Assembly (NCBI GenBank): GCA_025499705.1
Contig: JAFMVE010000008.1
Span: 1 to 64,000, forward strand
Reading direction: 5' to 3'
Source of the DNA: Carboxylicivirga caseinilyticus
Lineage (GTDB): Bacteria > Bacteroidota > Bacteroidia > Bacteroidales > Marinilabiliaceae
DNA length: 64,000 nt
Position numbers and translations under genes: made by a program. The number at the start of each line of letters is the position of its first letter. The stretch's first letter is position 1. This document shows positions 1 to 64,000 of the stretch, in pieces. The notes under the pieces were generated by a model. The model had not been told where the DNA came from, ran no database searches, and saw only the letters and a list, made by a program, of their open reading frames with translations.

Positions 1-19
1 TGAATCAATATATTATTAT

Positions 20-55
20 GAAAAACAAAGAGGCTAATCGGTAAAGATTAACCTC
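20..55 (-). terminator. Probable intrinsic terminator of the AbiH-like gene
   Basis: Read on the minus strand, a 10-bp stem (30-39 with 46-55, one G-T wobble) closes a six-base loop and is followed by a T-rich tract. It lies about 40 bases past the AbiH stop codon. Confidence 0.6.
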
Positions 56-92
56 ATATATTTTCCTTTTTAAGTATTACTTCTGAAATCGC

Positions 93-1247
93 CTAGTCTG
101 CATATCTTGGTTGGGGCATTGGTTTACCCTTGGGGATAAGTCTTTTTCTAAAAGTACCTTTATCTTTAAAATGTCTGTAGATATTGTATGTTTTTTCTTT
201 GAAATCAGTACTCCCATCAAGCTTCTTATGGTAAAAGATTTTTATGTATCTGCAGTCTTGATGTTCAAATATTTCATTCAACATAGTTCTATCTGAAACT
301 CCACAAGAATGTCCAAACACATACACCTCAAAAGGACCAGATTCTAAGAAACCTAAAAGGTTTTGATAATTATTTTGGGATACGTATTCGAATGATTTGA
401 TATGCTTATAAAGTTCATTTTCATTTAACTCTTCAAATAAAGAATACTCACTATCTAATTCATCCCCATATCCAAAAATAGGTTCTCCGTGTTTATCCAT
501 TTCAAGACTACCATGAATATATGTAATTGTGGAAGGAATCGATGAGTTACATACACGTACATATGGTTCTAAAGTATTCGTGTAATTAAAATTTAAAAAA
601 AATAATTCTCCTGGTATTTGATCGCTTCCATCTTCCTCTCCATAAATATCTTCACAAAATGAATCAACCAATGGTTGGATATCAAAAGAATTAGTAAACT
701 CACCTTCCTTCTTTTTAAGATACTCAATAAGCTTGGATTTAATCAAGTCAAAGTCTTTATTTAATGCTATGACATTGGAACTTGAAAACTTCTTTGCTTT
801 TTTTAAGAGACTAAAATATTCGTATTCAATATCTACCCATCCTTTATTAATTGCATTTACATATATATGTCGAAGGAAAGATGAAACTTTATATTCGTGT
901 CCAGGCTCTCGTTTCGCTGAAAAAATTCTATCTATGACTTGGTTAATGTCATTAGATGTTATTTCACCGGAGTAGTGAATCTTATATATAGGATTAGGTT
1001 TTCCAATTTCTATCAAATCATCTTTAAAATATGATTCTTTTAAAAATTCTTTAACACAACTCGTTACATATGATGTAATAAAATTCTTAAATGATGTTTC
1101 TATTTTATGAGCAAGATCAAACCCATTTCCGACTATTATTAGTCTATTTCTACGATTTAGAATTTTCTTATGTTGCATTTCCGGTGTAGGCATAACAATA
1201 AAATTAATTGTAATTTCAATATTATTGATAAATTGTGAATTAGCCAC
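93..1247 (-). CDS. AbiH family abortive-infection-like protein
   Basis: Recognised as an AbiH-type (PF14253) protein, a family named after a lactococcal phage abortive-infection gene whose mechanism is poorly known. Visible family hallmarks are IIVGNGFDLAH at residues 37-47, a W-x-D-x-E segment at 137-141, NFNYTNTLEPY near 219-229, IHGSLE near 244 and VFGHSCG near 311. The nucleotide-binding-like GNGFDLAH normally sits very near the N-terminus, so internal ATGs at 1193 or 1178 (residues 19 or 24) may be the true start. The gene is monocistronic, AT-rich and sits beside tRNA-Leu, a common position for defence cargo. There is no signal peptide, so it is probably cytoplasmic. Confidence 0.8.
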   Translation of the reverse strand: MANSQFINNIEITINFIVMPTPEMQHKKILNRRNRLIIVGNGFDLAHKIETSFKNFITSYVTSCVKEFLKESYFKDDLIEIGKPNPIYKIHYSGEITSNDINQVIDRIFSAKREPGHEYKVSSFLRHIYVNAINKGWVDIEYEYFSLLKKAKKFSSSNVIALNKDFDLIKSKLIEYLKKKEGEFTNSFDIQPLVDSFCEDIYGEEDGSDQIPGELFFLNFNYTNTLEPYVRVCNSSIPSTITYIHGSLEMDKHGEPIFGYGDELDSEYSLFEELNENELYKHIKSFEYVSQNNYQNLLGFLESGPFEVYVFGHSCGVSDRTMLNEIFEHQDCRYIKIFYHKKLDGSTDFKEKTYNIYRHFKDKGTFRKRLIPKGKPMPQPRYAD

Positions 1248-1363
1248 TTATTTAAAAGAATAATTATAATCTATTCCGTATGACAATTAATTATTAAAGT
1301 AATGTATAATTAAATATCTCAATTAAAATCTTTATTAATATTTGTGGGGAAAGTGTGGGGAAA

Positions 1364-1402
1364 ATAAAAATCCTAACACTGATAATCAGATTGTTAGGAT
1401 TT
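1364..1402 (-). terminator. Terminator of tRNA-Leu
   Basis: An 11-bp perfect stem (1368-1378 with 1392-1402) around a 13-base loop that itself contains CTGAT/ATCAG. On the minus strand it is followed by a T-rich run. It begins 6 bases after the tRNA 3' end. Confidence 0.7.
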
Positions 1403-1408
1403 AATATG

Positions 1409-1492
1409 TGCCCAAAACAGGACTCGAACCTGCACGTCCTTGCGAACACTGGTCCCTGAAACCAGCGCGTCTACCAATTCCGCCATTTGGGC
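1409..1492 (-). tRNA. tRNA-Leu (anticodon CAG)
   Basis: Minus-strand sequence begins GCCCAAATGGCGGAATTGG and ends with the paired TTTGGGC plus discriminator A. The anticodon stem CTGGT/ACCAG encloses loop TTCAGGG, giving anticodon CAG. A long variable arm, as expected for a class II tRNA, precedes the T-arm GGTTCGAGTCC. CCA is not encoded. Confidence 0.95.
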
Positions 1493-1502
1493 ATTTATTA
1501 CC

Positions 1503-1542
1503 GTCTACCATCCCGATAGTTATCAGGACTGCCATTTGGGCT
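1503..1542 (-). pseudogene. Partial tRNA-Leu 5' fragment carrying a palindromic insert
   Basis: Just upstream of the tRNA, the minus strand repeats its first bases (GCCCAAATGGC) and later GGTAGACG. A stretch containing the imperfect palindrome TCCTGATAACTATCGGGA lies between them. The anticodon arm and everything after it are missing, so it cannot be functional. Confidence 0.55.
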
Positions 1543-1724
1543 TGCGGAAAGCAAATATAATATTTCAGTTTGAAATTATATGAAAGAACCGATCAGAATC
1601 ATCCAATCGGCTCGTTTTATATTGTTATGTTTTGATCTGTAGATATTTGTTTTGTAGACTAAGATTTACTTTATGGGAAGAAATATTCTATTAGTCTACA
1701 GTCTAATAATCTACTAGTCTTATT

Positions 1725-3908
1725 CTACAGGTTACGCAAAATATAATCTGCCTTCATTCTGTAAAGATGTGAGCGTGTGTTTCCTCCGTAAATACTGTGA
1801 TTACGGTTAGTGTATGAGAACATGTCAAACTGAATACCAGCCTGAACTAAACGATCAACATATTCGATGGTATTTTGGTAATGAACATTGTCATCTGCTG
1901 TACCATGGATAAGAAATAAACGACCTTTTACGTCTTTGGCAAGATTCATCGGGCAGTTTTCGTATCCTTTAGGATTTTCTTTTGGAGTACGCATGTAACG
2001 CTCGGTATAAACAGAGTCGTAATAGCGGTAGCTTGTAACCGGAGCAACAGCAATACCAATTTTAAATACATCTGATTTACTTAAACACATGGCTGACATG
2101 TATCCGCCATAACTCCATCCCCAGATACCAATGCGCGAAGCATCAACATATGGTAGTCCACCAAAGTATTTGGCGGCTTCTATCTGATCATGCGATTCAA
2201 TCTCACCCAAATTAAGATAGGTACACTTACGGAATTCTTCACCACGAGCACCGGTACCGCGAGGATCAACACAAGCAACCATATAACCTTCGGTAGCCAG
2301 GTACTGTTCCCATCCAATACTCCACTTGTCGAGTACTTGTTGAGAATTAGGGCCACTGTATTGAACCATTAATAACGGATATTCTTTGTTTGGATCGAAG
2401 TTTAATGGTTTTACCATCCATCCGTTTAATTCAACACCTTCAGTTGTTTTAAATGTAAAGAATTCTTTAGGACTTAGCTGATAACCTTCAACTCGTGATT
2501 TTAAATCAGCATTGTCTTTCAATACTCTTACCAATTTTCCACTACCATCATGCAAGGTTACCAGGGTAGGAGTGGTGGTGTTTGAGAAATTATTGATATA
2601 ATATTTAAATCCTTTACTGAATGAGGCACTGTTGGTACCTTCTTTATCCGAGAATTTGATTTTCTTTTTTCCATCTGCGCTTATTGCATAAACCTCTCGT
2701 TGTAATGGAGATTTTGCAGCTGCCTGGTAATAAAACAGTTTTTTGTTTACATCGTATCCAAGGTAGTCAGTTACATCCCATTCTCCTTTGGTTACCTGTG
2801 CCACTTTGGCACCAGCCATGGTGTATAGATGAATATGGTTGTAACCATCTATTTCTCCAACATATACAAAGTACTTATTGTCCTCAGTAAATTGAAGATT
2901 GTCTAAAACGCCTTCTCCTATATAATATTCATTGCGATCGGTGAAGATGGTATTACAAATACCTGATGCTGTATTGGCAATCATCAGATCAAACTGGTTT
3001 TGATGACGATTGAATTTCATGATACCCAGTTTGCCTTCGGTATAAGTAAAACGTACACGAGGGATATAAATATCTGTTTCATCGCCAATATCCATTGTTT
3101 TGGTGGTGCGGTTTTTAATGTTAAAAACGTGTACACTTACTGTAGCATTTTCTTCTCCTGCTTTAGGATATTTAAAACGATACTGATCGGGATATAAAGC
3201 GTTTTCTTCGTGTGTTGGATTGGACCCCTGGTAAACAGGAAATGAGTATTCTTTTACCTTCGATTCATCAAAACGGATAAAAGCAATTTCCTGGCTGTTT
3301 GGCGACCAGTCATAGGCTTTGTTAAAGCTGAATTCCTCTTCGTAAACCCAGTCTGGAGCACCGTTAATGATGGAATTATATTCTCCATCTTCAGTAATGG
3401 CACTTTCGGTTCCAAACTTAAGTTTTTTCAGAAAAAGGTTATTCTCACGTACAAAAGCAACCATTTCACCATTGGGAGAAAAAGACGCTACTTGTTGTTT
3501 TCCATTTTCAGATAAAGGATTTAATTCTTTATGAACCAAATCGTAAATGTAATAATCAGCTCTGAATGAATGGCGATAAATCTTTTCGCTGTTGGTATAA
3601 AACAATACTTTGGTTTCATCGGCATTTAATTCGTAGCCATCAATATATTTTACCGGACAATTATCAATGGATTTTAAATCCAGAATGGTAGCCACTTTCT
3701 TTCCAGACTTATACTCATACTTCTCGATTTTTGATCCTTCTTCAAGGGTGGTAAAATGAATACCATCATTCATCGAGGTTAAACCATAAACCGAACGGGC
3801 ATAAAAGGTTCCTTTTGTTGTGAAATCATCCAGTGTTACTGTCTTTTTCTGGGCGAAAACCAATGCAGGTAAGGCCAGAAAAATCATTAAATAAAAAAGC
3901 TTGCGCAT
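1725..3908 (-). CDS. Dipeptidyl peptidase IV-like serine peptidase (S9B)
   Basis: Exported prolyl oligopeptidase-family peptidase expected to remove X-Pro or X-Ala dipeptides from peptide N-termini in the periplasm. A signal peptide ending near LPALVFAQ is followed by an eight-bladed propeller domain (about residues 40-470) and an alpha/beta-hydrolase domain. The catalytic triad is visible as S599 in GWSYGG, D672 in HGTADDNVH and H704 in NRNHS. The double-Glu substrate motif DWVYEEEF is present in the propeller. The length of 727 aa is normal for the family. It is transcribed alone from a good Bacteroidota promoter at 3956-3987. Confidence 0.93.
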   Translation of the reverse strand: MRKLFYLMIFLALPALVFAQKKTVTLDDFTTKGTFYARSVYGLTSMNDGIHFTTLEEGSKIEKYEYKSGKKVATILDLKSIDNCPVKYIDGYELNADETKVLFYTNSEKIYRHSFRADYYIYDLVHKELNPLSENGKQQVASFSPNGEMVAFVRENNLFLKKLKFGTESAITEDGEYNSIINGAPDWVYEEEFSFNKAYDWSPNSQEIAFIRFDESKVKEYSFPVYQGSNPTHEENALYPDQYRFKYPKAGEENATVSVHVFNIKNRTTKTMDIGDETDIYIPRVRFTYTEGKLGIMKFNRHQNQFDLMIANTASGICNTIFTDRNEYYIGEGVLDNLQFTEDNKYFVYVGEIDGYNHIHLYTMAGAKVAQVTKGEWDVTDYLGYDVNKKLFYYQAAAKSPLQREVYAISADGKKKIKFSDKEGTNSASFSKGFKYYINNFSNTTTPTLVTLHDGSGKLVRVLKDNADLKSRVEGYQLSPKEFFTFKTTEGVELNGWMVKPLNFDPNKEYPLLMVQYSGPNSQQVLDKWSIGWEQYLATEGYMVACVDPRGTGARGEEFRKCTYLNLGEIESHDQIEAAKYFGGLPYVDASRIGIWGWSYGGYMSAMCLSKSDVFKIGIAVAPVTSYRYYDSVYTERYMRTPKENPKGYENCPMNLAKDVKGRLFLIHGTADDNVHYQNTIEYVDRLVQAGIQFDMFSYTNRNHSIYGGNTRSHLYRMKADYILRNL

Positions 3909-3955
3909 ATGATTGATTGTTTTAATGATTTTAATTAGCAGATCTATAAGAAATC

Positions 3956-3987
3956 CAAAACTAATAAAAAAGTGCTTCTTATAACAA
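3956..3987 (-). promoter_or_regulatory. Promoter of the DPP IV gene
   Basis: On the minus strand, -7 box TAGTTTTG (3956-3963) matches TAnnTTTG. A TTG (3985-3987) lies 21 bases upstream, the spacing typical of Bacteroidota primary-sigma promoters. The ATG is about 48 bases downstream. Confidence 0.6.
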
Positions 3988-4138
3988 TGGCAAATGACAG
4001 GGTGTTAAAAAACAATATGTTTTTATGTTTCGATTGTTACTTATTTTGTTTATATGACAACCAATAATTAATCAGTAAAGGGTGACAGTAAACTTAATTA
4101 CCAACACCCTTTTTATTAAGATTAGATTGAAGTCAATT

Positions 4139-5203
4139 CTACATTATTGAAATCGATACATTGATTCCGGGATATACATTTTGAAAAAAATCGTTGAAAT
4201 AAATTTGAGGTCCAACACCTAAATGTTTATTCAATCGGGTATTTAAACCTAAGCGATAGGTGTTGTTGGCAAAAAACTCACCTCTTTGTTTAGTCATAAA
4301 ACCAAAAGTTAACCCAACCCATTCATCTTTACCAATGGTTCGCGAAAAGTTATACGAATAGCCCAAGTCAATAAATTCATTCACATATTTCTGGTCAGGT
4401 GTTGTAAAGTTATACATCCATTCGTAGGTAAAGCTAAAGGCATGTTTGTCAATTCCTTTTCGTGTGAATATAATCGCTGCCTGCGCATTAAAACTTCCTA
4501 ACCATTGGCCTTTCAGACTTTGCAGGCCTGAACCAGCTGATAACTGGATCACATCCATTGGACCTCTTGCAATATCAATTTTTATAAGGTCAGGCTGTGC
4601 GTTACTATCAATTCGAATGTATGCTGTAAATAACTTGTTACTGGCATATTTATTTTCTTTTTTACTTAGTAATTCTTCTACATTTTGAATAATCTTTTCA
4701 AAATCATACAATAGTAATTCATCCAGCTGTTCGATTGAGTTGAAATGTATAAATGCTTTGTATTGATTAAAGTGATTGTTGGACGATAATTCCAGACGGT
4801 GAATTCGTTTGTTGATTAGTATCTCATTACTTAGAGTTGAATCTTTTAAATAAGCTGATTCATTCATGGTTAATATGATGGTTGTGGGTGCCTGATATTC
4901 ATCAAATGTAATGGAACTGGCAACCTGTTTTCCATCGCCTTTTTTGTAAATAAACTTAACAGGGTGATCTGCATTAAGTTCGTCAGTATCCAGTTTTTTA
5001 AAGTCGTTAAGAAAAGACTCCAGGTACGTTTTAACTTCTTTCAATACAATTACATCTTTTGGTTTTTGGAAATACACCAATTGATCTATTTGTACATTAT
5101 TAGGCATAATCAGGCGCAAGGTATCTTTGCTGCTTTCCTTGGCTTGCAAGGCTGGTATAAGTATGGTTGCCAGCAACAGTGCTATGGTTGTTTTTTTAAT
5201 CAT
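4139..5203 (-). CDS. Secreted protein of unknown function in an ECF sigma operon
   Basis: I do not recognise a named family. An N-terminal signal peptide (MIKKTTIALLLATILIPALQ) implies export. The middle is polar, and the last 120 residues alternate aromatic and polar residues (for example FSFTYEWMYNF, GLTFGFMTKQ), as in short beta-barrel or outer-membrane beta proteins. It starts 21 bases after the anti-sigma gene, so it is the third gene of the sigma/anti-sigma operon. It could be an envelope protein whose state is sensed by, or which is a target of, that system (inference). Confidence 0.7.
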   Translation of the reverse strand: MIKKTTIALLLATILIPALQAKESSKDTLRLIMPNNVQIDQLVYFQKPKDVIVLKEVKTYLESFLNDFKKLDTDELNADHPVKFIYKKGDGKQVASSITFDEYQAPTTIILTMNESAYLKDSTLSNEILINKRIHRLELSSNNHFNQYKAFIHFNSIEQLDELLLYDFEKIIQNVEELLSKKENKYASNKLFTAYIRIDSNAQPDLIKIDIARGPMDVIQLSAGSGLQSLKGQWLGSFNAQAAIIFTRKGIDKHAFSFTYEWMYNFTTPDQKYVNEFIDLGYSYNFSRTIGKDEWVGLTFGFMTKQRGEFFANNTYRLGLNTRLNKHLGVGPQIYFNDFFQNVYPGINVSISIM

Positions 5204-5224
5204 CTTAGTTTTGTTATTAGATTA

Positions 5225-5947
5225 TTATCGAAAAGAAAAAGTACGTCGGATAGGGGCTGTGCCGGCAGGGCCATTACCGAGTTTTAGCTGCACTTTTTCT
5301 TCTTCTGTTTCGTTTAAAGAAATAGCTGATCCGTTTTCTTTTGATGAAGCAAGCATCTGCTGATCATAGTTAATATCAAAGGTTGATTTAGTCTTCATCT
5401 TGTTGATTACCGTTAGGTATTCCTGTTCCATGTCATCCATATTATTCAGCAGTTTTTGAATGCTGTCGTTCAAATCGGATGTGGCTGTTGATAATTCCTG
5501 AAGCGATGCTTTTAAGTTCATATTCTCATTTTCTAGTGTTGCCAACTGGGTTTGCATCTGTAACTGATTCTGGTTGCAATCCGGATCGGGAATCTTTTTT
5601 TCTTCCACCACCGTCACGTATTTTATTTCTTTCTCATATTTAGTTGTATTAAGAGAGTCGCGCAGTTTTTTCAGCTCTTTTTGCTGTTTAATTTGTTCCG
5701 ACAAAAGCATATTATTATCTAACCGGGCCTGTCTGCTGCTGATGATTGCATAACCCAGACTACCGCTCAGCAGCAGAATAATAACAATAGCTGCAACCTG
5801 CATTATACGATAATGCCAAAGAGGAACGGTTTTGACAGATAATCTAGCAAATATTGCTTTTTTATTAAAAGCCAGAGGAGAAGGTTCATTCTCCCATTTT
5901 TCAATGGCCTTGCGTATATTGTTTTCATCGAATGGCTGCATAGTCAT
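5225..5947 (-). CDS. Putative membrane anti-sigma factor
   Basis: 240-aa single-pass protein encoded immediately after the ECF sigma factor, overlapping it by 23 bases. Residues 1-45 form a polar cytoplasmic head (IRKAIEKWENEPSPL). A transmembrane helix follows at about 47-69 (VAAIVIILLLSGSLGYAII), then a long periplasmic region with heptad-like coiled coil (about 75-180). The layout fits an anti-sigma factor that holds the sigma at the membrane. No zinc (ZAS) motif is seen, so the assignment rests on topology and gene order. Confidence 0.7.
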   Translation of the reverse strand: MTMQPFDENNIRKAIEKWENEPSPLAFNKKAIFARLSVKTVPLWHYRIMQVAAIVIILLLSGSLGYAIISSRQARLDNNMLLSEQIKQQKELKKLRDSLNTTKYEKEIKYVTVVEEKKIPDPDCNQNQLQMQTQLATLENENMNLKASLQELSTATSDLNDSIQKLLNNMDDMEQEYLTVINKMKTKSTFDINYDQQMLASSKENGSAISLNETEEEKVQLKLGNGPAGTAPIRRTFSFR

Positions 5948-6467
5948 CTTCGTTTTGCTGAATGTAAGTCTTTAGTAAATTGCGGGCTTTGCTTAACTGC
6001 GATTTGGATGTTCCTTCCGAAATGGAAAGCATTTCACCAATTTCTTTATGCGTATATCCCTCAATTACATATAAATTAAAAATGGTACGGTAACCATCGG
6101 GTAGTCGTAATACCATCTTCACAATATCTTGCTCGTGAAGGTGTTGATCGGTTCGTATTGGCGATTCTTCAATGTGATCAATCAAGCTGATGTTATCCTG
6201 AAAGCGGACATGTCTCCTAATTTCCATCAACGATTGGTTGATTGTAATTTTTCGTGCCCATGCTTTAAAGGCTCCTTCTTCTTCAATGTTGGTTGAGTCG
6301 ATTTTTTCAAAGATGTTTAAAAAAGTCTGCGACACCACATCTTCCACCAGATGTGTTTCTTTCAGGTAACGATAGGCAACCTTGCATAGATAATCTGAAT
6401 AAAGTTCAAACACCTTGAACTGTGCTTTGCTTCGTTTCTTTTTTAAATCTTTAATTAGTTTCTTCAC
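5925..6467 (-). CDS. ECF-type RNA polymerase sigma factor
   Basis: 180-aa sigma-70 family protein. Region 2 (residues 15-75) contains YSDYLCKVAYRYLK and the DVVSQTFLNIFEKI helix. Region 4 (about 120-170) holds the helix-turn-helix with GYTHKEIGEMLSISEGTSKSQ. There is no region 1 or 3, as usual for ECF sigmas. It is first in a three-gene operon with the membrane anti-sigma gene and a secreted protein, suggesting envelope-signal control of transcription. The target genes are not evident from the sequence. Confidence 0.9.
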   Translation of the reverse strand: MKKLIKDLKKKRSKAQFKVFELYSDYLCKVAYRYLKETHLVEDVVSQTFLNIFEKIDSTNIEEEGAFKAWARKITINQSLMEIRRHVRFQDNISLIDHIEESPIRTDQHLHEQDIVKMVLRLPDGYRTIFNLYVIEGYTHKEIGEMLSISEGTSKSQLSKARNLLKTYIQQNEDDYAAIR

Positions 6468-6538
6468 TTGTTGGGCAATGTGTTTACTAAGATAAATGCA
6501 GGCTTTGTAAAAAGGGTTGCCTGAGGGAATTATTTTTT

Positions 6539-6574
6539 AGCCATTAGCTAATCGCTGTCAGCTGATAGCTTTTA
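6539..6574. repeat. Dispersed AGCT-rich intergenic repeat
   Basis: The stretch has interleaved TTAGCTAA, CAGCTG and TAGCT half-palindromes and lies between divergent genes. Similar tracts occur at 41085-41143, 42351-42390 and 43718-43740. Confidence 0.4.
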
Positions 6575-6743
6575 ATGAATCAGAGTGTTTTTATTATTTC
6601 CTAATATAGTTGAATAATTGATTCATTTTGGAAAGTAATTTTATGTTAGCTATTTTTAAAATTGTCAAATTTAATTCTGACTATTTGTCAACAGGTTCTA
6701 TGCCTGTTTAACTTTTAACCACTAACTCTATAATAAAAGCGAA

Positions 6744-8033
6744 ATGAGAAAGTTTTTTATTTCTATTAGCCTTTTGTTTGTGCCATTCCTGTTTTATGCA
6801 CAAGACCTGAACTATGCAAAAGATATTATTCAACAACTTGCATCACCCGGCTTTAAAGGTCGCGGATATGTTGAGAGCGGGGAAAAAATAGCAGCAGAAT
6901 TTATCAAGGCGGAATATGAGAAAATTGGATTGGAACCGTTCGGAGCAGACTACTTTCAAAATTTTACGGTTGATGTGAATACTTTCCCTGCAGATCTATA
7001 TTTCAAAACGAACCAGGTAATATTAGAACCGGGTAAGGATTTTTTAATTGAGCCTTTATCACCTTCTATTGAAGGGACATTTAAAACTTACATGGTAAAG
7101 AAACAGGATTTGACTGATGATCAAAAAATTAATGAAATAATACAAAGCTCTGTAAATAAGATTTTGGTGATTGATGAACGGGAATATACATCCACTAATC
7201 CTGAAGAAAAGAAGAAACTCAATGGAGTTATTGCCACTCTTAAATATAATCCGCAAATCAAGACCTTAGGAACTATCATTCTAACAAATGATAAATTAAC
7301 ATGGGGTGCATCTACAAAACAGGGGATCAAACCGATTTTGATTGTTAAAAAAGAAAAGGATTTTCAGATAGGAAAAAAGGTGGAGTTAAAGATTGATGCA
7401 GAGTACATCCGTAATTACAAAACACAAAATATTATTGGCTTTATTAAAGGGCAGGAGGTTCCTGATTCGTTTTTAGTTCTAACGGCTCATTACGATCATC
7501 TGGGCAAGCTGGGTAAGAATGAATACATTCCTGGTGCAAACGATAATGCAAGCGGTGTTGCTATGTTGTTAAATCAGGCGAAGTATTTTAAAGAACATCC
7601 ACCAAAATATTCGATTGCTTTTATATGTCTCGGTGCAGAAGAGTTAGGTATTCTAGGTGCTAAATACTATACCGAAAATCCTTTATTTGATCTGAATTCG
7701 ATTAAATTTCTGGTTAATTTCGATTTAGCGGGTACTGGTGAAGAAGGCATCAAAGTGGTTAATGCAACCGTCTTTAATACTGAATTTACTATACTGAAAG
7801 AGTTAAACCAGGCAAATGATTATTTAGTTGATGTCCAATCACGTGGAGCAGCTTGTAACAGTGATCATTGTATGTTCTATAATAAAGAGGTTCCATGTTT
7901 TTACATTTACACCATGGGAGGGATTCAGGCTTATCATGATATTTATGACAGGTCGGATACGCTACCTTTAACTGAGTTTGAAGACTATGCTCAACTGATG
8001 ATTGATTTTTTTGAGAGTTTTTCAACAAGATAA
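6744..8033 (+). CDS. M28 family metallo-peptidase, exported
   Basis: Zinc aminopeptidase-like enzyme with signal peptide MRKFFISISLLFVPFLFYAQ. A PA-like insert (about residues 80-225) is followed by the M28 catalytic domain. Metal and catalytic residues visible are H249 (TAHYDHLG), D267 (GANDNASG), E299-E300 (GAEELG), D327 (NFDLAG) and the late His in YHDIYDR. It probably releases N-terminal amino acids from peptides in the periplasm. The length of 429 aa fits. A cupin gene follows 28 bases later, possibly co-transcribed. Confidence 0.9.
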   Translation: MRKFFISISLLFVPFLFYAQDLNYAKDIIQQLASPGFKGRGYVESGEKIAAEFIKAEYEKIGLEPFGADYFQNFTVDVNTFPADLYFKTNQVILEPGKDFLIEPLSPSIEGTFKTYMVKKQDLTDDQKINEIIQSSVNKILVIDEREYTSTNPEEKKKLNGVIATLKYNPQIKTLGTIILTNDKLTWGASTKQGIKPILIVKKEKDFQIGKKVELKIDAEYIRNYKTQNIIGFIKGQEVPDSFLVLTAHYDHLGKLGKNEYIPGANDNASGVAMLLNQAKYFKEHPPKYSIAFICLGAEELGILGAKYYTENPLFDLNSIKFLVNFDLAGTGEEGIKVVNATVFNTEFTILKELNQANDYLVDVQSRGAACNSDHCMFYNKEVPCFYIYTMGGIQAYHDIYDRSDTLPLTEFEDYAQLMIDFFESFSTR

Positions 8034-8061
8034 AACCTATTGTAACCTAAAATATACCTTT

Positions 8062-8520
8062 ATGAAAAAAGCAGAAATAATATCAGATGGTAAAAATCAT
8101 ACTGCTATTGACCTGGGAGAGCTGGAGGATATTAAATCCTATTCATTAATTCATCCAAAACTGAGGACTGAAATAAAAGCTAAAGTGTTTGTGAATAAAC
8201 ATACCGGTGCAACATCAACCGAGATATCTTTTACAACCTTGCCGCCAAAATCTGAATTAGGATATTTTCATATTCACAACAAAGACGAAGAAATTTATAT
8301 CATTATTAAAGGGGTAGGATATTATCAGGTTGATGAGGAGTGTTTTCCAATTAAAGAAGGTAGTGTTATTCGGGTTGCTCCGGAAGGGGTGAGAAGCTTA
8401 TGCAATACCTCAGATGAAGACATGATTTATATTTGTGTGCAAGCCAAAGAACATTCGTTGGAAGAACACACTACCGATGATGGCCGCAGAGTTGCATCAA
8501 CGCCCAAATGGGATTTATAA
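8062..8520 (+). CDS. Cupin domain-containing protein
   Basis: Small beta-barrel cupin. Metal-ligand-like residues are in GYFHIHNKDEEIYIIIKG, and the second motif region is PIKEGSVIRVAPEGVRSL. I chose the ATG at 8062 (MKKAEIISDG), which lies after the M28 stop codon. A longer frame from 8002 would overlap that gene by 32 bases and has no homologous-looking N-terminus. The substrate is unknown. Cupins of this kind bind a metal and act as isomerases or dioxygenase-like or sensor proteins. Confidence 0.8.
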   Translation: MKKAEIISDGKNHTAIDLGELEDIKSYSLIHPKLRTEIKAKVFVNKHTGATSTEISFTTLPPKSELGYFHIHNKDEEIYIIIKGVGYYQVDEECFPIKEGSVIRVAPEGVRSLCNTSDEDMIYICVQAKEHSLEEHTTDDGRRVASTPKWDL

Positions 8521-8527
8521 AATAAAA

Positions 8528-8556
8528 GCCGGGAACATTGCATTCCCGGCCTTTAT
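8528..8556. terminator. Convergent (bidirectional) terminator
   Basis: GCCGGGAA (8528-8535) pairs with TTCCCGGC (8543-8550) around a 7-base loop. It is flanked by A-rich and T-rich sequence and lies between the cupin gene and the convergent gene ending at 8575. Confidence 0.75.
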
Positions 8557-8574
8557 AATAAAGAAATTGGTGTA

Positions 8575-10347
8575 TTATAATTCTGTTTTTATGCTTGGAT
8601 TTTTGTGAAGCATCTGTTCAATCTCATCCAGAATTTCTTTTTTCTTTTCCTTAAACAGCTCATTATAATAAGCTATTCCGTCAAAGATATTTTTCTGGAA
8701 CGATTGCAATTGTTTCAACTCCTTTTTGTCATCAGGTGATTTCATAAATTTCTCGATGCGCTTTTTAAAGATATCAAGATACATGCCCAACTCCTTCAGA
8801 AACATATGAGGGCGATGACGATCGTCCAGCATATTGGTACGTCCGTAAATGTGATCAACCATCTCTTTCAGACTCATCTTCTTTGAGAAGTAAGCCAGAT
8901 TAGGTCCTGGACAAACGGTCACCTTATCAGTAGGTTTAACCTCAATATTCTTCGCCTCTAACAATGAAATGCCCAGTCCAACACAAAGGCATTCTTTTTC
9001 TATGATTTCATCGTAGGCTTCCTTGTAATCTTGAGCATTCAGATTCAATGCCTGAAGATCTTCCAGTTTTTGTTTTTGGTATTGTCTTGAAGCAGTACAA
9101 ATTGGTTTGTCTGTATATTCAGTATTGTATTTCAAAAACTGTTTGGTACAAGGCATTCCTGCTTTGCCTTCCTTGGCATATTCCAAACGCTGAATACTCA
9201 TACTTGCACCCTTAACACTGTTAAAAGGCACTCCCAGAGGTGATAATCCTGAGAAGTAAAGGTCATCTTCTTTAGCATCAGCCAGTAGCTGAAGAGTTGT
9301 TGGATCGATGCTTACAGCTTCGGGTACCAGCATAAAAGGTGATCCCCAGCCAACACCATCCATTTTGTAGTGATCCATTAAAAACTGATGCTCTTCATTG
9401 GTACCCACACCACCCTGGGCAGTTATTTTAATTTCCGGGTTCTCTGCCGGTTGACTTAATTCCTTTTTTGTCAAGGCATCAGTATAAACACCTTGGCATG
9501 TTGTCAATAGTTCATCGCGCTTCTCTTTAAACTCATCCAATATTGGGCCAAATAGCACACCATTCGTTGGAAAAGCATGACCACCACAGTTTACGCCAGA
9601 TTCAATCCGATACTCGGATACCCAGAGTCCTTTTGCAGCCAACATTTTACCCTGAACAAGAGCCGAACGGTAGTCGCTTACTTTCAAAATGATTTTCTTT
9701 TTGATATTTCCCTCAGAATCAGGAAAGAAATCATCGAACTTTTCAAGATAGGAGTATAGACGAGGACTCATACCGGCAGACAAAACCAGTGATGAAGTTA
9801 ACTTACTGTTGGCAAATCCACGCAGTGCAGCATGTGCATCGTTGTATTCGATTGGTAGTTCCTCACCGCCTTTATAATTGGTTTTATCCAGTTTAGTCAT
9901 AATATTTACATCGATATCACCGATAGGTAAATGATTATGAATCCAATGCATCAAGTCATCTTTAACCTCTTTGCTTTTTTCTGCCAGATTCCATTTTTTT
10001 GTGAAGTCAGTCAGGCTTGGTAACATACCAATGTATTTCTCAAGCTCACCTCCTTTATCAAAGGCTGTTTTTTTAAGATCGGCTACTTTTTTGCTTACGA
10101 TATCATCTACCATATTAAGATAAGATGTGATGCGCTTGGCTCTGAAGTCTTCAACTTTTTCTGAAATCGCCTGAAAAGGCAGGTTGAACTGCTTACTGTA
10201 GAATTCTCTAAGCTGTTCCATCAATGCGTCATCCACCAACGAAATAACCGAAGATATTCCTAATGGTGCCACCTTAATTGGTGTGTCCAACGTGTAGCCC
10301 AGTCCTAACACAGGTATGTGAAAGGTGTGCTTTTTAAATATGTTCAT
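8575..10347 (-). CDS. Nitronate monooxygenase-like TIM-barrel protein
   Basis: 590-aa protein without a signal peptide. Features reminiscent of FMN-dependent nitronate monooxygenase/IMPDH-like barrels are GVNCGGHAFP near residue 252, KITAQGGVGTNEEHQFLM near 308 and VGWGSPFMLVPEA near 334. It is much longer than ordinary NMOs (about 320-360 aa), with an N-terminal helical region and a C-terminal lysine- and glutamate-rich extension. Cysteines cluster in CTASRQ, CLCVGLG and VCPGPN. Function is inferred from the barrel motifs only. It is monocistronic and shares a terminator with the cupin gene. Confidence 0.5.
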   Translation of the reverse strand: MNIFKKHTFHIPVLGLGYTLDTPIKVAPLGISSVISLVDDALMEQLREFYSKQFNLPFQAISEKVEDFRAKRITSYLNMVDDIVSKKVADLKKTAFDKGGELEKYIGMLPSLTDFTKKWNLAEKSKEVKDDLMHWIHNHLPIGDIDVNIMTKLDKTNYKGGEELPIEYNDAHAALRGFANSKLTSSLVLSAGMSPRLYSYLEKFDDFFPDSEGNIKKKIILKVSDYRSALVQGKMLAAKGLWVSEYRIESGVNCGGHAFPTNGVLFGPILDEFKEKRDELLTTCQGVYTDALTKKELSQPAENPEIKITAQGGVGTNEEHQFLMDHYKMDGVGWGSPFMLVPEAVSIDPTTLQLLADAKEDDLYFSGLSPLGVPFNSVKGASMSIQRLEYAKEGKAGMPCTKQFLKYNTEYTDKPICTASRQYQKQKLEDLQALNLNAQDYKEAYDEIIEKECLCVGLGISLLEAKNIEVKPTDKVTVCPGPNLAYFSKKMSLKEMVDHIYGRTNMLDDRHRPHMFLKELGMYLDIFKKRIEKFMKSPDDKKELKQLQSFQKNIFDGIAYYNELFKEKKKEILDEIEQMLHKNPSIKTEL

Positions 10348-10471
10348 TTGATCAATGGTTAATATAGAGTGCCAAAGGTAACGTTATGGCATTACATATA
10401 AAAACAATCAGGATGATCTTTCTTATTAATTTACAGTATATTAGAACAAATGAGTCGTATGTTCGAAAAGA

Positions 10472-11206
10472 CTATTGATTCAGTTCATTCTTCATTTTTG
10501 AATGAATGTCTTTAACCATTTCCTCAATGTCCTGACCCTTAGGTTCAATAGGATCCAGAACCGTGTACGTAATGGTTTGTCCAATCATCATCGGAAAGGT
10601 ACCTTTAGCAGTTAACCTGTCGTGACCATTAATAACAAAAGGAACGATTACAGCATCAGGTATGGTCCTTAACAAGGTTTCGATACCAGCTTGTTTAAAT
10701 GGTTTTAGTTTACCATTCTTACTTCTTGTTCCTTCGGGGTAAATACAAATGGCTTGTTTGTTTTGTTGGGTTAATCGGCCCACTTTAAATATTTCTTTCA
10801 CAGCCTGTGATCGATTTGATCGATCGATCAGGGCAGATTTGCCATGCTTGAGATTATACGAAATGCTTGGAAGGTTTTTTGCCAGTTCAATTTTGGAAAT
10901 AAAACGAGGATAATGTTTTCTGAAACCATATACAACAGGAGGTATGTCATACATGCTCTGATGATTTGCAATAATGATCATTGGTCTGTCAGCTGGTAAT
11001 TTTTCGAATCCCTTAAAAGTCACCTTTGATCCTAAGATATAAAGACCTTTTACAAGAAAAAAGTTAAGTATATCCACTACTTTTTTTCGGCCTTTATCCC
11101 CAAAAATCCAATGGGCTAAAACCTGTATCGGATGAAAAATACCCAGAAATAATCCGTAATAAAGGTGAAAGAAAAATGTTAATATGTAACTGGCAATTAA
11201 CTTCAT
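10472..11206 (-). CDS. 1-acyl-sn-glycerol-3-phosphate acyltransferase (PlsC-like)
   Basis: Membrane-associated lysophosphatidate acyltransferase family member, acting in phosphatidic acid synthesis. An N-terminal hydrophobic segment (residues 1-30) anchors it. Motif I is NHQSMYD (81-87) and motif III is PEGTRS (157-162). VVPFVINGHDRL resembles motif IV. The length of 244 aa is typical. The product is transcribed divergently from peptide deformylase. Confidence 0.9.
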   Translation of the reverse strand: MKLIASYILTFFFHLYYGLFLGIFHPIQVLAHWIFGDKGRKKVVDILNFFLVKGLYILGSKVTFKGFEKLPADRPMIIIANHQSMYDIPPVVYGFRKHYPRFISKIELAKNLPSISYNLKHGKSALIDRSNRSQAVKEIFKVGRLTQQNKQAICIYPEGTRSKNGKLKPFKQAGIETLLRTIPDAVIVPFVINGHDRLTAKGTFPMMIGQTITYTVLDPIEPKGQDIEEMVKDIHSKMKNELNQ

Positions 11207-11351
11207 TATTTTTTTGATAAAATTGATCGACGTATGATTCCAGATAACAAAAGAACAAAATAATATGTTATCAACACCTTTTTATGTAACAAAGCTTATT
11301 GAAATCAGTTTGATTAAATATTCTTATCAGTTTATATCAACCTTTATTTAA

Positions 11352-11382
11352 TTGGCTTGTTGATGTTTTATATTTATTTTTG
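11352..11382 (+). promoter_or_regulatory. Promoter of peptide deformylase
   Basis: TTG (11352-11354) and -7 box TATTTTTG (11375-11382, matching TAnnTTTG) are separated by 20 bases. The ATG follows 25 bases later. Confidence 0.6.
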
Positions 11383-11407
11383 CACCCCGTAAACAAATAA
11401 TTTAGAA

Positions 11408-11989
11408 ATGGCATTAGCAGTTACAGCATACGGAAGTAAAGTGTTGAGAGAAGTTTGTGAAGAGATTACTCCTGAATTTGAAGGATTAAACACCCTGATT
11501 GATAATATGTGGGAAACCATGTATGAGGCTGGGGGAGTTGGTTTGGCTGCTCCACAGGTAAATAAGGCCATTCGTTTGTTTATTGTTGATACGGTGCAGG
11601 TTTTTGAGGGGATGGATGAAGAAGATAAAGCCGAATTATTCGAAGATGAAGAAGGAATAAAAGAAGTCTTTATCAATGCGCGCATTGTAGAAGAGTCGGA
11701 AGAATGGTGGGCAGATCAGGAAGGATGTTTAAGTTTGCCTGATTTGAATGGTGAAGTTGAGCGTGCATGGTCAATAACCATTGAATACAACGATAGAGAG
11801 TTTAATAAACTTACAAAGACCTTTTCAGGATATAATGCCCGTGTTATTCAGCATGAGTACGATCATACCGAAGGAATATTATATATCGATCATGTTTCGG
11901 GCATCAGTAAACGCTTGATGAAAAACAAACTGAATCAGATTGCCGAAGGAAAAATATCTCCTAAGTATCGAATGCGATTTGCAAAGTAA
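11408..11989 (+). CDS. def: Peptide deformylase
   Basis: Removes the formyl group from nascent protein N-termini, using a metal bound by Cys and two His. All three signature motifs are intact: GGVGLAAPQ (42-50), EGCLSLP with C107, and QHEYDH with H149, E150 and H153. At 193 aa it is slightly longer than the enterobacterial enzyme because of an acidic insert (DEEDKAELFEDEEG), a pattern common in Bacteroidota deformylases. It is preceded by a clear promoter. Confidence 0.96.
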   Translation: MALAVTAYGSKVLREVCEEITPEFEGLNTLIDNMWETMYEAGGVGLAAPQVNKAIRLFIVDTVQVFEGMDEEDKAELFEDEEGIKEVFINARIVEESEEWWADQEGCLSLPDLNGEVERAWSITIEYNDREFNKLTKTFSGYNARVIQHEYDHTEGILYIDHVSGISKRLMKNKLNQIAEGKISPKYRMRFAK

Positions 11990-12082
11990 TTTTTCAGACA
12001 TAAATATTACCGTTTCATACATATCTGTTTTAGCTTTTTTTTGTTGAAATACTAGATTTGAGTTAACCTAAAGTTGACTCTT

Positions 12083-12325
12083 ATGCGTTTTAAATATTCA
12101 ACCTGGACAAAGAAGCTACTCTCCACGCAATCAGAATTAGATAAGATTGATCAAATGACAGTGCACAATCTGGATGGTAAGGTTGTTGTGTATACTGCAA
12201 AGGATTTGCAATTGTCCTTAATTGAAAAGATCCGACAATCTCATTTTTTATTTGTAGTGGTAAATTATGTAGGCGGATATAATACCATCTTATGCCCTGA
12301 ATTTATATCATACGATGAGATTTAA
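12083..12325 (+). CDS. Small protein of unknown function
   Basis: 80-aa protein starting MRFKYSTWTKKLLSTQ. I use the ATG at 12083 because the upstream in-frame alternative at 12074 is only a TTG. Hydrophobic beta-strand-like segments (VVVYTA, FLFVVVNYVGGYNTIL) suggest a small folded domain. It has no signal peptide and no family that I recognise. It is followed by the candidate small-RNA locus. Confidence 0.5.
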   Translation: MRFKYSTWTKKLLSTQSELDKIDQMTVHNLDGKVVVYTAKDLQLSLIEKIRQSHFLFVVVNYVGGYNTILCPEFISYDEI

Positions 12326-12385
12326 TGTTCCTGAAGAAAATATTGTCGTTTTAGACAAAAATTATGCAGCTTCGTGCATTTTTTG

Positions 12386-12417
12386 TTGACATTATAAGTG
12401 ATTAAAGCTTTTCTTTG
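12386..12417 (+). promoter_or_regulatory. Possible promoter of a small RNA
   Basis: TTG at 12386-12388 and TTTCTTTG at 12410-12417 (TAnnTTTG with one mismatch) are separated by 21 bases. No coding start follows before the hairpins and T-run at 12468-12539. Confidence 0.4.
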
Positions 12418-12423
12418 AATTAT

Positions 12424-12539
12424 TAAATCAAGAGACAAGTGAAATTAAGATATTAAAGATCTCCATCTGAAAGGATTCTCCCCGAGTCCTTTCACTCACT
12501 CTAGTTTGCTCCATCTTCCCCAAGGTGGAGCTTTTTTTT
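12424..12539 (+). ncRNA. Candidate small RNA ending in a strong terminator
   Basis: About 115 nt lie between a promoter-like element and an intrinsic terminator. It contains a first hairpin (12468-12475 with 12487-12494, 8 bp, TTCTCCCCGAG loop) and the terminator hairpin. The two loops share CCCC. No open frame of note is present. It might instead be the 3' UTR of the preceding 80-aa gene. Confidence 0.4.
12508..12539 (+). terminator. Strong intrinsic terminator
   Basis: A 10-bp stem (12508-12517 with 12522-12531, one T-G wobble) on a CCCC tetraloop is followed by eight T residues. Confidence 0.85.
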
Positions 12540-12584
12540 ATACTAATCATTTGCTAAATTGGTGGTTAGCAAATCTCAAAAACA

Positions 12585-13301
12585 ATGGATCCCAAGAGCT
12601 TATTTAATGAAATCAGAGAGTACTGTATTGCTAATGCAGATCAAACGATAGTAGAAAAATATGGGCGTTACTTTAAAGAAGGATATGATGCCTATGGATT
12701 GACCACAGAAATTCTACTGGCCTAAGTGGATGAAATAGCAACCAGAGAAGAGGTGGATCTTGATTTGGTGTTGCAAACAGCTGAACTACTCGTACCAACT
12801 GGTAAATATGAAGATACAATTTTTGCATTTTCCCTGGCCAGTAAATTTAAAAAAGACTTTACCAAAGATACCTTTTCAGCCATCGAAAAATGGTTTCTAA
12901 TTGGTATAAGCAATTGGGCTCATACAGATACAATATGTGGTGAATTAACTCCCTATTTTTTAGATAAAGGAATAGTGACATTGGAAGATTTTGATTCGTG
13001 GCGCATAGCTAAAAATAAATTTCAGCGTAGAGCTGTTCCTGTCAGTTTTATTAAACCATTCAAAAAAGGATATGATCTGAATCTTTTGCTGGATTATATC
13101 GATCCTTTGATGATGGATAAGGAGCGGGTTGTTCATCAGGGATTAGGATGGTTTTTGCGTGAATGTTGGAAGAAAGATCCCATGCCAGTTGAAAGGTTCT
13201 TACAAAAATGGAAAAATGATGCAGCGCGTTTGATCTTTCAATATGCAACAGAAAAAATGACAAAAGAATATCGCCAAAATTTCAGGAAAGAAAAGAAATA
13301 G
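12585..13301 (+). pseudogene. DNA alkylation repair protein (AlkD-like HEAT), in-frame stop
   Basis: Reading from ATG 12585 gives 46 codons (MDPKSLFNEIREYCIANADQ and onward), then a TAA at 12723-12725. The same frame continues without interruption to 13301. The whole, about 238 codons, matches the length and character of PF08713 DNA-alkylation-repair proteins: repeated helical pairs, a WFLIGISNWAHTD segment and FLRECWKKDP near the end. The frame is preserved on both sides, so this is a single nonsense change, not a deletion. A GTG just after the stop could restart translation as a 191-aa product lacking the first helices. A sequencing error cannot be excluded. Confidence 0.75.
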
Positions 13302-13365
13302 GGTTTGATTTTCAGATTGATTTTAGTCTGATTATTAGCTATATTTAATAGCTAACCCTGAAAAA

Positions 13366-16300
13366 ATGAAACATCCGCTTTCTTTTCTGATTTTATTATT
13401 TGTATGTCTTGTTAGTTCAGGTCAGAATTCGCCTGTTCGTTTTCAACATATCGATATTAACGATGGGTTGTCACTGAGTTCTGTTTATTGTGTTTTTCGC
13501 GATTCAAAAGGATATATGTGGTTTGGTACAGAAGATGGATTAAACCGCTATGATGGATACCATTTCAGGGTTTTTCGATCAGAAGCAGAAAACCAGAATA
13601 GTATATGCCATAAATGGATTGAGTCCATTGCTGAAGATTCTTTAGGGTGTCTGTGGTTTGGATCAACCAACGGGCTTTCCCGATTCAATCCCGCAGAAGA
13701 AGTTTTTACCAATTTTACATTTGCAAATGCCACCAATGTAATAGCCAATGATACCATCATCAGTTTAAAATCAGCAGGAGGTATAGTGCTGGCAGGTACA
13801 GCAAGTGGGCTAACAGTAATTGATATTCATTCTCTTGAGAGCACTTCTTTTATCGAAACAGGCTGGGTTTATGGTATTTATCTACAAGATAATGAGGTTG
13901 TATGGATTTGTTCTAAAAATGGTTTATATAAGACTGATCTAAAGGCTTCAACAATAGAACCAGTCATTACGAATGAAGTTGTTGATCTGACTTTTAATGA
14001 AAAGGAGATTTGGGCAGTTGGAACAGATCAGCTATGGAGAAAATCATCCAATTCTGATCAATGGGAAGAAATCAATCTGATTCATCAGCATGAATTAAAA
14101 TTCGAGTTGGTTGAGATGGGTGGGGATAATATATTATGGCTGGGTGAGGAAGAGGGATTATATCGTTTTGATACACAAAGTCAGGTACTTAAAAAGATTA
14201 TTTCAGCATCTGAAAAATCCAAGAGTCTATCCATTCATACCATTAAAAGCTTAATGAAAGATGAAAAGGGTGCAATTTGGTATGGTACCCATGGCAATGG
14301 ACTGTATCTTATTAATGATGAAGGTGTAAATTTATTAACTAATAATCCTTTAGATCCTTCAAGTCTGAGTCAAAATCAAATTAATTGTATCTATCAGGAT
14401 CCGGTAAATGGTAATATCTGGCTGGGTACTTATGGAGCAGGTTTAAATATTTATAATCCGGGCACCAGTAAGTTTGAACTGATGAAACACAATCCATTAC
14501 AATCAAACAGTTTATCAAGTAATTTTGTCTGGTCGATTTGCCAGGCGAGAGATGGATGGATTTGGGTGGGTACCAACGATAAAGGCATTTCCTGTTATCA
14601 TCCTAAGCATAATCAATTCAGGTATTTTGATGTAGAAGAGGGTAATCCAAGAGCATTGCCTAATACTTCGGTAAGGGATGTTTATGAAGATCATGAATGT
14701 ACCATTTGGTTGGGAACCGATGGAGGTGGGCTGTGTAGGTTTGATGGTGAAGGATTTACTGTTTTTACACATCGTGAAGATGATGTTAATAGTTTATCAG
14801 ATAATTCTGTAAGAGTGATTTTCGAAGACTCTAAAGACCGATTCTGGGTTGGGACAAAAAACGGTTTGAATCTTTTTAACCGTGAAACAGGTGAGGTGAT
14901 ACGATTGATGCACGATCCGGATAATTCTAATTCTCTAAGTAATAACTTTGTTTATTCTACCATTATGGAAGACAGCGAAGGCTTGTTATGGTTGGGGACT
15001 TATGGAGGTGGATTAAATTGTCTGGACCCGGAATCATTGCATTTTACTCATTACACTACTACTTCAGAAATTCCGATATCCAACGATATTGTTTTCTCTA
15101 TTTATGAAGATGAAAATAGATTGCTCTGGATTGGAACCAATCAGGGACTGAACTGTTTCGATAGATCGAATAAAACTATGAGTTTTTACGGAACAAACGA
15201 AGGCTTGCCTAACGAGGTTATTTATGGCATTTTGCCTGACGATGACGGGAATTTATGGTTGAGTACCAACTTTGGGATTTGCTGTTTTAATATGGAAACC
15301 AAAGCCACAACCAACTTTGATATTAATGATGGATTACAAAGTAATGAATTTAACGGAGGGGCTTTTTATAAAGGGCTTGATGGGAAACTTTACTTTGGTG
15401 GGGTTTATGGTTTAAACATTATTGAACCCAATAAAATTGACTTATCAGCTAAGGTAAATAAGACTGTATTTACCCGTCTGGATGTTATGGGAGCAAAGGT
15501 GCAGACTAATCCAACATTGCCCAAAGCAAATCTTTTAAAGCGGGACGAAAATGATGTGTTGTATTTAGGAAGTCATATTTCATATATTGATGAGATTCGT
15601 TTGCCATTTTCAGAACGGTTCTTTTCCCTTGAATATTCAGGTATGAACCATATGTTTCCAACCAAAACACAGTATGCCTTTCAGTTATGGCCTTTGGATA
15701 AGGAATGGAATAATGCCGGTAATCGTAATTTTGTTTCTTATGCTAATGTCAAACCGGGAAAATACATTTTCAAGGTAAAGAGTTCCAATTCAGATGGCAA
15801 ATGGAGCGATGAAGTAAGTGAATTAAAAATCAATGTTCTTCCACCATTATGGCTGAAAAGCTGGTTTATAATTATTGAGCTTTTACTGGTTTTGGCAATT
15901 GTGGTTTTTATCTATCAATATTTGCTTCGTCAGAAAACCAATAAGTTGCTTAAAAAACAAAATGTGATTATTAAACAGGCTAATGTTCGTTTAAGAGAGT
16001 CAGAGAATCATCTTTTAAGCCTGAATGCGACCAAGGATAAGTTTTTTTCTATTATATCTCATGATTTAAAGAATCCATTCGCCAGCCTTATGTCAATCAG
16101 TGATATTTTGCATGATAACTATAATGAATACGCTGAAGAGGATCGCAAGGAATGTGTAAATAAAATACATGAATCTATCCGGCAGATCCATGCATTACTT
16201 GAGAATCTTTTAACATGGTCGAGATCGCAGCGAGGGAAATTTGATTACGAACTGGCTGAGTTTAATCTGTCAACGGTTATAAATGAAAATATTAACTTGT

Positions 16301-16710
16301 ATCGTTTGGCTGCCAGTAAAAAGAATATACAAATTGAGTATATCGAGAACGGTGTGGAAAAGGCTGTAGCCGATCGCAATAGTATCAATACTGTCATTCG
16401 TAATTTGGTGGGAAATGCAGTCAAGTTCACCAACGATGGTGGAGCCATAAAGATAAAATCTGAAAAAATTGAGGATAAGCTTAAAGTAAGTATTTGTGAT
16501 ACTGGTATTGGAATGTCGCCCGATAATTGTGAAAAGCTTTTTAAAATAGATCAGAAACTGAAGCGCGAAGGGACTGCCGGAGAAAAAGGAACAGGTTTAG
16601 GTTTGATAATCTGTAAAGAGTTTGTTGAGAAAAATGGCGGTAATATTGGTGTAGAAAGTAAAGAAGGAAAAGGATCTTGTTTTTGGTTTACACTGCCTGA
16701 TAATAAATAG
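13366..16710 (+). CDS. Beta-propeller sensor histidine kinase
   Basis: 1114-aa transmembrane kinase. Its signal peptide (FLILLFVCLVSSGQ) is followed by about a dozen Reg_prop repeats of the type GYMWFGTEDGLNRYDG, forming two periplasmic propellers (about 25-690). A Y_Y_Y-like domain (about 740-810) and a transmembrane helix near 820-845 come next. The HisKA domain has phospho-acceptor H899 in FFSIISHDLKNP. The ATPase domain has IRNLVGNAVKF, DTGIGMS and GTGLGL. Unlike classical hybrid two-component systems it has no receiver or AraC-type DNA-binding domain, so it needs a separate response regulator. None is adjacent. The ligand is unknown; such propellers often sense polysaccharide fragments. 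Confidence 0.9.
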   Translation: MKHPLSFLILLFVCLVSSGQNSPVRFQHIDINDGLSLSSVYCVFRDSKGYMWFGTEDGLNRYDGYHFRVFRSEAENQNSICHKWIESIAEDSLGCLWFGSTNGLSRFNPAEEVFTNFTFANATNVIANDTIISLKSAGGIVLAGTASGLTVIDIHSLESTSFIETGWVYGIYLQDNEVVWICSKNGLYKTDLKASTIEPVITNEVVDLTFNEKEIWAVGTDQLWRKSSNSDQWEEINLIHQHELKFELVEMGGDNILWLGEEEGLYRFDTQSQVLKKIISASEKSKSLSIHTIKSLMKDEKGAIWYGTHGNGLYLINDEGVNLLTNNPLDPSSLSQNQINCIYQDPVNGNIWLGTYGAGLNIYNPGTSKFELMKHNPLQSNSLSSNFVWSICQARDGWIWVGTNDKGISCYHPKHNQFRYFDVEEGNPRALPNTSVRDVYEDHECTIWLGTDGGGLCRFDGEGFTVFTHREDDVNSLSDNSVRVIFEDSKDRFWVGTKNGLNLFNRETGEVIRLMHDPDNSNSLSNNFVYSTIMEDSEGLLWLGTYGGGLNCLDPESLHFTHYTTTSEIPISNDIVFSIYEDENRLLWIGTNQGLNCFDRSNKTMSFYGTNEGLPNEVIYGILPDDDGNLWLSTNFGICCFNMETKATTNFDINDGLQSNEFNGGAFYKGLDGKLYFGGVYGLNIIEPNKIDLSAKVNKTVFTRLDVMGAKVQTNPTLPKANLLKRDENDVLYLGSHISYIDEIRLPFSERFFSLEYSGMNHMFPTKTQYAFQLWPLDKEWNNAGNRNFVSYANVKPGKYIFKVKSSNSDGKWSDEVSELKINVLPPLWLKSWFIIIELLLVLAIVVFIYQYLLRQKTNKLLKKQNVIIKQANVRLRESENHLLSLNATKDKFFSIISHDLKNPFASLMSISDILHDNYNEYAEEDRKECVNKIHESIRQIHALLENLLTWSRSQRGKFDYELAEFNLSTVINENINLYRLAASKKNIQIEYIENGVEKAVADRNSINTVIRNLVGNAVKFTNDGGAIKIKSEKIEDKLKVSICDTGIGMSPDNCEKLFKIDQKLKREGTAGEKGTGLGLIICKEFVEKNGGNIGVESKEGKGSCFWFTLPDNK

Positions 16711-16875
16711 TTAGTTTGACCAGGAAGATGTTAGGTCCAGCAATTAGTATACATCTGCATTGATTTAGCGAAAGTAACATTAACTATTGCATTATATCCG
16801 GTTACGTGTAAAACAAAACTATTCTATTGATATTGAAATATATTTTAGTAAATTGAATAGACTTAAAAGATAACT

Positions 16876-17715
16876 ATGGCAGCTTTTGAACAGACATATA
16901 CATTTGATATTGCTCATCAAAGTATTGCCTATCATCGTTTCGGGAAGGGAGAGCCGGTTTTGTTTATTCATGGCATAACAACATATTCGTTTATTTGGCG
17001 AAATATAGTACCCTTTTTTGCCGAGAATTATGATGTAATTGCAGTTGATCTGGCCGGTTGTGGTGAATCAAGCAAAAATATTGACGATTCTTATTCTTTA
17101 AAAAATCATGCCGGAATGTTATTGAAGTTGATTGATCATCTTGATCTTCATAATGTTCATTTAGTGTGTCACGATGTTTGAGGAGGCATTGGGCAGATCA
17201 TGGCAGTGCGTCAGAGCAATTTGTTTAAAAGTATTACTTTGATAAACACAGTTGCATACGATTATTGGCCGGTACAGCCCATTATTTCAATGCGAACACC
17301 CATAATACGAAATCTTGCCATGATAAGTCTTGATTTAGGGGCATTTCGGTTATTGGTAAAAAGAGGAATGTACCATCGCGAAAGAGTGAATGATGCATTA
17401 ATGTCATTATTCTGGAAACCGATGAATACAGCTGAGGGCCGTAAAGCCTTTTTGTATTTTGCACATTGTCTTAATAATAATGATTTGATGGAGTTGAAAG
17501 AAGAACTGTCGAAGCTTGCATTACCGGTTTTAATAATAAGGGGGGAAGCAGATGTTTATTTACAAAAAGCGATAAGTGAGGATTTGTATAAGAATCTTCC
17601 TAATGCAACATATAAAAAAATCATCACAGGAGGACATTTTATTCAGGAAGATGAACCAGAGCAACTTTCTGATTTAATACTAAGTTTCCACAAGGAATTA
17701 AATGACAGGGGATAA
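16876..17715 (+). pseudogene. Alpha/beta hydrolase broken by TGA at the nucleophile elbow
   Basis: One continuous frame of about 280 codons is interrupted only by a TGA at 17179-17181. Before it are the oxyanion motif FIHGITTYSFIW and LVCHDV. After it come GGIGQIMAVRQ, LIIRGEADVYL (acid region) and GGHFIQED (catalytic His). In related hydrolases the sequence reads HD-V/W/I-GGGIGQ, so the TGA most likely replaces a GGA glycine codon by one G-to-T change. The last 14 bases overlap the start of the next kinase gene, suggesting an operon. A 171-aa fragment could restart at 17200, but it would lack the nucleophile. Confidence 0.8.
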
Positions 17716-19510
17716 AAATGACCATACAATTGAGGAGTTAAAGGAGCGTATTGCTTACCTGGAAAGGGAAAATAATGCTTTGTCTGAACATGTTGAAGAG
17801 ACTGTTTTATTCAATTTTATTTCAGAGAGTTTCGATTCGATAAGTAATGATAAAGAATTACTTGAGGCATTATTGGAAAAAATTTCCATTCTGAAAGATA
17901 TTCCGTTGTGTTATTGTATTGAATTGAAACAAAGAAGTCACCAGGTGTTGGCAAGTTATTGTGCTTATGATAACGGTAGTAATGATTGTGTTGAGCCTCT
18001 TTTGGATGCTGGTTTAATTAAAAAAGTTAAGACAGAGGGATTTTTGAAACTTGATTGTAAGGAATTGGGAGAAAATGTATTCAATCCTGACTCTTTTGGG
18101 AAGTTTACTCCTAATCAGATCGTAATGATCCATTTTCATAATCACCACGTAAGGAGCGGTATGTTTGTATTTGTTAGTGGTATTGAAAATAAATTTGTGT
18201 TCGATGATCTGTTTATTTTCAATCAGTTTGTGAAAATTGTATCAGATAAATGGGAGCGATTAGGTCTGATTCTCCAGTTAAAGAAGCTGAATGAATCACT
18301 TGAAAAAAAGGTTAAAAAAAGAACGCTGGAACTTACTCGTTTAAACGAATTGCTTTTTAATGAAATACAGACAAATCAAAATACGAATCAGGAACTGAAC
18401 ATTGAAAGAGAGAAGTTTAAACAACTTTTTCAAATGGCTAATGATGCAATTTATTTATGGGAATTAGATAAAAAAGGGAATGTGAAAAAATGTCTTGAAG
18501 CAAATCAGGCAGCATCTGATATGACAGGGTATTCCCATGATGAGTTGCTAAAAATGACACCTTATGATCTTTTAATTGATGAACTTAAAGAAAAAGAAAA
18601 AGAGTTATTAACTTATCTCAACGAAAAAAAGATAAAACGCTTTGAAGTGATTCATAGACGTAAGGATGGAACAACTTATCCTGTTGAAATCAATGCGCAT
18701 CAGTTTACACTTCATAATAAAGAAGTTATAATCTCTATATCGCGAAATATTTCAAACAGAAGAAGGATCGAAAAAGATCTGATTGAAGCAAAGGAAAAAG
18801 CAGAGGAGTCTGATCGTTTAAAATCTTCATTCCTGGCTAATATGAGTCACGAGATTCGGACGCCTATGAATGCCATTTTAGGTTTTGCCGAATTGATTAA
18901 AGAAGATAATTTAATAATGAGTGAAGTAAAAGATTTTGCCGATATCATATTAAATAACAGTTCTCACTTATTAAACCTGATTAATGATTTGGTGGACTTT
19001 TCTAAGATTGAAGCCGGATATGTAAAACCTATCATTACTGCAGTTAATATTGCCGGCATCATTAAAAGCCTTGAATTAAACATTCAATCTTTTCTATATA
19101 ACTATCATAAAGAACATATAGAAACATTTTTTGATGTTCCAGAATTCTTGCAACATAAAACTGTGCAGACGGATGAGGTTAAACTAAGACAGATTTTATC
19201 CAATTTGTTAAACAACTCTGTAAAATATACCCGTAAAGGGAAAATTTCATTAAAAGTGTCTTTGGTTGACAATAATCTGCTGTTTCATGTAGTCGATACC
19301 GGTATTGGTATTCCACAAAAGTTTCATAAAAAGATATTTGAACGTTTTGTACAGGTAAAAGACAAAAAAACCTTTAGCATTCCTGGTACGGGTCTGGGAC
19401 TGGCTATTTGTCTTAACCTTGCAGAAATGCTTGAAGGTAAAGTTGAACTACTTACCTCTTCACCCAAAGGAACAACCTTTGCGCTTACTATTCCCTATCG
19501 ATTGACATAA
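17702..19510 (+). CDS. PAS domain sensor histidine kinase
   Basis: 602-aa soluble-looking kinase with no transmembrane segment. An N-terminal coiled coil (residues 5-35) leads into a GAF-like region (about 45-195) and a second coiled coil (195-235). A PAS domain follows (about 240-360, NDAIYLWELDKKGN to VIISISRNISNRR). HisKA has H383 in MSHEIRTPMNAILGF. The ATPase domain has ILSNLLNNSVKYT, DTGIGIP and GTGLGLAICLN. There is no receiver domain. The gene overlaps the broken hydrolase upstream by 14 bases, so the two were co-expressed. Confidence 0.9.
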   Translation: MTGDKNDHTIEELKERIAYLERENNALSEHVEETVLFNFISESFDSISNDKELLEALLEKISILKDIPLCYCIELKQRSHQVLASYCAYDNGSNDCVEPLLDAGLIKKVKTEGFLKLDCKELGENVFNPDSFGKFTPNQIVMIHFHNHHVRSGMFVFVSGIENKFVFDDLFIFNQFVKIVSDKWERLGLILQLKKLNESLEKKVKKRTLELTRLNELLFNEIQTNQNTNQELNIEREKFKQLFQMANDAIYLWELDKKGNVKKCLEANQAASDMTGYSHDELLKMTPYDLLIDELKEKEKELLTYLNEKKIKRFEVIHRRKDGTTYPVEINAHQFTLHNKEVIISISRNISNRRRIEKDLIEAKEKAEESDRLKSSFLANMSHEIRTPMNAILGFAELIKEDNLIMSEVKDFADIILNNSSHLLNLINDLVDFSKIEAGYVKPIITAVNIAGIIKSLELNIQSFLYNYHKEHIETFFDVPEFLQHKTVQTDEVKLRQILSNLLNNSVKYTRKGKISLKVSLVDNNLLFHVVDTGIGIPQKFHKKIFERFVQVKDKKTFSIPGTGLGLAICLNLAEMLEGKVELLTSSPKGTTFALTIPYRLT

Positions 19511-19516
19511 ACAAAT

Positions 19517-20758
19517 CTAAAAGCTGTATTTCATTCGTAAAAAGCCAGCATTCACATTTTGCTTACTGATTTCGCCGGTAATACTGTTGGGGAAAATACC
19601 ATGGAAAAACTGCCAATAGAGTGATGCGCTAAAGTTGTCAGCAATACTATATGTCCAGGATGGTCCCCAAAAAATACCTTTAATATTGGGATGAGGATAC
19701 CAGATTCCAGACAGCGAAAATGTTGATAATGGAGTAGCCTGGAACATTGCACTACCAAGTAATTGAAATGGCGAAGTGGCCAGATCTTTTACTGATCGGG
19801 GTGGTGCATAAGCATCAAAAAATGCAATTTCTTTTCCTTCTGGTAATTTGGCAACTAATACTTCGCCTTGTACCGTCCATTTCGAATCAATGGAATAATC
19901 CATTCCGGTAGATAGCATAATAATGCCAGATGTATCAGCGAAATTTTCAAAAGGCTGATACCAGCTCAACTCGCCTCGCCAACTTGAGTTTTTAACGTAT
20001 CCCGACCAGCCAAAACCCAAGGCCAGATCTTCTCCTTTTAAGGTTCCACCAATCAGTTGAAAATCGTAATTCCAGATATTGGCATTCCATTTAACAGCCG
20101 CAGATACCTGTGAAGCACTATCGATGTTGGCAGCCAGCTCAATGGATGAAGCTGCTCCGGTATAATACATGGCTCTCACTGCATCTGTTCCGGGTTTCTC
20201 TTCATAATCAAAGTCGAAATAGGAGTAGGTGTTGAACATGTCGTTGGGATTGAAGGCAAATGTTTTACCCCAATTGATGCGCTGTTTTCCAATTGTAATG
20301 TCCATATTACCCGAAGAATACTCAGCGTAAATGCGATCAAAAGCCAAGTTTAGAATGTAACTGTTGCCTACAGCAATATTCCACGAAGGATTAATGAAGT
20401 TTCCATTCTTTTCATATCCCTTCTCCATCAGTCCGGTATAATCCAGTCTCACCTGATCTCCGATCATTAAACGATTACGCATCTGAGCAGATATGGTTAG
20501 TTTATCACTCGCATACCAAAACAGATTCAAACGATTCTGAAAATAAATATCTGTGATGTAAAGATGGTCATCTCCACGCTTTAAAAAATCAAGAGAATCA
20601 GGTATCTCAAACGGCATTTTTGAAATAGATACCGATTGCATATTAACCAAATATCCATTTACAACAAGCTTTTTTGCTGAATCATCAAATTGAGCAGCGG
20701 TTAAGGTTGAGATTAAGAATCCAAAAAGTATCAACAGTGTTGGTTTGAATCGAAGCAT
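19517..20758 (-). CDS. Outer-membrane beta-barrel protein of the ABC operon
   Basis: About 413 aa from ATG 20758, which gives a clean signal peptide (MLRFKPTLLILFGFLISTLT, then AAQ) and starts 4 bases after the ABC ATPase gene. Upstream in-frame starts up to 20797 would overlap that gene. The mature part is rich in alternating aromatic strands (WKANIWNYDFQL-like patterns) and ends in LRMKYSF with a C-terminal Phe, typical of outer-membrane barrels. As the last gene of the operon it may be the outer-membrane partner of the ABC system, receiving or passing the exported cargo (inference). Confidence 0.75.
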   Translation of the reverse strand: MLRFKPTLLILFGFLISTLTAAQFDDSAKKLVVNGYLVNMQSVSISKMPFEIPDSLDFLKRGDDHLYITDIYFQNRLNLFWYASDKLTISAQMRNRLMIGDQVRLDYTGLMEKGYEKNGNFINPSWNIAVGNSYILNLAFDRIYAEYSSGNMDITIGKQRINWGKTFAFNPNDMFNTYSYFDFDYEEKPGTDAVRAMYYTGAASSIELAANIDSASQVSAAVKWNANIWNYDFQLIGGTLKGEDLALGFGWSGYVKNSSWRGELSWYQPFENFADTSGIIMLSTGMDYSIDSKWTVQGEVLVAKLPEGKEIAFFDAYAPPRSVKDLATSPFQLLGSAMFQATPLSTFSLSGIWYPHPNIKGIFWGPSWTYSIADNFSASLYWQFFHGIFPNSITGEISKQNVNAGFLRMKYSF

Positions 20759-20762
20759 GGAT

Positions 20763-21449
20763 TTAAGCTTTACGTTCATCTTTGATAATTTTACCATCTT
20801 CCAGTTGAATAACCCGACGGGCTTTATTAACTACCCTGGCATCGTGAGTACTAAAGATAAATGTGATATTTTCTTCGCGGTTCAGCCTTTCCATGATATC
20901 GAGTAATGTTTCTGTTGAGGTAGAATCAAGATTGGCAGTAGGCTCATCAGCCAGAACAAATTTAGGTTTGGAAGCCAGTGCCCTTGCCACAGCCACACGT
21001 TGTTGCTGACCACCGGAAAGTCTTGAAGGACGGGCATCAACGCGATCTCCTAAACCGACTTCAGTTAAGAGGCTGATGGCTCTTTTGTCACGTTCCTCTT
21101 TACTTTTGCCCTGTAATTGCATGATAAACTCCACATTTTCTTTAGCTGTTAATACGGGTATCAGGTTATAGGCCTGAAAAACAAAACCAATATTGTGCAA
21201 TCTGAAATCAATCAATTCTGATGATTTCAGATCATTTACCATGGTTTCTCCAACCCTGATGCTTCCTTCTGTAGGTTGATCCAGCCCACCCAGCATATTA
21301 AGAAATGTTGTTTTACCACATCCCGATGGACCTACAATGGCAGTGAATTCACCTTCCTGTATGGCTAAATCGATTCCTTGAACAGCGTGAACTTTAACTT
21401 CTGAATCGTTATATATTTTGCTTAGGTTTTTTACTTCAATTACATTCAT
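20763..21449 (-). CDS. ABC transporter ATP-binding protein (LolD/MacB type)
   Basis: 228-aa ATPase with Walker A GPSGCGKTT (about 39-47), Q-loop VFQAYNLIPV, signature LSGGQQQRVAVARALA, Walker B FVLADEPTANLD and switch His in STHDAR. The sequence type is that of LolD, FtsE and MacB ATPases, which work with FtsX-like permeases in mechanotransmission rather than classical import. It is encoded directly after two such permeases, so it energises them at the inner membrane. Confidence 0.95.
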   Translation of the reverse strand: MNVIEVKNLSKIYNDSEVKVHAVQGIDLAIQEGEFTAIVGPSGCGKTTFLNMLGGLDQPTEGSIRVGETMVNDLKSSELIDFRLHNIGFVFQAYNLIPVLTAKENVEFIMQLQGKSKEERDKRAISLLTEVGLGDRVDARPSRLSGGQQQRVAVARALASKPKFVLADEPTANLDSTSTETLLDIMERLNREENITFIFSTHDARVVNKARRVIQLEDGKIIKDERKA

Positions 21450-21483
21450 TGTGTTTGATTTTAAAGGTTACAAACTTCATTTT

Positions 21484-22704
21484 TTACATATCAATGCGAA
21501 TGGCTTCGGCTGGTTTCAGCTTCAAAGCCTTATAGGCAGGGTAGAGTGCTGCCAACATGCCGGTGATAAATACCATGACAACCACATCAATTACATTTTT
21601 GATTCTTAAAACCGGATAAACCATTGAATCATATCCCATTGCACCAAATCCTTCTGATACAATGGATATGTCAATGCCTGATTTAGCAGTAAGAACAGTT
21701 ACTAAAGCTCCTATTATTATGCCTACAACACCGCCAATGAGAGAAAGGAAGACCGTTTCGATCATAATCATCTTAAAAACACGCCCTTTATTCATACCTA
21801 TCGACATGAGCATACCCAATTCTTTGGTGCGTTCCAAAACAGCCATTAGCATGGTGTTGATAATTCCAAAGGTCAGTGCCAGAAGAATAATAATCATGAA
21901 AATATACATGGATATATCCAGACTTGATTCCAGCATGGATACTTCCGGCATGATCTTACGCCACTCTTTTACATCGTATTGCTGATACTTATTTGTTAGT
22001 CCTGTCAGAACAGCTGGCACATCATCAGATTGATTGAGTAAAACAGCTATTTCGTGACCGGCGTTTATGTCAGCACCATATAATGAAGTCAGGTCATCTG
22101 CTCTGACAAAAATATTGGTCTGATCATACATCTTGTTGGATGTTTCGTATATGCCTGCCACCCTGAAGGAAGCTCCTGATATATAACCCGAAGCATCAGC
22201 AAAAGTAATAACCACTTTTGAGCGAACTTTTAGTTTGAGTTTATCAGCCAGTTTCTGACCAATTACTACCGGATTACGTTTTACACCTTCAAAATAAGCT
22301 CCATCAATAATTTTACTGTGAACATTGGTCACTGTTGATTCAATTTCAGGATTAATCCCCATTATTTTAATACCCGATGAGGTAGTGGGCGATTGGATCA
22401 TTCCTTGCACAATAAAACGTGAGCAAGCTGCTTTCACTGAATCTTTGTCTGAAATCTCACTTGCCAGAGAGGCTGCATTACTGATGTAATTTTTTTCATC
22501 AGGCTCATCGAGGTAGCCTTTGGGATGAATCTGAATATGTGAGGCTTCTGTTGAAATGGCTGAGTTGATTCGTTGATCTGCCATGCCATTATAAAAGGCA
22601 TAGTTGAATACTCCTGTGAAAATTCCTAAGGCGATGGCTAATAATATTACCACACTGCGGGTTTTACTTCGCCACACATTACGCCAGGATATTGATAGTA
22701 TCAT
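21484..22704 (-). CDS. FtsX/LolC-like ABC permease
   Basis: 406-aa permease with an N-terminal transmembrane helix (SVVILLAIALGIFTGVF), a large periplasmic MacB_PCD-like domain (about 45-240) and three C-terminal helices (about 265-400) containing ERTKELGMLMSIGMNKGRVF, the FtsX-family coupling region. It is paired with the upstream paralogue 17 bases away. Together they should form a heterodimeric LolC/LolE- or MacB-like exporter. Confidence 0.92.
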   Translation of the reverse strand: MILSISWRNVWRSKTRSVVILLAIALGIFTGVFNYAFYNGMADQRINSAISTEASHIQIHPKGYLDEPDEKNYISNAASLASEISDKDSVKAACSRFIVQGMIQSPTTSSGIKIMGINPEIESTVTNVHSKIIDGAYFEGVKRNPVVIGQKLADKLKLKVRSKVVITFADASGYISGASFRVAGIYETSNKMYDQTNIFVRADDLTSLYGADINAGHEIAVLLNQSDDVPAVLTGLTNKYQQYDVKEWRKIMPEVSMLESSLDISMYIFMIIILLALTFGIINTMLMAVLERTKELGMLMSIGMNKGRVFKMIMIETVFLSLIGGVVGIIIGALVTVLTAKSGIDISIVSEGFGAMGYDSMVYPVLRIKNVIDVVVMVFITGMLAALYPAYKALKLKPAEAIRIDM

Positions 22705-22721
22705 GATAGTCTATTTTATAG

Positions 22722-23945
22722 TTAAGAACGAAGTGCTTTGGTAACCTGTAACCTGAGTATTTTACTCAATGGATAGATGGAAACCAATAAGGTAATGGCA
22801 AATACAATGAGTAACTGCCCCCAGAAAACCATTGGATCGTTACCAAAATAGATAGCTGGTTCCATACCAAATTGTTCATATACTTCAGCTACTTCACCGG
22901 TGAGAGGAATAGGGCTGTTAACCAAACCCCAGACTAAAGGTACACTCATAGCAAAACCGGCAATGACACCCACCATTCCAATCAACATGGTTTCGTAAAA
23001 CAACACTTTAGCCAGCTTAAGTTTATTCATACCAACGGCAACCATCACACCCAGTTCTTTTCTTCGTTCTGCAATCATCATAATCACTGTTGAGAAGACT
23101 CCAAAGCCAATAAGGATATATAAAATCCCTTTCATGATGATGCCCTGACCTTTGTCTCCTTCGATCATTTGTTTGGTAACCGGGTCCATTTCGTCCCAGG
23201 TCATTACAGAATAATTATCTCCCAGACTTCCTTCCAGATGATGTTTTACAGGATAAACATCGTCATAGTCGTCAACGGTTAATACCAGACTAGTGACCAT
23301 TTCCAGAGCTGAGAAAAACTCACGGGCTTTATTGAGTGTAATATAAGTTCCGAAATTATTCATTGCCGGGAAAGGAAACTCAAGAATACCTTTCAAAGGA
23401 AAGAGCCCACTGGCACTATATCCATGATATCCCTGGCTGATTAAGGCTATGGTGTCGCCAATCTGCACATTTAAAGCTTTGGCCAGGTTAACTGCCATTA
23501 ATATGCCATCGTCATCCGGCTCCAGATATTTACCCTTACTAACCCAATGTCCAAGTCTGGTCAATTCGTTTTCTTTAGGAGGGTCAACTCCTATTAACAT
23601 TCCACCTTTCGTGTTATTACCATATGACATTAGAGCAAAAGACTCCATGCGGGGAATAATCATGTCCACGTCTTTATTGCCTGATACAATTTCCATTAAT
23701 GAATCAGTTGGAACAAAAAGGTCATCAATCGATTTAGTTTCCCAATAATCAGGGTGATGAATCTGGACATAACCCGAATAAAAGCTAACTACATTATCAA
23801 TCATTTTTGAATAAGTGCCATTCTGCATCGAAGTCATCAAAGTACTTAGAATTACACCAAAATAGATGGATGCTACAGTAATCAGAGTTCTTCGCTTGTT
23901 GCGCCAGATATTTCGCCAGGCTAGTTTTAGTTCGCTGTTTGCCAT
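22722..23945 (-). CDS. FtsX/LolE-like ABC permease
   Basis: 407-aa paralogue of the next gene with the same four-helix layout. The N-terminal helix is TVASIYFGVILSTLM, followed by a periplasmic domain (about 45-255) and the FtsX segment AERRKELGVMVAVGMNKLKLA. It lies 17 bases after the LolA-like gene in the TetR-led operon. The N-termini of the two permeases share an LAWRNIWRNKRRT-like motif. Confidence 0.92.
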   Translation of the reverse strand: MANSELKLAWRNIWRNKRRTLITVASIYFGVILSTLMTSMQNGTYSKMIDNVVSFYSGYVQIHHPDYWETKSIDDLFVPTDSLMEIVSGNKDVDMIIPRMESFALMSYGNNTKGGMLIGVDPPKENELTRLGHWVSKGKYLEPDDDGILMAVNLAKALNVQIGDTIALISQGYHGYSASGLFPLKGILEFPFPAMNNFGTYITLNKAREFFSALEMVTSLVLTVDDYDDVYPVKHHLEGSLGDNYSVMTWDEMDPVTKQMIEGDKGQGIIMKGILYILIGFGVFSTVIMMIAERRKELGVMVAVGMNKLKLAKVLFYETMLIGMVGVIAGFAMSVPLVWGLVNSPIPLTGEVAEVYEQFGMEPAIYFGNDPMVFWGQLLIVFAITLLVSIYPLSKILRLQVTKALRS

Positions 23946-23962
23946 GATTTTGCAGTATTTGA

Positions 23963-24724
23963 TTAGCGAATTCGTTTCATGCTTTGTTGCGAGAAGAATG
24001 TGTCTTCAATAGGCACATTAAATTCAATATTCTCAATGTTCACAAGGGTGCGCTGATTGGGTTTGTCGGCCGGAATAATCTCAAATTGCGAAGGTAAAAC
24101 ACGTCCTCCAAGCGTGGTGATGTTATGAGCCAGTTCAGTTTTTACCAAAAACTCATCTTCATCGTAATACTCAATCTTCATTTGAATATATTCGTCTTTT
24201 GTAATCCACATTATTACTTTACCCCAAACTACGGCTGCTTCTTCGTTAGGAATCAGTTGAATATGGTAACAGTCATGTCCGTCAATTTCTTCTGAACCAA
24301 GCAGGGTATGGTTGTAATCTTCAACGATAGAAGATTTTTTTAAGGCATCATCATTGGTGTAGTCCGATCCCATCCAGCCTTGCGACATCATTGAAGGTGG
24401 AAGTTTAATCATGCGTGAGATACGTGGATTCCAGTTCCACATTTCGCGTTCGCGTTTCAAAAAGGTCTGACCTTTTTCCTGTGCAGGAGCAGTAACAAGA
24501 GTCATAGCAAACTGAGTTCCTTTTGTCCAGTTTTTAAAAGTCAGGTTCCTTTCATAGGTCGGACGTTTAATCGTCATAGACATTACAGATATGCTGGATT
24601 CTTCTCCCTGCATTTTATCATCTGCCTGCTTTACAATTTCTTTTGCATCTTGTGCTTTTGCCATTGAAGATAGCACGATAACAAGACTAAGAAACGTAGT
24701 TTTTAATAATTGAATAGTTGACAT
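23963..24724 (-). CDS. LolA-like outer-membrane lipoprotein-sorting protein
   Basis: 253-aa exported protein with a signal peptide ending near SSMAKA. The body resembles the LolA-like family (PF17131 type): YERNLTFKNWTKGTQFAMTL, KGQTFLKREREMWNWNPRI and DGHDCYHIQLIP. Such proteins carry acylated proteins or lipids across the periplasm in a curved beta-sheet. Its place between TetR and two FtsX-like permeases supports a complete inner-to-outer membrane lipid or lipoprotein route. Confidence 0.85.
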   Translation of the reverse strand: MSTIQLLKTTFLSLVIVLSSMAKAQDAKEIVKQADDKMQGEESSISVMSMTIKRPTYERNLTFKNWTKGTQFAMTLVTAPAQEKGQTFLKREREMWNWNPRISRMIKLPPSMMSQGWMGSDYTNDDALKKSSIVEDYNHTLLGSEEIDGHDCYHIQLIPNEEAAVVWGKVIMWITKDEYIQMKIEYYDEDEFLVKTELAHNITTLGGRVLPSQFEIIPADKPNQRTLVNIENIEFNVPIEDTFFSQQSMKRIR

Positions 24725-24745
24725 TGTTTTGTATTTAGGGTTATT

Positions 24746-25330
24746 CTATAATTTGCTCTTAAACATTTGATGCATTTTCTTTTTTACTCCTTCCATCGGA
24801 AAATTGTCGGGGTCCATTATATAATGAAGGCCTACACCATCCATCATGGCTGCAAAAAATCGGACTTCAGTAAGCGGATCTTCGTACCCATGGTTGATAA
24901 AAAAGCTCATGGCTGTCTCGTAGAAAGGTTGTAATGTTTTTTCAAGATGAGGAGTAATGATGTTATAAACGTCTGGTTGAAGCAGTACCATAAAGTACAT
25001 ACGCCAGAATGGAAGATTGTCTTCCAGTGTTTTGAATGAATGATCTATAAAGAAGTGCAGTTCTGCCTCTGTTAATACTCCATCGTGGTTGGGATCAAAA
25101 GCAGAAGTAAGTTGATTGAATCCTTCCAGCATGATGCTGATTACCAAAGCTTCTTTGCTTTCGAAGTAATTATACATTAATCCTTTGGAGATTCCTGCTT
25201 TTTGTGCAATTCGAGATATAGATGCGCTTGCAAATCCATTTTCTGCAATTACTTCCAACGCAACTTGCATGATTTGCTGTTTGCGTTCTTCTCGAATTTT
25301 TTCGTTTTGTATATCTGTTCTTGGTGACAT
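24746..25330 (-). CDS. TetR family regulator of the ABC operon
   Basis: 194-aa repressor. The N-terminal helix-turn-helix (residues 15-60) includes ENGFASASISRIAQKAGISK and GLMYNYFESKEALV. The helical C-terminal ligand domain is variable. It is the first gene of a six-gene operon with 4-34 base spacings. A perfect 18-bp palindrome overlaps its promoter, so it very likely represses itself and the transporter. The ligand is unknown. Confidence 0.93.
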   Translation of the reverse strand: MSPRTDIQNEKIREERKQQIMQVALEVIAENGFASASISRIAQKAGISKGLMYNYFESKEALVISIMLEGFNQLTSAFDPNHDGVLTEAELHFFIDHSFKTLEDNLPFWRMYFMVLLQPDVYNIITPHLEKTLQPFYETAMSFFINHGYEDPLTEVRFFAAMMDGVGLHYIMDPDNFPMEGVKKKMHQMFKSKL

Positions 25331-25340
25331 GATTTTTAAA

Positions 25341-25358
25341 TGACTGAACGTTCAGTCA
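25341..25358. promoter_or_regulatory. TetR-type operator, perfect 18-bp palindrome
   Basis: TGACTGAACGTTCAGTCA is a perfect inverted repeat located 11-28 bases upstream of the regulator start codon. It shares two bases with the -7 box. Confidence 0.85.
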
Positions 25359-25387
25359 AAAGTAGGGGAAATATTTTATATACCAAA
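25357..25387 (-). promoter_or_regulatory. Promoter of the TetR/ABC operon
   Basis: On the minus strand, TTTG (25384-25387), 19 bases, then TACTTTTG (25357-25364) is an exact match to the Bacteroidota consensus. The -7 box runs into the operator, so repressor binding would block RNA polymerase. Confidence 0.8.
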
Positions 25388-25475
25388 TTTTTTTCTGCTA
25401 ATATTTGTTATGGTTTTGAAAGTGAGCGGTTAAAATCTTCTGAAAGCCATACGTGATGGGAAGTTTACAGATACA

Positions 25476-25502
25476 AAAAAACCTGACTTAAAAAGCCAGG
25501 TT
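25476..25502 (-). terminator. Terminator of the TlpA-like gene's preceding strand end
   Basis: On the minus strand AACCTGGC pairs with GTCAGGTT (one wobble) around TTTTTAA and is followed by a T-run. It lies 25 bases downstream of the TlpA-like lipoprotein gene stop. Confidence 0.75.
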
Positions 25503-25526
25503 TTAATTATCTTATTGAATTTGATA

Positions 25527-26927
25527 TTAACTGTTTGCCAGTTCAATCAACTTATCTTTTGTTTCAGGGTTGGATGGGCGAGTGGCATTGGCATTAACCA
25601 ATTTTCCTTCTTTGTCAATCATAATAAAGCGAGGAATGCCTCTGATAGCATAATTTTGAATAATTTCTGAGTCCCATGCATTAGGTGCAAAGAGTTGATA
25701 TCCTCTCAATTCTTTATCGGCAACCATCTTTTCCCAGGCACTTTTGTCATTATCAACCGAGATACTTACAAAGGCAATGTCTGAATCATGTAATTCTTCT
25801 TCCATTGCTTTTAAATATGGAATTTCGCCTTTACAAGGTCCACACCAGGTTGCCCAAACATCAATATAGATTACTTTTCCTTTTAAATCTTCAGAAGTAA
25901 CCTGGTTACCATTAATGTCGTTATAAGCAAAGGTTGGCGCCACTGCTCCGGGTTGCAGTTTCTCTAATTTTGCCAAAAGTGCTTTAAATTCATTGGTATA
26001 TTCTTCGTTTTTGATGATCTCGGTATATCGGGTCTTCATCACTTCTTTGATGCTGTCTGGTTCGTAGGTGTAAGATCCCAGCATTCGATTTCCCATTTCA
26101 TCTTTTACTATTTGAGGTACTTCCATTGCTACAACAGCATCAAATAATTTACTGGTGTAGGCAATGCTACCTTCAGCAACTCCATCCTGAGTCAGCTTGT
26201 CATCAATGGCAGACATAGTTTGATCTACAACAAAGCCTTTATATTGTCTGCTTAGTTCAAATGCATCGTAATTGTCTGTTGCAATGGCATCAACAAAAGT
26301 TTTGAATTCTTCCGGCACTGGTAGTGTGTCGTTTGGCGCAAAGCGCGCATGATACATTACAAAGTAATTATAATATTGAGCTAATGCTACTTTTTGCTCC
26401 AGACGAAGTATTTCGGTTAGGCTTTCATAACCAGGATTTGATGACTCAAACTCATCTATTTTATCAGTGATTGTTTGGATATGAGAAGTTACCTTGGAAT
26501 CGAATTCGGGTGCTGGATAGGCAAGTAAGGCTTTTATGTTTTCTTCTGGTTGAATGTTACGCAATTCAAGTAAAAGTATGGAGCTTTCACTTCCTTCACC
26601 TTCAATAGTAACATTTTCAGTTTTACCACTTTTAAGCTCAGTGCCGTCAAAGCTGATGTTAAGAACAGAACCAGGAACCAGATTCAGTTTTACAAAGGCA
26701 TCACCATTGATTATTGTAGCCATATATGGTTTGGTAATTTCCAATTCGGCTTTAAATGTGCCATCTTCCTGGATGGTTGCAATGGTGTCGCGACTAGTCT
26801 TAAAAGGAACGTTAAGCGTAATGACATCGCCATCCGGATTTGTGATGGTTCCGGTAATTTTTACCGTATTATTGGTATTGCACGATGCTAATGCCAAAAT
26901 AAACAGGATGAAATAAACAAATTTCAT
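25527..26927 (-). CDS. TlpA-like thiol-disulfide oxidoreductase lipoprotein
   Basis: 466-aa lipoprotein with lipobox LALASC (Cys at residue 16). The N-terminal part (about 20-120) resembles the DUF4369 beta domain (VKITGTITNPDGDVITL). A helical middle region follows. The C-terminal thioredoxin fold (about 330-466) has redox motif WATWCGPCKGE and a cis-Pro region GIPRFIMID. It probably reduces or isomerises disulfides in the periplasm. This domain pair is common in Bacteroidota. Monocistronic. Confidence 0.9.
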   Translation of the reverse strand: MKFVYFILFILALASCNTNNTVKITGTITNPDGDVITLNVPFKTSRDTIATIQEDGTFKAELEITKPYMATIINGDAFVKLNLVPGSVLNISFDGTELKSGKTENVTIEGEGSESSILLLELRNIQPEENIKALLAYPAPEFDSKVTSHIQTITDKIDEFESSNPGYESLTEILRLEQKVALAQYYNYFVMYHARFAPNDTLPVPEEFKTFVDAIATDNYDAFELSRQYKGFVVDQTMSAIDDKLTQDGVAEGSIAYTSKLFDAVVAMEVPQIVKDEMGNRMLGSYTYEPDSIKEVMKTRYTEIIKNEEYTNEFKALLAKLEKLQPGAVAPTFAYNDINGNQVTSEDLKGKVIYIDVWATWCGPCKGEIPYLKAMEEELHDSDIAFVSISVDNDKSAWEKMVADKELRGYQLFAPNAWDSEIIQNYAIRGIPRFIMIDKEGKLVNANATRPSNPETKDKLIELANS

Positions 26928-27079
26928 AATTTGGTTGATTTTAGATGTGTAATTGTTTAAAGTAATGGTAAATATAATTTTTTATTTATTGGAAGTATAT
27001 GATTTAAGGGGGGTGTTTAAATTTTTTTATACATTAACCATATTTCCTACCTTAAAATGAATTATAAATCCAATTTAGG

Positions 27080-27946
27080 TTAGTAGGTTGGTGTCATATC
27101 TTCATCAACACAAATAATAAAGTCAGCCTTTCCTTTATTCTCATCTGTCAGCTTTTTTAAATCGCTTTGGTTGACGGTGGAAATAGTAATGATCTTCAGA
27201 TTTTGATTATTCTGACGAATCTGCCATACAATACCTTCATGATTGTCGCTGTGATATGCTCCGTTATAATGAATAAACAATTTACCGGCTTCAAAATTTT
27301 TAAGAATAAAATAAGCCATGGTTGCATCTTTCAAGGCCTGGGCTTTGGGAAGATTTTCGCCACCGTGGCCACCGCCCATGCTTAACATGTTTTTGTAACA
27401 TGCTACGTTACTATCGTATGCGAAAGGAAGGGGAGCCATCCAGTTTTTTTCTTCTGTGCTTAATGAGTCGAGCGATTCAACACCTTTTCTGTACACCTGA
27501 CTTGCATATCTTCGGGGAACATTGGTTGCAATAAAAGGTAATTGATGTTCTTTGGCTAGTTTAACCAATGGTTTATAATCAGTTGGATAATTAGGCCATA
27601 ATCTCACTTTACTTGATAAGGAATCTTCGTTGATCAGACTTTGTAAGTATTGATTCAGGCCTTCCTGATTGTCAGCCTCAAACATTTCCGCTCCCAGTAT
27701 GAGTTTCCTCGATTTATTGAGTTCGTTGGTAAGTTCGTATTGTAACCAGTGTGAAATGGCATTATTGTGTAGTTCTCCAAAAAATACAATATCTGATTGA
27801 GATGCTTCTTTTAGCATCTTTTGAAAAGCAACCTTTTTGCCTTTCGAATTGAATAGCTGATAAGCAGATTTATCCTGAGCAATGGCTGAATGAGTTAAAA
27901 CTAAACTGGCTAAAAAGAAAAGGGTTATTTTATAAAATTGGGACAT
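27080..27946 (-). CDS. ChaN-like (DUF399) exported protein
   Basis: About 288 aa from ATG 27946, which gives a signal peptide MSQFYKITLFFLASLVLTHS-AIAQ. The longer frame from 28036 adds 30 residues before it and is unlikely. Family hallmarks are DIVFFGELHNNAISHWLQ (about 54-71), LGAEMFEADNQ and FIHYNGAYHSDNHEG. ChaN of Campylobacter is a haem-binding lipoprotein, but Bacteroidota relatives are poorly studied. This copy has no lipobox and no iron-uptake neighbour, so a haem role is only a possibility. Confidence 0.8.
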   Translation of the reverse strand: MSQFYKITLFFLASLVLTHSAIAQDKSAYQLFNSKGKKVAFQKMLKEASQSDIVFFGELHNNAISHWLQYELTNELNKSRKLILGAEMFEADNQEGLNQYLQSLINEDSLSSKVRLWPNYPTDYKPLVKLAKEHQLPFIATNVPRRYASQVYRKGVESLDSLSTEEKNWMAPLPFAYDSNVACYKNMLSMGGGHGGENLPKAQALKDATMAYFILKNFEAGKLFIHYNGAYHSDNHEGIVWQIRQNNQNLKIITISTVNQSDLKKLTDENKGKADFIICVDEDMTPTY

Positions 27947-28145
27947 ATGTTTTCGTTTTATAGGTTTACTGATTATCAAACCAGCTAATGATTTTAATTG
28001 TTTTTGATACCATGTGAAATTACAAAATACTTCCATTCAAAAGGCTGTAAATCATCTATTTTTAATTTTTTCGAACAGATCCGATTCTTTTAATACTTAC
28101 TTGAGGCATGTTCATACATAAGAATAACCGTTTCCTGCAATAAAA

Positions 28146-28178
28146 TCTGAAAAAGAGCTGATTAGTGAAATATTTTTG
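28146..28178 (+). promoter_or_regulatory. Probable promoter of the RND efflux operon
   Basis: TATTTTTG (28171-28178) matches TAnnTTTG. A weaker TCTG lies 21 bases upstream (28146-28149). The adaptor ATG is 42 bases downstream. Confidence 0.4.
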
Positions 28179-28220
28179 CTGGAAACTATCAAAAGATTAA
28201 TTCAAATTATTCAACAGAAC

Positions 28221-29273
28221 ATGCAAAACAAATTACATTATTTATTCATGCTGACAATTTTGGTAACAGTGTTGGCAGGGTGTGGGAGCAAAAAGGAAGA
28301 GACTGTCAAAAAAGCCCGCTATGTTAAAGTAATGCAGCTGGATACCAATAAATTGGGAGAGCAACTGCAATTTAACGGACAAGTGAAAGAGAAACGTGAA
28401 GTTAATGTGGCTTTTAAAGTTGGAGGACAGGTAGTTGATTTGTTGGTTGATGAAGGAGACTATGTAAAAGAAGGTCAGGTAATTGCCAAAATTGATAAGC
28501 GTGATTATAAAATTCGTTTGCAAGGAGCTAAAGCCCAGTACGATCAGATAGAAGGGGAATATACTCGTTATAAGGAGCTGTTTGAGAAGAATAAGCTTCC
28601 GGCTAATACATTAGAGAAGTTGGAAGCAGGATATCTGGGAGCAAAAAGTCAATATGAAGCGGCTGAAAATGCATTACACGATACCGAATTAAAAGCTCCG
28701 TTTTCTGGTTATGTCTATAAAAGAAATATTCATAAATATGAGAATGTTGGTCCGGGACAGCCTGTTATCTCACTGTTGGATGTGAGCCAGTTGGAAGTGC
28801 ATTTTAGTCTTTCAGAACGACAGGTTGCTCAATCAAACGATTTTAAAAAGATAACTTGCGATGTGACAACTGCAGGTGTTAAAGGGATAGAAGCTGAAAT
28901 TCTGTCTGTTAACGAAAAAGCCAATGGAAGTGATATGTATGATGTTCGTCTGGCTTTATCCAAAGAACAGGTTTCTCAGTTACGTCCGGGTATGTCGGTA
29001 AAGGTTAATGTTGAAGTATCAACCCAGGGAAAACAACAGATGGTTGTGCCATTGGAATCGGTATTTAAAGAAGGCGAGGCATCGTATGTTTGGGTGTATA
29101 ATCGGGCTAATTCTACTGTTAATAAACAACAGATTCAGGTCAATCAATTAATAAATAATGGTTATGTGGCGATAAACAGCAAGCTCAAAGGTGATGAAAT
29201 GATTGTAGTGGCCGGAGTGCATAGTTTGCAGGATAATCAGGAAGTGAGAGTGTTGGAAAATAATAAGCTGTAA
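28221..29273 (+). CDS. RND efflux periplasmic adaptor lipoprotein
   Basis: 350-aa membrane-fusion protein starting MQNKLHYLFMLTIL with lipobox VLAGC. The ATG at 28221 is preferred to an upstream TTG at 28176. The lipoyl/barrel-sandwich halves are VAFKVGGQVVDLLVDEGDYV and DTELKAPFSGYVYKRNIHKY. A helical hairpin (about 90-150) lies between them, and beta-barrel and membrane-proximal domains follow. It connects the RND pump to TolC and is first in a three-gene operon. Confidence 0.93.
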   Translation: MQNKLHYLFMLTILVTVLAGCGSKKEETVKKARYVKVMQLDTNKLGEQLQFNGQVKEKREVNVAFKVGGQVVDLLVDEGDYVKEGQVIAKIDKRDYKIRLQGAKAQYDQIEGEYTRYKELFEKNKLPANTLEKLEAGYLGAKSQYEAAENALHDTELKAPFSGYVYKRNIHKYENVGPGQPVISLLDVSQLEVHFSLSERQVAQSNDFKKITCDVTTAGVKGIEAEILSVNEKANGSDMYDVRLALSKEQVSQLRPGMSVKVNVEVSTQGKQQMVVPLESVFKEGEASYVWVYNRANSTVNKQQIQVNQLINNGYVAINSKLKGDEMIVVAGVHSLQDNQEVRVLENNKL

Positions 29274-29292
29274 TCAGAAACGTAACCTGAAT

Positions 29293-32200
29293 ATGTTAGA
29301 TAAGATATTAAGTCAGAAAGCTTTTTTAAGCTTTTTCTTCATCGCCTTGATTTTAGGAGGAGTATCCTCTTTTCGAAATATGGGTAAGCTTGAAGACCCG
29401 GAGATACCAATTAAAGCTGCTGTTGTAATAACTCCATACCCGGGTGCATCAGCCGAAGAGGTTGAAAAAGAAGTGACAGAGGTGTTGGAGAAGGCCATTC
29501 AAAGGCTCGAAAATATTGATTTTATAGAGTCTCGTTCCATTGCCGGAATGTCAGAGATTACTGTAAATATTAAGTCGGGTACCCGATCAAAAGAAATGCC
29601 TCAATTATACGATCATTTGCGTCGTAAAATACATGATATCAAAGGTAGCTTACCAAGAGGTGCCAGTGAACCAATTGTAAATGATGACTTTGGTGATGTG
29701 TCGGGTATTTTCTTCGCCATAAGTAACGATGGATACAAATACGACGAATTTCAGTCGTATGTTGATTATGTGAAGGAAGAAATGTTGCTTGTGGAAGGTG
29801 TGAAGCGAATTGAAGTGTTTGGAAAGCAAACAGAAACCATCGACATTATCATTGACAATGAATATTTCGCATCATTGGGAATTAATCCTATGATGATATT
29901 TCAGAAGTTTTATGATCAGGGAATCATTGTTGATCCTGGATCATTCAAAAACGGAAGTGAGCGCATTCGACTGGATATTGGTAACAAGTTTCAGGATCTG
30001 AATGAGATTAAAGACTTTGAAGTAGTCCTGCCCAATGGTGGTCGGTATAAACTGGGTGAGATTGCTAAAGTTGAACGAGGCTTCTATACACCTGTTCATC
30101 AGAAATTAAAATTTAACGGAACAGAATCAATCAGTTTGGCTGTCTCAATGGAGAAAGGCGGAAACGTTATTGAATTAGGTGAACGTGTTGAAGCAAGATT
30201 AGCTGAATTACAGAATAATCTTCCGGTTGGTGTGGATATACATCCTATATTTTATCAACACCAAAAGGTTGATGATGCCATTGATAATTTTATGGTTAAT
30301 CTGGTTGAATCTGTTGTGATTGTAATTGCTGTTTTACTCATTTTTATGGGTATGAAAGCTGGTCTGCTGATTGCCAGTGGTTTGGTTTTTACCATTCTGG
30401 GTACTTTCATTGTGATGAAAGGAATGGATATAGAACTGCACAGAGTCTCATTGGCTGCAATTATTATTGCTATGGGTATGTTGGTTGATAATGCCATTGT
30501 TGTTGCTGACGGTATCCTGGTAGATCTTCAGAAAGGGATGGATCGAAAAAGAGCCTTTGTTAATACAGCAAAGAAATCAGCTATGCCATTACTGGCTGCC
30601 ACGCTAGTGGCTATCCTTGCATTTATGCCTTTAGGGTTTAACAGTACCGGAGCAGGTGAGTTTCTGAAACCGTTGTTTTTTGTGTTAGCCATATCGCTCT
30701 TTGTGAGTTGGATACTGGCAATGCTTCAAACTCCATTTATGGCTCAGTATTTTTATTCGAACGGTAGTAAAAAGAAGAAAGAAGAATCAACGAATCCATA
30801 TGATAATAAATTCTACAGGGTTTTTGAACGTGTAGTTCGTTTTTCACTGTGGCACAAGTCATTATTTGCTATCGGAACATTTGTTATTCTGGTTCTTGCT
30901 TTATTTTCAGCTAAATACATGAAACAGAATTTCTTCCCGGGAGCTAATTATGACCAGTTTCTGTTAGAGTATCGATTGCCAGAAGGTTCGGATTTAAGTC
31001 AGGTGGAATCAGATCTTGATGAGATTCAGAAGGAAATATCATCGTGGGATGAAATATCATATGTAGTAACAGGTTTGGGAAGTACACCTGCCAGGTATAC
31101 TTTATTACGACCTATGAATGGTTTAAGTCAGAGTTACGGAGAGCTGATTATCTCGGTTAAAAATGTTGAGAAAACCAGGGAAGTAATGTCTGAATTACAA
31201 GATTATGTTACTGAATCCTATCCGCAAGCTTTGGCCAGAGTTAGAGAATATGTTGCTATTGGTGGAGATGCCAAGATAGAAGTGAAATTTTCAGGTAAGG
31301 ATGAGGCTGTCTTAAAAGATCTGGCTGAACAGGCGAAGCAGATTATGAGAGACGAACCTACTACCCAGTTTGTGACTGATAACTGGAAAAATGAGGTAAA
31401 AGTACTCAAACCGGTTTATTCAAATGTGAAGGCTCGTGAACTCATGGTAAATCGTGAAGACGTAGCTCGTGCTCTGGCAATAGCTTCCAATGGCGCACCC
31501 GTTGGTGTTTTTTACGATGGCGATTATCAGTTACCTGTAATGCTGAGATTGGAAAAAAACTTAGATCAGGATGTTAGTCAAATCAATTCTATTCCTGTAT
31601 GGGCTGCACTACCGAATAGTATTCCATTAGGACAACTGGTTGATTCCGTTTCTATTGAATGGTCAGATAGTAGAATCATGCATTACAACGGGCAAAGAGC
31701 TATTAAAGCCCAGTGTGATCCGATAGACGGAACGACTACCAATGTGGTCATGTCGAAGATTAAATCAAAGATTGAATCTATTGCTCTGCCAGAGGGTTAT
31801 GAACTGGAATGGTTAGGAGAAATGCATACCAGTGAACAAGCCAATGCTGGATTGGCTGAAAATCTTCCGATGGCATTGTTTTTAATGATCATCATCATCA
31901 TTGGTTTGTTTGGTAATTTCCGCCAGCCAATTATAATCTTCTTACTTGTACCGCTGGCTTTTATTGGTGTTGTTTTTGGTTTTATAGTAACACAAGGATA
32001 CTTCTCTTTTATGGCATTGGTAGGTACTTTAGGATTAATGGGAATGATGATTAAGAATGCAGTAGTATTACTTGATGAAATTAATCTTGAGATTAAAGAA
32101 GGGAAAGATAAACTTCATGCCATTATTGATTCAACCATTTCGAGGGTACGACCTGTAATGATGGCTTCGCTCACTACTATTTTGGGTATGCTTCCATTAT

Positions 32201-32349
32201 TGTGGGACATGATGTTCAACAGTATGGCCATCGCTATTATGTTTGGTTTATTGATTGGGTCAATCATTACCCTGGTTGTAGTGCCTGTCTTGTATGCAGT
32301 GTTCTACCGTGTTGACACAAGATCGTTGCATTATAAGAAAGTTAAGTAA
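29293..32349 (+). CDS. RND efflux pump, AcrB/HAE-like permease
   Basis: 1018-aa proton-driven exporter with twelve predicted helices and two large periplasmic loops (about 35-330 and 550-850). TM4 carries MGMLVDNAIVVADG: the first Asp of the usual Asp-Asp proton relay is present and the second is Asn. The start is 19 bases after the adaptor gene. The missing second Asp is common in divergent RND subgroups, so loss of function should not be assumed. Substrate unknown. Confidence 0.93.
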   Translation: MLDKILSQKAFLSFFFIALILGGVSSFRNMGKLEDPEIPIKAAVVITPYPGASAEEVEKEVTEVLEKAIQRLENIDFIESRSIAGMSEITVNIKSGTRSKEMPQLYDHLRRKIHDIKGSLPRGASEPIVNDDFGDVSGIFFAISNDGYKYDEFQSYVDYVKEEMLLVEGVKRIEVFGKQTETIDIIIDNEYFASLGINPMMIFQKFYDQGIIVDPGSFKNGSERIRLDIGNKFQDLNEIKDFEVVLPNGGRYKLGEIAKVERGFYTPVHQKLKFNGTESISLAVSMEKGGNVIELGERVEARLAELQNNLPVGVDIHPIFYQHQKVDDAIDNFMVNLVESVVIVIAVLLIFMGMKAGLLIASGLVFTILGTFIVMKGMDIELHRVSLAAIIIAMGMLVDNAIVVADGILVDLQKGMDRKRAFVNTAKKSAMPLLAATLVAILAFMPLGFNSTGAGEFLKPLFFVLAISLFVSWILAMLQTPFMAQYFYSNGSKKKKEESTNPYDNKFYRVFERVVRFSLWHKSLFAIGTFVILVLALFSAKYMKQNFFPGANYDQFLLEYRLPEGSDLSQVESDLDEIQKEISSWDEISYVVTGLGSTPARYTLLRPMNGLSQSYGELIISVKNVEKTREVMSELQDYVTESYPQALARVREYVAIGGDAKIEVKFSGKDEAVLKDLAEQAKQIMRDEPTTQFVTDNWKNEVKVLKPVYSNVKARELMVNREDVARALAIASNGAPVGVFYDGDYQLPVMLRLEKNLDQDVSQINSIPVWAALPNSIPLGQLVDSVSIEWSDSRIMHYNGQRAIKAQCDPIDGTTTNVVMSKIKSKIESIALPEGYELEWLGEMHTSEQANAGLAENLPMALFLMIIIIIGLFGNFRQPIIIFLLVPLAFIGVVFGFIVTQGYFSFMALVGTLGLMGMMIKNAVVLLDEINLEIKEGKDKLHAIIDSTISRVRPVMMASLTTILGMLPLLWDMMFNSMAIAIMFGLLIGSIITLVVVPVLYAVFYRVDTRSLHYKKVK

Positions 32350-32405
32350 ATACAACTCATTAGCTGATAGATATATAAGTTTTGTCAGCTTAAAATATTG
32401 TTATT

Positions 32406-33764
32406 ATGAAATTCAAAAACATATATATACTAATCGGTTTACTGTTAGTTTCAGTGGTTAATGGTCAGGAAGTAATGACCATTAGCAAAGCCCGAAGTAT
32501 GGCACTTGAGTACAACAGGACCTTAAAAGTAGCCGATTTAAAGCAGATGGAAGCGGTTTCGAAGCAAAAGGAGGCACGCACCAATTATTTGCCAATGATT
32601 GATGGAACAGGAACCTTAATGTATCTGCCAGATATGGAGAATATTGAAATACCTGGTTTTTTTCTTCCATCAGCTGATGAAGATGGAAATATTACCGGTA
32701 ATAGTGATGCTTATTTTCCGGGAATGGCACTTGAAACAGAAGGACTGAGATTGTATCAGGCACAGGTAGCTGCAGCTATTCCTATTTATGCAGGTGGACA
32801 AATACGTTATGGAAATAAAATGGCTGATAAAGGGGTTGAAATTGCCAGGCAGAATTTTCAATTGAAATCGGATGAAGTCATTTTAAATACTGATAATATA
32901 TACTGGCAGATGGTGGCTTTAAAAGAAAACCTGAAAGTGGCAGATAAATATGTTGAGATGCTGGACTCATTGCAGAGTCAGTTACAGACCATGTACGAAG
33001 TTGGATTAACCCCAAAGAGTGAATATTTGAAAGTGTCTGTTCAAAAGAATGAAGCAAAATTGAATCTGATTAAAGTGCGTAACGGTTATAAGTTAATTCA
33101 AATGAATTTGTGCCAGCAGATTGGTTTACCTTTAAATACCGAGTTAGAGATAAGTGAAAGCTTGCAGGATGATCCGGAATTGTTAAATGTGAGTAATTCA
33201 TTAACTATGGCTTTGGAAAACAGAAATGAGCTTAAAATGCTGGATGGTCAGGTTGAGATAGTTGAATTGCAAAAGAAATCGTTGGCAGGTTCTTACTTGC
33301 CTCAACTAGGTGCTCAGGTAAGTTATGGATATATGGATCTACCAACGCTTTCAACAAGCCGCACCATGACTCAGGTAAATGCTCAGCTATCCATTCCTTT
33401 GATCCATTGGAGAGAGAAAAAGTATAAGATGGATGCGGTTCGTTACCAAAAGCAGCAGGCACAACTTCAATTAGATGATACTAAAGAATTGGTTCAGCTT
33501 GAAGTACAGCAATATATGCTAAATCTGGTGGAAGCCTACGAATCAATTGTTTTGGCTAAAAGTGCAAAAGAAGAGGCTGAAGAAAGCCTGGAAGAAGTAA
33601 GCCTGAGTTATGAAGCCGGACTGAATTCAACGACCGACCTGCTTAATGCACAGGCTAGCTGGCAAAAAGCGCAGGCTAATCTGCTAGTAGCATTGGCTGA
33701 ATATGAAATTGCGAAAACAAGTTATTATAAAGGAATTGGTCAATTAAGTCAGATGAAGAATTAG
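32406..33764 (+). CDS. TolC family outer-membrane efflux protein
   Basis: 452-aa outer-membrane channel with signal peptide MKFKNIYILIGLLLVSVVNG. Two related helical repeats are visible (ISKARSMALEYNRTLKVADL; later LTMALENRNELKMLDGQVEI), along with long coiled coils and the motif YEAGLNSTTDLLNAQASWQ near the end of repeat two. It completes the tripartite pump and lies 56 bases after the RND gene. Confidence 0.93.
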   Translation: MKFKNIYILIGLLLVSVVNGQEVMTISKARSMALEYNRTLKVADLKQMEAVSKQKEARTNYLPMIDGTGTLMYLPDMENIEIPGFFLPSADEDGNITGNSDAYFPGMALETEGLRLYQAQVAAAIPIYAGGQIRYGNKMADKGVEIARQNFQLKSDEVILNTDNIYWQMVALKENLKVADKYVEMLDSLQSQLQTMYEVGLTPKSEYLKVSVQKNEAKLNLIKVRNGYKLIQMNLCQQIGLPLNTELEISESLQDDPELLNVSNSLTMALENRNELKMLDGQVEIVELQKKSLAGSYLPQLGAQVSYGYMDLPTLSTSRTMTQVNAQLSIPLIHWREKKYKMDAVRYQKQQAQLQLDDTKELVQLEVQQYMLNLVEAYESIVLAKSAKEEAEESLEEVSLSYEAGLNSTTDLLNAQASWQKAQANLLVALAEYEIAKTSYYKGIGQLSQMKN

Positions 33765-33796
33765 ATAGTGGTTTTAAATACCTGATTATTTTTATG

Positions 33797-33830
33797 GTTG
33801 GCGACAGGAAAATCAATACTTGTCGCTAAC
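33797..33830. other. Inverted repeat between tolC-like and lytS-like genes
   Basis: GTTGGCGACA (33797-33806) and TGTCGCTAAC (33821-33830) form a 10-bp dyad with one wobble and a 14-base loop, 19 bases before the kinase ATG. No T-run follows, so it may be a regulatory site or processing hairpin. Confidence 0.35.
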
Positions 33831-33848
33831 TTTAAAGCATCGTTAGCA

Positions 33849-34871
33849 ATGAAAAAGAAAGACTGTCAACCGAAAATAGTTAGCTATAAAGCAAGACTCC
33901 TGTTTGAAACAATTATAGGAGTTGTATTTAATATGGTTGTTGTTAAAACCTTCTTTCCTGAAGAGGAATATACGTTAGAAAGTTTTGCTTTTACTGTTTG
34001 TCTTTTTGTTACTATATCAGAAGGTATTTTTGCTTTTAATAAACTTCTTGGTTATAAATACTCATGGCATCAGCATACATTTAAGCGATTGGTTTCGCTG
34101 CTTCTGTTTACTGTGTTTTGGTACATTGTTGTGGCTCGTCTCGCCTATATAACCAAACCATTGATCGAAAGAGGGCAAGAAATTCCCAGAACTCTCTTTC
34201 TTGCAAGTATGGTTATTTCTATTTTGTTTGTGTCTATTTATGTTAGTTTACTCATTGCCTATAATTATCACCAAAGTCTGGCTATGTTTATTAAAGAAAA
34301 CGAAGCCTTACAAAATGAGAAACTGGAACTTGACTACAGGGCTTTGCAGGATCAGATTAACCCACATTTCTTATTTAATAATCTAAGTACACTGATTGCT
34401 ATAATCCGGCAGGATCAAAAGGCGGCAATCCGGTATGCGGAGAATTTCTCCGATGTGTATCGATATGTTTTGAAAAGCAAGGATAATCTATCAGTCAGCC
34501 TGAATGAAGAGTTGGAATTTATTAAATCGTATCTTGAAATGCACAAAGAACGATTAGGAGAAGGACTGCAATTATTCTATGACATTGATGAGGAAGCAAA
34601 TTCAAGACATATTCCGGTTTTAGGACTGCAGTTCTTGGTTGAAAATGCCATCAAGCACAATGTTGCTACAGTAAAGAGACCATTAAGAATTTCAATACAA
34701 GCTAATAAAGAATTTGTTAGGGTAACAAATAACCTTAATCCTAAAAATACTACTTATTCAACTAATACAGGATTAAAAAATTTGAAGAAAAGAATGGCAT
34801 TTCTAAGTGAGCGGGAAATGAATGTTAAACACGATGCAACAGAGTTTGTTGTTGAATTACCATTAATATAA
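33849..34871 (+). CDS. LytS-type sensor histidine kinase
   Basis: 341 aa from ATG 33849 (an upstream TTG at 33798 is less likely). Four hydrophobic segments lie between residues 10 and 150. The His_kinase domain (PF06580) carries the phospho-acceptor H173 in INPHFLFNN. The ATPase region contains LGLQFLVENAIKHN and TGLKNLKKRMAFL. It is paired with the LytTR regulator 6 bases downstream. Its place after the RND operon suggests that it senses envelope stress or a pump substrate (inference). Confidence 0.93.
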   Translation: MKKKDCQPKIVSYKARLLFETIIGVVFNMVVVKTFFPEEEYTLESFAFTVCLFVTISEGIFAFNKLLGYKYSWHQHTFKRLVSLLLFTVFWYIVVARLAYITKPLIERGQEIPRTLFLASMVISILFVSIYVSLLIAYNYHQSLAMFIKENEALQNEKLELDYRALQDQINPHFLFNNLSTLIAIIRQDQKAAIRYAENFSDVYRYVLKSKDNLSVSLNEELEFIKSYLEMHKERLGEGLQLFYDIDEEANSRHIPVLGLQFLVENAIKHNVATVKRPLRISIQANKEFVRVTNNLNPKNTTYSTNTGLKNLKKRMAFLSEREMNVKHDATEFVVELPLI

Positions 34872-34877
34872 TAGCAT

Positions 34878-35660
34878 ATGCAGATAAAGGTTATTATTGT
34901 TGAAGATGAGTTGCATACGGCAGGGATGTTAAAGGATATGATTCAGAAATTACGTCCTGAGTGGAATGTACTTGCTATTTTACAGAGTGTTTCTGAAACA
35001 ATTGATTGGTTGCAAAATAGTGATATTAAACCGCTGATTTTTTTGGATATTGAACTGGCTGATGGCAATTCGTTCTCCATTTTCGAACAGATGAAAGTAG
35101 AGAATCCAATCATATTTACAACGGCATATAACGAATTTGCCTTAAAGGCATTTCAATTGAATAGTGTTGATTACCTACTTAAACCTATTAAGGAATCGGA
35201 ATTAATAAAAGCTATTGAAAAGTTTGAGCGTGCAATTGAATTGTTCGAAACCAATGTTTCGCAATCCAGTAAAGTCGATTATCAGCAGTTGGCACGTAGC
35301 ATAATGTCTTCGAGCGGTGGATACCGTAAACGATTTCTTATCTCCAAAAGAGACTCATTTTTTAAGCTACCTGTAGAAGAAATAGCTTATTTCTATTTTG
35401 AGTCGAGGGTTACCTTTGCTGTTGCGTTTGATGGAAAACAACATATTCTTAGTCATCCTTTGGATAAGCTGGAAGAAGAACTGGATCCTCAAATGTTTTT
35501 CAGAACTAATCGTCAAACCATTGTTAATATCGAAGCCATTGACCATTTTGAAGCTTATTTCAGTGGAAAACTGGTTGTTAAGCTAGTCAATAAGCTAAAT
35601 GATAAAATAATGATCAGCAGGGGGAAAGCTGTTCAGTTTAAAGATTGGGTGAATCAATAA
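34878..35660 (+). CDS. LytTR family response regulator
   Basis: 260-aa regulator. The receiver domain (1-120) has the acidic pair in VEDE, phospho-acceptor Asp in IFLDIELADG, Thr/Ala in FTTAYNEFALKAF and Lys in DYLLKPI. The LytTR DNA-binding domain (about 155-258) is visible from KRFLISKRDSFFKLPVEEIA to FFRTNRQTIVNIEAI. It is encoded 6 bases after its LytS partner and probably regulates the adjacent efflux operon, binding as a dimer to direct repeats. Confidence 0.95.
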   Translation: MQIKVIIVEDELHTAGMLKDMIQKLRPEWNVLAILQSVSETIDWLQNSDIKPLIFLDIELADGNSFSIFEQMKVENPIIFTTAYNEFALKAFQLNSVDYLLKPIKESELIKAIEKFERAIELFETNVSQSSKVDYQQLARSIMSSSGGYRKRFLISKRDSFFKLPVEEIAYFYFESRVTFAVAFDGKQHILSHPLDKLEEELDPQMFFRTNRQTIVNIEAIDHFEAYFSGKLVVKLVNKLNDKIMISRGKAVQFKDWVNQ

Positions 35661-35703
35661 AATTATTGTACAACAGCTTCAATGATAATTTATGAAGTAA
35701 TAT

Positions 35704-37896
35704 TTATTCATTTGTAGTTACGACTTCAACAGGAATAGTAATTGTAAAGACAGAACCTTTACCAATTTCCGAATCCAGTTTTATATTGCCACCAAGCATC
35801 TTTATGTATAAATCAGAAATAGAAAGCCCAAGACCGGTACCACCTTTAAGTGAAGCTAATTTGGCATCTCCTTGTCTGAATCTTTCAAAAATAACCTTTT
35901 GATATTCAGGGGCAATACCTATTCCGGTATCAATCACTTTAATTATTAATTGGTTATTATTTATTTCATGTTGTATGGTGATACTGCCTTCGTCGGTGTA
36001 TTTAATGGCATTGGATACCAAATTGATAATAACCTGTTTTAGTTTTAATTCATCCGACTGAATTGAAAGGTCACCGTTTTTACAGTTATCAATAATGATT
36101 TTTAATGTCTTGTCGGCAAGTAAATTGCGGGAATTTATCAGAATATTGTCAAAAAAATCGCTAAGTGAAAAAATGTTTTTGTTGGGTTTAACCAGTCCAG
36201 AATCAATTTTGGATATTTCAATAATGTCAGTAATAATGGATAATAAATAATAAGCACTGTTACGTATTACGTTTGTATAATATTGTGCATCCTCAATGGA
36301 AAGGTCAGGACTGTTTAAAAGTTCTGTGAAGCCAATTATTCCATTCATTGGTGTTCTGATCTCATGTGAAAGATTTTCCAGAAATGAAGATTTAAGTTTA
36401 TCACTTTCTTCAGCTTTTGCTTTTGCAATAATTAATTCTTCCTGCCATTTTTGTTTGCTCAATAATTTCCAAATAGCACTTACAAGCTGAACAATCTGAT
36501 GTGAATCTTTCTCATCATATGCTTTATGGCTTGTGAGGTATAGTAATGCTTCGATGGTATCATCCTCATAAATTGGGAAAATTAAAGTATGTTCAAATCT
36601 TTGGGATGTTATCGGACATTGATGAGTTTGTGATAGATTACAGCTACTGCACGTATTCATATTTAGATTGGTAGCTCTTATAATGCAATGATCCAGATCT
36701 TTATACGGAAAAGTTTCGTTTACTTCAATTGAAGCGTTTTTTATGTCTAATTTATTGGATAAGAAAAAAACATTGTTTTTTACATCAAATTTATAAAGCA
36801 AACCAAAATTACTTTCTGTAAGTCGCACTATTTCATATAAGGCATGATCGAGAAATACTTTACTTTTATCTGTTTTTATCTTTGAAAGTTCTACTAAGCT
36901 TTCCAACCGAGCTTCATTCTTTTGCGATTGAATAATAGTCTCTTTCTTAGCTCTAAGTTCATTTTTTAGCTCCAATGTTTTGCGCCTTACCATTTGACGT
37001 AAAACAATGGAATAAAAAAGAAAAATGAAAAGTGCTATCAAAAACACAATTAATGAGACGATAAAAACCTTATAGTTTCGTTGAAAAAAGTTTTGCTTAG
37101 GAATAAATGGAATACATACCCATTTATTAAATATTTGTCTTCGTTGATCTTCGTCAATTGTAAGAAGAATTTTATCGATGATCTGTGCAAACGTTTTATG
37201 TTCTTTTCTGAAGGCAAAAGAGAGATGCCATACAAAGTCCAGTTCAGTACCTATGCTAAGGTTGGTAATTCCATATTTCTCAACAATAAAGCTTGCTGTC
37301 ATAATATTAACGATGGTCGCATCAGTAGAACCCAAAGAGGTTTTAATAAGTGCTTCCAGTTCATCGTTACATTCAACCAATTCAAAATTGGTGTAATTCT
37401 CTGTTAAATAGTCTTGAGTGATATAGTCTCTCATGACTGATATTTTCATCCCATTGAGATCATGGTCTGAGAAATCAAAGGTTTTGGTTTTATTAATCAG
37501 AAGAACGATGGGAATATTCAGAACCGGTTCAGTAAATGCAAAATAATCTTTTCGTTCTTCAGTCACCTGCATTGCACCCAGAAAATCAATTTCGTCGTTC
37601 AACAGGCCAGAATACATTTCTTTCCAATCTTTGTAGTAAACACGTATGAAATCTACATTTAATTCATCTTCAAATATTTTAATGTAATCAGAAATGATGC
37701 CTTGATGTACCCCGTTTTCATCGATGTAATCGCCAGGAGCCCAGGTAGGATTTGGCGCATACCTCATATTATGAAGGTTGTTTTGAAGCCAATCAGTTTC
37801 TTCGGACGAGCAAACAATATTTGCTTTCTCATCCTGACCATAGGTTAAGATACTGATCAAAAGACTTAAAACAAATATTACTTTTTTCGGAAACAT
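35704..37896 (-). CDS. BvgS-like histidine kinase with solute-binding sensor
   Basis: 730-aa kinase. A signal peptide is followed by a periplasmic SBP_bac_3 domain (about 30-265: WAPGDYIDENGVHQGIISDY, GAMQVTEERKDYFAFTEPVL). A transmembrane helix comes at about 278-300. A GAF-like domain (about 330-485) contains a cysteine cluster, CSSCNLSQTHQC. HisKA has H511 in LSHEIRTPMNGIIGF, and the ATPase domain has INLVSNAIKYT, DTGIGIA and GTGLGLS. There is no receiver or Hpt domain, unlike true BvgS. It probably senses an amino-acid-like ligand. No partner regulator is adjacent. Confidence 0.9.
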   Translation of the reverse strand: MFPKKVIFVLSLLISILTYGQDEKANIVCSSEETDWLQNNLHNMRYAPNPTWAPGDYIDENGVHQGIISDYIKIFEDELNVDFIRVYYKDWKEMYSGLLNDEIDFLGAMQVTEERKDYFAFTEPVLNIPIVLLINKTKTFDFSDHDLNGMKISVMRDYITQDYLTENYTNFELVECNDELEALIKTSLGSTDATIVNIMTASFIVEKYGITNLSIGTELDFVWHLSFAFRKEHKTFAQIIDKILLTIDEDQRRQIFNKWVCIPFIPKQNFFQRNYKVFIVSLIVFLIALFIFLFYSIVLRQMVRRKTLELKNELRAKKETIIQSQKNEARLESLVELSKIKTDKSKVFLDHALYEIVRLTESNFGLLYKFDVKNNVFFLSNKLDIKNASIEVNETFPYKDLDHCIIRATNLNMNTCSSCNLSQTHQCPITSQRFEHTLIFPIYEDDTIEALLYLTSHKAYDEKDSHQIVQLVSAIWKLLSKQKWQEELIIAKAKAEESDKLKSSFLENLSHEIRTPMNGIIGFTELLNSPDLSIEDAQYYTNVIRNSAYYLLSIITDIIEISKIDSGLVKPNKNIFSLSDFFDNILINSRNLLADKTLKIIIDNCKNGDLSIQSDELKLKQVIINLVSNAIKYTDEGSITIQHEINNNQLIIKVIDTGIGIAPEYQKVIFERFRQGDAKLASLKGGTGLGLSISDLYIKMLGGNIKLDSEIGKGSVFTITIPVEVVTTNE

Positions 37897-38104
37897 GTTC
37901 TAAGGTAAAGAAAAATAGCAGAATATGATTTCGAATTTTACGAATTGTAAGTTTTTTAGGGTGAGTTATTTATTTGATAAACAGGTGAAATATTATTTAA
38001 AATTAAAATAGCCTTCTATTTATGGTTAACGTTTGAAGGAGATTCTTCAATCTGAATGTTTATATACTATTCGTAAATAATATGAAATGAGTAAAGGGAT
38101 CTTG

Positions 38105-38256
38105 TTATCCATTCTCAGGAGTAAAGAATTCAAATTTTCCACATTGGGGGCAGGCATAAATTGCAAAAGATTCTTTATTCAAAAACAATTCAAATATATT
38201 TCCAAATACACCGGGGGGCGCTCCTTCGTGAATTTTATGATTGCTGTTGGTTTCTA
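38105..38256 (-). pseudogene. Remnant of a zinc-ribbon protein gene
   Basis: A short minus-strand frame without a start codon encodes EGAPPGVFGNIFELFLNK, then FAIYACPQCGKFEFFTPENG and TAA. The CPxCG knuckle plus following aromatic strand is typical of the C-terminal half of a small zinc-ribbon protein whose N-terminus is missing. The frame begins right at the stop codon of the upstream hydrolase gene, as if that gene's insertion or a deletion removed its 5' part. Confidence 0.55.
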
Positions 38257-39303
38257 ATTAAATTTCCCAGCGTCTACATCTTTAATAAACTGAATTAATC
38301 CTGAGAAATATGTTGTTGGATCATCGTATTGAGATACATGACCTCCATTGGTTGTAACGCTGCGACCTTTTTGAACCTGAGTACTCATCCATTCCATATA
38401 TTTAGGATCCATTGTATCGTACTTTCCGCCCAACATTAATGTAGGTACTTTTATTTCGGAAAGTCTGTCTGATACATCCCAATTTTTTAGAGATGCATTC
38501 CCGGTAACTCCAAATTCACTATATCCCTGCATGTAGATGTAGATATTTGAATTAAGGTGTTTGAAAGCCCTGTTTATGAATTCGGGCCATTCCGCTAATG
38601 GTTTTCTCAGAATATGTTTGGTATAGTAATGCTGTTGAACCAACTCTGCGTATTTGGGATTGCCAAAATCTTCACTGGCTTCAAAAGCCTTAATTTCCTT
38701 ATACACGTCGGGAGGTAGCTGTGGTCCCAATACTTCGGCTGCATACTTTTCGTATTCAGGAATACTCGCTACCATGTTTGATATGATCAGTCCTTTTAGA
38801 TGATCCTGATATTTCAGCGCATACTCCATCGCCAATATGCCTCCCCAGGATTGACCTAATAAATAGAAATTATCCTTATCAAGATTTAAGGCTTGTCTCA
38901 CCTGTTCTACTTCTTCCACAAAATGAGTGATGGTCCAAAGAGTAGAATCATTTGGCTGGTCACTATAGTAACTTTCTAGTTGGTCATAATAAATGTATTC
39001 AATCTGTTCATTGGGTAAGTATCCGTCAAAGCTCTCAAAAAATTCATGAGTGCCACCCGGACCACCATGAAGGAGTAATACTTTCATTCGCGGGTTATTC
39101 CCCATTCGCTTAGTAAAAACATTAAAAGTTCCTTTGGGGGTTTCTATGGGAATCATTCTAATACCACCAGTAATTTGGTCATTGCTGTTTGAATAATCCC
39201 AGTAGCTATTCTTTTCCACAACAATGTTGTTTTCTTTTTGATTATTCACACAACCCGATATAAGTAATTGAATAATCAGCAGAGGTGTTACAAAGTATTT
39301 CAT
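38254..39303 (-). CDS. Proline iminopeptidase-like S33 hydrolase, lipoprotein
   Basis: About 349 aa from ATG 39303 (MKYFVTPLLIIQLL with lipobox ISGC); an ATG 9 bases further up is the alternative. The alpha/beta-hydrolase fold carries the PIP signature LLHGGPGGTHEFF (oxyanion), nucleophile GQSWGG, acid region LMLGGKYDTMDP and catalytic His in NGGHVSQYDD. It probably cleaves N-terminal proline or other small residues from peptides at the cell envelope. Monocistronic. Confidence 0.88.
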   Translation of the reverse strand: MKYFVTPLLIIQLLISGCVNNQKENNIVVEKNSYWDYSNSNDQITGGIRMIPIETPKGTFNVFTKRMGNNPRMKVLLLHGGPGGTHEFFESFDGYLPNEQIEYIYYDQLESYYSDQPNDSTLWTITHFVEEVEQVRQALNLDKDNFYLLGQSWGGILAMEYALKYQDHLKGLIISNMVASIPEYEKYAAEVLGPQLPPDVYKEIKAFEASEDFGNPKYAELVQQHYYTKHILRKPLAEWPEFINRAFKHLNSNIYIYMQGYSEFGVTGNASLKNWDVSDRLSEIKVPTLMLGGKYDTMDPKYMEWMSTQVQKGRSVTTNGGHVSQYDDPTTYFSGLIQFIKDVDAGKFN

Positions 39304-39312
39304 GATACTCAA

Positions 39313-39615
39313 TTTTGATTTATGTTATTTAATGGTCTACAACAAAAAGAAGTTAGCGCTGATTTATAAGTAAAGGAGATTAATAATAGATCAATATAGC
39401 TAAAAATTATAAGGTTTTTATGTCGAATCTGAGTAGATAAGATATTGGATTTTGATTTGAGAATGTTATAACCATTAATAAGCTTGAAGGCAGTAGTTAA
39501 TGACTTGTGAATGTATACCGAATGTTGACATTTGAGCGACTAATATAAAATGGGTCTTTCAAATTTATGCTTTGTAAGCTACTGCCTTTTGCCTGAAAAC
39601 TGATTAACTGATAAG
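39313..39615. other. Non-coding gap with a spaced inverted repeat
   Basis: No frame of note is present. AAGGCAGTAG (39487-39496) is repeated inverted as CTACTGCCTT (39579-39588), 82 bases apart, followed by TTGCCTGAAAACTG. Similar CTGCCTT tracts occur at about 42412-42430. Nothing else is recognised. Confidence 0.35.
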
Positions 39616-40383
39616 TTACTCAAAAAGATTATTTAATAATCCACCGGCATCTTCTTTTCCTGAGTTTTTACCATGAGGAGCAACGGCTCTGATCAATTTG
39701 CTGATTGGCATTGATTGAATCCATACTGTTCCGGTGCCTCTTAAAGTAGACAGGAACAATCCTTCTCCACCAAAAATCATGGATTTAAGATTTCCTGCTT
39801 TTTGAACACTGAAATCAATTCCATCGGTAAAACCAACCACACAACCGGTATCGATTCTTAGTGTTTCGTTATTCAGTTGTCGCTCAATCAGTGTTCCTCC
39901 GGCATGAATAAAGGCTTTGCCATCGCCTTCCAGTTTTTGAAGGATAAAGCCTTCTCCGCCAAAGAATCCGGCACCCAGACGTTGATTAAAATGCATGGAT
40001 AATCGGGTGCCCAAAGCGGCACATAAAAAAGCATCTTTTTGTACAATGACTCTGCCACCTAACTGAGCTAAATTTAACGGTACGATTGTTCCCGGATAGG
40101 GAGCAGAAAAAGCGACCTTCTTTTTGCCGTATCCACGATGGGTAAAATGGGTCAGAAATAAGGATTCGCCGGTTATGACACGTGAGGCTCCGGCCATCAG
40201 TTTACCAAAAAAACCTTGCGAAGGATTGGAGCCATCGCCCATCTTTGCTTCAAATTCAATTCCTTCTTCCATGTAAAGCATGGCGCCTGCTTCGGCAATG
40301 ACTGTTTCCTGCGGGTCGAGTTCAATTTCTACAAACTGAACATCGTGGCCTTTAATTTCGTAATCAATTTCGTGTGAATTCAT
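39616..40383 (-). CDS. TIGR00266/AIM24 family protein
   Basis: 255-aa protein of the AIM24-like family (PF01987), of unknown biochemical role. The protein is composed of beta strands with repeated Gly-rich turns. Typical segments are [20 protein letters not shown] near the N-terminus, [20 protein letters not shown] and [20 protein letters not shown] near residue 210. No signal peptide. It lies 17 bases after the exported protein gene at 40401, so the two may be co-transcribed. Confidence 0.9.
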
Positions 40384-40400
40384 AGGGTTTAATTATTTGG

Positions 40401-41051
40401 TTAGCGTACTTCATTAATTGCATTTTGAAGTATCGATTTATTATTTACTTTGTAATTTTCAGGGTGTTTTTTCCAATCAATATATACATTAATCACAGGA
40501 TTTCCTGCGATAGCGCTTAAATCAGCTTCGCTTAAAAATCCGGCTCCAATGTAATAACTCTGATTCCATTTCTCCATCCATTTTTCGCTGATGTTTTCTG
40601 TGATCGGAATAACAATATTTTGCTCATTGCTTAGTTCTAATGTAATGCTACTTTCTGCCAGTGAGGGGCCAAAATATCGGTTTGCATCTCCAACAGGCAC
40701 GTTAATTTCGAACGACATTAAAAACCGGCCTTTTTGATTTCTGATGGTGCTGTTGCATCGTATTTTTCCTTTCTCTTCGCCAAAGAACCGTGCCATCCGA
40801 GGACTCACTTCGTAAAATAACTCAAAGCGCTCTGAAGTGACATCTTTTGTTGTGTCAATGGTAATGGCTGTTGGCAACGCTTTTGCCTGGGCTTCCTGTT
40901 TGAGTGTTTCTTCGGTACCGGCTTCGTAATATTCCCAGGTGCCGTTTTTGTGTAAGATTACAGTGTTACCCGTTTCGGTCGTAGCTTTTATTTGTGCCTT
41001 CAATTGTACACTACCCAGTATAATAAAGACTGTTATTAAGAGGTTCTTCAT
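40401..41051 (-). CDS. Exported protein of unknown function
   Basis: 216 aa from ATG 41051, giving signal peptide MKNLLITVFIILGSVQLKAQ. The frame extends to 41075, but that adds eight residues before a normal signal peptide. The early motif TVILHKNGTWEYY resembles the DUF3157-like exported proteins in Bacteroidota, though I would not name it with confidence. It precedes the AIM24-like gene by 17 bases. Confidence 0.7.
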   Translation of the reverse strand: MKNLLITVFIILGSVQLKAQIKATTETGNTVILHKNGTWEYYEAGTEETLKQEAQAKALPTAITIDTTKDVTSERFELFYEVSPRMARFFGEEKGKIRCNSTIRNQKGRFLMSFEINVPVGDANRYFGPSLAESSITLELSNEQNIVIPITENISEKWMEKWNQSYYIGAGFLSEADLSAIAGNPVINVYIDWKKHPENYKVNNKSILQNAINEVR

Positions 41052-41084
41052 ATGAGTTAAAATTAGAGCATACAAGATAGGAAA

Positions 41085-41143
41085 AAGCTAATAGCCTATA
41101 ACCAATAGCTGGTAGCTTTTTTAGGATTTTAGCTAATAGCTAT
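41085..41143. repeat. AGCTA-type dispersed intergenic repeat
   Basis: Multiple TAGCTA/AGCTAATAGC units with a CCAATAGCTGGTAGC hairpin element lie next to the DUF559 inverted repeat. They are related to tracts at 6539, 42351 and 43718. Confidence 0.4.
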
Positions 41144-41148
41144 GTATA

Positions 41149-41174
41149 CCCCTAAATCCCCTGAAGGGGACTTT
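41149..41174 (+). repeat. Left terminal inverted repeat of the DUF559 element
   Basis: 26 bases beginning CCCCTAAATCCCCTG and ending GGGGACTTT, with an internal CCCCTgaAGGGG hairpin. Its reverse complement, with three single-base gaps, recurs at 41582-41604. The DUF559 stop codon lies inside it. Confidence 0.7.
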
Positions 41175-41568
41175 GGCTTGCGGATAGTCTGCGTTTGCAT
41201 TCAGATGTTATTTCCTGAATGACATAATCAAGATTGGTTTCAATTTGTTGATTGGTAAACCTGATAATTCTAATGTTCCAATGGCTTAATTCAGCTTCTC
41301 TGCCAATGTCGTATTCTATTTGTTGTTGTTTTAAGTGTATTAAACCATCAACTTCAATAACTAGTTTTATGGGATGGCAATAGAAATCAGCAATAAATAT
41401 ATCGATTGGATGTTGAGCTCTAAATCGTAAACCAAGTATTTGCTTACCTTTTAATTTGTCCCATAATATGAGTTCTGATTTAGTCATATTTTTGCGTAAA
41501 GCTTTTGCTTTTTCGAATATATGCGGTTTAGCATTGTAAAACATATTAACCTGATCACTCACGCTCAT
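41152..41568 (-). CDS. DUF559 endonuclease-like protein
   Basis: 138-aa protein of the DUF559 (Vsr/restriction-endonuclease-like) family. Visible are KAKALRKNMTKSELILWDKL, LGLRFRAQHPIDIFIADFYC with the catalytic Asp, and KLVIEVDGLIHL with the E-x-D acidic pair. It is presumed a DNase; biological roles are unclear. The last residues (SPLQGI) and the stop codon are encoded by the left terminal repeat, and an inverted copy of that repeat sits 14 bases upstream of its start, so gene plus repeats look like one mobile unit. Confidence 0.9.
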   Translation of the reverse strand: MSVSDQVNMFYNAKPHIFEKAKALRKNMTKSELILWDKLKGKQILGLRFRAQHPIDIFIADFYCHPIKLVIEVDGLIHLKQQQIEYDIGREAELSHWNIRIIRFTNQQIETNLDYVIQEITSECKRRLSASQSPLQGI

Positions 41569-41581
41569 TGTCCTTGATATT

Positions 41582-41604
41582 AAAGCCCCTTTAGGGGTTT
41601 GGGG
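41582..41604 (-). repeat. Right terminal inverted repeat of the DUF559 element
   Basis: 23 bases reading (reverse complement) CCCCAAACCCCTAAAGGGGC plus TTT. It matches the left repeat except for three single-base gaps and one substitution. It lies between the DUF559 start and the XRE/S24 repressor stop. Confidence 0.7.
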
Positions 41605-41619
41605 TGAATAATGGTATTG

Positions 41620-42345
41620 CTATAATCTTGTTCCTCTTTCCACTTCAAACCCATTATAGGTAACAAACTGCCATACCTCAATAATGCTGTTAGCAGCTAT
41701 CTCATAGGGTTTGTAGTTACGATTGGTGGATACCAATAATAGTGTCTGATCTTTTTCAATTTGGTTATACACCAGTTTAAAAACAATGCCATCCTCGCGG
41801 GTAACAATAATGCAAGGAGTGCCGTCTTTAATGGTTTTCCAGTTTTGGATGTAGGCACCTGTCACCCATGAGCCTTCAGGTATAGGTAGCATTGAGTCAC
41901 CTTTGATCTGGAAGGTTCGGTAGGTTTTGTCCTGCGGCAGAAAGGGTAACGAAAACTTAGGTAGTGACGAAATAAATTCGATATCACCATAATCTGATGT
42001 GTATCCGGCCTGCGCCTTTACCGGAACCATCTCAATATTCTCTTTACCTTCCTTATCCACCGATACGGTTAGTAAACGAAGCTTTTGGCCGGTTACGTCA
42101 ATATCAAAACCATCTTCTATCTGCGAAAGCTGAAATTCGGATAAAGCCTGAAGGTTGTAACGGATCAAGGCATCGATGGATACTTTAAAATAATCGGCAA
42201 ATTTTACCAGTGTCTTAAACGGAGGTTGAACACTTTTTTCGTATCCTGCTAAAGTGGTTCGTGTAAGTTCTAAATTGCTGGCCAGATCGCTTTGCGAGAG
42301 CTTCTTTCGTTGGCGTAAAAAACGGATGTTTTCTGCAAAATACAT
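41620..42345 (-). CDS. XRE-S24 self-cleaving repressor (LexA/CI-like)
   Basis: 241-aa repressor. The N-terminal XRE helix-turn-helix (residues 5-62) includes KKLSQSDLASNLELTRTTLAG. The linker has an Ala-Gly cleavage site, KAQAGY (A113-G114). The C-terminal S24 domain has Ser151 in KGDSMLPI and Lys190 in VFKLVYN, the Ser-Lys dyad of LexA and CI. It should be inactivated by RecA-stimulated self-cleavage upon DNA damage. It is divergent from the Y-family polymerase gene, 163 bases away, and is the obvious candidate controller of the polymerase pair. Confidence 0.9.
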   Translation of the reverse strand: MYFAENIRFLRQRKKLSQSDLASNLELTRTTLAGYEKSVQPPFKTLVKFADYFKVSIDALIRYNLQALSEFQLSQIEDGFDIDVTGQKLRLLTVSVDKEGKENIEMVPVKAQAGYTSDYGDIEFISSLPKFSLPFLPQDKTYRTFQIKGDSMLPIPEGSWVTGAYIQNWKTIKDGTPCIIVTREDGIVFKLVYNQIEKDQTLLLVSTNRNYKPYEIAANSIIEVWQFVTYNGFEVERGTRL

Positions 42346-42350
42346 ATTTT

Positions 42351-42390
42351 CTAGCTTTTGGCTGATGGCTGTTAGCCGACAGCTTTTTTT
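42351..42390. repeat. AGCT/TTAGCC hairpin repeat in the repressor promoter region
   Basis: CTAGC, GGCTGATGGCTGTTAGCC and CCGACAGCTTTTTTTT give overlapping short stems (GGCT-GTT-AGCC) and a T-run. It is related to other AGCT tracts in the window. Confidence 0.4.
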
Positions 42391-42478
42391 TGTTCTTGAT
42401 ATTCAATTTCTTCTGCCTTCTGGCTAAAAACTAACTACCTGTTTATTTCATAAAGATATAAAAAATGATTAAATTATA

Positions 42479-42505
42479 GTCAGGATAATGACGAAAATAT
42501 CGACA
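42479..42505. promoter_or_regulatory. Candidate operator of the mutagenesis cassette
   Basis: Two overlapping dyads precede the polymerase ATG: GTCA-N6-TGAC at 42479-42492 and TGnCGA-N5-TCGnCA at 42489-42505, the latter ending 3 bases before the start codon. Their place between the divergent repressor and polymerase fits repressor binding. Confidence 0.45.
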
Positions 42506-42508
42506 TAA

Positions 42509-43711
42509 ATGTTGAAATCAATTTTACATCTGGATTTAGACACTTTTTTTGTGTCGTGCGAGCGCCTGATGGATAGTAAATTAAACAACCGTCCGGTGCT
42601 GATAGGAGGAACCTCCGACAGGGGAGTGGTGGCTGCATGCAGCTACGAGGCGAGGCAGTACGGCATTCATTCGGCTATGCCCATGCGTATGGCCCGGCAA
42701 TTGTGTCCGCATGCCACTGTTATCAGAGGGAATAGTGTTGTGTATAGCGAATTTTCAGATGCAGTTACAGAGATTGTAAAAGAGCGTTCGCCCATGTTTG
42801 AAAAATCGTCCATTGATGAATTTTATGTGGATGTGAGTGGAATGGATCGTTACGTAAAACAGACTTATCAATGGGCACAGGAGTTACGCGAGGAGATTAT
42901 CAGGGAGACGCATCTGCCCATTTCGTTTGGTTTGTCAACCAGCAAAACGGTTTCGAAGGTAGGAACGGGCGAGGCTAAGCCTAACAACTTTATGCGTATT
43001 GAAAATGGTTATGAAAAGCCTTTTCTGGCTCCTTTATCGGTGAAGAAAATACCCATGGTAGGCGATCAGACTTATCGTTTGTTGCGAAGCATGGGAGTGG
43101 AGCGGGTACGAACGGTTCAGCAAATGCCTGTTGAGCTGATGGAACGGGTGCTGGGAAAAAATGGCGCTGTCATCTGGAAAAAGGCACAAGGCATAGATAA
43201 TTCGCCTGTGGTGCCTTATTACGAGCGTAAATCGCTTTCGATGGAGCGTACTTTCGATAGTGATACCACCGATGTGTATAAACTGCGGGCCATTGTTATA
43301 GGAATGGCTGAGAATCTGGCTTTTCAGCTGCGGCATGACAATAAAATTACGGCTTGTGTAACGGTAAAGGTGCGTTACAGCGATTTTCAAACACACAGCA
43401 AGCAAAAACGCATTCCGTATACCTCGCTTGATCATACCCTTATTGAGGTGGTGAAAGATCTGTTTGATAAGGTATATGATCGTAGGGTGCTGGTGCGGCT
43501 GGTGGGAGTGCGTTTTAGTCACCTGATTGGAGGTAGTTATCAGATCCGGTTGTTTGAAGATTCGTTTAAACTCATTAAGCTCTATCAGGCTATGGATAAG
43601 GTGCGCGATCGTTACGGCCAACAAGCGGTGGTGCGTGCTATGGGAATGGGGTCTAAAACCCTTGCCCGACCCAATCCTTTTAATGGACAAACAGCAGTTG
43701 CGAATGGTTAG
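42509..43711 (+). CDS. Y-family translesion DNA polymerase (DinB/UmuC type)
   Basis: 400-aa error-prone polymerase. Catalytic residues are D9 (HLDLDTFF) and D103-E104 (SSIDEFYVD). The palm, fingers and thumb (residues 1-230) and little finger (about 240-345) are intact. A clamp-binding-like QIRLF lies near residue 347, followed by a UmuC-like helical tail (LYQAMDKVRDRYG), and it ends without DUF4113. The gene is visibly more GC-rich than the window average. It is divergent from the S24 repressor and upstream of a DnaE-like gene, forming a mutagenesis cassette without an ImuA/SulA-like gene. Confidence 0.93.
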   Translation: MLKSILHLDLDTFFVSCERLMDSKLNNRPVLIGGTSDRGVVAACSYEARQYGIHSAMPMRMARQLCPHATVIRGNSVVYSEFSDAVTEIVKERSPMFEKSSIDEFYVDVSGMDRYVKQTYQWAQELREEIIRETHLPISFGLSTSKTVSKVGTGEAKPNNFMRIENGYEKPFLAPLSVKKIPMVGDQTYRLLRSMGVERVRTVQQMPVELMERVLGKNGAVIWKKAQGIDNSPVVPYYERKSLSMERTFDSDTTDVYKLRAIVIGMAENLAFQLRHDNKITACVTVKVRYSDFQTHSKQKRIPYTSLDHTLIEVVKDLFDKVYDRRVLVRLVGVRFSHLIGGSYQIRLFEDSFKLIKLYQAMDKVRDRYGQQAVVRAMGMGSKTLARPNPFNGQTAVANG

Positions 43712-43717
43712 TTATAA

Positions 43718-43740
43718 AGCTATTGACTGATAGCTAATGG
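43718..43740. repeat. AGCT-type intergenic repeat
   Basis: AGCTATTGACTGATAGCTAA directly after the Y-family polymerase stop codon. It is the same family as the tracts at 6539, 41085 and 42351. Confidence 0.35.
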
Positions 43741-43754
43741 CTTGTATGTTTAAT

Positions 43755-43846
43755 TGTTGAGTTGTTGACTCGATAGCTATCGAGTCGTTTAATTGTAATA
43801 AAATCAACTTAACAACTCGACAGTTCTGCAATTCAACAACTCAACA
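43755..43846. repeat. Long hairpin with a perfect 20-bp palindrome
   Basis: TGTTGAGTTGTTGA (43755-43768) pairs perfectly with 43833-43846. Inside lies a perfect palindrome, GACTCGATAGCTATCGAGTC (43767-43786). A T-run follows the right arm (about 43849). It occupies the 181-base gap between the two polymerase genes and could act as a terminator or attenuator. Confidence 0.6.
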
Positions 43847-43892
43847 GCTTTTTTTAATAGTCTAAAAGTCTAACGGTCTAATCTCTAAAAAG

Positions 43893-46832
43893 GTGCTCAC
43901 AAACTGTCATACATACTATAGTTTTAAATACGGAACCATCTCTACCGAAGATTTGCTGAAAGAAGCCTCACAAAAAGGATACAGTACTCTTGCTGTGACG
44001 GATATCAACAGTACCTCGGCCTGTATCGATTTTGTACGTCGTTCGGCTGAGTTTGGTATTAAACCGGTTGTAGGTATCGATTTTAGAAATGGAGTTGAGC
44101 CGATGTATGTAGGTATTGCCCGTAACAATGAGGGATATCGCGAGTTGTGCGAGCATCTTACTGCGTATCGGCATTTGGGAGATGATTTTGATGCTAAGGC
44201 TCCGGAGTTTGTGCATGCTTATGTGATTTATCCGTTCACAAACAAAAAACGCGAATTACGTTATAATGAGTTTATAGGAGTGCGTCCCGATCAGCTGAAG
44301 AATCTGCCTTTCTCGGTTTGGAAAGATCAGAAGAGTAAGCTGGTGATTCAGCACACGGTAACGTTTCGCGATAAGCACGATTACAATGTGCATCGTTTGC
44401 TACGTGCCATCGACCTGAATATGCTGCTGAGTAAATTGCCCGAAGAGGAACAGGGTACGATGAATGAGAAGCTGCTGTCGAAAGATGATCTGATTGGCCT
44501 ATTTGGACGATATCCTGCCATACTACACAATACGCAGAAGCTGATGGAATCGTGTAGTATTGATTTTGAGCTGGGAGTGAATAAGAATAAGCGTTTTTTT
44601 CTGGGATCAGACGAAAAGGATTTTCAGTTGTTGAAGGATGAATGCGAAGAAGGACTGAAATATCGTTTCCCTGATCGGCCCAAAGAAGTAGTAGAGCGAA
44701 TGAATAAGGAACTGAAGACCATTCGTGATCTGGGTTTTTGTGCTTACTTTCTGGTGACCAACGATATTGTGAAATATGCTCGTAGCAGAGGGTACTATTA
44801 TGTGGGGCGGGGCAGTGGGGCCAATAGTCTGGTGGCTTATTTGTTGCGTATCACCAACGTTGATCCCATTGGTCTGAATCTTTATTTCGAGCGTTTTATC
44901 AATCCTTACCGGACTTCACCTCCCGATTTTGATATCGACTTTTCGTGGACCGATCGGGATGATGTGACCCGTTATATTTTTGAGCGATATGGCTACGATC
45001 GTGTTGCATTGCTGGGAACCTATATCACATTCAATCATAAATCGGCTTTCAGAGAGATTGGGAAGGTTTTTGGCTTGCCCGAAGAGGAAATTGTAGCGCT
45101 GCAAAAAGATCCGTCACCACAAAATTATGGGCAATATGGAAAATGGGTGATTCAGTATAGTAAGTACATCGACGGATTTCCCAGTCATTGCAGTATTCAC
45201 TCCAGTGGCATCATTATTTCCGAAAAACCTATCTCGTATTATTCGGCCACCGAGATGCTGCCCAAAGGCTTTCCGTCAACACAGTTTGACATGTATGTAG
45301 CCGAGGATGTGGGGCTGCATAAGTTTGATATTCTCAGTCAGCGTGGGTTGAGTAAGATAAAGGACGCATTGGATATCATCAAAGAGAACAGAGGTGTTGA
45401 TATTGATATTCACGATATCAAAAAGTTTAAAGAAGACGAACGCATTAAGGAACATCTGAAAGTGGGGAAGGCCATTGGGTGTTTTTATGTAGAGTCGCCA
45501 GCTATGCGTATGCTATTAACCAAGCTAAAAGCAGATGATTACCTCCGGTTGGTGGCAGCCAGTTCTATTATTCGTCCGGGAGTAGCCAAAAGCGGAATGA
45601 TGCGTGAGTATATACTTCGTTTTCAGGATGAGAAACGACGAGAAAAAGCGAAACAGGATCTTCCGCAGTTGTACGAGATACTGGAAGAGACATACGGGGT
45701 GATGGTTTATCAGGAGGATGTTATTAAGGTGGCGCATTATTTTGCTGGTCTCACCCTTGATGAAGCTGATATTCTGCGCCGGGGAATGTCGTGGAAGTTC
45801 AGGCAGCGCAACGAATTCTGGAAGGTGCGTGATAAGTTTTACAGTAACTGTCGTAAAAAAGGCTATGCCGAACAAACGGTGAAAGACATCTGGATGCAGA
45901 TTGAGAGTTTTGCCAACTATGCTTTTGCCAAGGGGCATTCGGCCAGTTATGCTATTGAGAGTTATCAGGCGCTTTATTTAAAGGCTCATTATCCGCTCGA
46001 ATATATGGTGGCCACACTCAATAATGGAGGAGGATTTTATCGCCAGGAGTTGTATTTGCACGAAGCCCGTATTAATGGGGCTGAGGTGGAGGCACCCTGT
46101 GTCAATCGGAGTAACTGGCAGAACAGTATCACAGGTAAGCGTTTGTATCTGGGTTTTATGATGTTGTATAATCTTGAAAGAGGTGCTGTGCGTAAACTGC
46201 TGGAAGAGCGTGAGCGTAAAGGAGAATTTAAAGATTTGTCTGATTTTGTTGTGAGGGTAGGTATTTCGCTGGAGCAGTTATTGATTCTGATACGAGTGGG
46301 AGCTTTTCGTTTTACGGGAAAAGGAAAGAAGGAACTACTTTGGGATGCACATCATTTGTTGGGATATACAAAAAAAGTGAAGGCTGAAGCTACTTTGTTT
46401 GCGCCAGCTGAGGTAAAAGCCTTCGAGTTGCCCGAACTATGGAGCCACGATTTGGAGAATGCCTTTGATGAGTTGGAATTATTGGGATTTCCGTTAGTCA
46501 GTCCGTTTAAGTTGTTGGCAGAAAAGTTGCCTAGTACTCTTCGGGCTCGCGACTTACCTTTATTGGTTGGTAAATATGTGTCGATAGTAGGTTACCTGGT
46601 AACACGTAAGCCTACTCGCACAGCCAATGGTGCAGCAATGTTTTTTGGTACCTGGCTGGATACGCAGGGACGATGGATTGATACGGTTCATTTTGTGGAG
46701 GCAGCAGCCCGGTATCCGTTTCGTGGACCAGGGTGTTATCATATTTTTGGTAATGTGGTGGAAGAGTATGGTTTTGTTAGTATTGAAGTGACTAAGATGT
46801 ATCGATTGCGCAATCGTAATTTAGATGAGTAA
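43893..46832 (+). CDS. DnaE-type DNA polymerase III alpha subunit (mutagenesis type)
   Basis: 979-aa C-family polymerase from GTG 43893; no better ATG is seen. The N-terminal PHP domain is degenerate: NCHTYYS has N4 where the first metal His should be, and TDI (36-38) replaces the usual TDH, so exonuclease activity is unlikely. The polymerase core keeps GRGSGANS and the catalytic aspartates D345, D347 and D349 in PPDFDIDF. KGHSASYAIESYQA belongs to the fingers. It is shorter than replicative DnaE (about 1150-1200 aa). It lies downstream of the Y-family gene in the same orientation and is comparable to DnaE2. Confidence 0.9.
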   Translation: MLTNCHTYYSFKYGTISTEDLLKEASQKGYSTLAVTDINSTSACIDFVRRSAEFGIKPVVGIDFRNGVEPMYVGIARNNEGYRELCEHLTAYRHLGDDFDAKAPEFVHAYVIYPFTNKKRELRYNEFIGVRPDQLKNLPFSVWKDQKSKLVIQHTVTFRDKHDYNVHRLLRAIDLNMLLSKLPEEEQGTMNEKLLSKDDLIGLFGRYPAILHNTQKLMESCSIDFELGVNKNKRFFLGSDEKDFQLLKDECEEGLKYRFPDRPKEVVERMNKELKTIRDLGFCAYFLVTNDIVKYARSRGYYYVGRGSGANSLVAYLLRITNVDPIGLNLYFERFINPYRTSPPDFDIDFSWTDRDDVTRYIFERYGYDRVALLGTYITFNHKSAFREIGKVFGLPEEEIVALQKDPSPQNYGQYGKWVIQYSKYIDGFPSHCSIHSSGIIISEKPISYYSATEMLPKGFPSTQFDMYVAEDVGLHKFDILSQRGLSKIKDALDIIKENRGVDIDIHDIKKFKEDERIKEHLKVGKAIGCFYVESPAMRMLLTKLKADDYLRLVAASSIIRPGVAKSGMMREYILRFQDEKRREKAKQDLPQLYEILEETYGVMVYQEDVIKVAHYFAGLTLDEADILRRGMSWKFRQRNEFWKVRDKFYSNCRKKGYAEQTVKDIWMQIESFANYAFAKGHSASYAIESYQALYLKAHYPLEYMVATLNNGGGFYRQELYLHEARINGAEVEAPCVNRSNWQNSITGKRLYLGFMMLYNLERGAVRKLLEERERKGEFKDLSDFVVRVGISLEQLLILIRVGAFRFTGKGKKELLWDAHHLLGYTKKVKAEATLFAPAEVKAFELPELWSHDLENAFDELELLGFPLVSPFKLLAEKLPSTLRARDLPLLVGKYVSIVGYLVTRKPTRTANGAAMFFGTWLDTQGRWIDTVHFVEAAARYPFRGPGCYHIFGNVVEEYGFVSIEVTKMYRLRNRNLDE

Positions 46833-46889
46833 TAAGCTATTGACTGACCGCCAGAGCACAGTGGATTGTCTGAAAGAAACTAAAACCTT

Positions 46890-47012
46890 ACAGTCGCCCC
46901 TCCGGGGCTCTGATTCCCCTCTTGCCTATCACAGCACTTACGTACTCTGTTGTTACAGTCAGGGCTCCGCCCTTCATTCTATGATTTGGGCAATCCCGTT
47001 CGGAACGTTTGT
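46890..47012 (+). repeat. Left 123-bp REP-type direct repeat of the RAYT element
   Basis: It contains GCCCCTCCGGGGC and AGGGCTCCGCCCT hairpins and a partly palindromic TTACGTA core. It differs at two positions only from 47563-47685 on the other side of the transposase gene. Confidence 0.85.
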
Positions 47013-47114
47013 TTAACGCGATGTAATATTTTATATCTAATAGATTAAATCCTGTACATTATCATAAAGTTTCAGTAAATTGACTAAAGAAGCTTTTAAC
47101 CAAATACTTCAGTC

Positions 47115-47558
47115 ATGGCTCAGGCATTATCTAAAGTGTATATTCATTTGGTATTCACAACAAAACATAGACAGCATTTTATTGAAGAGTCTTATCGACT
47201 GGAATTGCAAGCTTTGTTAGTTAGTATCTTGTCTAAGTTAGGTGCTTATACTTATGAAATCTATGCTAATCCAGATCATGTTCATATTCTATGTTCGTTA
47301 CCCCGCACCATTACCATTGCTGTTTTGGTTCAAAAGATCAAGGCTGCTTCATCAGGTTGGATCAAAACAAAAGGTGCAGTTGATTTTAGTTGGCAGGATG
47401 GTTATTCGTGCTTTTCAGTGAGCTCATCCCGAAAAGATGCGGTAGAACAATATATCAGGAATCAGCCGTTACACCATCAGAGTGTTTCTTGCAGAGATGA
47501 ACTGCTGAAGTTTTATGAAAAATATGAGATTGAGTTCAAACCTGAATATATGGACTAA
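47115..47558 (+). CDS. REP-associated tyrosine transposase (IS200-like, Y1)
   Basis: 147-aa HUH-family single-strand transposase. Visible are YIHLVFTTKHRQHFI near the N-terminus, the HUH motif HVHIL in NPDHVHIL, and the catalytic Tyr in VEQYIRNQ. Such RAYT proteins nick REP hairpins and are usually domesticated single copies. The gene is bracketed by two 123-bp direct repeats made of hairpins. It is intact, so the element may still act on the related repeats at 47718-47815 and 60420-60705. Confidence 0.93.
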   Translation: MAQALSKVYIHLVFTTKHRQHFIEESYRLELQALLVSILSKLGAYTYEIYANPDHVHILCSLPRTITIAVLVQKIKAASSGWIKTKGAVDFSWQDGYSCFSVSSSRKDAVEQYIRNQPLHHQSVSCRDELLKFYEKYEIEFKPEYMD

Positions 47559-47562
47559 TATC

Positions 47563-47685
47563 ACAGTCGCCCCTCCGGGGCTCTGATTCCCCTCTTGCCT
47601 ATCACAGCACTTACGTACTGTGTTGTTACAGTCAGGGCTCCGCCCTTCATTTTATGATTTGGGCAATCCCGTTCGGAACGTTTGT
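47563..47685 (+). repeat. Right 123-bp REP-type direct repeat of the RAYT element
   Basis: 121 of 123 bases match the left copy. It starts 5 bases after the transposase stop codon. Confidence 0.85.
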
Positions 47686-47717
47686 GTTAGTTAGTATTTA
47701 AATGATTAACATTTGTT

Positions 47718-47815
47718 TTTAAGGTAGTCCCGTTAGGGACGTCTGTATTAGCATAGTATGTAAATGCTATGTGTAAAATAAGCGCAGGTTGAGTCCTGAA
47801 AGGACGACTGTAAGT
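47718..47815. repeat. Second REP unit, type B
   Basis: A block with TCCCGTTAGGGA and GTCCTGAAAGGAC hairpins around an AGCATAGTATGTAAATGCTATG dyad. Its reverse complement recurs with few changes at about 60433-60530. Confidence 0.7.
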
Positions 47816-47850
47816 GAGTATCAACATCATCCTACCTAAACGATTGGCAT

Positions 47851-47877
47851 AAAAAAGGCTGAATAATTATCCAGCCT
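47851..47877 (-). terminator. Terminator of alkaline phosphatase
   Basis: On the minus strand AGGCTG and CAGCCT enclose a 10-base AT loop followed by six T. It is 31 bases past the gene stop. Confidence 0.75.
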
Positions 47878-47907
47878 CATAATATTTTTATTTTATAGAA
47901 GAAAGGT

Positions 47908-49077
47908 TTAATCTTTATCCTGCTCCTTAAACTTAAACAGCTTATACATCTTTTCGAAAATCTCCGTATTCTCATAAACTCCTGTAAATTCTTCTGCACC
48001 AGGACCAATCGCAAAAACAGGCACCATTATAGCTGTATGATCTCCTGTTGTAAATCCGGCTTTGACATAGCCTTTATTCATATCTCCTTCATTTACTGAC
48101 ATGCCGCCAGTTTCATGATCGGCTGTCACAATAATCAAGGTTCGCTTATCTTCAAGAGCAAATTTTATTGCTTCACCTACTGCCTTGTCCAAATCCAATA
48201 CTTCCCCGGTTGAATAAGAAGCATCATTTTGATGCCCTCCCCAATCAATCTGACTTCCTTCAACCATCATAAAGAATCCTTTACTATCGGCATTTGATAA
48301 TACTTCAATAGCTTTTGAGGTTGCTTGTGGTAACATGTCTCCCCTGTCACGATAACCCGCATTGTGTCCAATAGCAGTTAACACAGCCAGCTTCCCTTTG
48401 GTAAAAGGTTCAATCTCCTTCATGTTATAGGCAATTCTGTATCCCTTGTCATTTAATTCAGAAACCAGGTTACGACCATCAACACGCTTTGTAAAGAAAT
48501 CAGCTCCACCACCAATAAACAAATCAATATCAGTATTCATAAAATCCGCAGCAATTTCTTCATACATAATTCTATTTGGCTGATGAGCAATAAACGAAGC
48601 TGGCGTAGCATGTGTTATTGCTGATGTTGATACCAAACCTGTTGCCTTACCGTTTCTTTCAGCATATTCAAGAATACTGGTAATTCGGTTTCCTTCTGAA
48701 TCCAACCCAATAGTACCGTTGGTTGTTTTTTTACCGGTTGACAATGCAGTTCCTCCAGCTGCCGAATCCGTTATGTAGTTATCACTACTCTGTGTTTTAC
48801 TAAAACCGGTAAAAGGCATGTTTTGAATATTTAACTCACCTCCGTTAGCTGTAATGCCAGCAAAAACCTGAGCGGTTCCCATGCCATCACCAATAAATAT
48901 GATGATATTCTTCGGGCGCTTTTTAAATTTTACTTCTTTTGCATCAAACGAAACTACTTCATGTTGTTTTTCAGCAGTGTATTCGAACTTTTCATGCTTA
49001 ACTTCTTTGTATTCTTCCTGGGCTGATATTCCTATTGTTACGAGAAATAAGGCCAATATAAGGCTAGTCTTTTTCAT
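47908..49077 (-). CDS. Alkaline phosphatase (PhoA-type)
   Basis: 389 aa from ATG 49077, giving signal peptide MKKTSLILALFLVTIGISAQ; ten further residues upstream (to 49107) are unlikely. Metal and nucleophile motifs are IIIFIGDGMG (Asp), YITDSAAGGTALSTG with the nucleophilic Ser, ITHATPASFIAH, EGSQIDWGGHQND and VTADHETGG. It hydrolyses phosphomonoesters in the periplasm. The length is somewhat below E. coli PhoA, typical for Bacteroidota. Monocistronic. Confidence 0.95.
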   Translation of the reverse strand: MKKTSLILALFLVTIGISAQEEYKEVKHEKFEYTAEKQHEVVSFDAKEVKFKKRPKNIIIFIGDGMGTAQVFAGITANGGELNIQNMPFTGFSKTQSSDNYITDSAAGGTALSTGKKTTNGTIGLDSEGNRITSILEYAERNGKATGLVSTSAITHATPASFIAHQPNRIMYEEIAADFMNTDIDLFIGGGADFFTKRVDGRNLVSELNDKGYRIAYNMKEIEPFTKGKLAVLTAIGHNAGYRDRGDMLPQATSKAIEVLSNADSKGFFMMVEGSQIDWGGHQNDASYSTGEVLDLDKAVGEAIKFALEDKRTLIIVTADHETGGMSVNEGDMNKGYVKAGFTTGDHTAIMVPVFAIGPGAEEFTGVYENTEIFEKMYKLFKFKEQDKD

Positions 49078-49276
49078 TACGTTGTAGTTTGTTCCTTCAA
49101 CATTCAAAGTAAAAGGATTTTATGTATAAAAAAAACAAGCATAAAGACTGTTTGTTTATTAAACATATTTCTAGAAAATAAAAATACACTTATCTTCCTG
49201 AATATTAAACCGTACCATGTATTAAGCTATTGGATTTTAAAAGGATTTTTATTAAATTCCTTAAAAATCTACAGCT

Positions 49277-50767
49277 ATGCATCTACCCAAGTCTTATTAC
49301 AACCACATTTCGTTTGCAGGTACTATTATTGCTGCAATTTCGTTATTTCTGATTATTGTAAGTTTCTTGTTCTCACTTCTGTTTAATGCCGGAAGTTCAT
49401 ACCTGGGATTGTTTTCCTATATTTTACTTCCTGCCATCATGGTATTTGGATTAATCTTGATTCCGATAGGCATGTTTATTAATTCGAGAAGAGCCCGTAA
49501 ATCAAGTGAAACACTTGAGATGAAATGGATGGTTATCGACTTTAACGATCCCCGTTATCGAAATGCGGCTTCTATTTTTATTATTGGTACAGTTGTGTTG
49601 ATTCTCCTATCTGCAGTTGGAAGTTATGAAGCATATCATTATACCGAATCGGTAGAGTTCTGTGGTAAAGTTTGTCACAAGGTGATGCAACCCGAATACG
49701 TTACATATATGAATTCATCTCATGCAAAAGTGGCTTGTGTCGAATGTCACGTTGGTCAGGGTGCTGACTGGTATGTAAAATCTAAATTATCGGGATTATA
49801 TCAGGTCTATGCAGTTCTGACCAATAGTTATCCTACGCCCATTCCTACGCCTATTTCCAGCTTACGACCAGCTAAAGAAACCTGCGAGGAATGTCACTGG
49901 CCACAAAAATTCTATACCCCTCGTTTGAATATGGAAAAACATTACCTTTCAGATAGTTTGAATACAGAATGGATTATCCAGCTACAAATGAAAACCAATA
50001 GTCCGCACAGTTCAAGCAATCTGGCTGAAGGGATTCACTGGCATATCAACCCTGATGTTAAAATTGAATATATTGCAGCTGATGAAGCACGAGAAAGTAT
50101 ACCATGGGTTCGGTATATAAATCTTAAAACCGGAGACACTACCTTATACGAAGATAGCTGGAGCCCAATGGATCAGGAAGACATCAAAACAGCAGTAACC
50201 CGTACGATGGATTGCATGGATTGTCACAACCGTCCGTCACATAACTATCAGCTCCCATCAGAATTTGTTGATCTGGCCATTTCATCGGGTGAAGTACCAA
50301 AACTACCGAAAATTAAATATATTGCGATGGAGATTTTGAAAGATCCGTATCCCACAACCGATACTGCTCTGATGGTAATTAATGAAACCATACGACAGTT
50401 TTACGCTGATAATTATCCTGATTCGGATCCTCAATTGATTGATAAAGCTGTTACAGGTATCACCAACGGTTACCTCAATAATATTTTCCCTGAAATGGGA
50501 GCCAACTGGGATGTTTACCCCGATCATATTGGTCACCTTGAATTTAACGGATGTTTCAGATGTCACAACGATACTCACGAAAGCATCAGTGGCAAAAGAA
50601 TTACCAAAGACTGTAATGCTTGTCATACTATTTTAGCTCAAGGTACGAATGATAATCTGGAGACTGCCACTATAAACGAATCACTGGATTTTTATCATCC
50701 TGTTGACATTGGAACCGACTGGAAGGATTATTTGTGCATCGATTGTCACAGATATTTGTATCCTTAA
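49277..50767 (+). CDS. NapC/NirT-like multiheme cytochrome c
   Basis: 496-aa membrane cytochrome. There are two hydrophobic segments at about 10-65 and a third at about 97-115, followed by a periplasmic domain. Haem sites are an unusual CGKVCH (C-x3-C-H, at residue 129) followed by K-VMQPEY, then CVECH, CEECH, CMDCH, CFRCH, CNACH and CIDCH: six standard C-x2-C-H motifs. The N-terminal arrangement resembles NapC/NrfH quinol dehydrogenases, which pass electrons from menaquinol to periplasmic acceptors. No terminal reductase is encoded nearby. Confidence 0.88.
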   Translation: MHLPKSYYNHISFAGTIIAAISLFLIIVSFLFSLLFNAGSSYLGLFSYILLPAIMVFGLILIPIGMFINSRRARKSSETLEMKWMVIDFNDPRYRNAASIFIIGTVVLILLSAVGSYEAYHYTESVEFCGKVCHKVMQPEYVTYMNSSHAKVACVECHVGQGADWYVKSKLSGLYQVYAVLTNSYPTPIPTPISSLRPAKETCEECHWPQKFYTPRLNMEKHYLSDSLNTEWIIQLQMKTNSPHSSSNLAEGIHWHINPDVKIEYIAADEARESIPWVRYINLKTGDTTLYEDSWSPMDQEDIKTAVTRTMDCMDCHNRPSHNYQLPSEFVDLAISSGEVPKLPKIKYIAMEILKDPYPTTDTALMVINETIRQFYADNYPDSDPQLIDKAVTGITNGYLNNIFPEMGANWDVYPDHIGHLEFNGCFRCHNDTHESISGKRITKDCNACHTILAQGTNDNLETATINESLDFYHPVDIGTDWKDYLCIDCHRYLYP

Positions 50768-50818
50768 CAGGTTATCCTTTCTCATCATAAGTAAACTATT
50801 ATATTTGAGGTAAAATTG

Positions 50819-51301
50819 ATGAGAATGGATAAAACAAAGATACTTTTTGTATGCCTTGGTAACATTTGCCGCAGCCCAAGTGCTGAAGCCGTTATGAAGG
50901 CATTGGTTGAAAAAAAAGGATTAGCTTCTAAATATGAGATTGATTCTGCCGGAACAGCAGGCTATCATTCGGGCGAACCGGCTGACAGACGTATGCAACG
51001 CCATGCGATCAATCGTGATTACAATTTAACCAGCATAAGCCGTAAGGTAAATGCAAAGGTTGATTTCGATCATTTTGATTACATTATTGGTATGGATGAT
51101 CAGAATGTAGAAGATCTTGAATACATGGCTTCTAACGATGAGCAAAGATCCAGAATTAGTAAAATGACGGATTATTGTAAATCTTTTAATCATACATCGG
51201 TACCTGATCCTTATTACGGTGGCGCCGATGGATTTGAACTGGTACTGGATCTTTTGGAGGATGCTTGTGAGGGTTTAATAGAACATATCGAGAATGAATG
51301 A
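50819..51301 (+). CDS. Low-molecular-weight protein tyrosine phosphatase
   Basis: 160-aa phosphatase with P-loop C12-LGNIC-R18 and S19 and general-acid Asp in VPDPYYGG. I use ATG 50819; a TTG three bases earlier and another ATG at 50825 are alternatives. It is cytoplasmic. It overlaps the FN3K-like kinase gene by 8 bases (shared ATGA), so the two are translationally coupled. Confidence 0.93.
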   Translation: MRMDKTKILFVCLGNICRSPSAEAVMKALVEKKGLASKYEIDSAGTAGYHSGEPADRRMQRHAINRDYNLTSISRKVNAKVDFDHFDYIIGMDDQNVEDLEYMASNDEQRSRISKMTDYCKSFNHTSVPDPYYGGADGFELVLDLLEDACEGLIEHIENE

Positions 51302-52151
51302 TATCATTCGAAGGATAGAAGATATATTAGATACAACCATTATTCATCATCAGTTGGTGGGTGGTGGTTGTATTGCTAAAACACAGGTTATAAAAACAGA
51401 AGGGGGTGATCAATTCTTTCTGAAGTCGGGCTTTTCTAATACCATGTTTCGCAACGAGGCAAATGGGCTCAGGGAACTATCCAAAGCCAATTGCATAAGA
51501 ATACCCAAAGTGATTGCTGTTGATGAAGATTTTCTTTTACTGGAAAACATCGAAACAGGAATAAGAAGTGGAAATTTCTTTACTGAATTTGGGCAGGCAT
51601 TTGCTCATTTGCACCAATACACATCATCCGGTTTCGGTTTTTATGAAGATAACTACATTGGTGCAACACCTCAAGTGAATCTCTCATCATTAACAGAGTC
51701 TAATAACTGGCCTGAGTTTTATTTTAATAAAAGATTAAAATTCCAGTTTCTTCTGGCCGAAAAAAATGGTTTCAGCGATGCCGGATTCAGGCGTTTATTT
51801 AGTGGAATAGAAAGGCAGATTTATCAGATTTTAGACGGAAGCGAAGAACCACCAACACTATTACATGGTGATTTATGGGGTGGAAACTATATAGTGGATA
51901 ATCAAAACAAGGCCGTACTCATCGATCCGGCTGTTTATTATGGCCATCGCGAAGCCGACCTTGCTATGACTAAATTATTTGGTGGTTTTGGACCACAGTT
52001 TTATCAGAGCTATCAACAAACCTTTCCTTTAAAAGAAGGATATGAATACAGGCAGAATATTTATTTGCTGTACCATGTGCTCAACCATCTAAACTTGTTT
52101 GGAAGTTCATACAAATCACAATCCGAACAATTGATGAGATATTATCAGTAA
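51294..52151 (+). CDS. Fructosamine-3-kinase-like protein
   Basis: 285-aa kinase of the fructosamine kinase family (PF03881), which phosphorylates glycated amines so that they fall off proteins. Conserved elements are KTEGGDQFFLKSG with an ATP-binding Lys, the catalytic loop LLHGDLWGGNYIVD and LIDPAVYYGHREADLAM. It is coupled to the phosphatase gene upstream, an arrangement seen elsewhere (known for some FN3K and LMW-PTP neighbours) and suggestive of a protein-repair pair. Confidence 0.92.
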   Translation: MNDIIRRIEDILDTTIIHHQLVGGGCIAKTQVIKTEGGDQFFLKSGFSNTMFRNEANGLRELSKANCIRIPKVIAVDEDFLLLENIETGIRSGNFFTEFGQAFAHLHQYTSSGFGFYEDNYIGATPQVNLSSLTESNNWPEFYFNKRLKFQFLLAEKNGFSDAGFRRLFSGIERQIYQILDGSEEPPTLLHGDLWGGNYIVDNQNKAVLIDPAVYYGHREADLAMTKLFGGFGPQFYQSYQQTFPLKEGYEYRQNIYLLYHVLNHLNLFGSSYKSQSEQLMRYYQ

Positions 52152-52153
52152 CA

Positions 52154-52855
52154 CTATATGAATCCCCTGGAACGAGCCAGGCAATACAATAAATTCACAA
52201 TATCATGATCCGACATTGTCATGGCATTGATCTTTAAATCGAAGAAATCTATATCAGGACGACCATTTTCGAAATAATCTCTGAAGTTTGCTCTTCGTTT
52301 ATCCTGTTCTACGCATTCTTTCTTAGCATCACTCAAACTAATATTCTCTTCTTTTGCCACTAGCTCAGCTCTCCATTCCAGTGGTGCTTCCAGCTTAACA
52401 TGAAACGATTGCTTGATATTTTTAGTGATGGCTTCTGCTGCACGACCAACAATTACCACATTGCCTTCCTCTGCTTCATCGTGCAGGAATTTTGCAATGG
52501 TATTCTTAATTTTTGCGTCTCCCGGATAATAAGAACTACTGAAGAACAGTGCCAGGTTTTCAAAAAAGTTTTTCTGACGGTAATCGCTCAAATCCTGAAG
52601 AAGTGCAGGTGTCAGTTTAAGCTCGTTGGCCGATCGTTCCAGAATCTCTTTACTGATCATACGCCACTCTTTATTAATTCCTTCCGCACTTAATTCTTTT
52701 GTGATCTTTTCAGCAAGTAATTGACCGATCTTCTGACCATGACAACCATATTCGCGCGAAATGGTAATTACTGGTCCTGCCAAACCATGTTTGGTTTCAG
52801 GTGCTTTGCGTTGCCCCGAACGCTCTTGCATGTATTTTAGAAACAAATTATCCAT
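52154..52855 (-). CDS. Cytidylate kinase-like protein (PF13189)
   Basis: 233-aa protein of the cytidylate-kinase-like family. The P-loop-like start ITISREYGCHGQKIGQLLA replaces the classical G-x4-GK[ST]. NVVIVGRAAEAITK and the lid-like KRRANFRDYF follow. Nucleoside monophosphate kinase activity is plausible but not proven for this family. The small-RNA array lies upstream on the same strand, so readthrough from that array would reach this gene. Confidence 0.85.
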   Translation of the reverse strand: MDNLFLKYMQERSGQRKAPETKHGLAGPVITISREYGCHGQKIGQLLAEKITKELSAEGINKEWRMISKEILERSANELKLTPALLQDLSDYRQKNFFENLALFFSSSYYPGDAKIKNTIAKFLHDEAEEGNVVIVGRAAEAITKNIKQSFHVKLEAPLEWRAELVAKEENISLSDAKKECVEQDKRRANFRDYFENGRPDIDFFDLKINAMTMSDHDIVNLLYCLARSRGFI

Positions 52856-53033
52856 AGCGCTGATTTTTGAGGTTTAAACTGTACATAAGTTAGTAAAAAC
52901 CAACAAAGCAGACAAGAAAAATCAACATGTATTTTTAAGAAACTTAAATTAAAGACAAAATCGTCTGTAATTCAATTGAAATTTACGATTTATCAGAAAT
53001 GATTGAGGATCAAAAAAGAAGAGAAAGGCTATA

Positions 53034-53119
53034 AATAAAAAAAAGGACAGATCGAAAAATCTGTCCTTACCCTTAAATCAGTTCGTTAACTAAATCCAAA
53101 TCTATGAATAAAAATCTAC
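53034..53119 (-). ncRNA. Candidate small RNA, array copy 1
   Basis: Minus-strand unit of about 85 nt. The -7 box CATCTTTG is at 53124-53131, with TTTG at 53156-53159 (24-base spacer). A conserved body follows, then a 10-bp terminator hairpin (53043-53052 with 53059-53068, loop of 6) and a T-run. It is the copy nearest to the cytidylate-kinase-like gene. Confidence 0.6.
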
Positions 53120-53191
53120 AGTGCAAAGATGCATTATATTATAGTAAAGAAACCTCAAACAAGGTTAATTCGTGTTAAATATTTCAGCTTG

Positions 53192-53273
53192 AGACAAAAA
53201 AAGGACAGATTGAGCAATCTGTCCTACCTTATCAGTTCGTTAACCAAATCCAAAATCTATGAAAAAAAATCTA
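53192..53273 (-). ncRNA. Candidate small RNA, array copy 2
   Basis: Same design as copy 1. The -7 box GATATTTG lies at 53279-53286, with upstream TTTG at 53311-53314 (24 bases) or 53304-53307 (17). The terminator stem 53202-53211 with 53216-53225 has loop GAGC and is followed by T8. The stem changes are compensatory: the added T-A pair and altered loop keep 10 bp. Confidence 0.6.
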
Positions 53274-53361
53274 CAATACAAATATCATAATTAATATAGT
53301 GAACAAAATGCAAACAAAGTTAATTCATGTTAAGAGTTAGCAGGTGAGAAGTTTTGAGTAA

Positions 53362-53435
53362 AGAAAAAGGACAGATCGGAAAATCTGTCCTTACCCTTAA
53401 ATCAGCTAACTAAATCCAATTTTTATGAAAATCCC
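53362..53435 (-). ncRNA. Candidate small RNA, array copy 3
   Basis: The -7 box CATATTTG at 53441-53448 and TTTG at 53470-53473, spaced 21 bases, make the best promoter of the three. The terminator stem is 53367-53376 with 53383-53392. Part of the body is shorter than in copies 1 and 2. It lies about 115 bases downstream of the nth stop. Confidence 0.6.
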
Positions 53436-53550
53436 TACTGCAAATATGCAAATTTTATTTACATACTATCAAATTATCACAGTTAATAATTGTTAAATGA
53501 TAAATTAAGGTATTTTGTAGCCTTATACTTACAATTTGTAAGTTAATCAA

Positions 53551-54198
53551 TTAGGCTAACTCTGATTGTTGTAAATAAAACTTGCAAAATTCTTTTAATC
53601 CACATTTGCCACACTTGGGTTTACGTGCAATACAAACATATCGCCCATGCAGAATAAGCCAGTGATGTGCGATGGGTAACAAATCCTCAGGAAAATATTT
53701 CACTAATTGCTTCTCAGTATCAAGGGGTGTTTTCGAATTAGTTGTTAAGCCAATGCGAGCTGCAACGCGAAAAACATGCGTATCAACAGCCATGGCCGGT
53801 TTTTCATAAACAACTGAAGCTATTACATTGGCGGTTTTACGTCCAACACCCGGAAGCTTTTGCAATTCATTAATATCATCAGGTACTATGCCATTAAAAT
53901 CATTAACAAGCATTTGAGCCATGCCAACCAGATGCTTACTCTTATTATTCGGATAACTGCACGAACGAATCAATTCAAAAATTTCTTCAGCGGTTGATAC
54001 AGCCATATCTTCGGCATTTGGATAGCGCTCGAAGATTGCAGGTGTTAATTGATTAACTCTTTTATCGGTGCATTGTGCCGAAAGAATAACAGCCACCAGC
54101 AACTCATAAGGATTTGAATAATGCAGCTCGGTTTCGGCAACCGGCATGTTTTTTTGAAAATATTCGATGGTTCGTTGAAAACGTTCTTTTTTTAGCAT
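53551..54198 (-). CDS. nth: Endonuclease III
   Basis: 215-aa base-excision DNA glycosylase/AP lyase. Helix-hairpin-helix LPGVGRKTANVIA contains the catalytic Lys. The catalytic Asp is in AVDTHVFRVAAR. The [4Fe-4S] loop has four cysteines spaced C-x6-C-x2-C-x5-C in CIARKPKCGKCGLKEFC. The start is the only good ATG. The gene follows the ZIP transporter by 12 bases, so it is probably an operon. Confidence 0.96.
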   Translation of the reverse strand: MLKKERFQRTIEYFQKNMPVAETELHYSNPYELLVAVILSAQCTDKRVNQLTPAIFERYPNAEDMAVSTAEEIFELIRSCSYPNNKSKHLVGMAQMLVNDFNGIVPDDINELQKLPGVGRKTANVIASVVYEKPAMAVDTHVFRVAARIGLTTNSKTPLDTEKQLVKYFPEDLLPIAHHWLILHGRYVCIARKPKCGKCGLKEFCKFYLQQSELA

Positions 54199-54210
54199 CC
54201 CATAATCAGA

Positions 54211-55020
54211 TTATAAAAACAACAACAAGCTAACAGCCATTACCGCCATTCCGGCAAACAATCCATAAATTGACAAGTGATGTTCGCCGTATTCGCGTGC
54301 AGAAGGTAATAATTCGTCTAAGGAGATGAATACCATTATTCCGGCTACACCGGCGAAAATAATACCAAAAGTTAATGGCCCCATAAATGGCATTAAAACA
54401 AGATAACCTATTAACGCACCAATCGGTTCAGATAATCCGGATAAGAAACTTAATCGAAAAGCTTTTCTTCTGCTACCTGTTGCATAATAGATGGGCACCG
54501 AAACAGCAATACCTTCGGGGATATTATGAATAGCAATAGCAACCGCAATGGCAATACCTATATTAGGATCCTGCAAGGCTGCCGTAAAAGTAGCCAATCC
54601 CTCGGGAAAGTTATGTATACCAATTGCCAAAGCCGTAAACATACCCATTCGCATCAGTTTCTTATCTTTAGTAGGAGGTTTTCCACTCATATCTTCCACT
54701 GAATGCAATTCGTGCGGGTTCTCAGCCGAAGGAATAAATTTATCAATGAGTGCTATGAATAATACCCCTCCGAAAAAGGCAATTACCGTATACCATGTAC
54801 CCAATGTCTCGCCATATGCTTCAATCAATACATCTTTGGCTTTAAAAAAGATTTCAACAAAAGACACATAAATCATTACTCCTGCCGAAAAACCAAGAGA
54901 AATGGCCAAAAAACGGGTGTTTGTTCGTTTTGCAAAAAATGCCATTGCACTTCCAATACCGGTACTTAATCCGGCAAAAAGGGTTAATGCAAAGGCAAAT
55001 AGAATTGAATTAAACTCCAT
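54211..55020 (-). CDS. zupT: ZIP family metal transporter (ZupT-like)
   Basis: 269-aa eight-helix permease importing zinc and other divalent metals. Binding-site motifs are [10 protein letters not shown] (TM4) and [13 protein letters not shown] (TM5). A short charged loop ([14 protein letters not shown]) sits between TM3 and TM4. The length agrees with ZupT. It is transcribed with nth. Confidence 0.92.
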
Positions 55021-55179
55021 AAATGTGTTTCGGTTAATAATAGTTTATGCAAAGGAATTGCTTTTTTACAACACAACAAAAAGCTATTATAAGATTCTGG
55101 TTAATAATATTTAAAATAAATATCAGACAATAAAGTGTTTTTTATATATTAGCATTCATAATAACCTACAATTTAATTT

Positions 55180-55545
55180 ATGAAGGAATTAGTACCTTAT
55201 GTGAACCTGGAAACGGTTAAAGACAGCAACGGAAAAATTGAGAAATTTGTAGTGCGTACGGTATCGTACCTGCCTAAAGACAGCAAAGTAACCACCAGTG
55301 GCGAAGGCCCTATAGCTGATAATATTTTATATCGCCTTTTAACCATCTCTTATGATGGTACCTCAACAGACTTTGATTATTTTGGTGCCGACTTTACCAT
55401 TAATCGTGAAGATGTGGGGTTGTTGGAAAGAGGAGTAAATGTTAAAGTAAAATCGGTGGACAGTAATTTAAAATCTACTTCTTATGGAGATCCAGAAGGA
55501 GAAGGAGGGTTAGTCGTAGAATATGATGACCCTATAGTACCTTAA
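55180..55545 (+). CDS. Small protein of unknown function
   Basis: 121-aa soluble protein, no signal peptide or transmembrane segment. Beta-strand-rich with acidic turns (GTSTDFDYFGADFTINRED, YGDPEGEGGLVVEYDD). I do not recognise a family. It is 26 bases upstream of the first TPR kinase and in the same direction, so it may share its transcript. Confidence 0.6.
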   Translation: MKELVPYVNLETVKDSNGKIEKFVVRTVSYLPKDSKVTTSGEGPIADNILYRLLTISYDGTSTDFDYFGADFTINREDVGLLERGVNVKVKSVDSNLKSTSYGDPEGEGGLVVEYDDPIVP

Positions 55546-55571
55546 TAACACATTGTATTTAATTAAGTGAA

Positions 55572-57611
55572 ATGAAGACACCCCTTAAATATCTTTTAAT
55601 ATTGTTATGGGGGTGTTTTGTTTTATTTGCTGCCGCTCAAAATAAGATTACCAACAATAAAAAGTACTTCTCAAAGGAGAATATTATTGAATCTATTTCG
55701 AAAAGTAAAGAACCAATTGAATCTATTAATGAATGGATAATTCAAGCAAAAGATAATCAATTCGATTCAATCATACCTTACCTGCAGTATCAGAAAGGTC
55801 TTATATATTTTAAGAACAAAATGTATTCTGAATCTGATTCAATTTTCACATTTGCAGCTAATAATTTATCCGATTCTATCTTTTTGAATGAAAAAGGTCA
55901 ATGTTATTTTTATAAGGGGCTAATTGCAAAGCAGACTAATTCAAGTGAGAAGGTATATTCATTCTTTAATCAGGCGGCAGTTATTTATGAAAGCAGTAAC
56001 TATCTAAAAGGAGTGGTATACTCTTTAATGCAGATCGGAATTTACTTTTCTAAACAAGGTAACTACGATCTTGCTGAAATGAATTTAAATAATGCCGTCA
56101 CAAAAGCTAGAACTGAATCCGATCAATCATTAATTAATATATCAACATTAAATCTGGGGCATTGTTTGCTATCGCAAAAAAAATATGATAAAGCTTTAGA
56201 AATATACAAATTAGTTGATACTATTGACTCAAAACAACTTTCTCAAGCTAGCTATTACAAACTGATAAACAACTTAGCATTAATACATATTAATAAGAAA
56301 AACTATAGTGAGGCTGAAAAATTCTTGGTTAAGAGTATTGCAGCAAAAGAACATTTAAATGACACAGTAAGTATTTTCAACTCTAAATTAAATTTACTTA
56401 ATGTATATACAGAAACAAACCAACTAAACAAAGCTAATGTGTTATTTGAATCTCTAAAACCATATCAAAAAAATCTTAAAGGAAGACAGTTATTAGATTT
56501 TCTTTTTAATGCAACATATATATCATTAAAAACTAAAAGTATAAATGATGCTGTTGACTATTTTAATTTATTCGTTAATTTAAAAGATTCTCTCTCAAAT
56601 ATTGCCTTTTCCGACAAACTAATTGAAATGCAAAAAAGCTTTGAGATACAGGAGCGGGATAACAACATTGCTTTATTACAAAAAGAGGATGAATTAAAAG
56701 AGGCACGTTTAGATAATCAATTTCTTATTATTATAACAATAGCCGGGGTACTATTATTGGCCCTCACCCTGGGGTATTTTATCAATCGTCAGCGTATTAA
56801 ATTAAAAAAATCGAAAAACGATTTATTAAATCAACAAAAAGAGATTGAAACAATTAATGGGGAATTAAAACTATCGAACCAGGCCAAAGACCGTATTTTG
56901 TCAATCATTGGTCATGACCTGCGTGGCCCCATCGGAGGTTTAAAAGAGCTGATAGAATTGTATATGGAGATGCCGGGCTACGAAGAAGAAGACTTTAGAA
57001 ACTTACTAAAAGCAGCACGCGAAGCTTCTACCGGCTCATATCACTTGCTCGAGAATCTGCTTACCTGGGCCAACTCGCAACGTGGTGAAATTGATTTTCA
57101 ACCGGTAACGGCTCCGTTATTACCACTCATCAAACACAGTATTGATTTATTAGACAGTTCGATCAATACCCGAAATGTAAGCTTCCGTTACGAGATACCA
57201 TCTACTATAAAACTAACTGCTGATTTAAATATGTTGCGTACGATTATTCGTAACTTGGTATCCAATGCCGTTAAATACTCACCACCCGAGAGTTGCATTA
57301 CCATTTCGGCCAGGCAAGACAATGCCGAAACATTTATTTGCATTGCCGATGAAGGCTATGGAATGAGTGCCGAACAATCGGCTGTTCTTTTTGAAAAGAA
57401 AGAGACATTTTATATCGAAGCCGGTTATAATGCAAAAGGTACAGGTTTGGGTTTAATACTTTGTAAGGAATTTGTTGAGCAGCACAACGGTCATATCTGG
57501 GCCGATTCTCAACCTAATATTGGCACTAAAGTTTGCTTTACTATTCCGGTTAACTTATCAGCAAAGGTTGTTAAAACAGAATCGTTAGTTGAAGCTGTTA
57601 AAACCAATTAA
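55572..57611 (+). CDS. TPR-containing sensor histidine kinase 1
   Basis: 679-aa kinase. Its signal peptide (LLILLWGCFVLFAAAQ) is followed by a periplasmic TPR solenoid (about 60-360) and a transmembrane helix near 378-398 (FLIIITIAGVLLLALTLGYF). A coiled coil precedes HisKA with H448 in SIIGHDLRGP. The ATPase domain has IIRNLVSNAVKYS, DEGYGMS and GTGLGLILCKEF. In the N-box region the usual DTG/DNG reads DEGYGM. No receiver domain is present. It is paralogous to the next gene, very similar over the kinase part. Confidence 0.9.
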   Translation: MKTPLKYLLILLWGCFVLFAAAQNKITNNKKYFSKENIIESISKSKEPIESINEWIIQAKDNQFDSIIPYLQYQKGLIYFKNKMYSESDSIFTFAANNLSDSIFLNEKGQCYFYKGLIAKQTNSSEKVYSFFNQAAVIYESSNYLKGVVYSLMQIGIYFSKQGNYDLAEMNLNNAVTKARTESDQSLINISTLNLGHCLLSQKKYDKALEIYKLVDTIDSKQLSQASYYKLINNLALIHINKKNYSEAEKFLVKSIAAKEHLNDTVSIFNSKLNLLNVYTETNQLNKANVLFESLKPYQKNLKGRQLLDFLFNATYISLKTKSINDAVDYFNLFVNLKDSLSNIAFSDKLIEMQKSFEIQERDNNIALLQKEDELKEARLDNQFLIIITIAGVLLLALTLGYFINRQRIKLKKSKNDLLNQQKEIETINGELKLSNQAKDRILSIIGHDLRGPIGGLKELIELYMEMPGYEEEDFRNLLKAAREASTGSYHLLENLLTWANSQRGEIDFQPVTAPLLPLIKHSIDLLDSSINTRNVSFRYEIPSTIKLTADLNMLRTIIRNLVSNAVKYSPPESCITISARQDNAETFICIADEGYGMSAEQSAVLFEKKETFYIEAGYNAKGTGLGLILCKEFVEQHNGHIWADSQPNIGTKVCFTIPVNLSAKVVKTESLVEAVKTN

Positions 57612-57708
57612 TCTTATCATTCAATTATTGATAAAATGTATTTATGGTTAACAATTTTGTTATCTTAGAACCCTTATTTTATATTTTTAAACCTCTTAAA
57701 ACATTACA

Positions 57709-59802
57709 ATGAGTACACTACATACTCATAAAATGTTAAGAATGAATTATAAAAAAACAAGAATCACTCTTGTTTATATAATTAGTTTACTTATCGCATT
57801 AATGATAAGTGAAAAATCTTTTGCTCAAAATGAACTAACAGATGTTTATGACCCATTAAAAGATTTCGCTTCTAACAAAACGGCTATCTACGATGAGTTA
57901 AAAAAACAGGATTTAAACGTTGAGCAATTATTGGAGCAAATAAAAAAGCTTAACACTGTTAGCCAGCCACATTACCAGCTACAGCTATGCAAAATATTAA
58001 TTCAGAGCAGAAAATACGATTCAGTGCCTCAATTATTGGATAATTGTATACAAAGATTCGAGCAAAGTAAAAATACCGAAGCTATTGGAGACTGTTATTT
58101 CTACAAAGGCAAGATAGGTGGATTTAGTAGCAATGCTGAAGAAGTCATTACAAATTATGAAAAATCATATCTGTGTTATATTGATGTCGGCAATATGAGT
58201 AATGCTTTTTTGTGTCAGATGTCAATGGGTAACTATTTCTCTCAAAATGGAAATGATATTTATGCCGCTAAATATTACAATAATGCAAATAAAATTGTAG
58301 AGAGCCATGATATAAAAACATCATACAAAGAGAGCCTGATGTTGAATATGGGGAATCACTATTTTAAGACCAATGATTATGATAGTGCATTGTTATTTTA
58401 CAACAAAGTAGAAGCATCGAGACAAATTGAAGGAAACATTGATAAATTGTCGAGAATAAAAAATAATATTGGCGTAGCATATTTGCAACTTGGCGATTTA
58501 AACATGGCTGAGAAAAAATTATCAGAGGCGCTAAAAATAAGAGAAGCCGGTAATGACTCGCTTCTGATTGCATCAACACTTGTGAATCTGTTCAAACTTA
58601 CACTGGATAAGAAAGATGTTGACAAAGCAATCGGGATAGAAAAACGCTTAAGCAACATTATTGAGAACATAGAAAATATCCAAACAGACAAATTGGTTGC
58701 CTTTAGCTACAATAAATTAAAGCTGTACCATCTTACTAAGCAATCAGAACTGGCTGACAAGGAACTGATAAAATACGCTCACCTGAATGATTCTTTAACC
58801 CAGGCTGCCTTTGCTGATAAACTGGTTGAATTACACAAAAGCTTTGAGATACAAGAAAAAGACAAAGACATTGCATTGTTGCAGAAAGAAGAAGCACTAA
58901 ACAAAGCTACTTTAAAATTGCAATGGCTAATGATATCATTTATTACAGCACTTGTGTTTGCCTTATTAATATTGGGTTTCTTTATTAATCGACAGCGCTT
59001 ACGTCTTAAGAAATCAGAAGAGAATCTGCAAAAACAACAGCTGGAAATTGAGCAGATAAATAACGAACTGAAAATCTCCAATCAGGCTAAAGATCGTATT
59101 TTATCAATCATTGGTCATGACCTGCGTGGCCCTATTGGTGGTTTAAAAGAGTTGATTGAATTGTATTTGGAATTACCTGACTTTGATGAAAAAGACATAC
59201 GTAATTTATTAAAGGCAGCTCGTGAAGCATCAACAGGTTCGTACCTGTTATTAGAAAATCTGTTGACCTGGGCAAACTCACAACGTGGTCAAATAGAATT
59301 TAAACCATCAGATATTCCTTTTCTTCCATTGGTAAAACAAAGTGTTCAACTGTTGAATGCAAAGCATGTATCATTCCGCTATGAGATTCCTCCGGCACTA
59401 ATGATTAATGCTGATTCAAACATGTTAAGAACTATTATACGAAATCTGGTTTCAAATGCTATAAAATACTCTCCTGCAAATGGTCGTATAACCATATCAG
59501 CCAATCAAGATGAAGTTGAAACCAGTATTTTTGTTGCAGATGAGGGCATTGGTATGTCGGCCGAGCAGACATCTGCCTTATTTGAGAAAAAAGAAACCTT
59601 TTTTATTGAAGCAGGATCGAAAGCTAAGGGAACTGGTCTTGGATTAATACTTTGTAAGGAGTTTGTTGAAAGACACAATGGCCGAATCTGGGTTGATTCC
59701 ATGCATTCCGAAGGTACAAAAGTTGGGTTTACAATTCCCAATGATTTTACAGCGACTAAATCTGTCCCGGAGATAAGTAAACATTCCAAAGTATTAAGTT
59801 AA
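57709..59802 (+). CDS. TPR-containing sensor histidine kinase 2
   Basis: 697-aa tandem paralogue of the preceding kinase. The ATG at 57742 (MNYKKTRITLVYIISLLIAL) would give a normal signal peptide, so the first eleven residues may not be made. The TPR region (about 75-375) is diverged. The transmembrane helix is near 405-427. The kinase part has H470 in SIIGHDLRGPIGGLKELIEL and GTGLGLILCKEF and is nearly the same as kinase 1. This suggests duplication with change in the sensory part. No partner response regulator is encoded nearby. Confidence 0.9.
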   Translation: MSTLHTHKMLRMNYKKTRITLVYIISLLIALMISEKSFAQNELTDVYDPLKDFASNKTAIYDELKKQDLNVEQLLEQIKKLNTVSQPHYQLQLCKILIQSRKYDSVPQLLDNCIQRFEQSKNTEAIGDCYFYKGKIGGFSSNAEEVITNYEKSYLCYIDVGNMSNAFLCQMSMGNYFSQNGNDIYAAKYYNNANKIVESHDIKTSYKESLMLNMGNHYFKTNDYDSALLFYNKVEASRQIEGNIDKLSRIKNNIGVAYLQLGDLNMAEKKLSEALKIREAGNDSLLIASTLVNLFKLTLDKKDVDKAIGIEKRLSNIIENIENIQTDKLVAFSYNKLKLYHLTKQSELADKELIKYAHLNDSLTQAAFADKLVELHKSFEIQEKDKDIALLQKEEALNKATLKLQWLMISFITALVFALLILGFFINRQRLRLKKSEENLQKQQLEIEQINNELKISNQAKDRILSIIGHDLRGPIGGLKELIELYLELPDFDEKDIRNLLKAAREASTGSYLLLENLLTWANSQRGQIEFKPSDIPFLPLVKQSVQLLNAKHVSFRYEIPPALMINADSNMLRTIIRNLVSNAIKYSPANGRITISANQDEVETSIFVADEGIGMSAEQTSALFEKKETFFIEAGSKAKGTGLGLILCKEFVERHNGRIWVDSMHSEGTKVGFTIPNDFTATKSVPEISKHSKVLS

Positions 59803-59888
59803 TTTTAAAAACAAGTTAATTACTTCGGATTAGAGCCTCGACAAACAATAAAATTTAACATCTACCTCCTTGAAATTAATTTAAAAAT

Positions 59889-59902
59889 CGATAAATTTAT
59901 CG
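59889..59902. promoter_or_regulatory. 14-bp palindrome upstream of the UPF0158 gene
   Basis: CGATAAATTTATCG is perfectly symmetric and lies 56 bases before the start codon. It may be an operator; no matching copy was noticed elsewhere in the window. Confidence 0.3.
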
Positions 59903-59958
59903 TGAACTAGAGCACCCTTTATTCAGCTAGCGTATTGTTGAACCTAAATGTTTGAGCC

Positions 59959-60387
59959 ATGAATACAATTTCAGCTTCTTCTATTCAAAACATTGTACGT
60001 CTGCTCGACAACGGCTATATGGTTTACCTTCACAAACCTACTGGTAAGGTTACGGCCATTCCCGAATTTGACGGCTTTGCTGATTTTGAAGACAGTACAA
60101 ACTGGGAAGTCGACAATATCGACAGAAATCCGGAGGAATACATTCATGTTCAGGGAATGAACTCGCGAGAGATGTATAACTTAATGATGGATTTTGCCCA
60201 GGAGCAGGATGAATTGCAGGTTACAAAGAAACTGGTGGATGCATTGCGTAAATCTGATGGTATTGGTCATTTTAACGATGCTATTAAACAAATGCCTGAT
60301 GTGAGATTTGAATGGCTCGAATTCCGTGATGAACGATTACAGCGTTTTATCAAAAATAAACTGATGCGCAAGAAGCAGTTTAATTAA
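59959..60387 (+). CDS. UPF0158 family protein
   Basis: 142-aa soluble protein of the UPF0158 family (PF03682), function unknown. Recognisable parts are DNGYMVYLHKPTGKV near the N-terminus, YIHVQGMNSREMYNLMMDF in the middle and FEWLEFRDERLQRFI near the C-terminus. No signal peptide. It stands alone, followed by the REP array. Confidence 0.85.
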   Translation: MNTISASSIQNIVRLLDNGYMVYLHKPTGKVTAIPEFDGFADFEDSTNWEVDNIDRNPEEYIHVQGMNSREMYNLMMDFAQEQDELQVTKKLVDALRKSDGIGHFNDAIKQMPDVRFEWLEFRDERLQRFIKNKLMRKKQFN

Positions 60388-60419
60388 TCTATTTCGAAAC
60401 ATATCATCAGCATAGCATT

Positions 60420-60705
60420 TACAAACTGTGCCAATACAGTCGTCCTTTCAGGACTCAACCTACACTCATTTTACACATAGCACTTACGTACTATGCTGGC
60501 AAAGACGTCCCTTCGGAACTACTCGTTCTTAAAATCATAGAACATAGCATTTGCATACTATACTAATACAGATGTCCCTACGGGACTGCCATAACTTCCT
60601 AATCACAAAATGAAAGGCGGAGCCCTGACTGTAACAACACAGTACGTGAGTGCTGTGAGAACCAAGAAGGTAAGTTGAGCCCCGGAGGGGTGACTGTAGT
60701 ATTAA
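60420..60705. repeat. Orphan REP repeat array without transposase
   Basis: It contains a type B unit (about 60433-60530), a partial unit with ATGTCCCTACGGGACT (about 60543-60590), and a reverse-complement type A unit (about 60605-60700) that matches the repeats flanking the RAYT gene. All parts contain GC-rich hairpins. It fills most of the 406-base gap between UPF0158 and exonuclease III genes. Confidence 0.75.
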
Positions 60706-60793
60706 AGGTGATAAGATTGAAAAATATGGGTGTGATAAAAAAAGGTTAATGATCTCAATTAACCACTAACCATTTATAATTTATCAGTGACAA

Positions 60794-61561
60794 TTAAGCA
60801 TTAATCTCAATTCCCACCGGACAATGATCAGATCCCATAATTTCAGGAAGAATAAAAGCATCCTTAATTTCAGGCAAAAATGATTCAGAGGCCAGGAAAT
60901 AATCGATTCTCCAGCCAATATTCTTACCTCGTGCTCCAGCTCTGTAACTCCACCACGAATATTTATCAGGCTCATTAGGATGCAAATATCGGAAGGTATC
61001 AATTAAACCTCCTTGTGTAAAACGATCCATGCCATCAATTTCCTCCTGCATAAAACCAGCAGATTTATTATAATTAGCCTTTGGACGAGCCAAATCAATT
61101 TCTTTGTGAGCTACATTAAAATCACCACAACTTAATACAGGTTTCTTTTCTTCCAGCTTCTTTAGGTAATCGAAAAAAGCCTTGTCCCAGTCTTGTCTGT
61201 AATCCAGACGCTTTAACTCACTACCAGAATTTGGCACATATACATTAACCAGGTAAAACTTATCGTATTCCACTGTGAGAACGCGACCTTCGTTATCGTG
61301 CTCTTCAATACCAATACCCTTTGTTACACTAATGGGTTCTTGTTTCGATATGACGGCAGTACCCGAATATCCTTTCTTTTCAGCTGAATTAGAATAAATA
61401 TGGTATCCAAACATCGATTTTAACACCTCGGCTACCTGATCATCCTGTGCCTTCGTCTCTTGTAAACAAAGTATATCGGGACCCATTTGATCAAATGACT
61501 CAAAAAAATCTTTTTTAGCAACGGCACGTAATCCGTTGACATTCCATGATATTAACTTCAC
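60794..61561 (-). CDS. xth: Exodeoxyribonuclease III
   Basis: 255-aa AP endonuclease/3'-5' exonuclease of the EEP superfamily. Catalytic motifs are MKLISWNVNGLR with the Asn, LCLQETKAQ with the metal-binding Glu, SCGDFNVAHKEIDLA with Asp/Asn, and GSDHCPVGIEI at the C-terminus with the Asp-His pair. The length is typical. Monocistronic, ending close to the REP array. Confidence 0.95.
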   Translation of the reverse strand: MKLISWNVNGLRAVAKKDFFESFDQMGPDILCLQETKAQDDQVAEVLKSMFGYHIYSNSAEKKGYSGTAVISKQEPISVTKGIGIEEHDNEGRVLTVEYDKFYLVNVYVPNSGSELKRLDYRQDWDKAFFDYLKKLEEKKPVLSCGDFNVAHKEIDLARPKANYNKSAGFMQEEIDGMDRFTQGGLIDTFRYLHPNEPDKYSWWSYRAGARGKNIGWRIDYFLASESFLPEIKDAFILPEIMGSDHCPVGIEINA

Positions 61562-61628
61562 TATTATTTCGTTTTATTTATTTCAAACTAATTGATATAA
61601 ATACAGATTTTATATCCTCAATGTTCAA

Positions 61629-62327
61629 TTAACCCCGTAAACTCAAATCCTTGAGATAACCTTTATTTAATAATAGAACGTCTTTACCGTCAAGTTTCAG
61701 AATTTCTTCTTTCTCCAGTGTCTTCAAAATTTTAACAGCACTCTCGGTAGTGATACCTGCAAAATCAGCGATATGCTTTCTTGTCATCAAAGTAAAGATT
61801 TCCGGGTAATGCTTTTTAAATCCATCAATGTAAAGCAATGATTCTGCCATGCGTCCCATCATTTGTTTATATAAAACAGATCGAAGCGTATCAAATAAAC
61901 TAATGTTTTGCTCTGTATAACGACTTATTAAACCATGTCCGAATATTCCGTTTTTACCTATGATTTCATTAATAGCCTGTTTTTCTACCAGTAAAACATG
62001 GCAATCGCTGATTGCAACCGACGAATAGTTGAATGTATTTTTAGAGAAAACAGATGATAAGCCTACAAATTCTCCCGGTTGAATAATTCGAAGATTAAAA
62101 CTTTTATTTACATCTCCTTCTACATACTGAATGGCTAGTCCTCGTGCAACAAATAATACATATGAAGCAAAGGTTCCTTGTTTTGTAAGGTTATCACCCT
62201 TTCGAAACTGTACCTGTGTTCTGCTTGTTCTTATAATTTCTACTTCATTATCATCTAAAGCCTGAAAACAAGGGGCCTGTATATCGCAAATGTAGTCGGT
62301 GTCTTTTTCAGTAATCGTTTTCATCAT
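61629..62327 (-). CDS. Crp/Fnr family transcriptional regulator
   Basis: About 232 aa from ATG 62327 (a TTG two codons upstream is less likely). The cyclic-nucleotide-type beta-roll (about 30-130) includes FRKGDNLTKQGTFASYVLFV and IQPGEFVGLSSVF. The long dimer helix is at about 130-160 and the C-terminal winged helix has TRKHIADFAGITTESAVKILKTL. Two cysteines near the N-terminus (C-x5-C) do not follow the Fnr iron-sulfur pattern. It is divergent from the CoA-disulfide-reductase-like gene, whose promoter region holds paired direct repeats. Confidence 0.92.
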   Translation of the reverse strand: MMKTITEKDTDYICDIQAPCFQALDDNEVEIIRTSRTQVQFRKGDNLTKQGTFASYVLFVARGLAIQYVEGDVNKSFNLRIIQPGEFVGLSSVFSKNTFNYSSVAISDCHVLLVEKQAINEIIGKNGIFGHGLISRYTEQNISLFDTLRSVLYKQMMGRMAESLLYIDGFKKHYPEIFTLMTRKHIADFAGITTESAVKILKTLEKEEILKLDGKDVLLLNKGYLKDLSLRG

Positions 62328-62383
62328 ACACAAAAATAGAATCTATTTTATGAAATGAACCGATGAACAACTGAAAAGTTGTG

Positions 62384-62455
62384 CAAGGTCAATTTAAATA
62401 CGGATCAAGGTCAATGCATTTTTTCAGGTTCTTTTTTGGATAGGATATAGTTTTG
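62384..62455 (+). promoter_or_regulatory. Divergent control region of the flavoprotein gene
   Basis: CAAGGTCAAT occurs at 62384-62393 and again at 62406-62415 (22-base period). The -7 box TAGTTTTG is at 62448-62455, without a good upstream TTTG. This layout fits activator-dependent transcription. Confidence 0.5.
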
Positions 62456-62497
62456 TCACAAGAAAATTTGAATATAAAAACATAAAATAAAGTCTAT

Positions 62498-64000
62498 ATG
62501 GAAAAGATTGTAATTATTGGAGGAGTTGCTGCCGGAGCTACGGCCGCCGCAAAGGCAAGAAGATTATCACCTGATGCTCAAATCACCATGTTGGAAGCAG
62601 GTCCGGATGTTTCTTTTGCCAATTGCGGCTTACCTTATTATATAGCAGGTGATATTGAAAATCGCTCAAGCTTAATTTTACAAAGTCCCGATAGTTTTAA
62701 AGAACAATACGATGTTGATGTATATATTCATACGCTTGTAACATCAATAGATAAAGACGGTCATATTGTAAATACAATGGATACTCGTGATGGATCTAAG
62801 AAACAATATGAATATACAAAACTGATCCTTGCTCAGGGGGGGCGTCCTATTCAACCTGATTTGCCGGGAGCAGATTATGACCATGTATTCAGCTTATGGA
62901 CGCTGGAAGATATGGACAAGATTGATAATCATTTGAAACATGAAGATCCCAAAACTGCTGTTGTTGTAGGTGGTGGATTTATTGGTTTGGAAATGGTTGA
63001 GGCCTTGGTTAAGCGTGGATTGAAAGTGCATGTTGTTGAGAAGATGCCTCATGTTATGTCGCTGATGGATGCCGAAACTGCCGGATTTATCACACGCGAA
63101 TTGCATTCTTATGGAGTAGGAGTTCATACTGAAACAGGAGTTGTTAAGATCAATGCTAACTCGGTAGAATTGGATAACGGCAAGAAGCTGGATGCTGATA
63201 TGGTTCTGTTGTCAATTGGAGTACGTCCAACATTACAACTGGCTATTGATGCAGGATTAGCAATTGGTGAAGCTGGTGGGCTATTGGTTAATGAGTACCT
63301 GCAAACATCAGATAAAGATATTTATGCTGCCGGTGATATGGTGGAGATCGAACATCGTGTAAGCGGTAAGAAGGTTCGAATTCCGTTGGCCGGACCAGCA
63401 AACCGTCAGGGACGTATTGCTGCAGAAAATGCACTTGGAGGAAAACATGCTTATCAGGGTGCAATCGGAACATCGGTTGTGAGAGTTTTTGAAGCTGTTG
63501 CCGGAATCACAGGAATGTCATTGAAACAAGCTAAGGCTGCTGGCATTGATGCTGATGCAGTAGTAGTTCATAAAGAGCATCATACTTCCTATTATCCTGG
63601 TGCTGAAACTGTTTCGGTTATGGTTATTTACGATCGCCAGACTGGTGTTGTTATCGGTGGACAAACAGCAGGTTACAAAGGAGCTGATAAGCGTTTGGAT
63701 GTATTGGCAACAGCTGCAGCAGCAAAAATAAAAGTTAGCGAAATAGCTGATATGGACTTTGCATATTCACCTCCGATTGGAACAGCCAATGATGCCATGA
63801 ATATGGCAGCCTATACAGCTGAGAATAAAATGTCGGGATTCAGTCCAAGCTTATTGGTTTCGGAATTGGATGAGTTTATTGAAGGTAAACGTTTGATTGT
63901 TTTAGATGTACGTGATGTATTCGCATTCCAGAAGAGTAATTTAAAAGGAGCACACCACCTTCCATTGGAGATGTTATCTCAAAATATACATGCTATTCCA
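62498..64000 (+). CDS. CoA-disulfide reductase-like flavoprotein with rhodanese domain (partial)
   Basis: 501 codons from ATG 62498, still open at the window edge. The FAD-binding motif GGVAAGATAAAKA (residues 8-20), active-site Cys43 in FANCGLPYY, NAD(P)-binding GGGFIGLEM and IYAAGD follow the pyridine-nucleotide-disulfide oxidoreductase plan. After about residue 465 a rhodanese domain begins (LIVLDVRDVFAF). It belongs to the CoADR/Nox group that reduces CoA disulfide, polysulfide or oxygen. The divergent Crp/Fnr gene probably controls it. The C-terminus lies outside the window. Confidence 0.92.
   Translation, partial: MEKIVIIGGVAAGATAAAKARRLSPDAQITMLEAGPDVSFANCGLPYYIAGDIENRSSLILQSPDSFKEQYDVDVYIHTLVTSIDKDGHIVNTMDTRDGSKKQYEYTKLILAQGGRPIQPDLPGADYDHVFSLWTLEDMDKIDNHLKHEDPKTAVVVGGGFIGLEMVEALVKRGLKVHVVEKMPHVMSLMDAETAGFITRELHSYGVGVHTETGVVKINANSVELDNGKKLDADMVLLSIGVRPTLQLAIDAGLAIGEAGGLLVNEYLQTSDKDIYAAGDMVEIEHRVSGKKVRIPLAGPANRQGRIAAENALGGKHAYQGAIGTSVVRVFEAVAGITGMSLKQAKAAGIDADAVVVHKEHHTSYYPGAETVSVMVIYDRQTGVVIGGQTAGYKGADKRLDVLATAAAAKIKVSEIADMDFAYSPPIGTANDAMNMAAYTAENKMSGFSPSLLVSELDEFIEGKRLIVLDVRDVFAFQKSNLKGAHHLPLEMLSQNIHAIP

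Follow-up and report, generated by a model that had tools for sequence, protein, structure and literature searches.

Three tandem units lie on the minus strand at 53034–53496 of the window (the whole 64,000-nt stretch analyzed), each made up of a pair of TTAAC boxes, an ANNTTTG box, a body of ~80 nt, and a terminator. They are very likely small-RNA genes, and we find them best explained, with a probability of roughly 0.8, as genes for trans-acting, FopS-like repressors of SusC translation, a reading that draws on computation: the layout of the genes, how they are conserved and covary, their likeness to FopS, and a complementarity biased to susC.

In the proposed mechanism, each unit would be transcribed from its own ANNTTTG-type promoter, the type served by the Bacteroidota housekeeping sigma factor, and would probably be controlled by a regulator reading TTAAC-N5-TTAAC just upstream. 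Transcription would stop at the unit's own intrinsic terminator and yield an RNA of ~80 nt, whose 5′ half bears a seed (UUUAUUCAUAGAUUUGG and variants) complementary to the AUG of susC mRNAs and the bases on either side. In the cell, the paired seed would block translation initiation of the SusC outer-membrane transporter, so that the cell could shut off glycan import posttranscriptionally; copies with slightly differing seeds may favor different susC genes, and an RRM protein and an inducing signal presumably have their part in the response.

Structure and conservation of the tandem units

The sequence-only reading had described three imperfect tandem copies, and we recovered them as direct copies at 53037–53081, 53195–53239, and 53361–53405, spaced 158 and 166 nt apart. 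The predicted RNAs, all on the minus strand, occupy 53036–53119 (copy 1, w1, from the 5′ seed GTAGATTTTTATTCATAGATTTGG... through the T run), 53194–53274 (copy 2, w2), and 53360–53438 (copy 3, w3, with the shorter seed GTAGGGATTTTCATAAAAATTGG...), and match our covariance model R1 with 87.3, 83.2, and 97.2 bits, respectively, all three copies being among the model's own 12 rows. The −7-like boxes CATCTTTG, GATATTTG, and CATATTTG are present, as reported, at 53124–53131, 53279–53286, and 53441–53448 on the same strand, and the ANNTTTG box of each unit ends 2–4 nt before the first modeled base. Further upstream, every unit has two TTAAC boxes 10 bp apart, forming a TTAAC-N5-TTAAC repeat that also recurs family-wide (53164–53178, 53319–53333, and 53482–53496, minus strand); the units thus extend to 53496. 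These box pairs had been overlooked, as had the resemblance to FopS and the susC starts as possible targets.

The terminator hairpins (53043–53068, 53202–53225, and 53367–53392, minus strand) are each followed by a T run as claimed, but the stems are not uniformly of 10 bp, having 11, 10, and 11 pairs. That of copy 2, said to be altered at both ends, does still pair; it has lost one outer A–U pair and has its innermost U·G replaced by U–A, so that compensation is hardly visible within the window itself and is documented by the relatives. Terminator-like sites number 4 in a 2-kb region where shuffles lead to expect 1.5, three of the four being the array hairpins, and the single window RNAs fold only moderately better than shuffles (z of −2.8, −1.8, and −1.7). 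At the gathering threshold, Rfam finds in the window a tRNA as its sole match. The array is flanked upstream by an nth-like gene (53551–54198, minus strand; PF00730 HhH-GPD) and downstream by a cytidylate-kinase-like gene (52154–52855, minus strand; PF13189). The latter adjoins an ordinary gene for a fructosamine-kinase family protein (PF03881; 51294–52151, plus strand).

Searching the same genome (5.65 Mb) with copy 1 revealed another two copies, in tandem, on contig C97, as well as four sites (C44, C68, C69, and C64) that match mainly in the 5′ part, giving five strong copies and four with the same seed region. At E ≤ 0.05, R1 matches 65 of the 71 family genomes, a few of which probably gave rows to the model, and all 14 genomes of the genus with 5–12 matches each. 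Order-wide, 33 of 393 genomes were matched, several by chance; weaker matches such as L140, L144, and L147–L150 were not counted as relatives because they lack the seed. Among 150 places listed from 59 genomes, 69 fall into 29 same-strand arrays of 2–4 units in 21 genomes, with a spacing of 138–219 nt in 38 of 40 steps. The same spot beside nth holds arrays in Carboxylicivirga linearis FB218 (three copies) and Carboxylicivirga sp. M1479 (four), and a single copy was seen near nth in N1Y90, where the locus ends soon after, and in SZUA-609. The closest nth protein, 90% identical, is that of C. linearis, which marks the host as Carboxylicivirga-like and places it, by NCBI taxonomy, in Marinilabiliaceae; ten other close nth loci have no unit within 900 nt downstream of nth. 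Exact-seed scans of viral contigs found nothing.

From 82 family matches, we removed 4 that read the terminator backwards and 6 duplicates (5 of the 6 checked), which left 72 rows. The stem covaries across species: the 71 distinct model-fitted rows show two-sided changes in 9 of 9 pairs with 99.1% of cells paired, and an alignment of 26 members made with MAFFT without structure recovers the same helix, with two-sided changes in 8 of 9 pairs and 93.2% paired, levels reached by 0 of 500 shuffles in either case. We base the covariation claim on these two counts because the count on all 82 matches (72 distinct; 99.4% paired) includes the four backward rows. The earlier observation of stems kept while loops differ is borne out in the relatives, where loops and spacers drift and pairing stays. 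With a promoter-like box and a terminator for each unit, covariation, relatives in most family genomes, and copies such as those on C97 that have neither nth nor the kinase-like gene beside them, the proposal of paralogous small RNAs is the best supported. A subtype resembling GGGGATTTTAATAAAACCTGGATTTAGTTAATCGG, which adjoins a normal copy, has AAT in place of CAT and thus a complement without AUG (L197 1655–1737, L198 1861–1937, L199 963–1037, and L200 1674–1746).

The promoter region lies outside the covariance model. There, TTTG is found at −10 to −5 in 68 of the 72 rows, copy 1 of the window among those with the box in this position class, compared with 4% of shuffled upstreams and 8% of other 9-nt upstream stretches, and we predict the units to carry promoters of the sigma-AB (ANNTTTG) type. 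TTAAC occurs at −60 to −36 in 67 of the 70 rows with sufficient sequence. After exclusion of L177, L188:1720, L137, L163, and L164 from the 72 rows and filtering of two of the remaining 67, the repeat TTAAC-N5-TTAAC occurs without mismatch in 50 of 65 box-aligned rows and with at most two mismatches in 62, compared with 7.8 in shuffles.

Complementarity to susC translation starts

We computed duplex energies for positions −35 to +20 of the 38 susC genes of this genome above the TIGR04056 cut-off and for a comparison set of 200 other ORFs (≥150 aa), drawn from the window plus twelve 20-kb stretches; the energies disregard the folding of either RNA, and the starts are mostly the first ATG. With the first 52 nt of copy 1, the mean energy was −18.93 kcal/mol for susC (n = 38) versus −13.33 kcal/mol for the other genes (n = 200; P = 1.2e-8), a difference reproduced by 0 of 25 shuffled seeds, and the seven best of all 238 genes were susC. 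The corresponding P values for copy 2 (1e-6), copy 3 (0.0047), C97 (4e-6), and C44 (1e-6) are not independent, as the seeds have sequence in common. The signal of copy 1 is confined to 17 nt around CAU (P = 5.7e-8) and is not seen with nucleotides 25–45 alone (P = 0.26), with the 3′ half (P = 0.97), or when the 5′ half is reversed (P = 0.49). When the region was widened to −150 to +100, the best duplex of copy 1 spanned the AUG in 22 of 38 susC genes, compared with 4–11 for shuffled seeds. The genes in susD position in 30 of these operons averaged −13.62 kcal/mol with copy 1, like other genes, and differed from susC in a paired comparison (P = 2.7e-5); across eight related seeds, P for susC versus susD ranged from 2.7e-5 to 0.038. 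As judged from these energies, the array RNAs are predicted to be complementary to susC translation initiation regions, more weakly so for copy 3.

At AUGAAU starts, copy 1 (AUUCAU) is preferred relative to copy 2 (UUUCAU; 8 versus 25 genes, P = 0.008), a hint that the array copies may be specialized toward different susC genes. The best partner of copy 1 is the susC gene at C33:79428, with a bulged duplex of −39.3 kcal/mol over 52 nt, in a locus that, by its Pfam content of GH26, GH5, GH2-type, acetylesterase, epimerase, and alpha-galactosidase genes, is of mannan type. In genomes G410 and G435, tested on the 15 best susC genes each of 46 and 53 matches, housekeeping-type seeds gave P = 0.035 and 0.005 against other genes and 0.094 and 0.032 against susD, and a GATTAGGG seed gave 0.043 and 0.16, respectively, so that two of the five seeds (those with 0.094 and 0.16) fail against susD; for the sigma-54-type seeds of G410, described below, the susC preference had P = 2e-5 and 5e-5.

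The alternative that survives best, although we consider it unlikely, is that the small RNAs are aimed mainly at mRNAs with AUGAA starts in general, those of secreted and outer-membrane proteins, and not specifically at SusC. The seed indeed covers the AUG and A-rich codons that many starts share, energies down to −24.4 kcal/mol are reached by some genes other than susC, and with the C64 seed two such genes (−27.1 kcal/mol) outscore the best susC. Within ATGAA starts, the difference is not significant for copy 3 (P = 0.078), but susC remains the better partner of copy 1 (−19.97 kcal/mol for 33 genes versus −13.91 for 72; P = 4e-8) and of C97 (P = 3e-4); against general targeting also speaks that none of the eight seeds set susD apart from other genes at P < 0.05 (0.055 to 0.85).

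The sequence-only reading had itself offered tandem transcription attenuators, by which the leader of the cytidylate-kinase-like gene would form one mRNA with three conditionally opened terminators. In C. linearis (L010), M1479 (L015), and, as a single unit, SZUA-609 (L019), units likewise separate nth from the kinase-like gene, as such a leader would have it; tblastn, however, found no kinase gene within ~1.5 kb on each side of the copies on C97, C64, C68, C69, and C44, attenuators would not each need the promoter box that nearly all rows possess, and the minimum-energy folds of single units predict the terminator. With copies existing where that gene is not nearby, attenuation is a poor fit and very improbable. 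We give marginally less credence still to RNA sponges that would titrate an RbpB-like RRM protein and pair with no mRNA: FopS RNAs bind RbpB in B. thetaiotaomicron (PMC11697453) and the present genome has one RRM_1 protein, but a pure sponge would have no need of complementarity to susC starts. Nonfunctional mobile-element repeats of the MITE or REP-like kind with a chance hairpin would be multicopy and tandem as these units are, yet they are scarcely credible given that the complementarity is biased to susC and that the promoter box, the paired stem, and the seed all persist as loops and spacers diverge.

A sister branch with predicted sigma-54-type promoters

A second group of FopS-like RNAs includes the copies on C44, C68, and C69 of the same genome, which lack the ANNTTTG box and have instead the sigma-54-like promoters TGGCACAGTACTTGT (L006 1501; C44:114862, plus strand), TGACAGCATTATTGC (L007; C68:223068, plus strand), and TGGCACAAGTCTTGC (L008; C69:29457, minus strand); their terminator stems are unrelated. 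The seed-only pattern ATTTTTTTCATAGATTTGGGTT with at most two mismatches is found in 53 of the 71 family genomes, with one hit listed for a backwards control, and it also picks up GGATT members of the housekeeping branch. The sister set consists of 56 regions hand-picked for the GGGTT form and the three loci above. Upstream of 57 distinct GATTTGGG loci, counts for which are not independent because the set includes many closely related or tandem loci, GGYA-N6-TTG is present in 51 (shuffled mean 0.10, largest 2) and its strict form in 31, and no locus has ANNTTTG within the final 25 nt; in 33 of the 51, the sigma-54-type element ends exactly 12 nt before N-AGATTT. The sister branch is accordingly spaced as a −24/−12 sigma-54 promoter (GG and TTG(C) at fixed spacing), which we predict it to have, and RpoN is encoded in 68 of the 71 family genomes, this one included.

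Terminators were found for 56 of 67 sister hairpin regions and have 51 distinct 5′ arms. AACG is the apical loop of 34 of the 56 stems found and occurs in 56 of the 67 regions (L263–L316, L321, L322, and L006–L008). The sigma-54 motif is mostly absent from the GATTAGGG-seed group of genus g4 (2 of 10). In this genus, the GATTAGGG-seed RNAs L302–L305 and L311 have neither ANNTTTG nor sigma-54 elements; ahead of their seed, a AGACATAAGAAGTT-like stretch is repeated, which may represent a third type of promoter.

By their sequences, then, the housekeeping branch would combine the seed with a TTAAC-N5-TTAAC operator, and the sister branch the same CAUAGAUUUGGGUU-type seed with unrelated stems and a sigma-54 −24/−12 start. 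In the sigma-E/RybB–MicA response, envelope stress stops the synthesis of dominant outer-membrane proteins. We suggest, at somewhat less than even odds, that one susC-silencing seed serves under two sigma factors, of which the sister branch might represent a Bacteroidota counterpart to that response. The sister branch could thereby be tied to envelope stress and shut down the synthesis of SusC transporters; in Flavobacterium psychrophilum, sigma-54 promoters lead to genes of protein quality control and envelope stress (PMC9723704).

Relationship to FopS and other small RNAs

In a permissive Rfam scan of 661 bases, RF04319 (BTncRNA_FopS) aligned end to end (model 1–71 of 71) with copy 2 (53193–53269; 26.0 bits, E 0.11) and copy 1 (53035–53114; 23.2 bits, E 0.39) and no match was listed for copy 3. 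These scores fall well short of the gathering cut-off of 56 bits and, taken alone, are weak because copy 3 is unmatched and the unrelated MicC (23.9) and RefA9 (23.8) reach similar scores there. FopS was not listed at E ≤ 3 in a ten-locus scan including the window region; nothing in the genome exceeds the cut-off, the best match of 32.5 bits lying outside the window, and at E ≤ 10 the search listed 16 weak matches, of which one, on C44, is a sister copy and none coincides with a window copy. The weak match on C58 was rejected as the reverse complement of a susC start, and the others were set aside. Two weak matches with hairpins, L113 (C78:26518, minus strand) and L115 (C105:9521, minus strand), were also seen; the latter lies opposite the likely start of susC C105:9723 and is possibly a cis-antisense RNA.

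Five relatives from other genera reach 29.6–38.5 bits, 38.5 being the best. In the reverse search, model R2, built of 75 rows with none from these loci, found all of the 12 best-scoring FopS loci in place with E from 2e-4 to 0.016, and their upstreams contain TTAA-N6-TTAA in 8 of 12 (0.18 in shuffles) and ANNTTTG in 12 of 12. As their scores are below the cut-off, we call the array RNAs FopS-like and do not file them as members of RF04319; they are predicted to work like FopS. RF04319 itself is above its cut-off in 55 of 295 order genomes, some of the matches being tandem, e.g., three in G133, so tandem copies are not unique to the array family. In several canonical FopS loci (L221–L232), inspection by eye shows a ATGTTnTATnACAT-like stretch downstream of the TTAA repeat and ahead of the promoter box.

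FopS-type control has been described in Bacteroidaceae, and Bacteroidota lack the classical small-RNA chaperones of Pseudomonadota (PMC11697453). A limited literature search found no account of FopS-like RNAs in Marinilabiliaceae or of the sigma-54 branch. What appears to be new is the spread to Marinilabiliaceae, where FopS-like logic is often tandem and has two promoter classes, together with the frequency of tandem arrays, the TTAAC repeat, and the same-seed sister branch behind sigma-54-type promoters. The system offers a handle on how Bacteroidota might jointly control glycan transporters by the dozen, this genome alone having 38 susC genes: the common upstream repeat is a means of finding the regulator, the mannan-type locus on C33 is a named best partner, and the sigma-54 branch may connect envelope stress with transporter synthesis.

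The closest known system is FopS of B. thetaiotaomicron, a set of 14 RNAs, each with an unpaired 5′ seed ahead of a single terminator. There, FopS-10 prevents translation by base-pairing at susC starts (sections 12 and 14 of PMC11697453), RbpB relieves this block, and bile salts induce the FopS RNAs. Like FopS, the array consists of multicopy short RNAs with an ANNTTTG box, an upstream TTAA direct repeat, a single-stranded 5′ seed (UUUUUCAU-G, GAUUU, GUUAA) followed by one intrinsic terminator, and complementarity to susC translation starts. It differs in a predicted length of ~80 nt, compared with the ~65 and ~70 nt that blotting gave for FopS (PMC11697453), in its own diverged seed (CAUAGAUUUGGAUUUAGUUAACGAACUGA), in an extra linker like UUUAAGGGUAAGG in many copies, in a TTAAC repeat nearer the RNA start, and in its sister branch; tandem copies occur among the RF04319 matches too, although the word "tandem" does not appear in the main text of the FopS paper. 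According to the same source, GibS of B. thetaiotaomicron has the R1 seed region in common with FopS but carries an additional seed, R2, and a promoter of a different type, and DonS of Bacteroides fragilis represses a PUL to which it is divergently encoded; no such placement is seen here, the SusC matches on contig C134 lying at 133489 and 156582 and none within 1–64000. Sibling RNAs with overlapping targets are also known as the Cia-dependent small RNAs of streptococci, LhrC of Listeria, and Qrr of Vibrio (PMC11697453, section 14), which, compared by description, belong to other phyla and have other targets.
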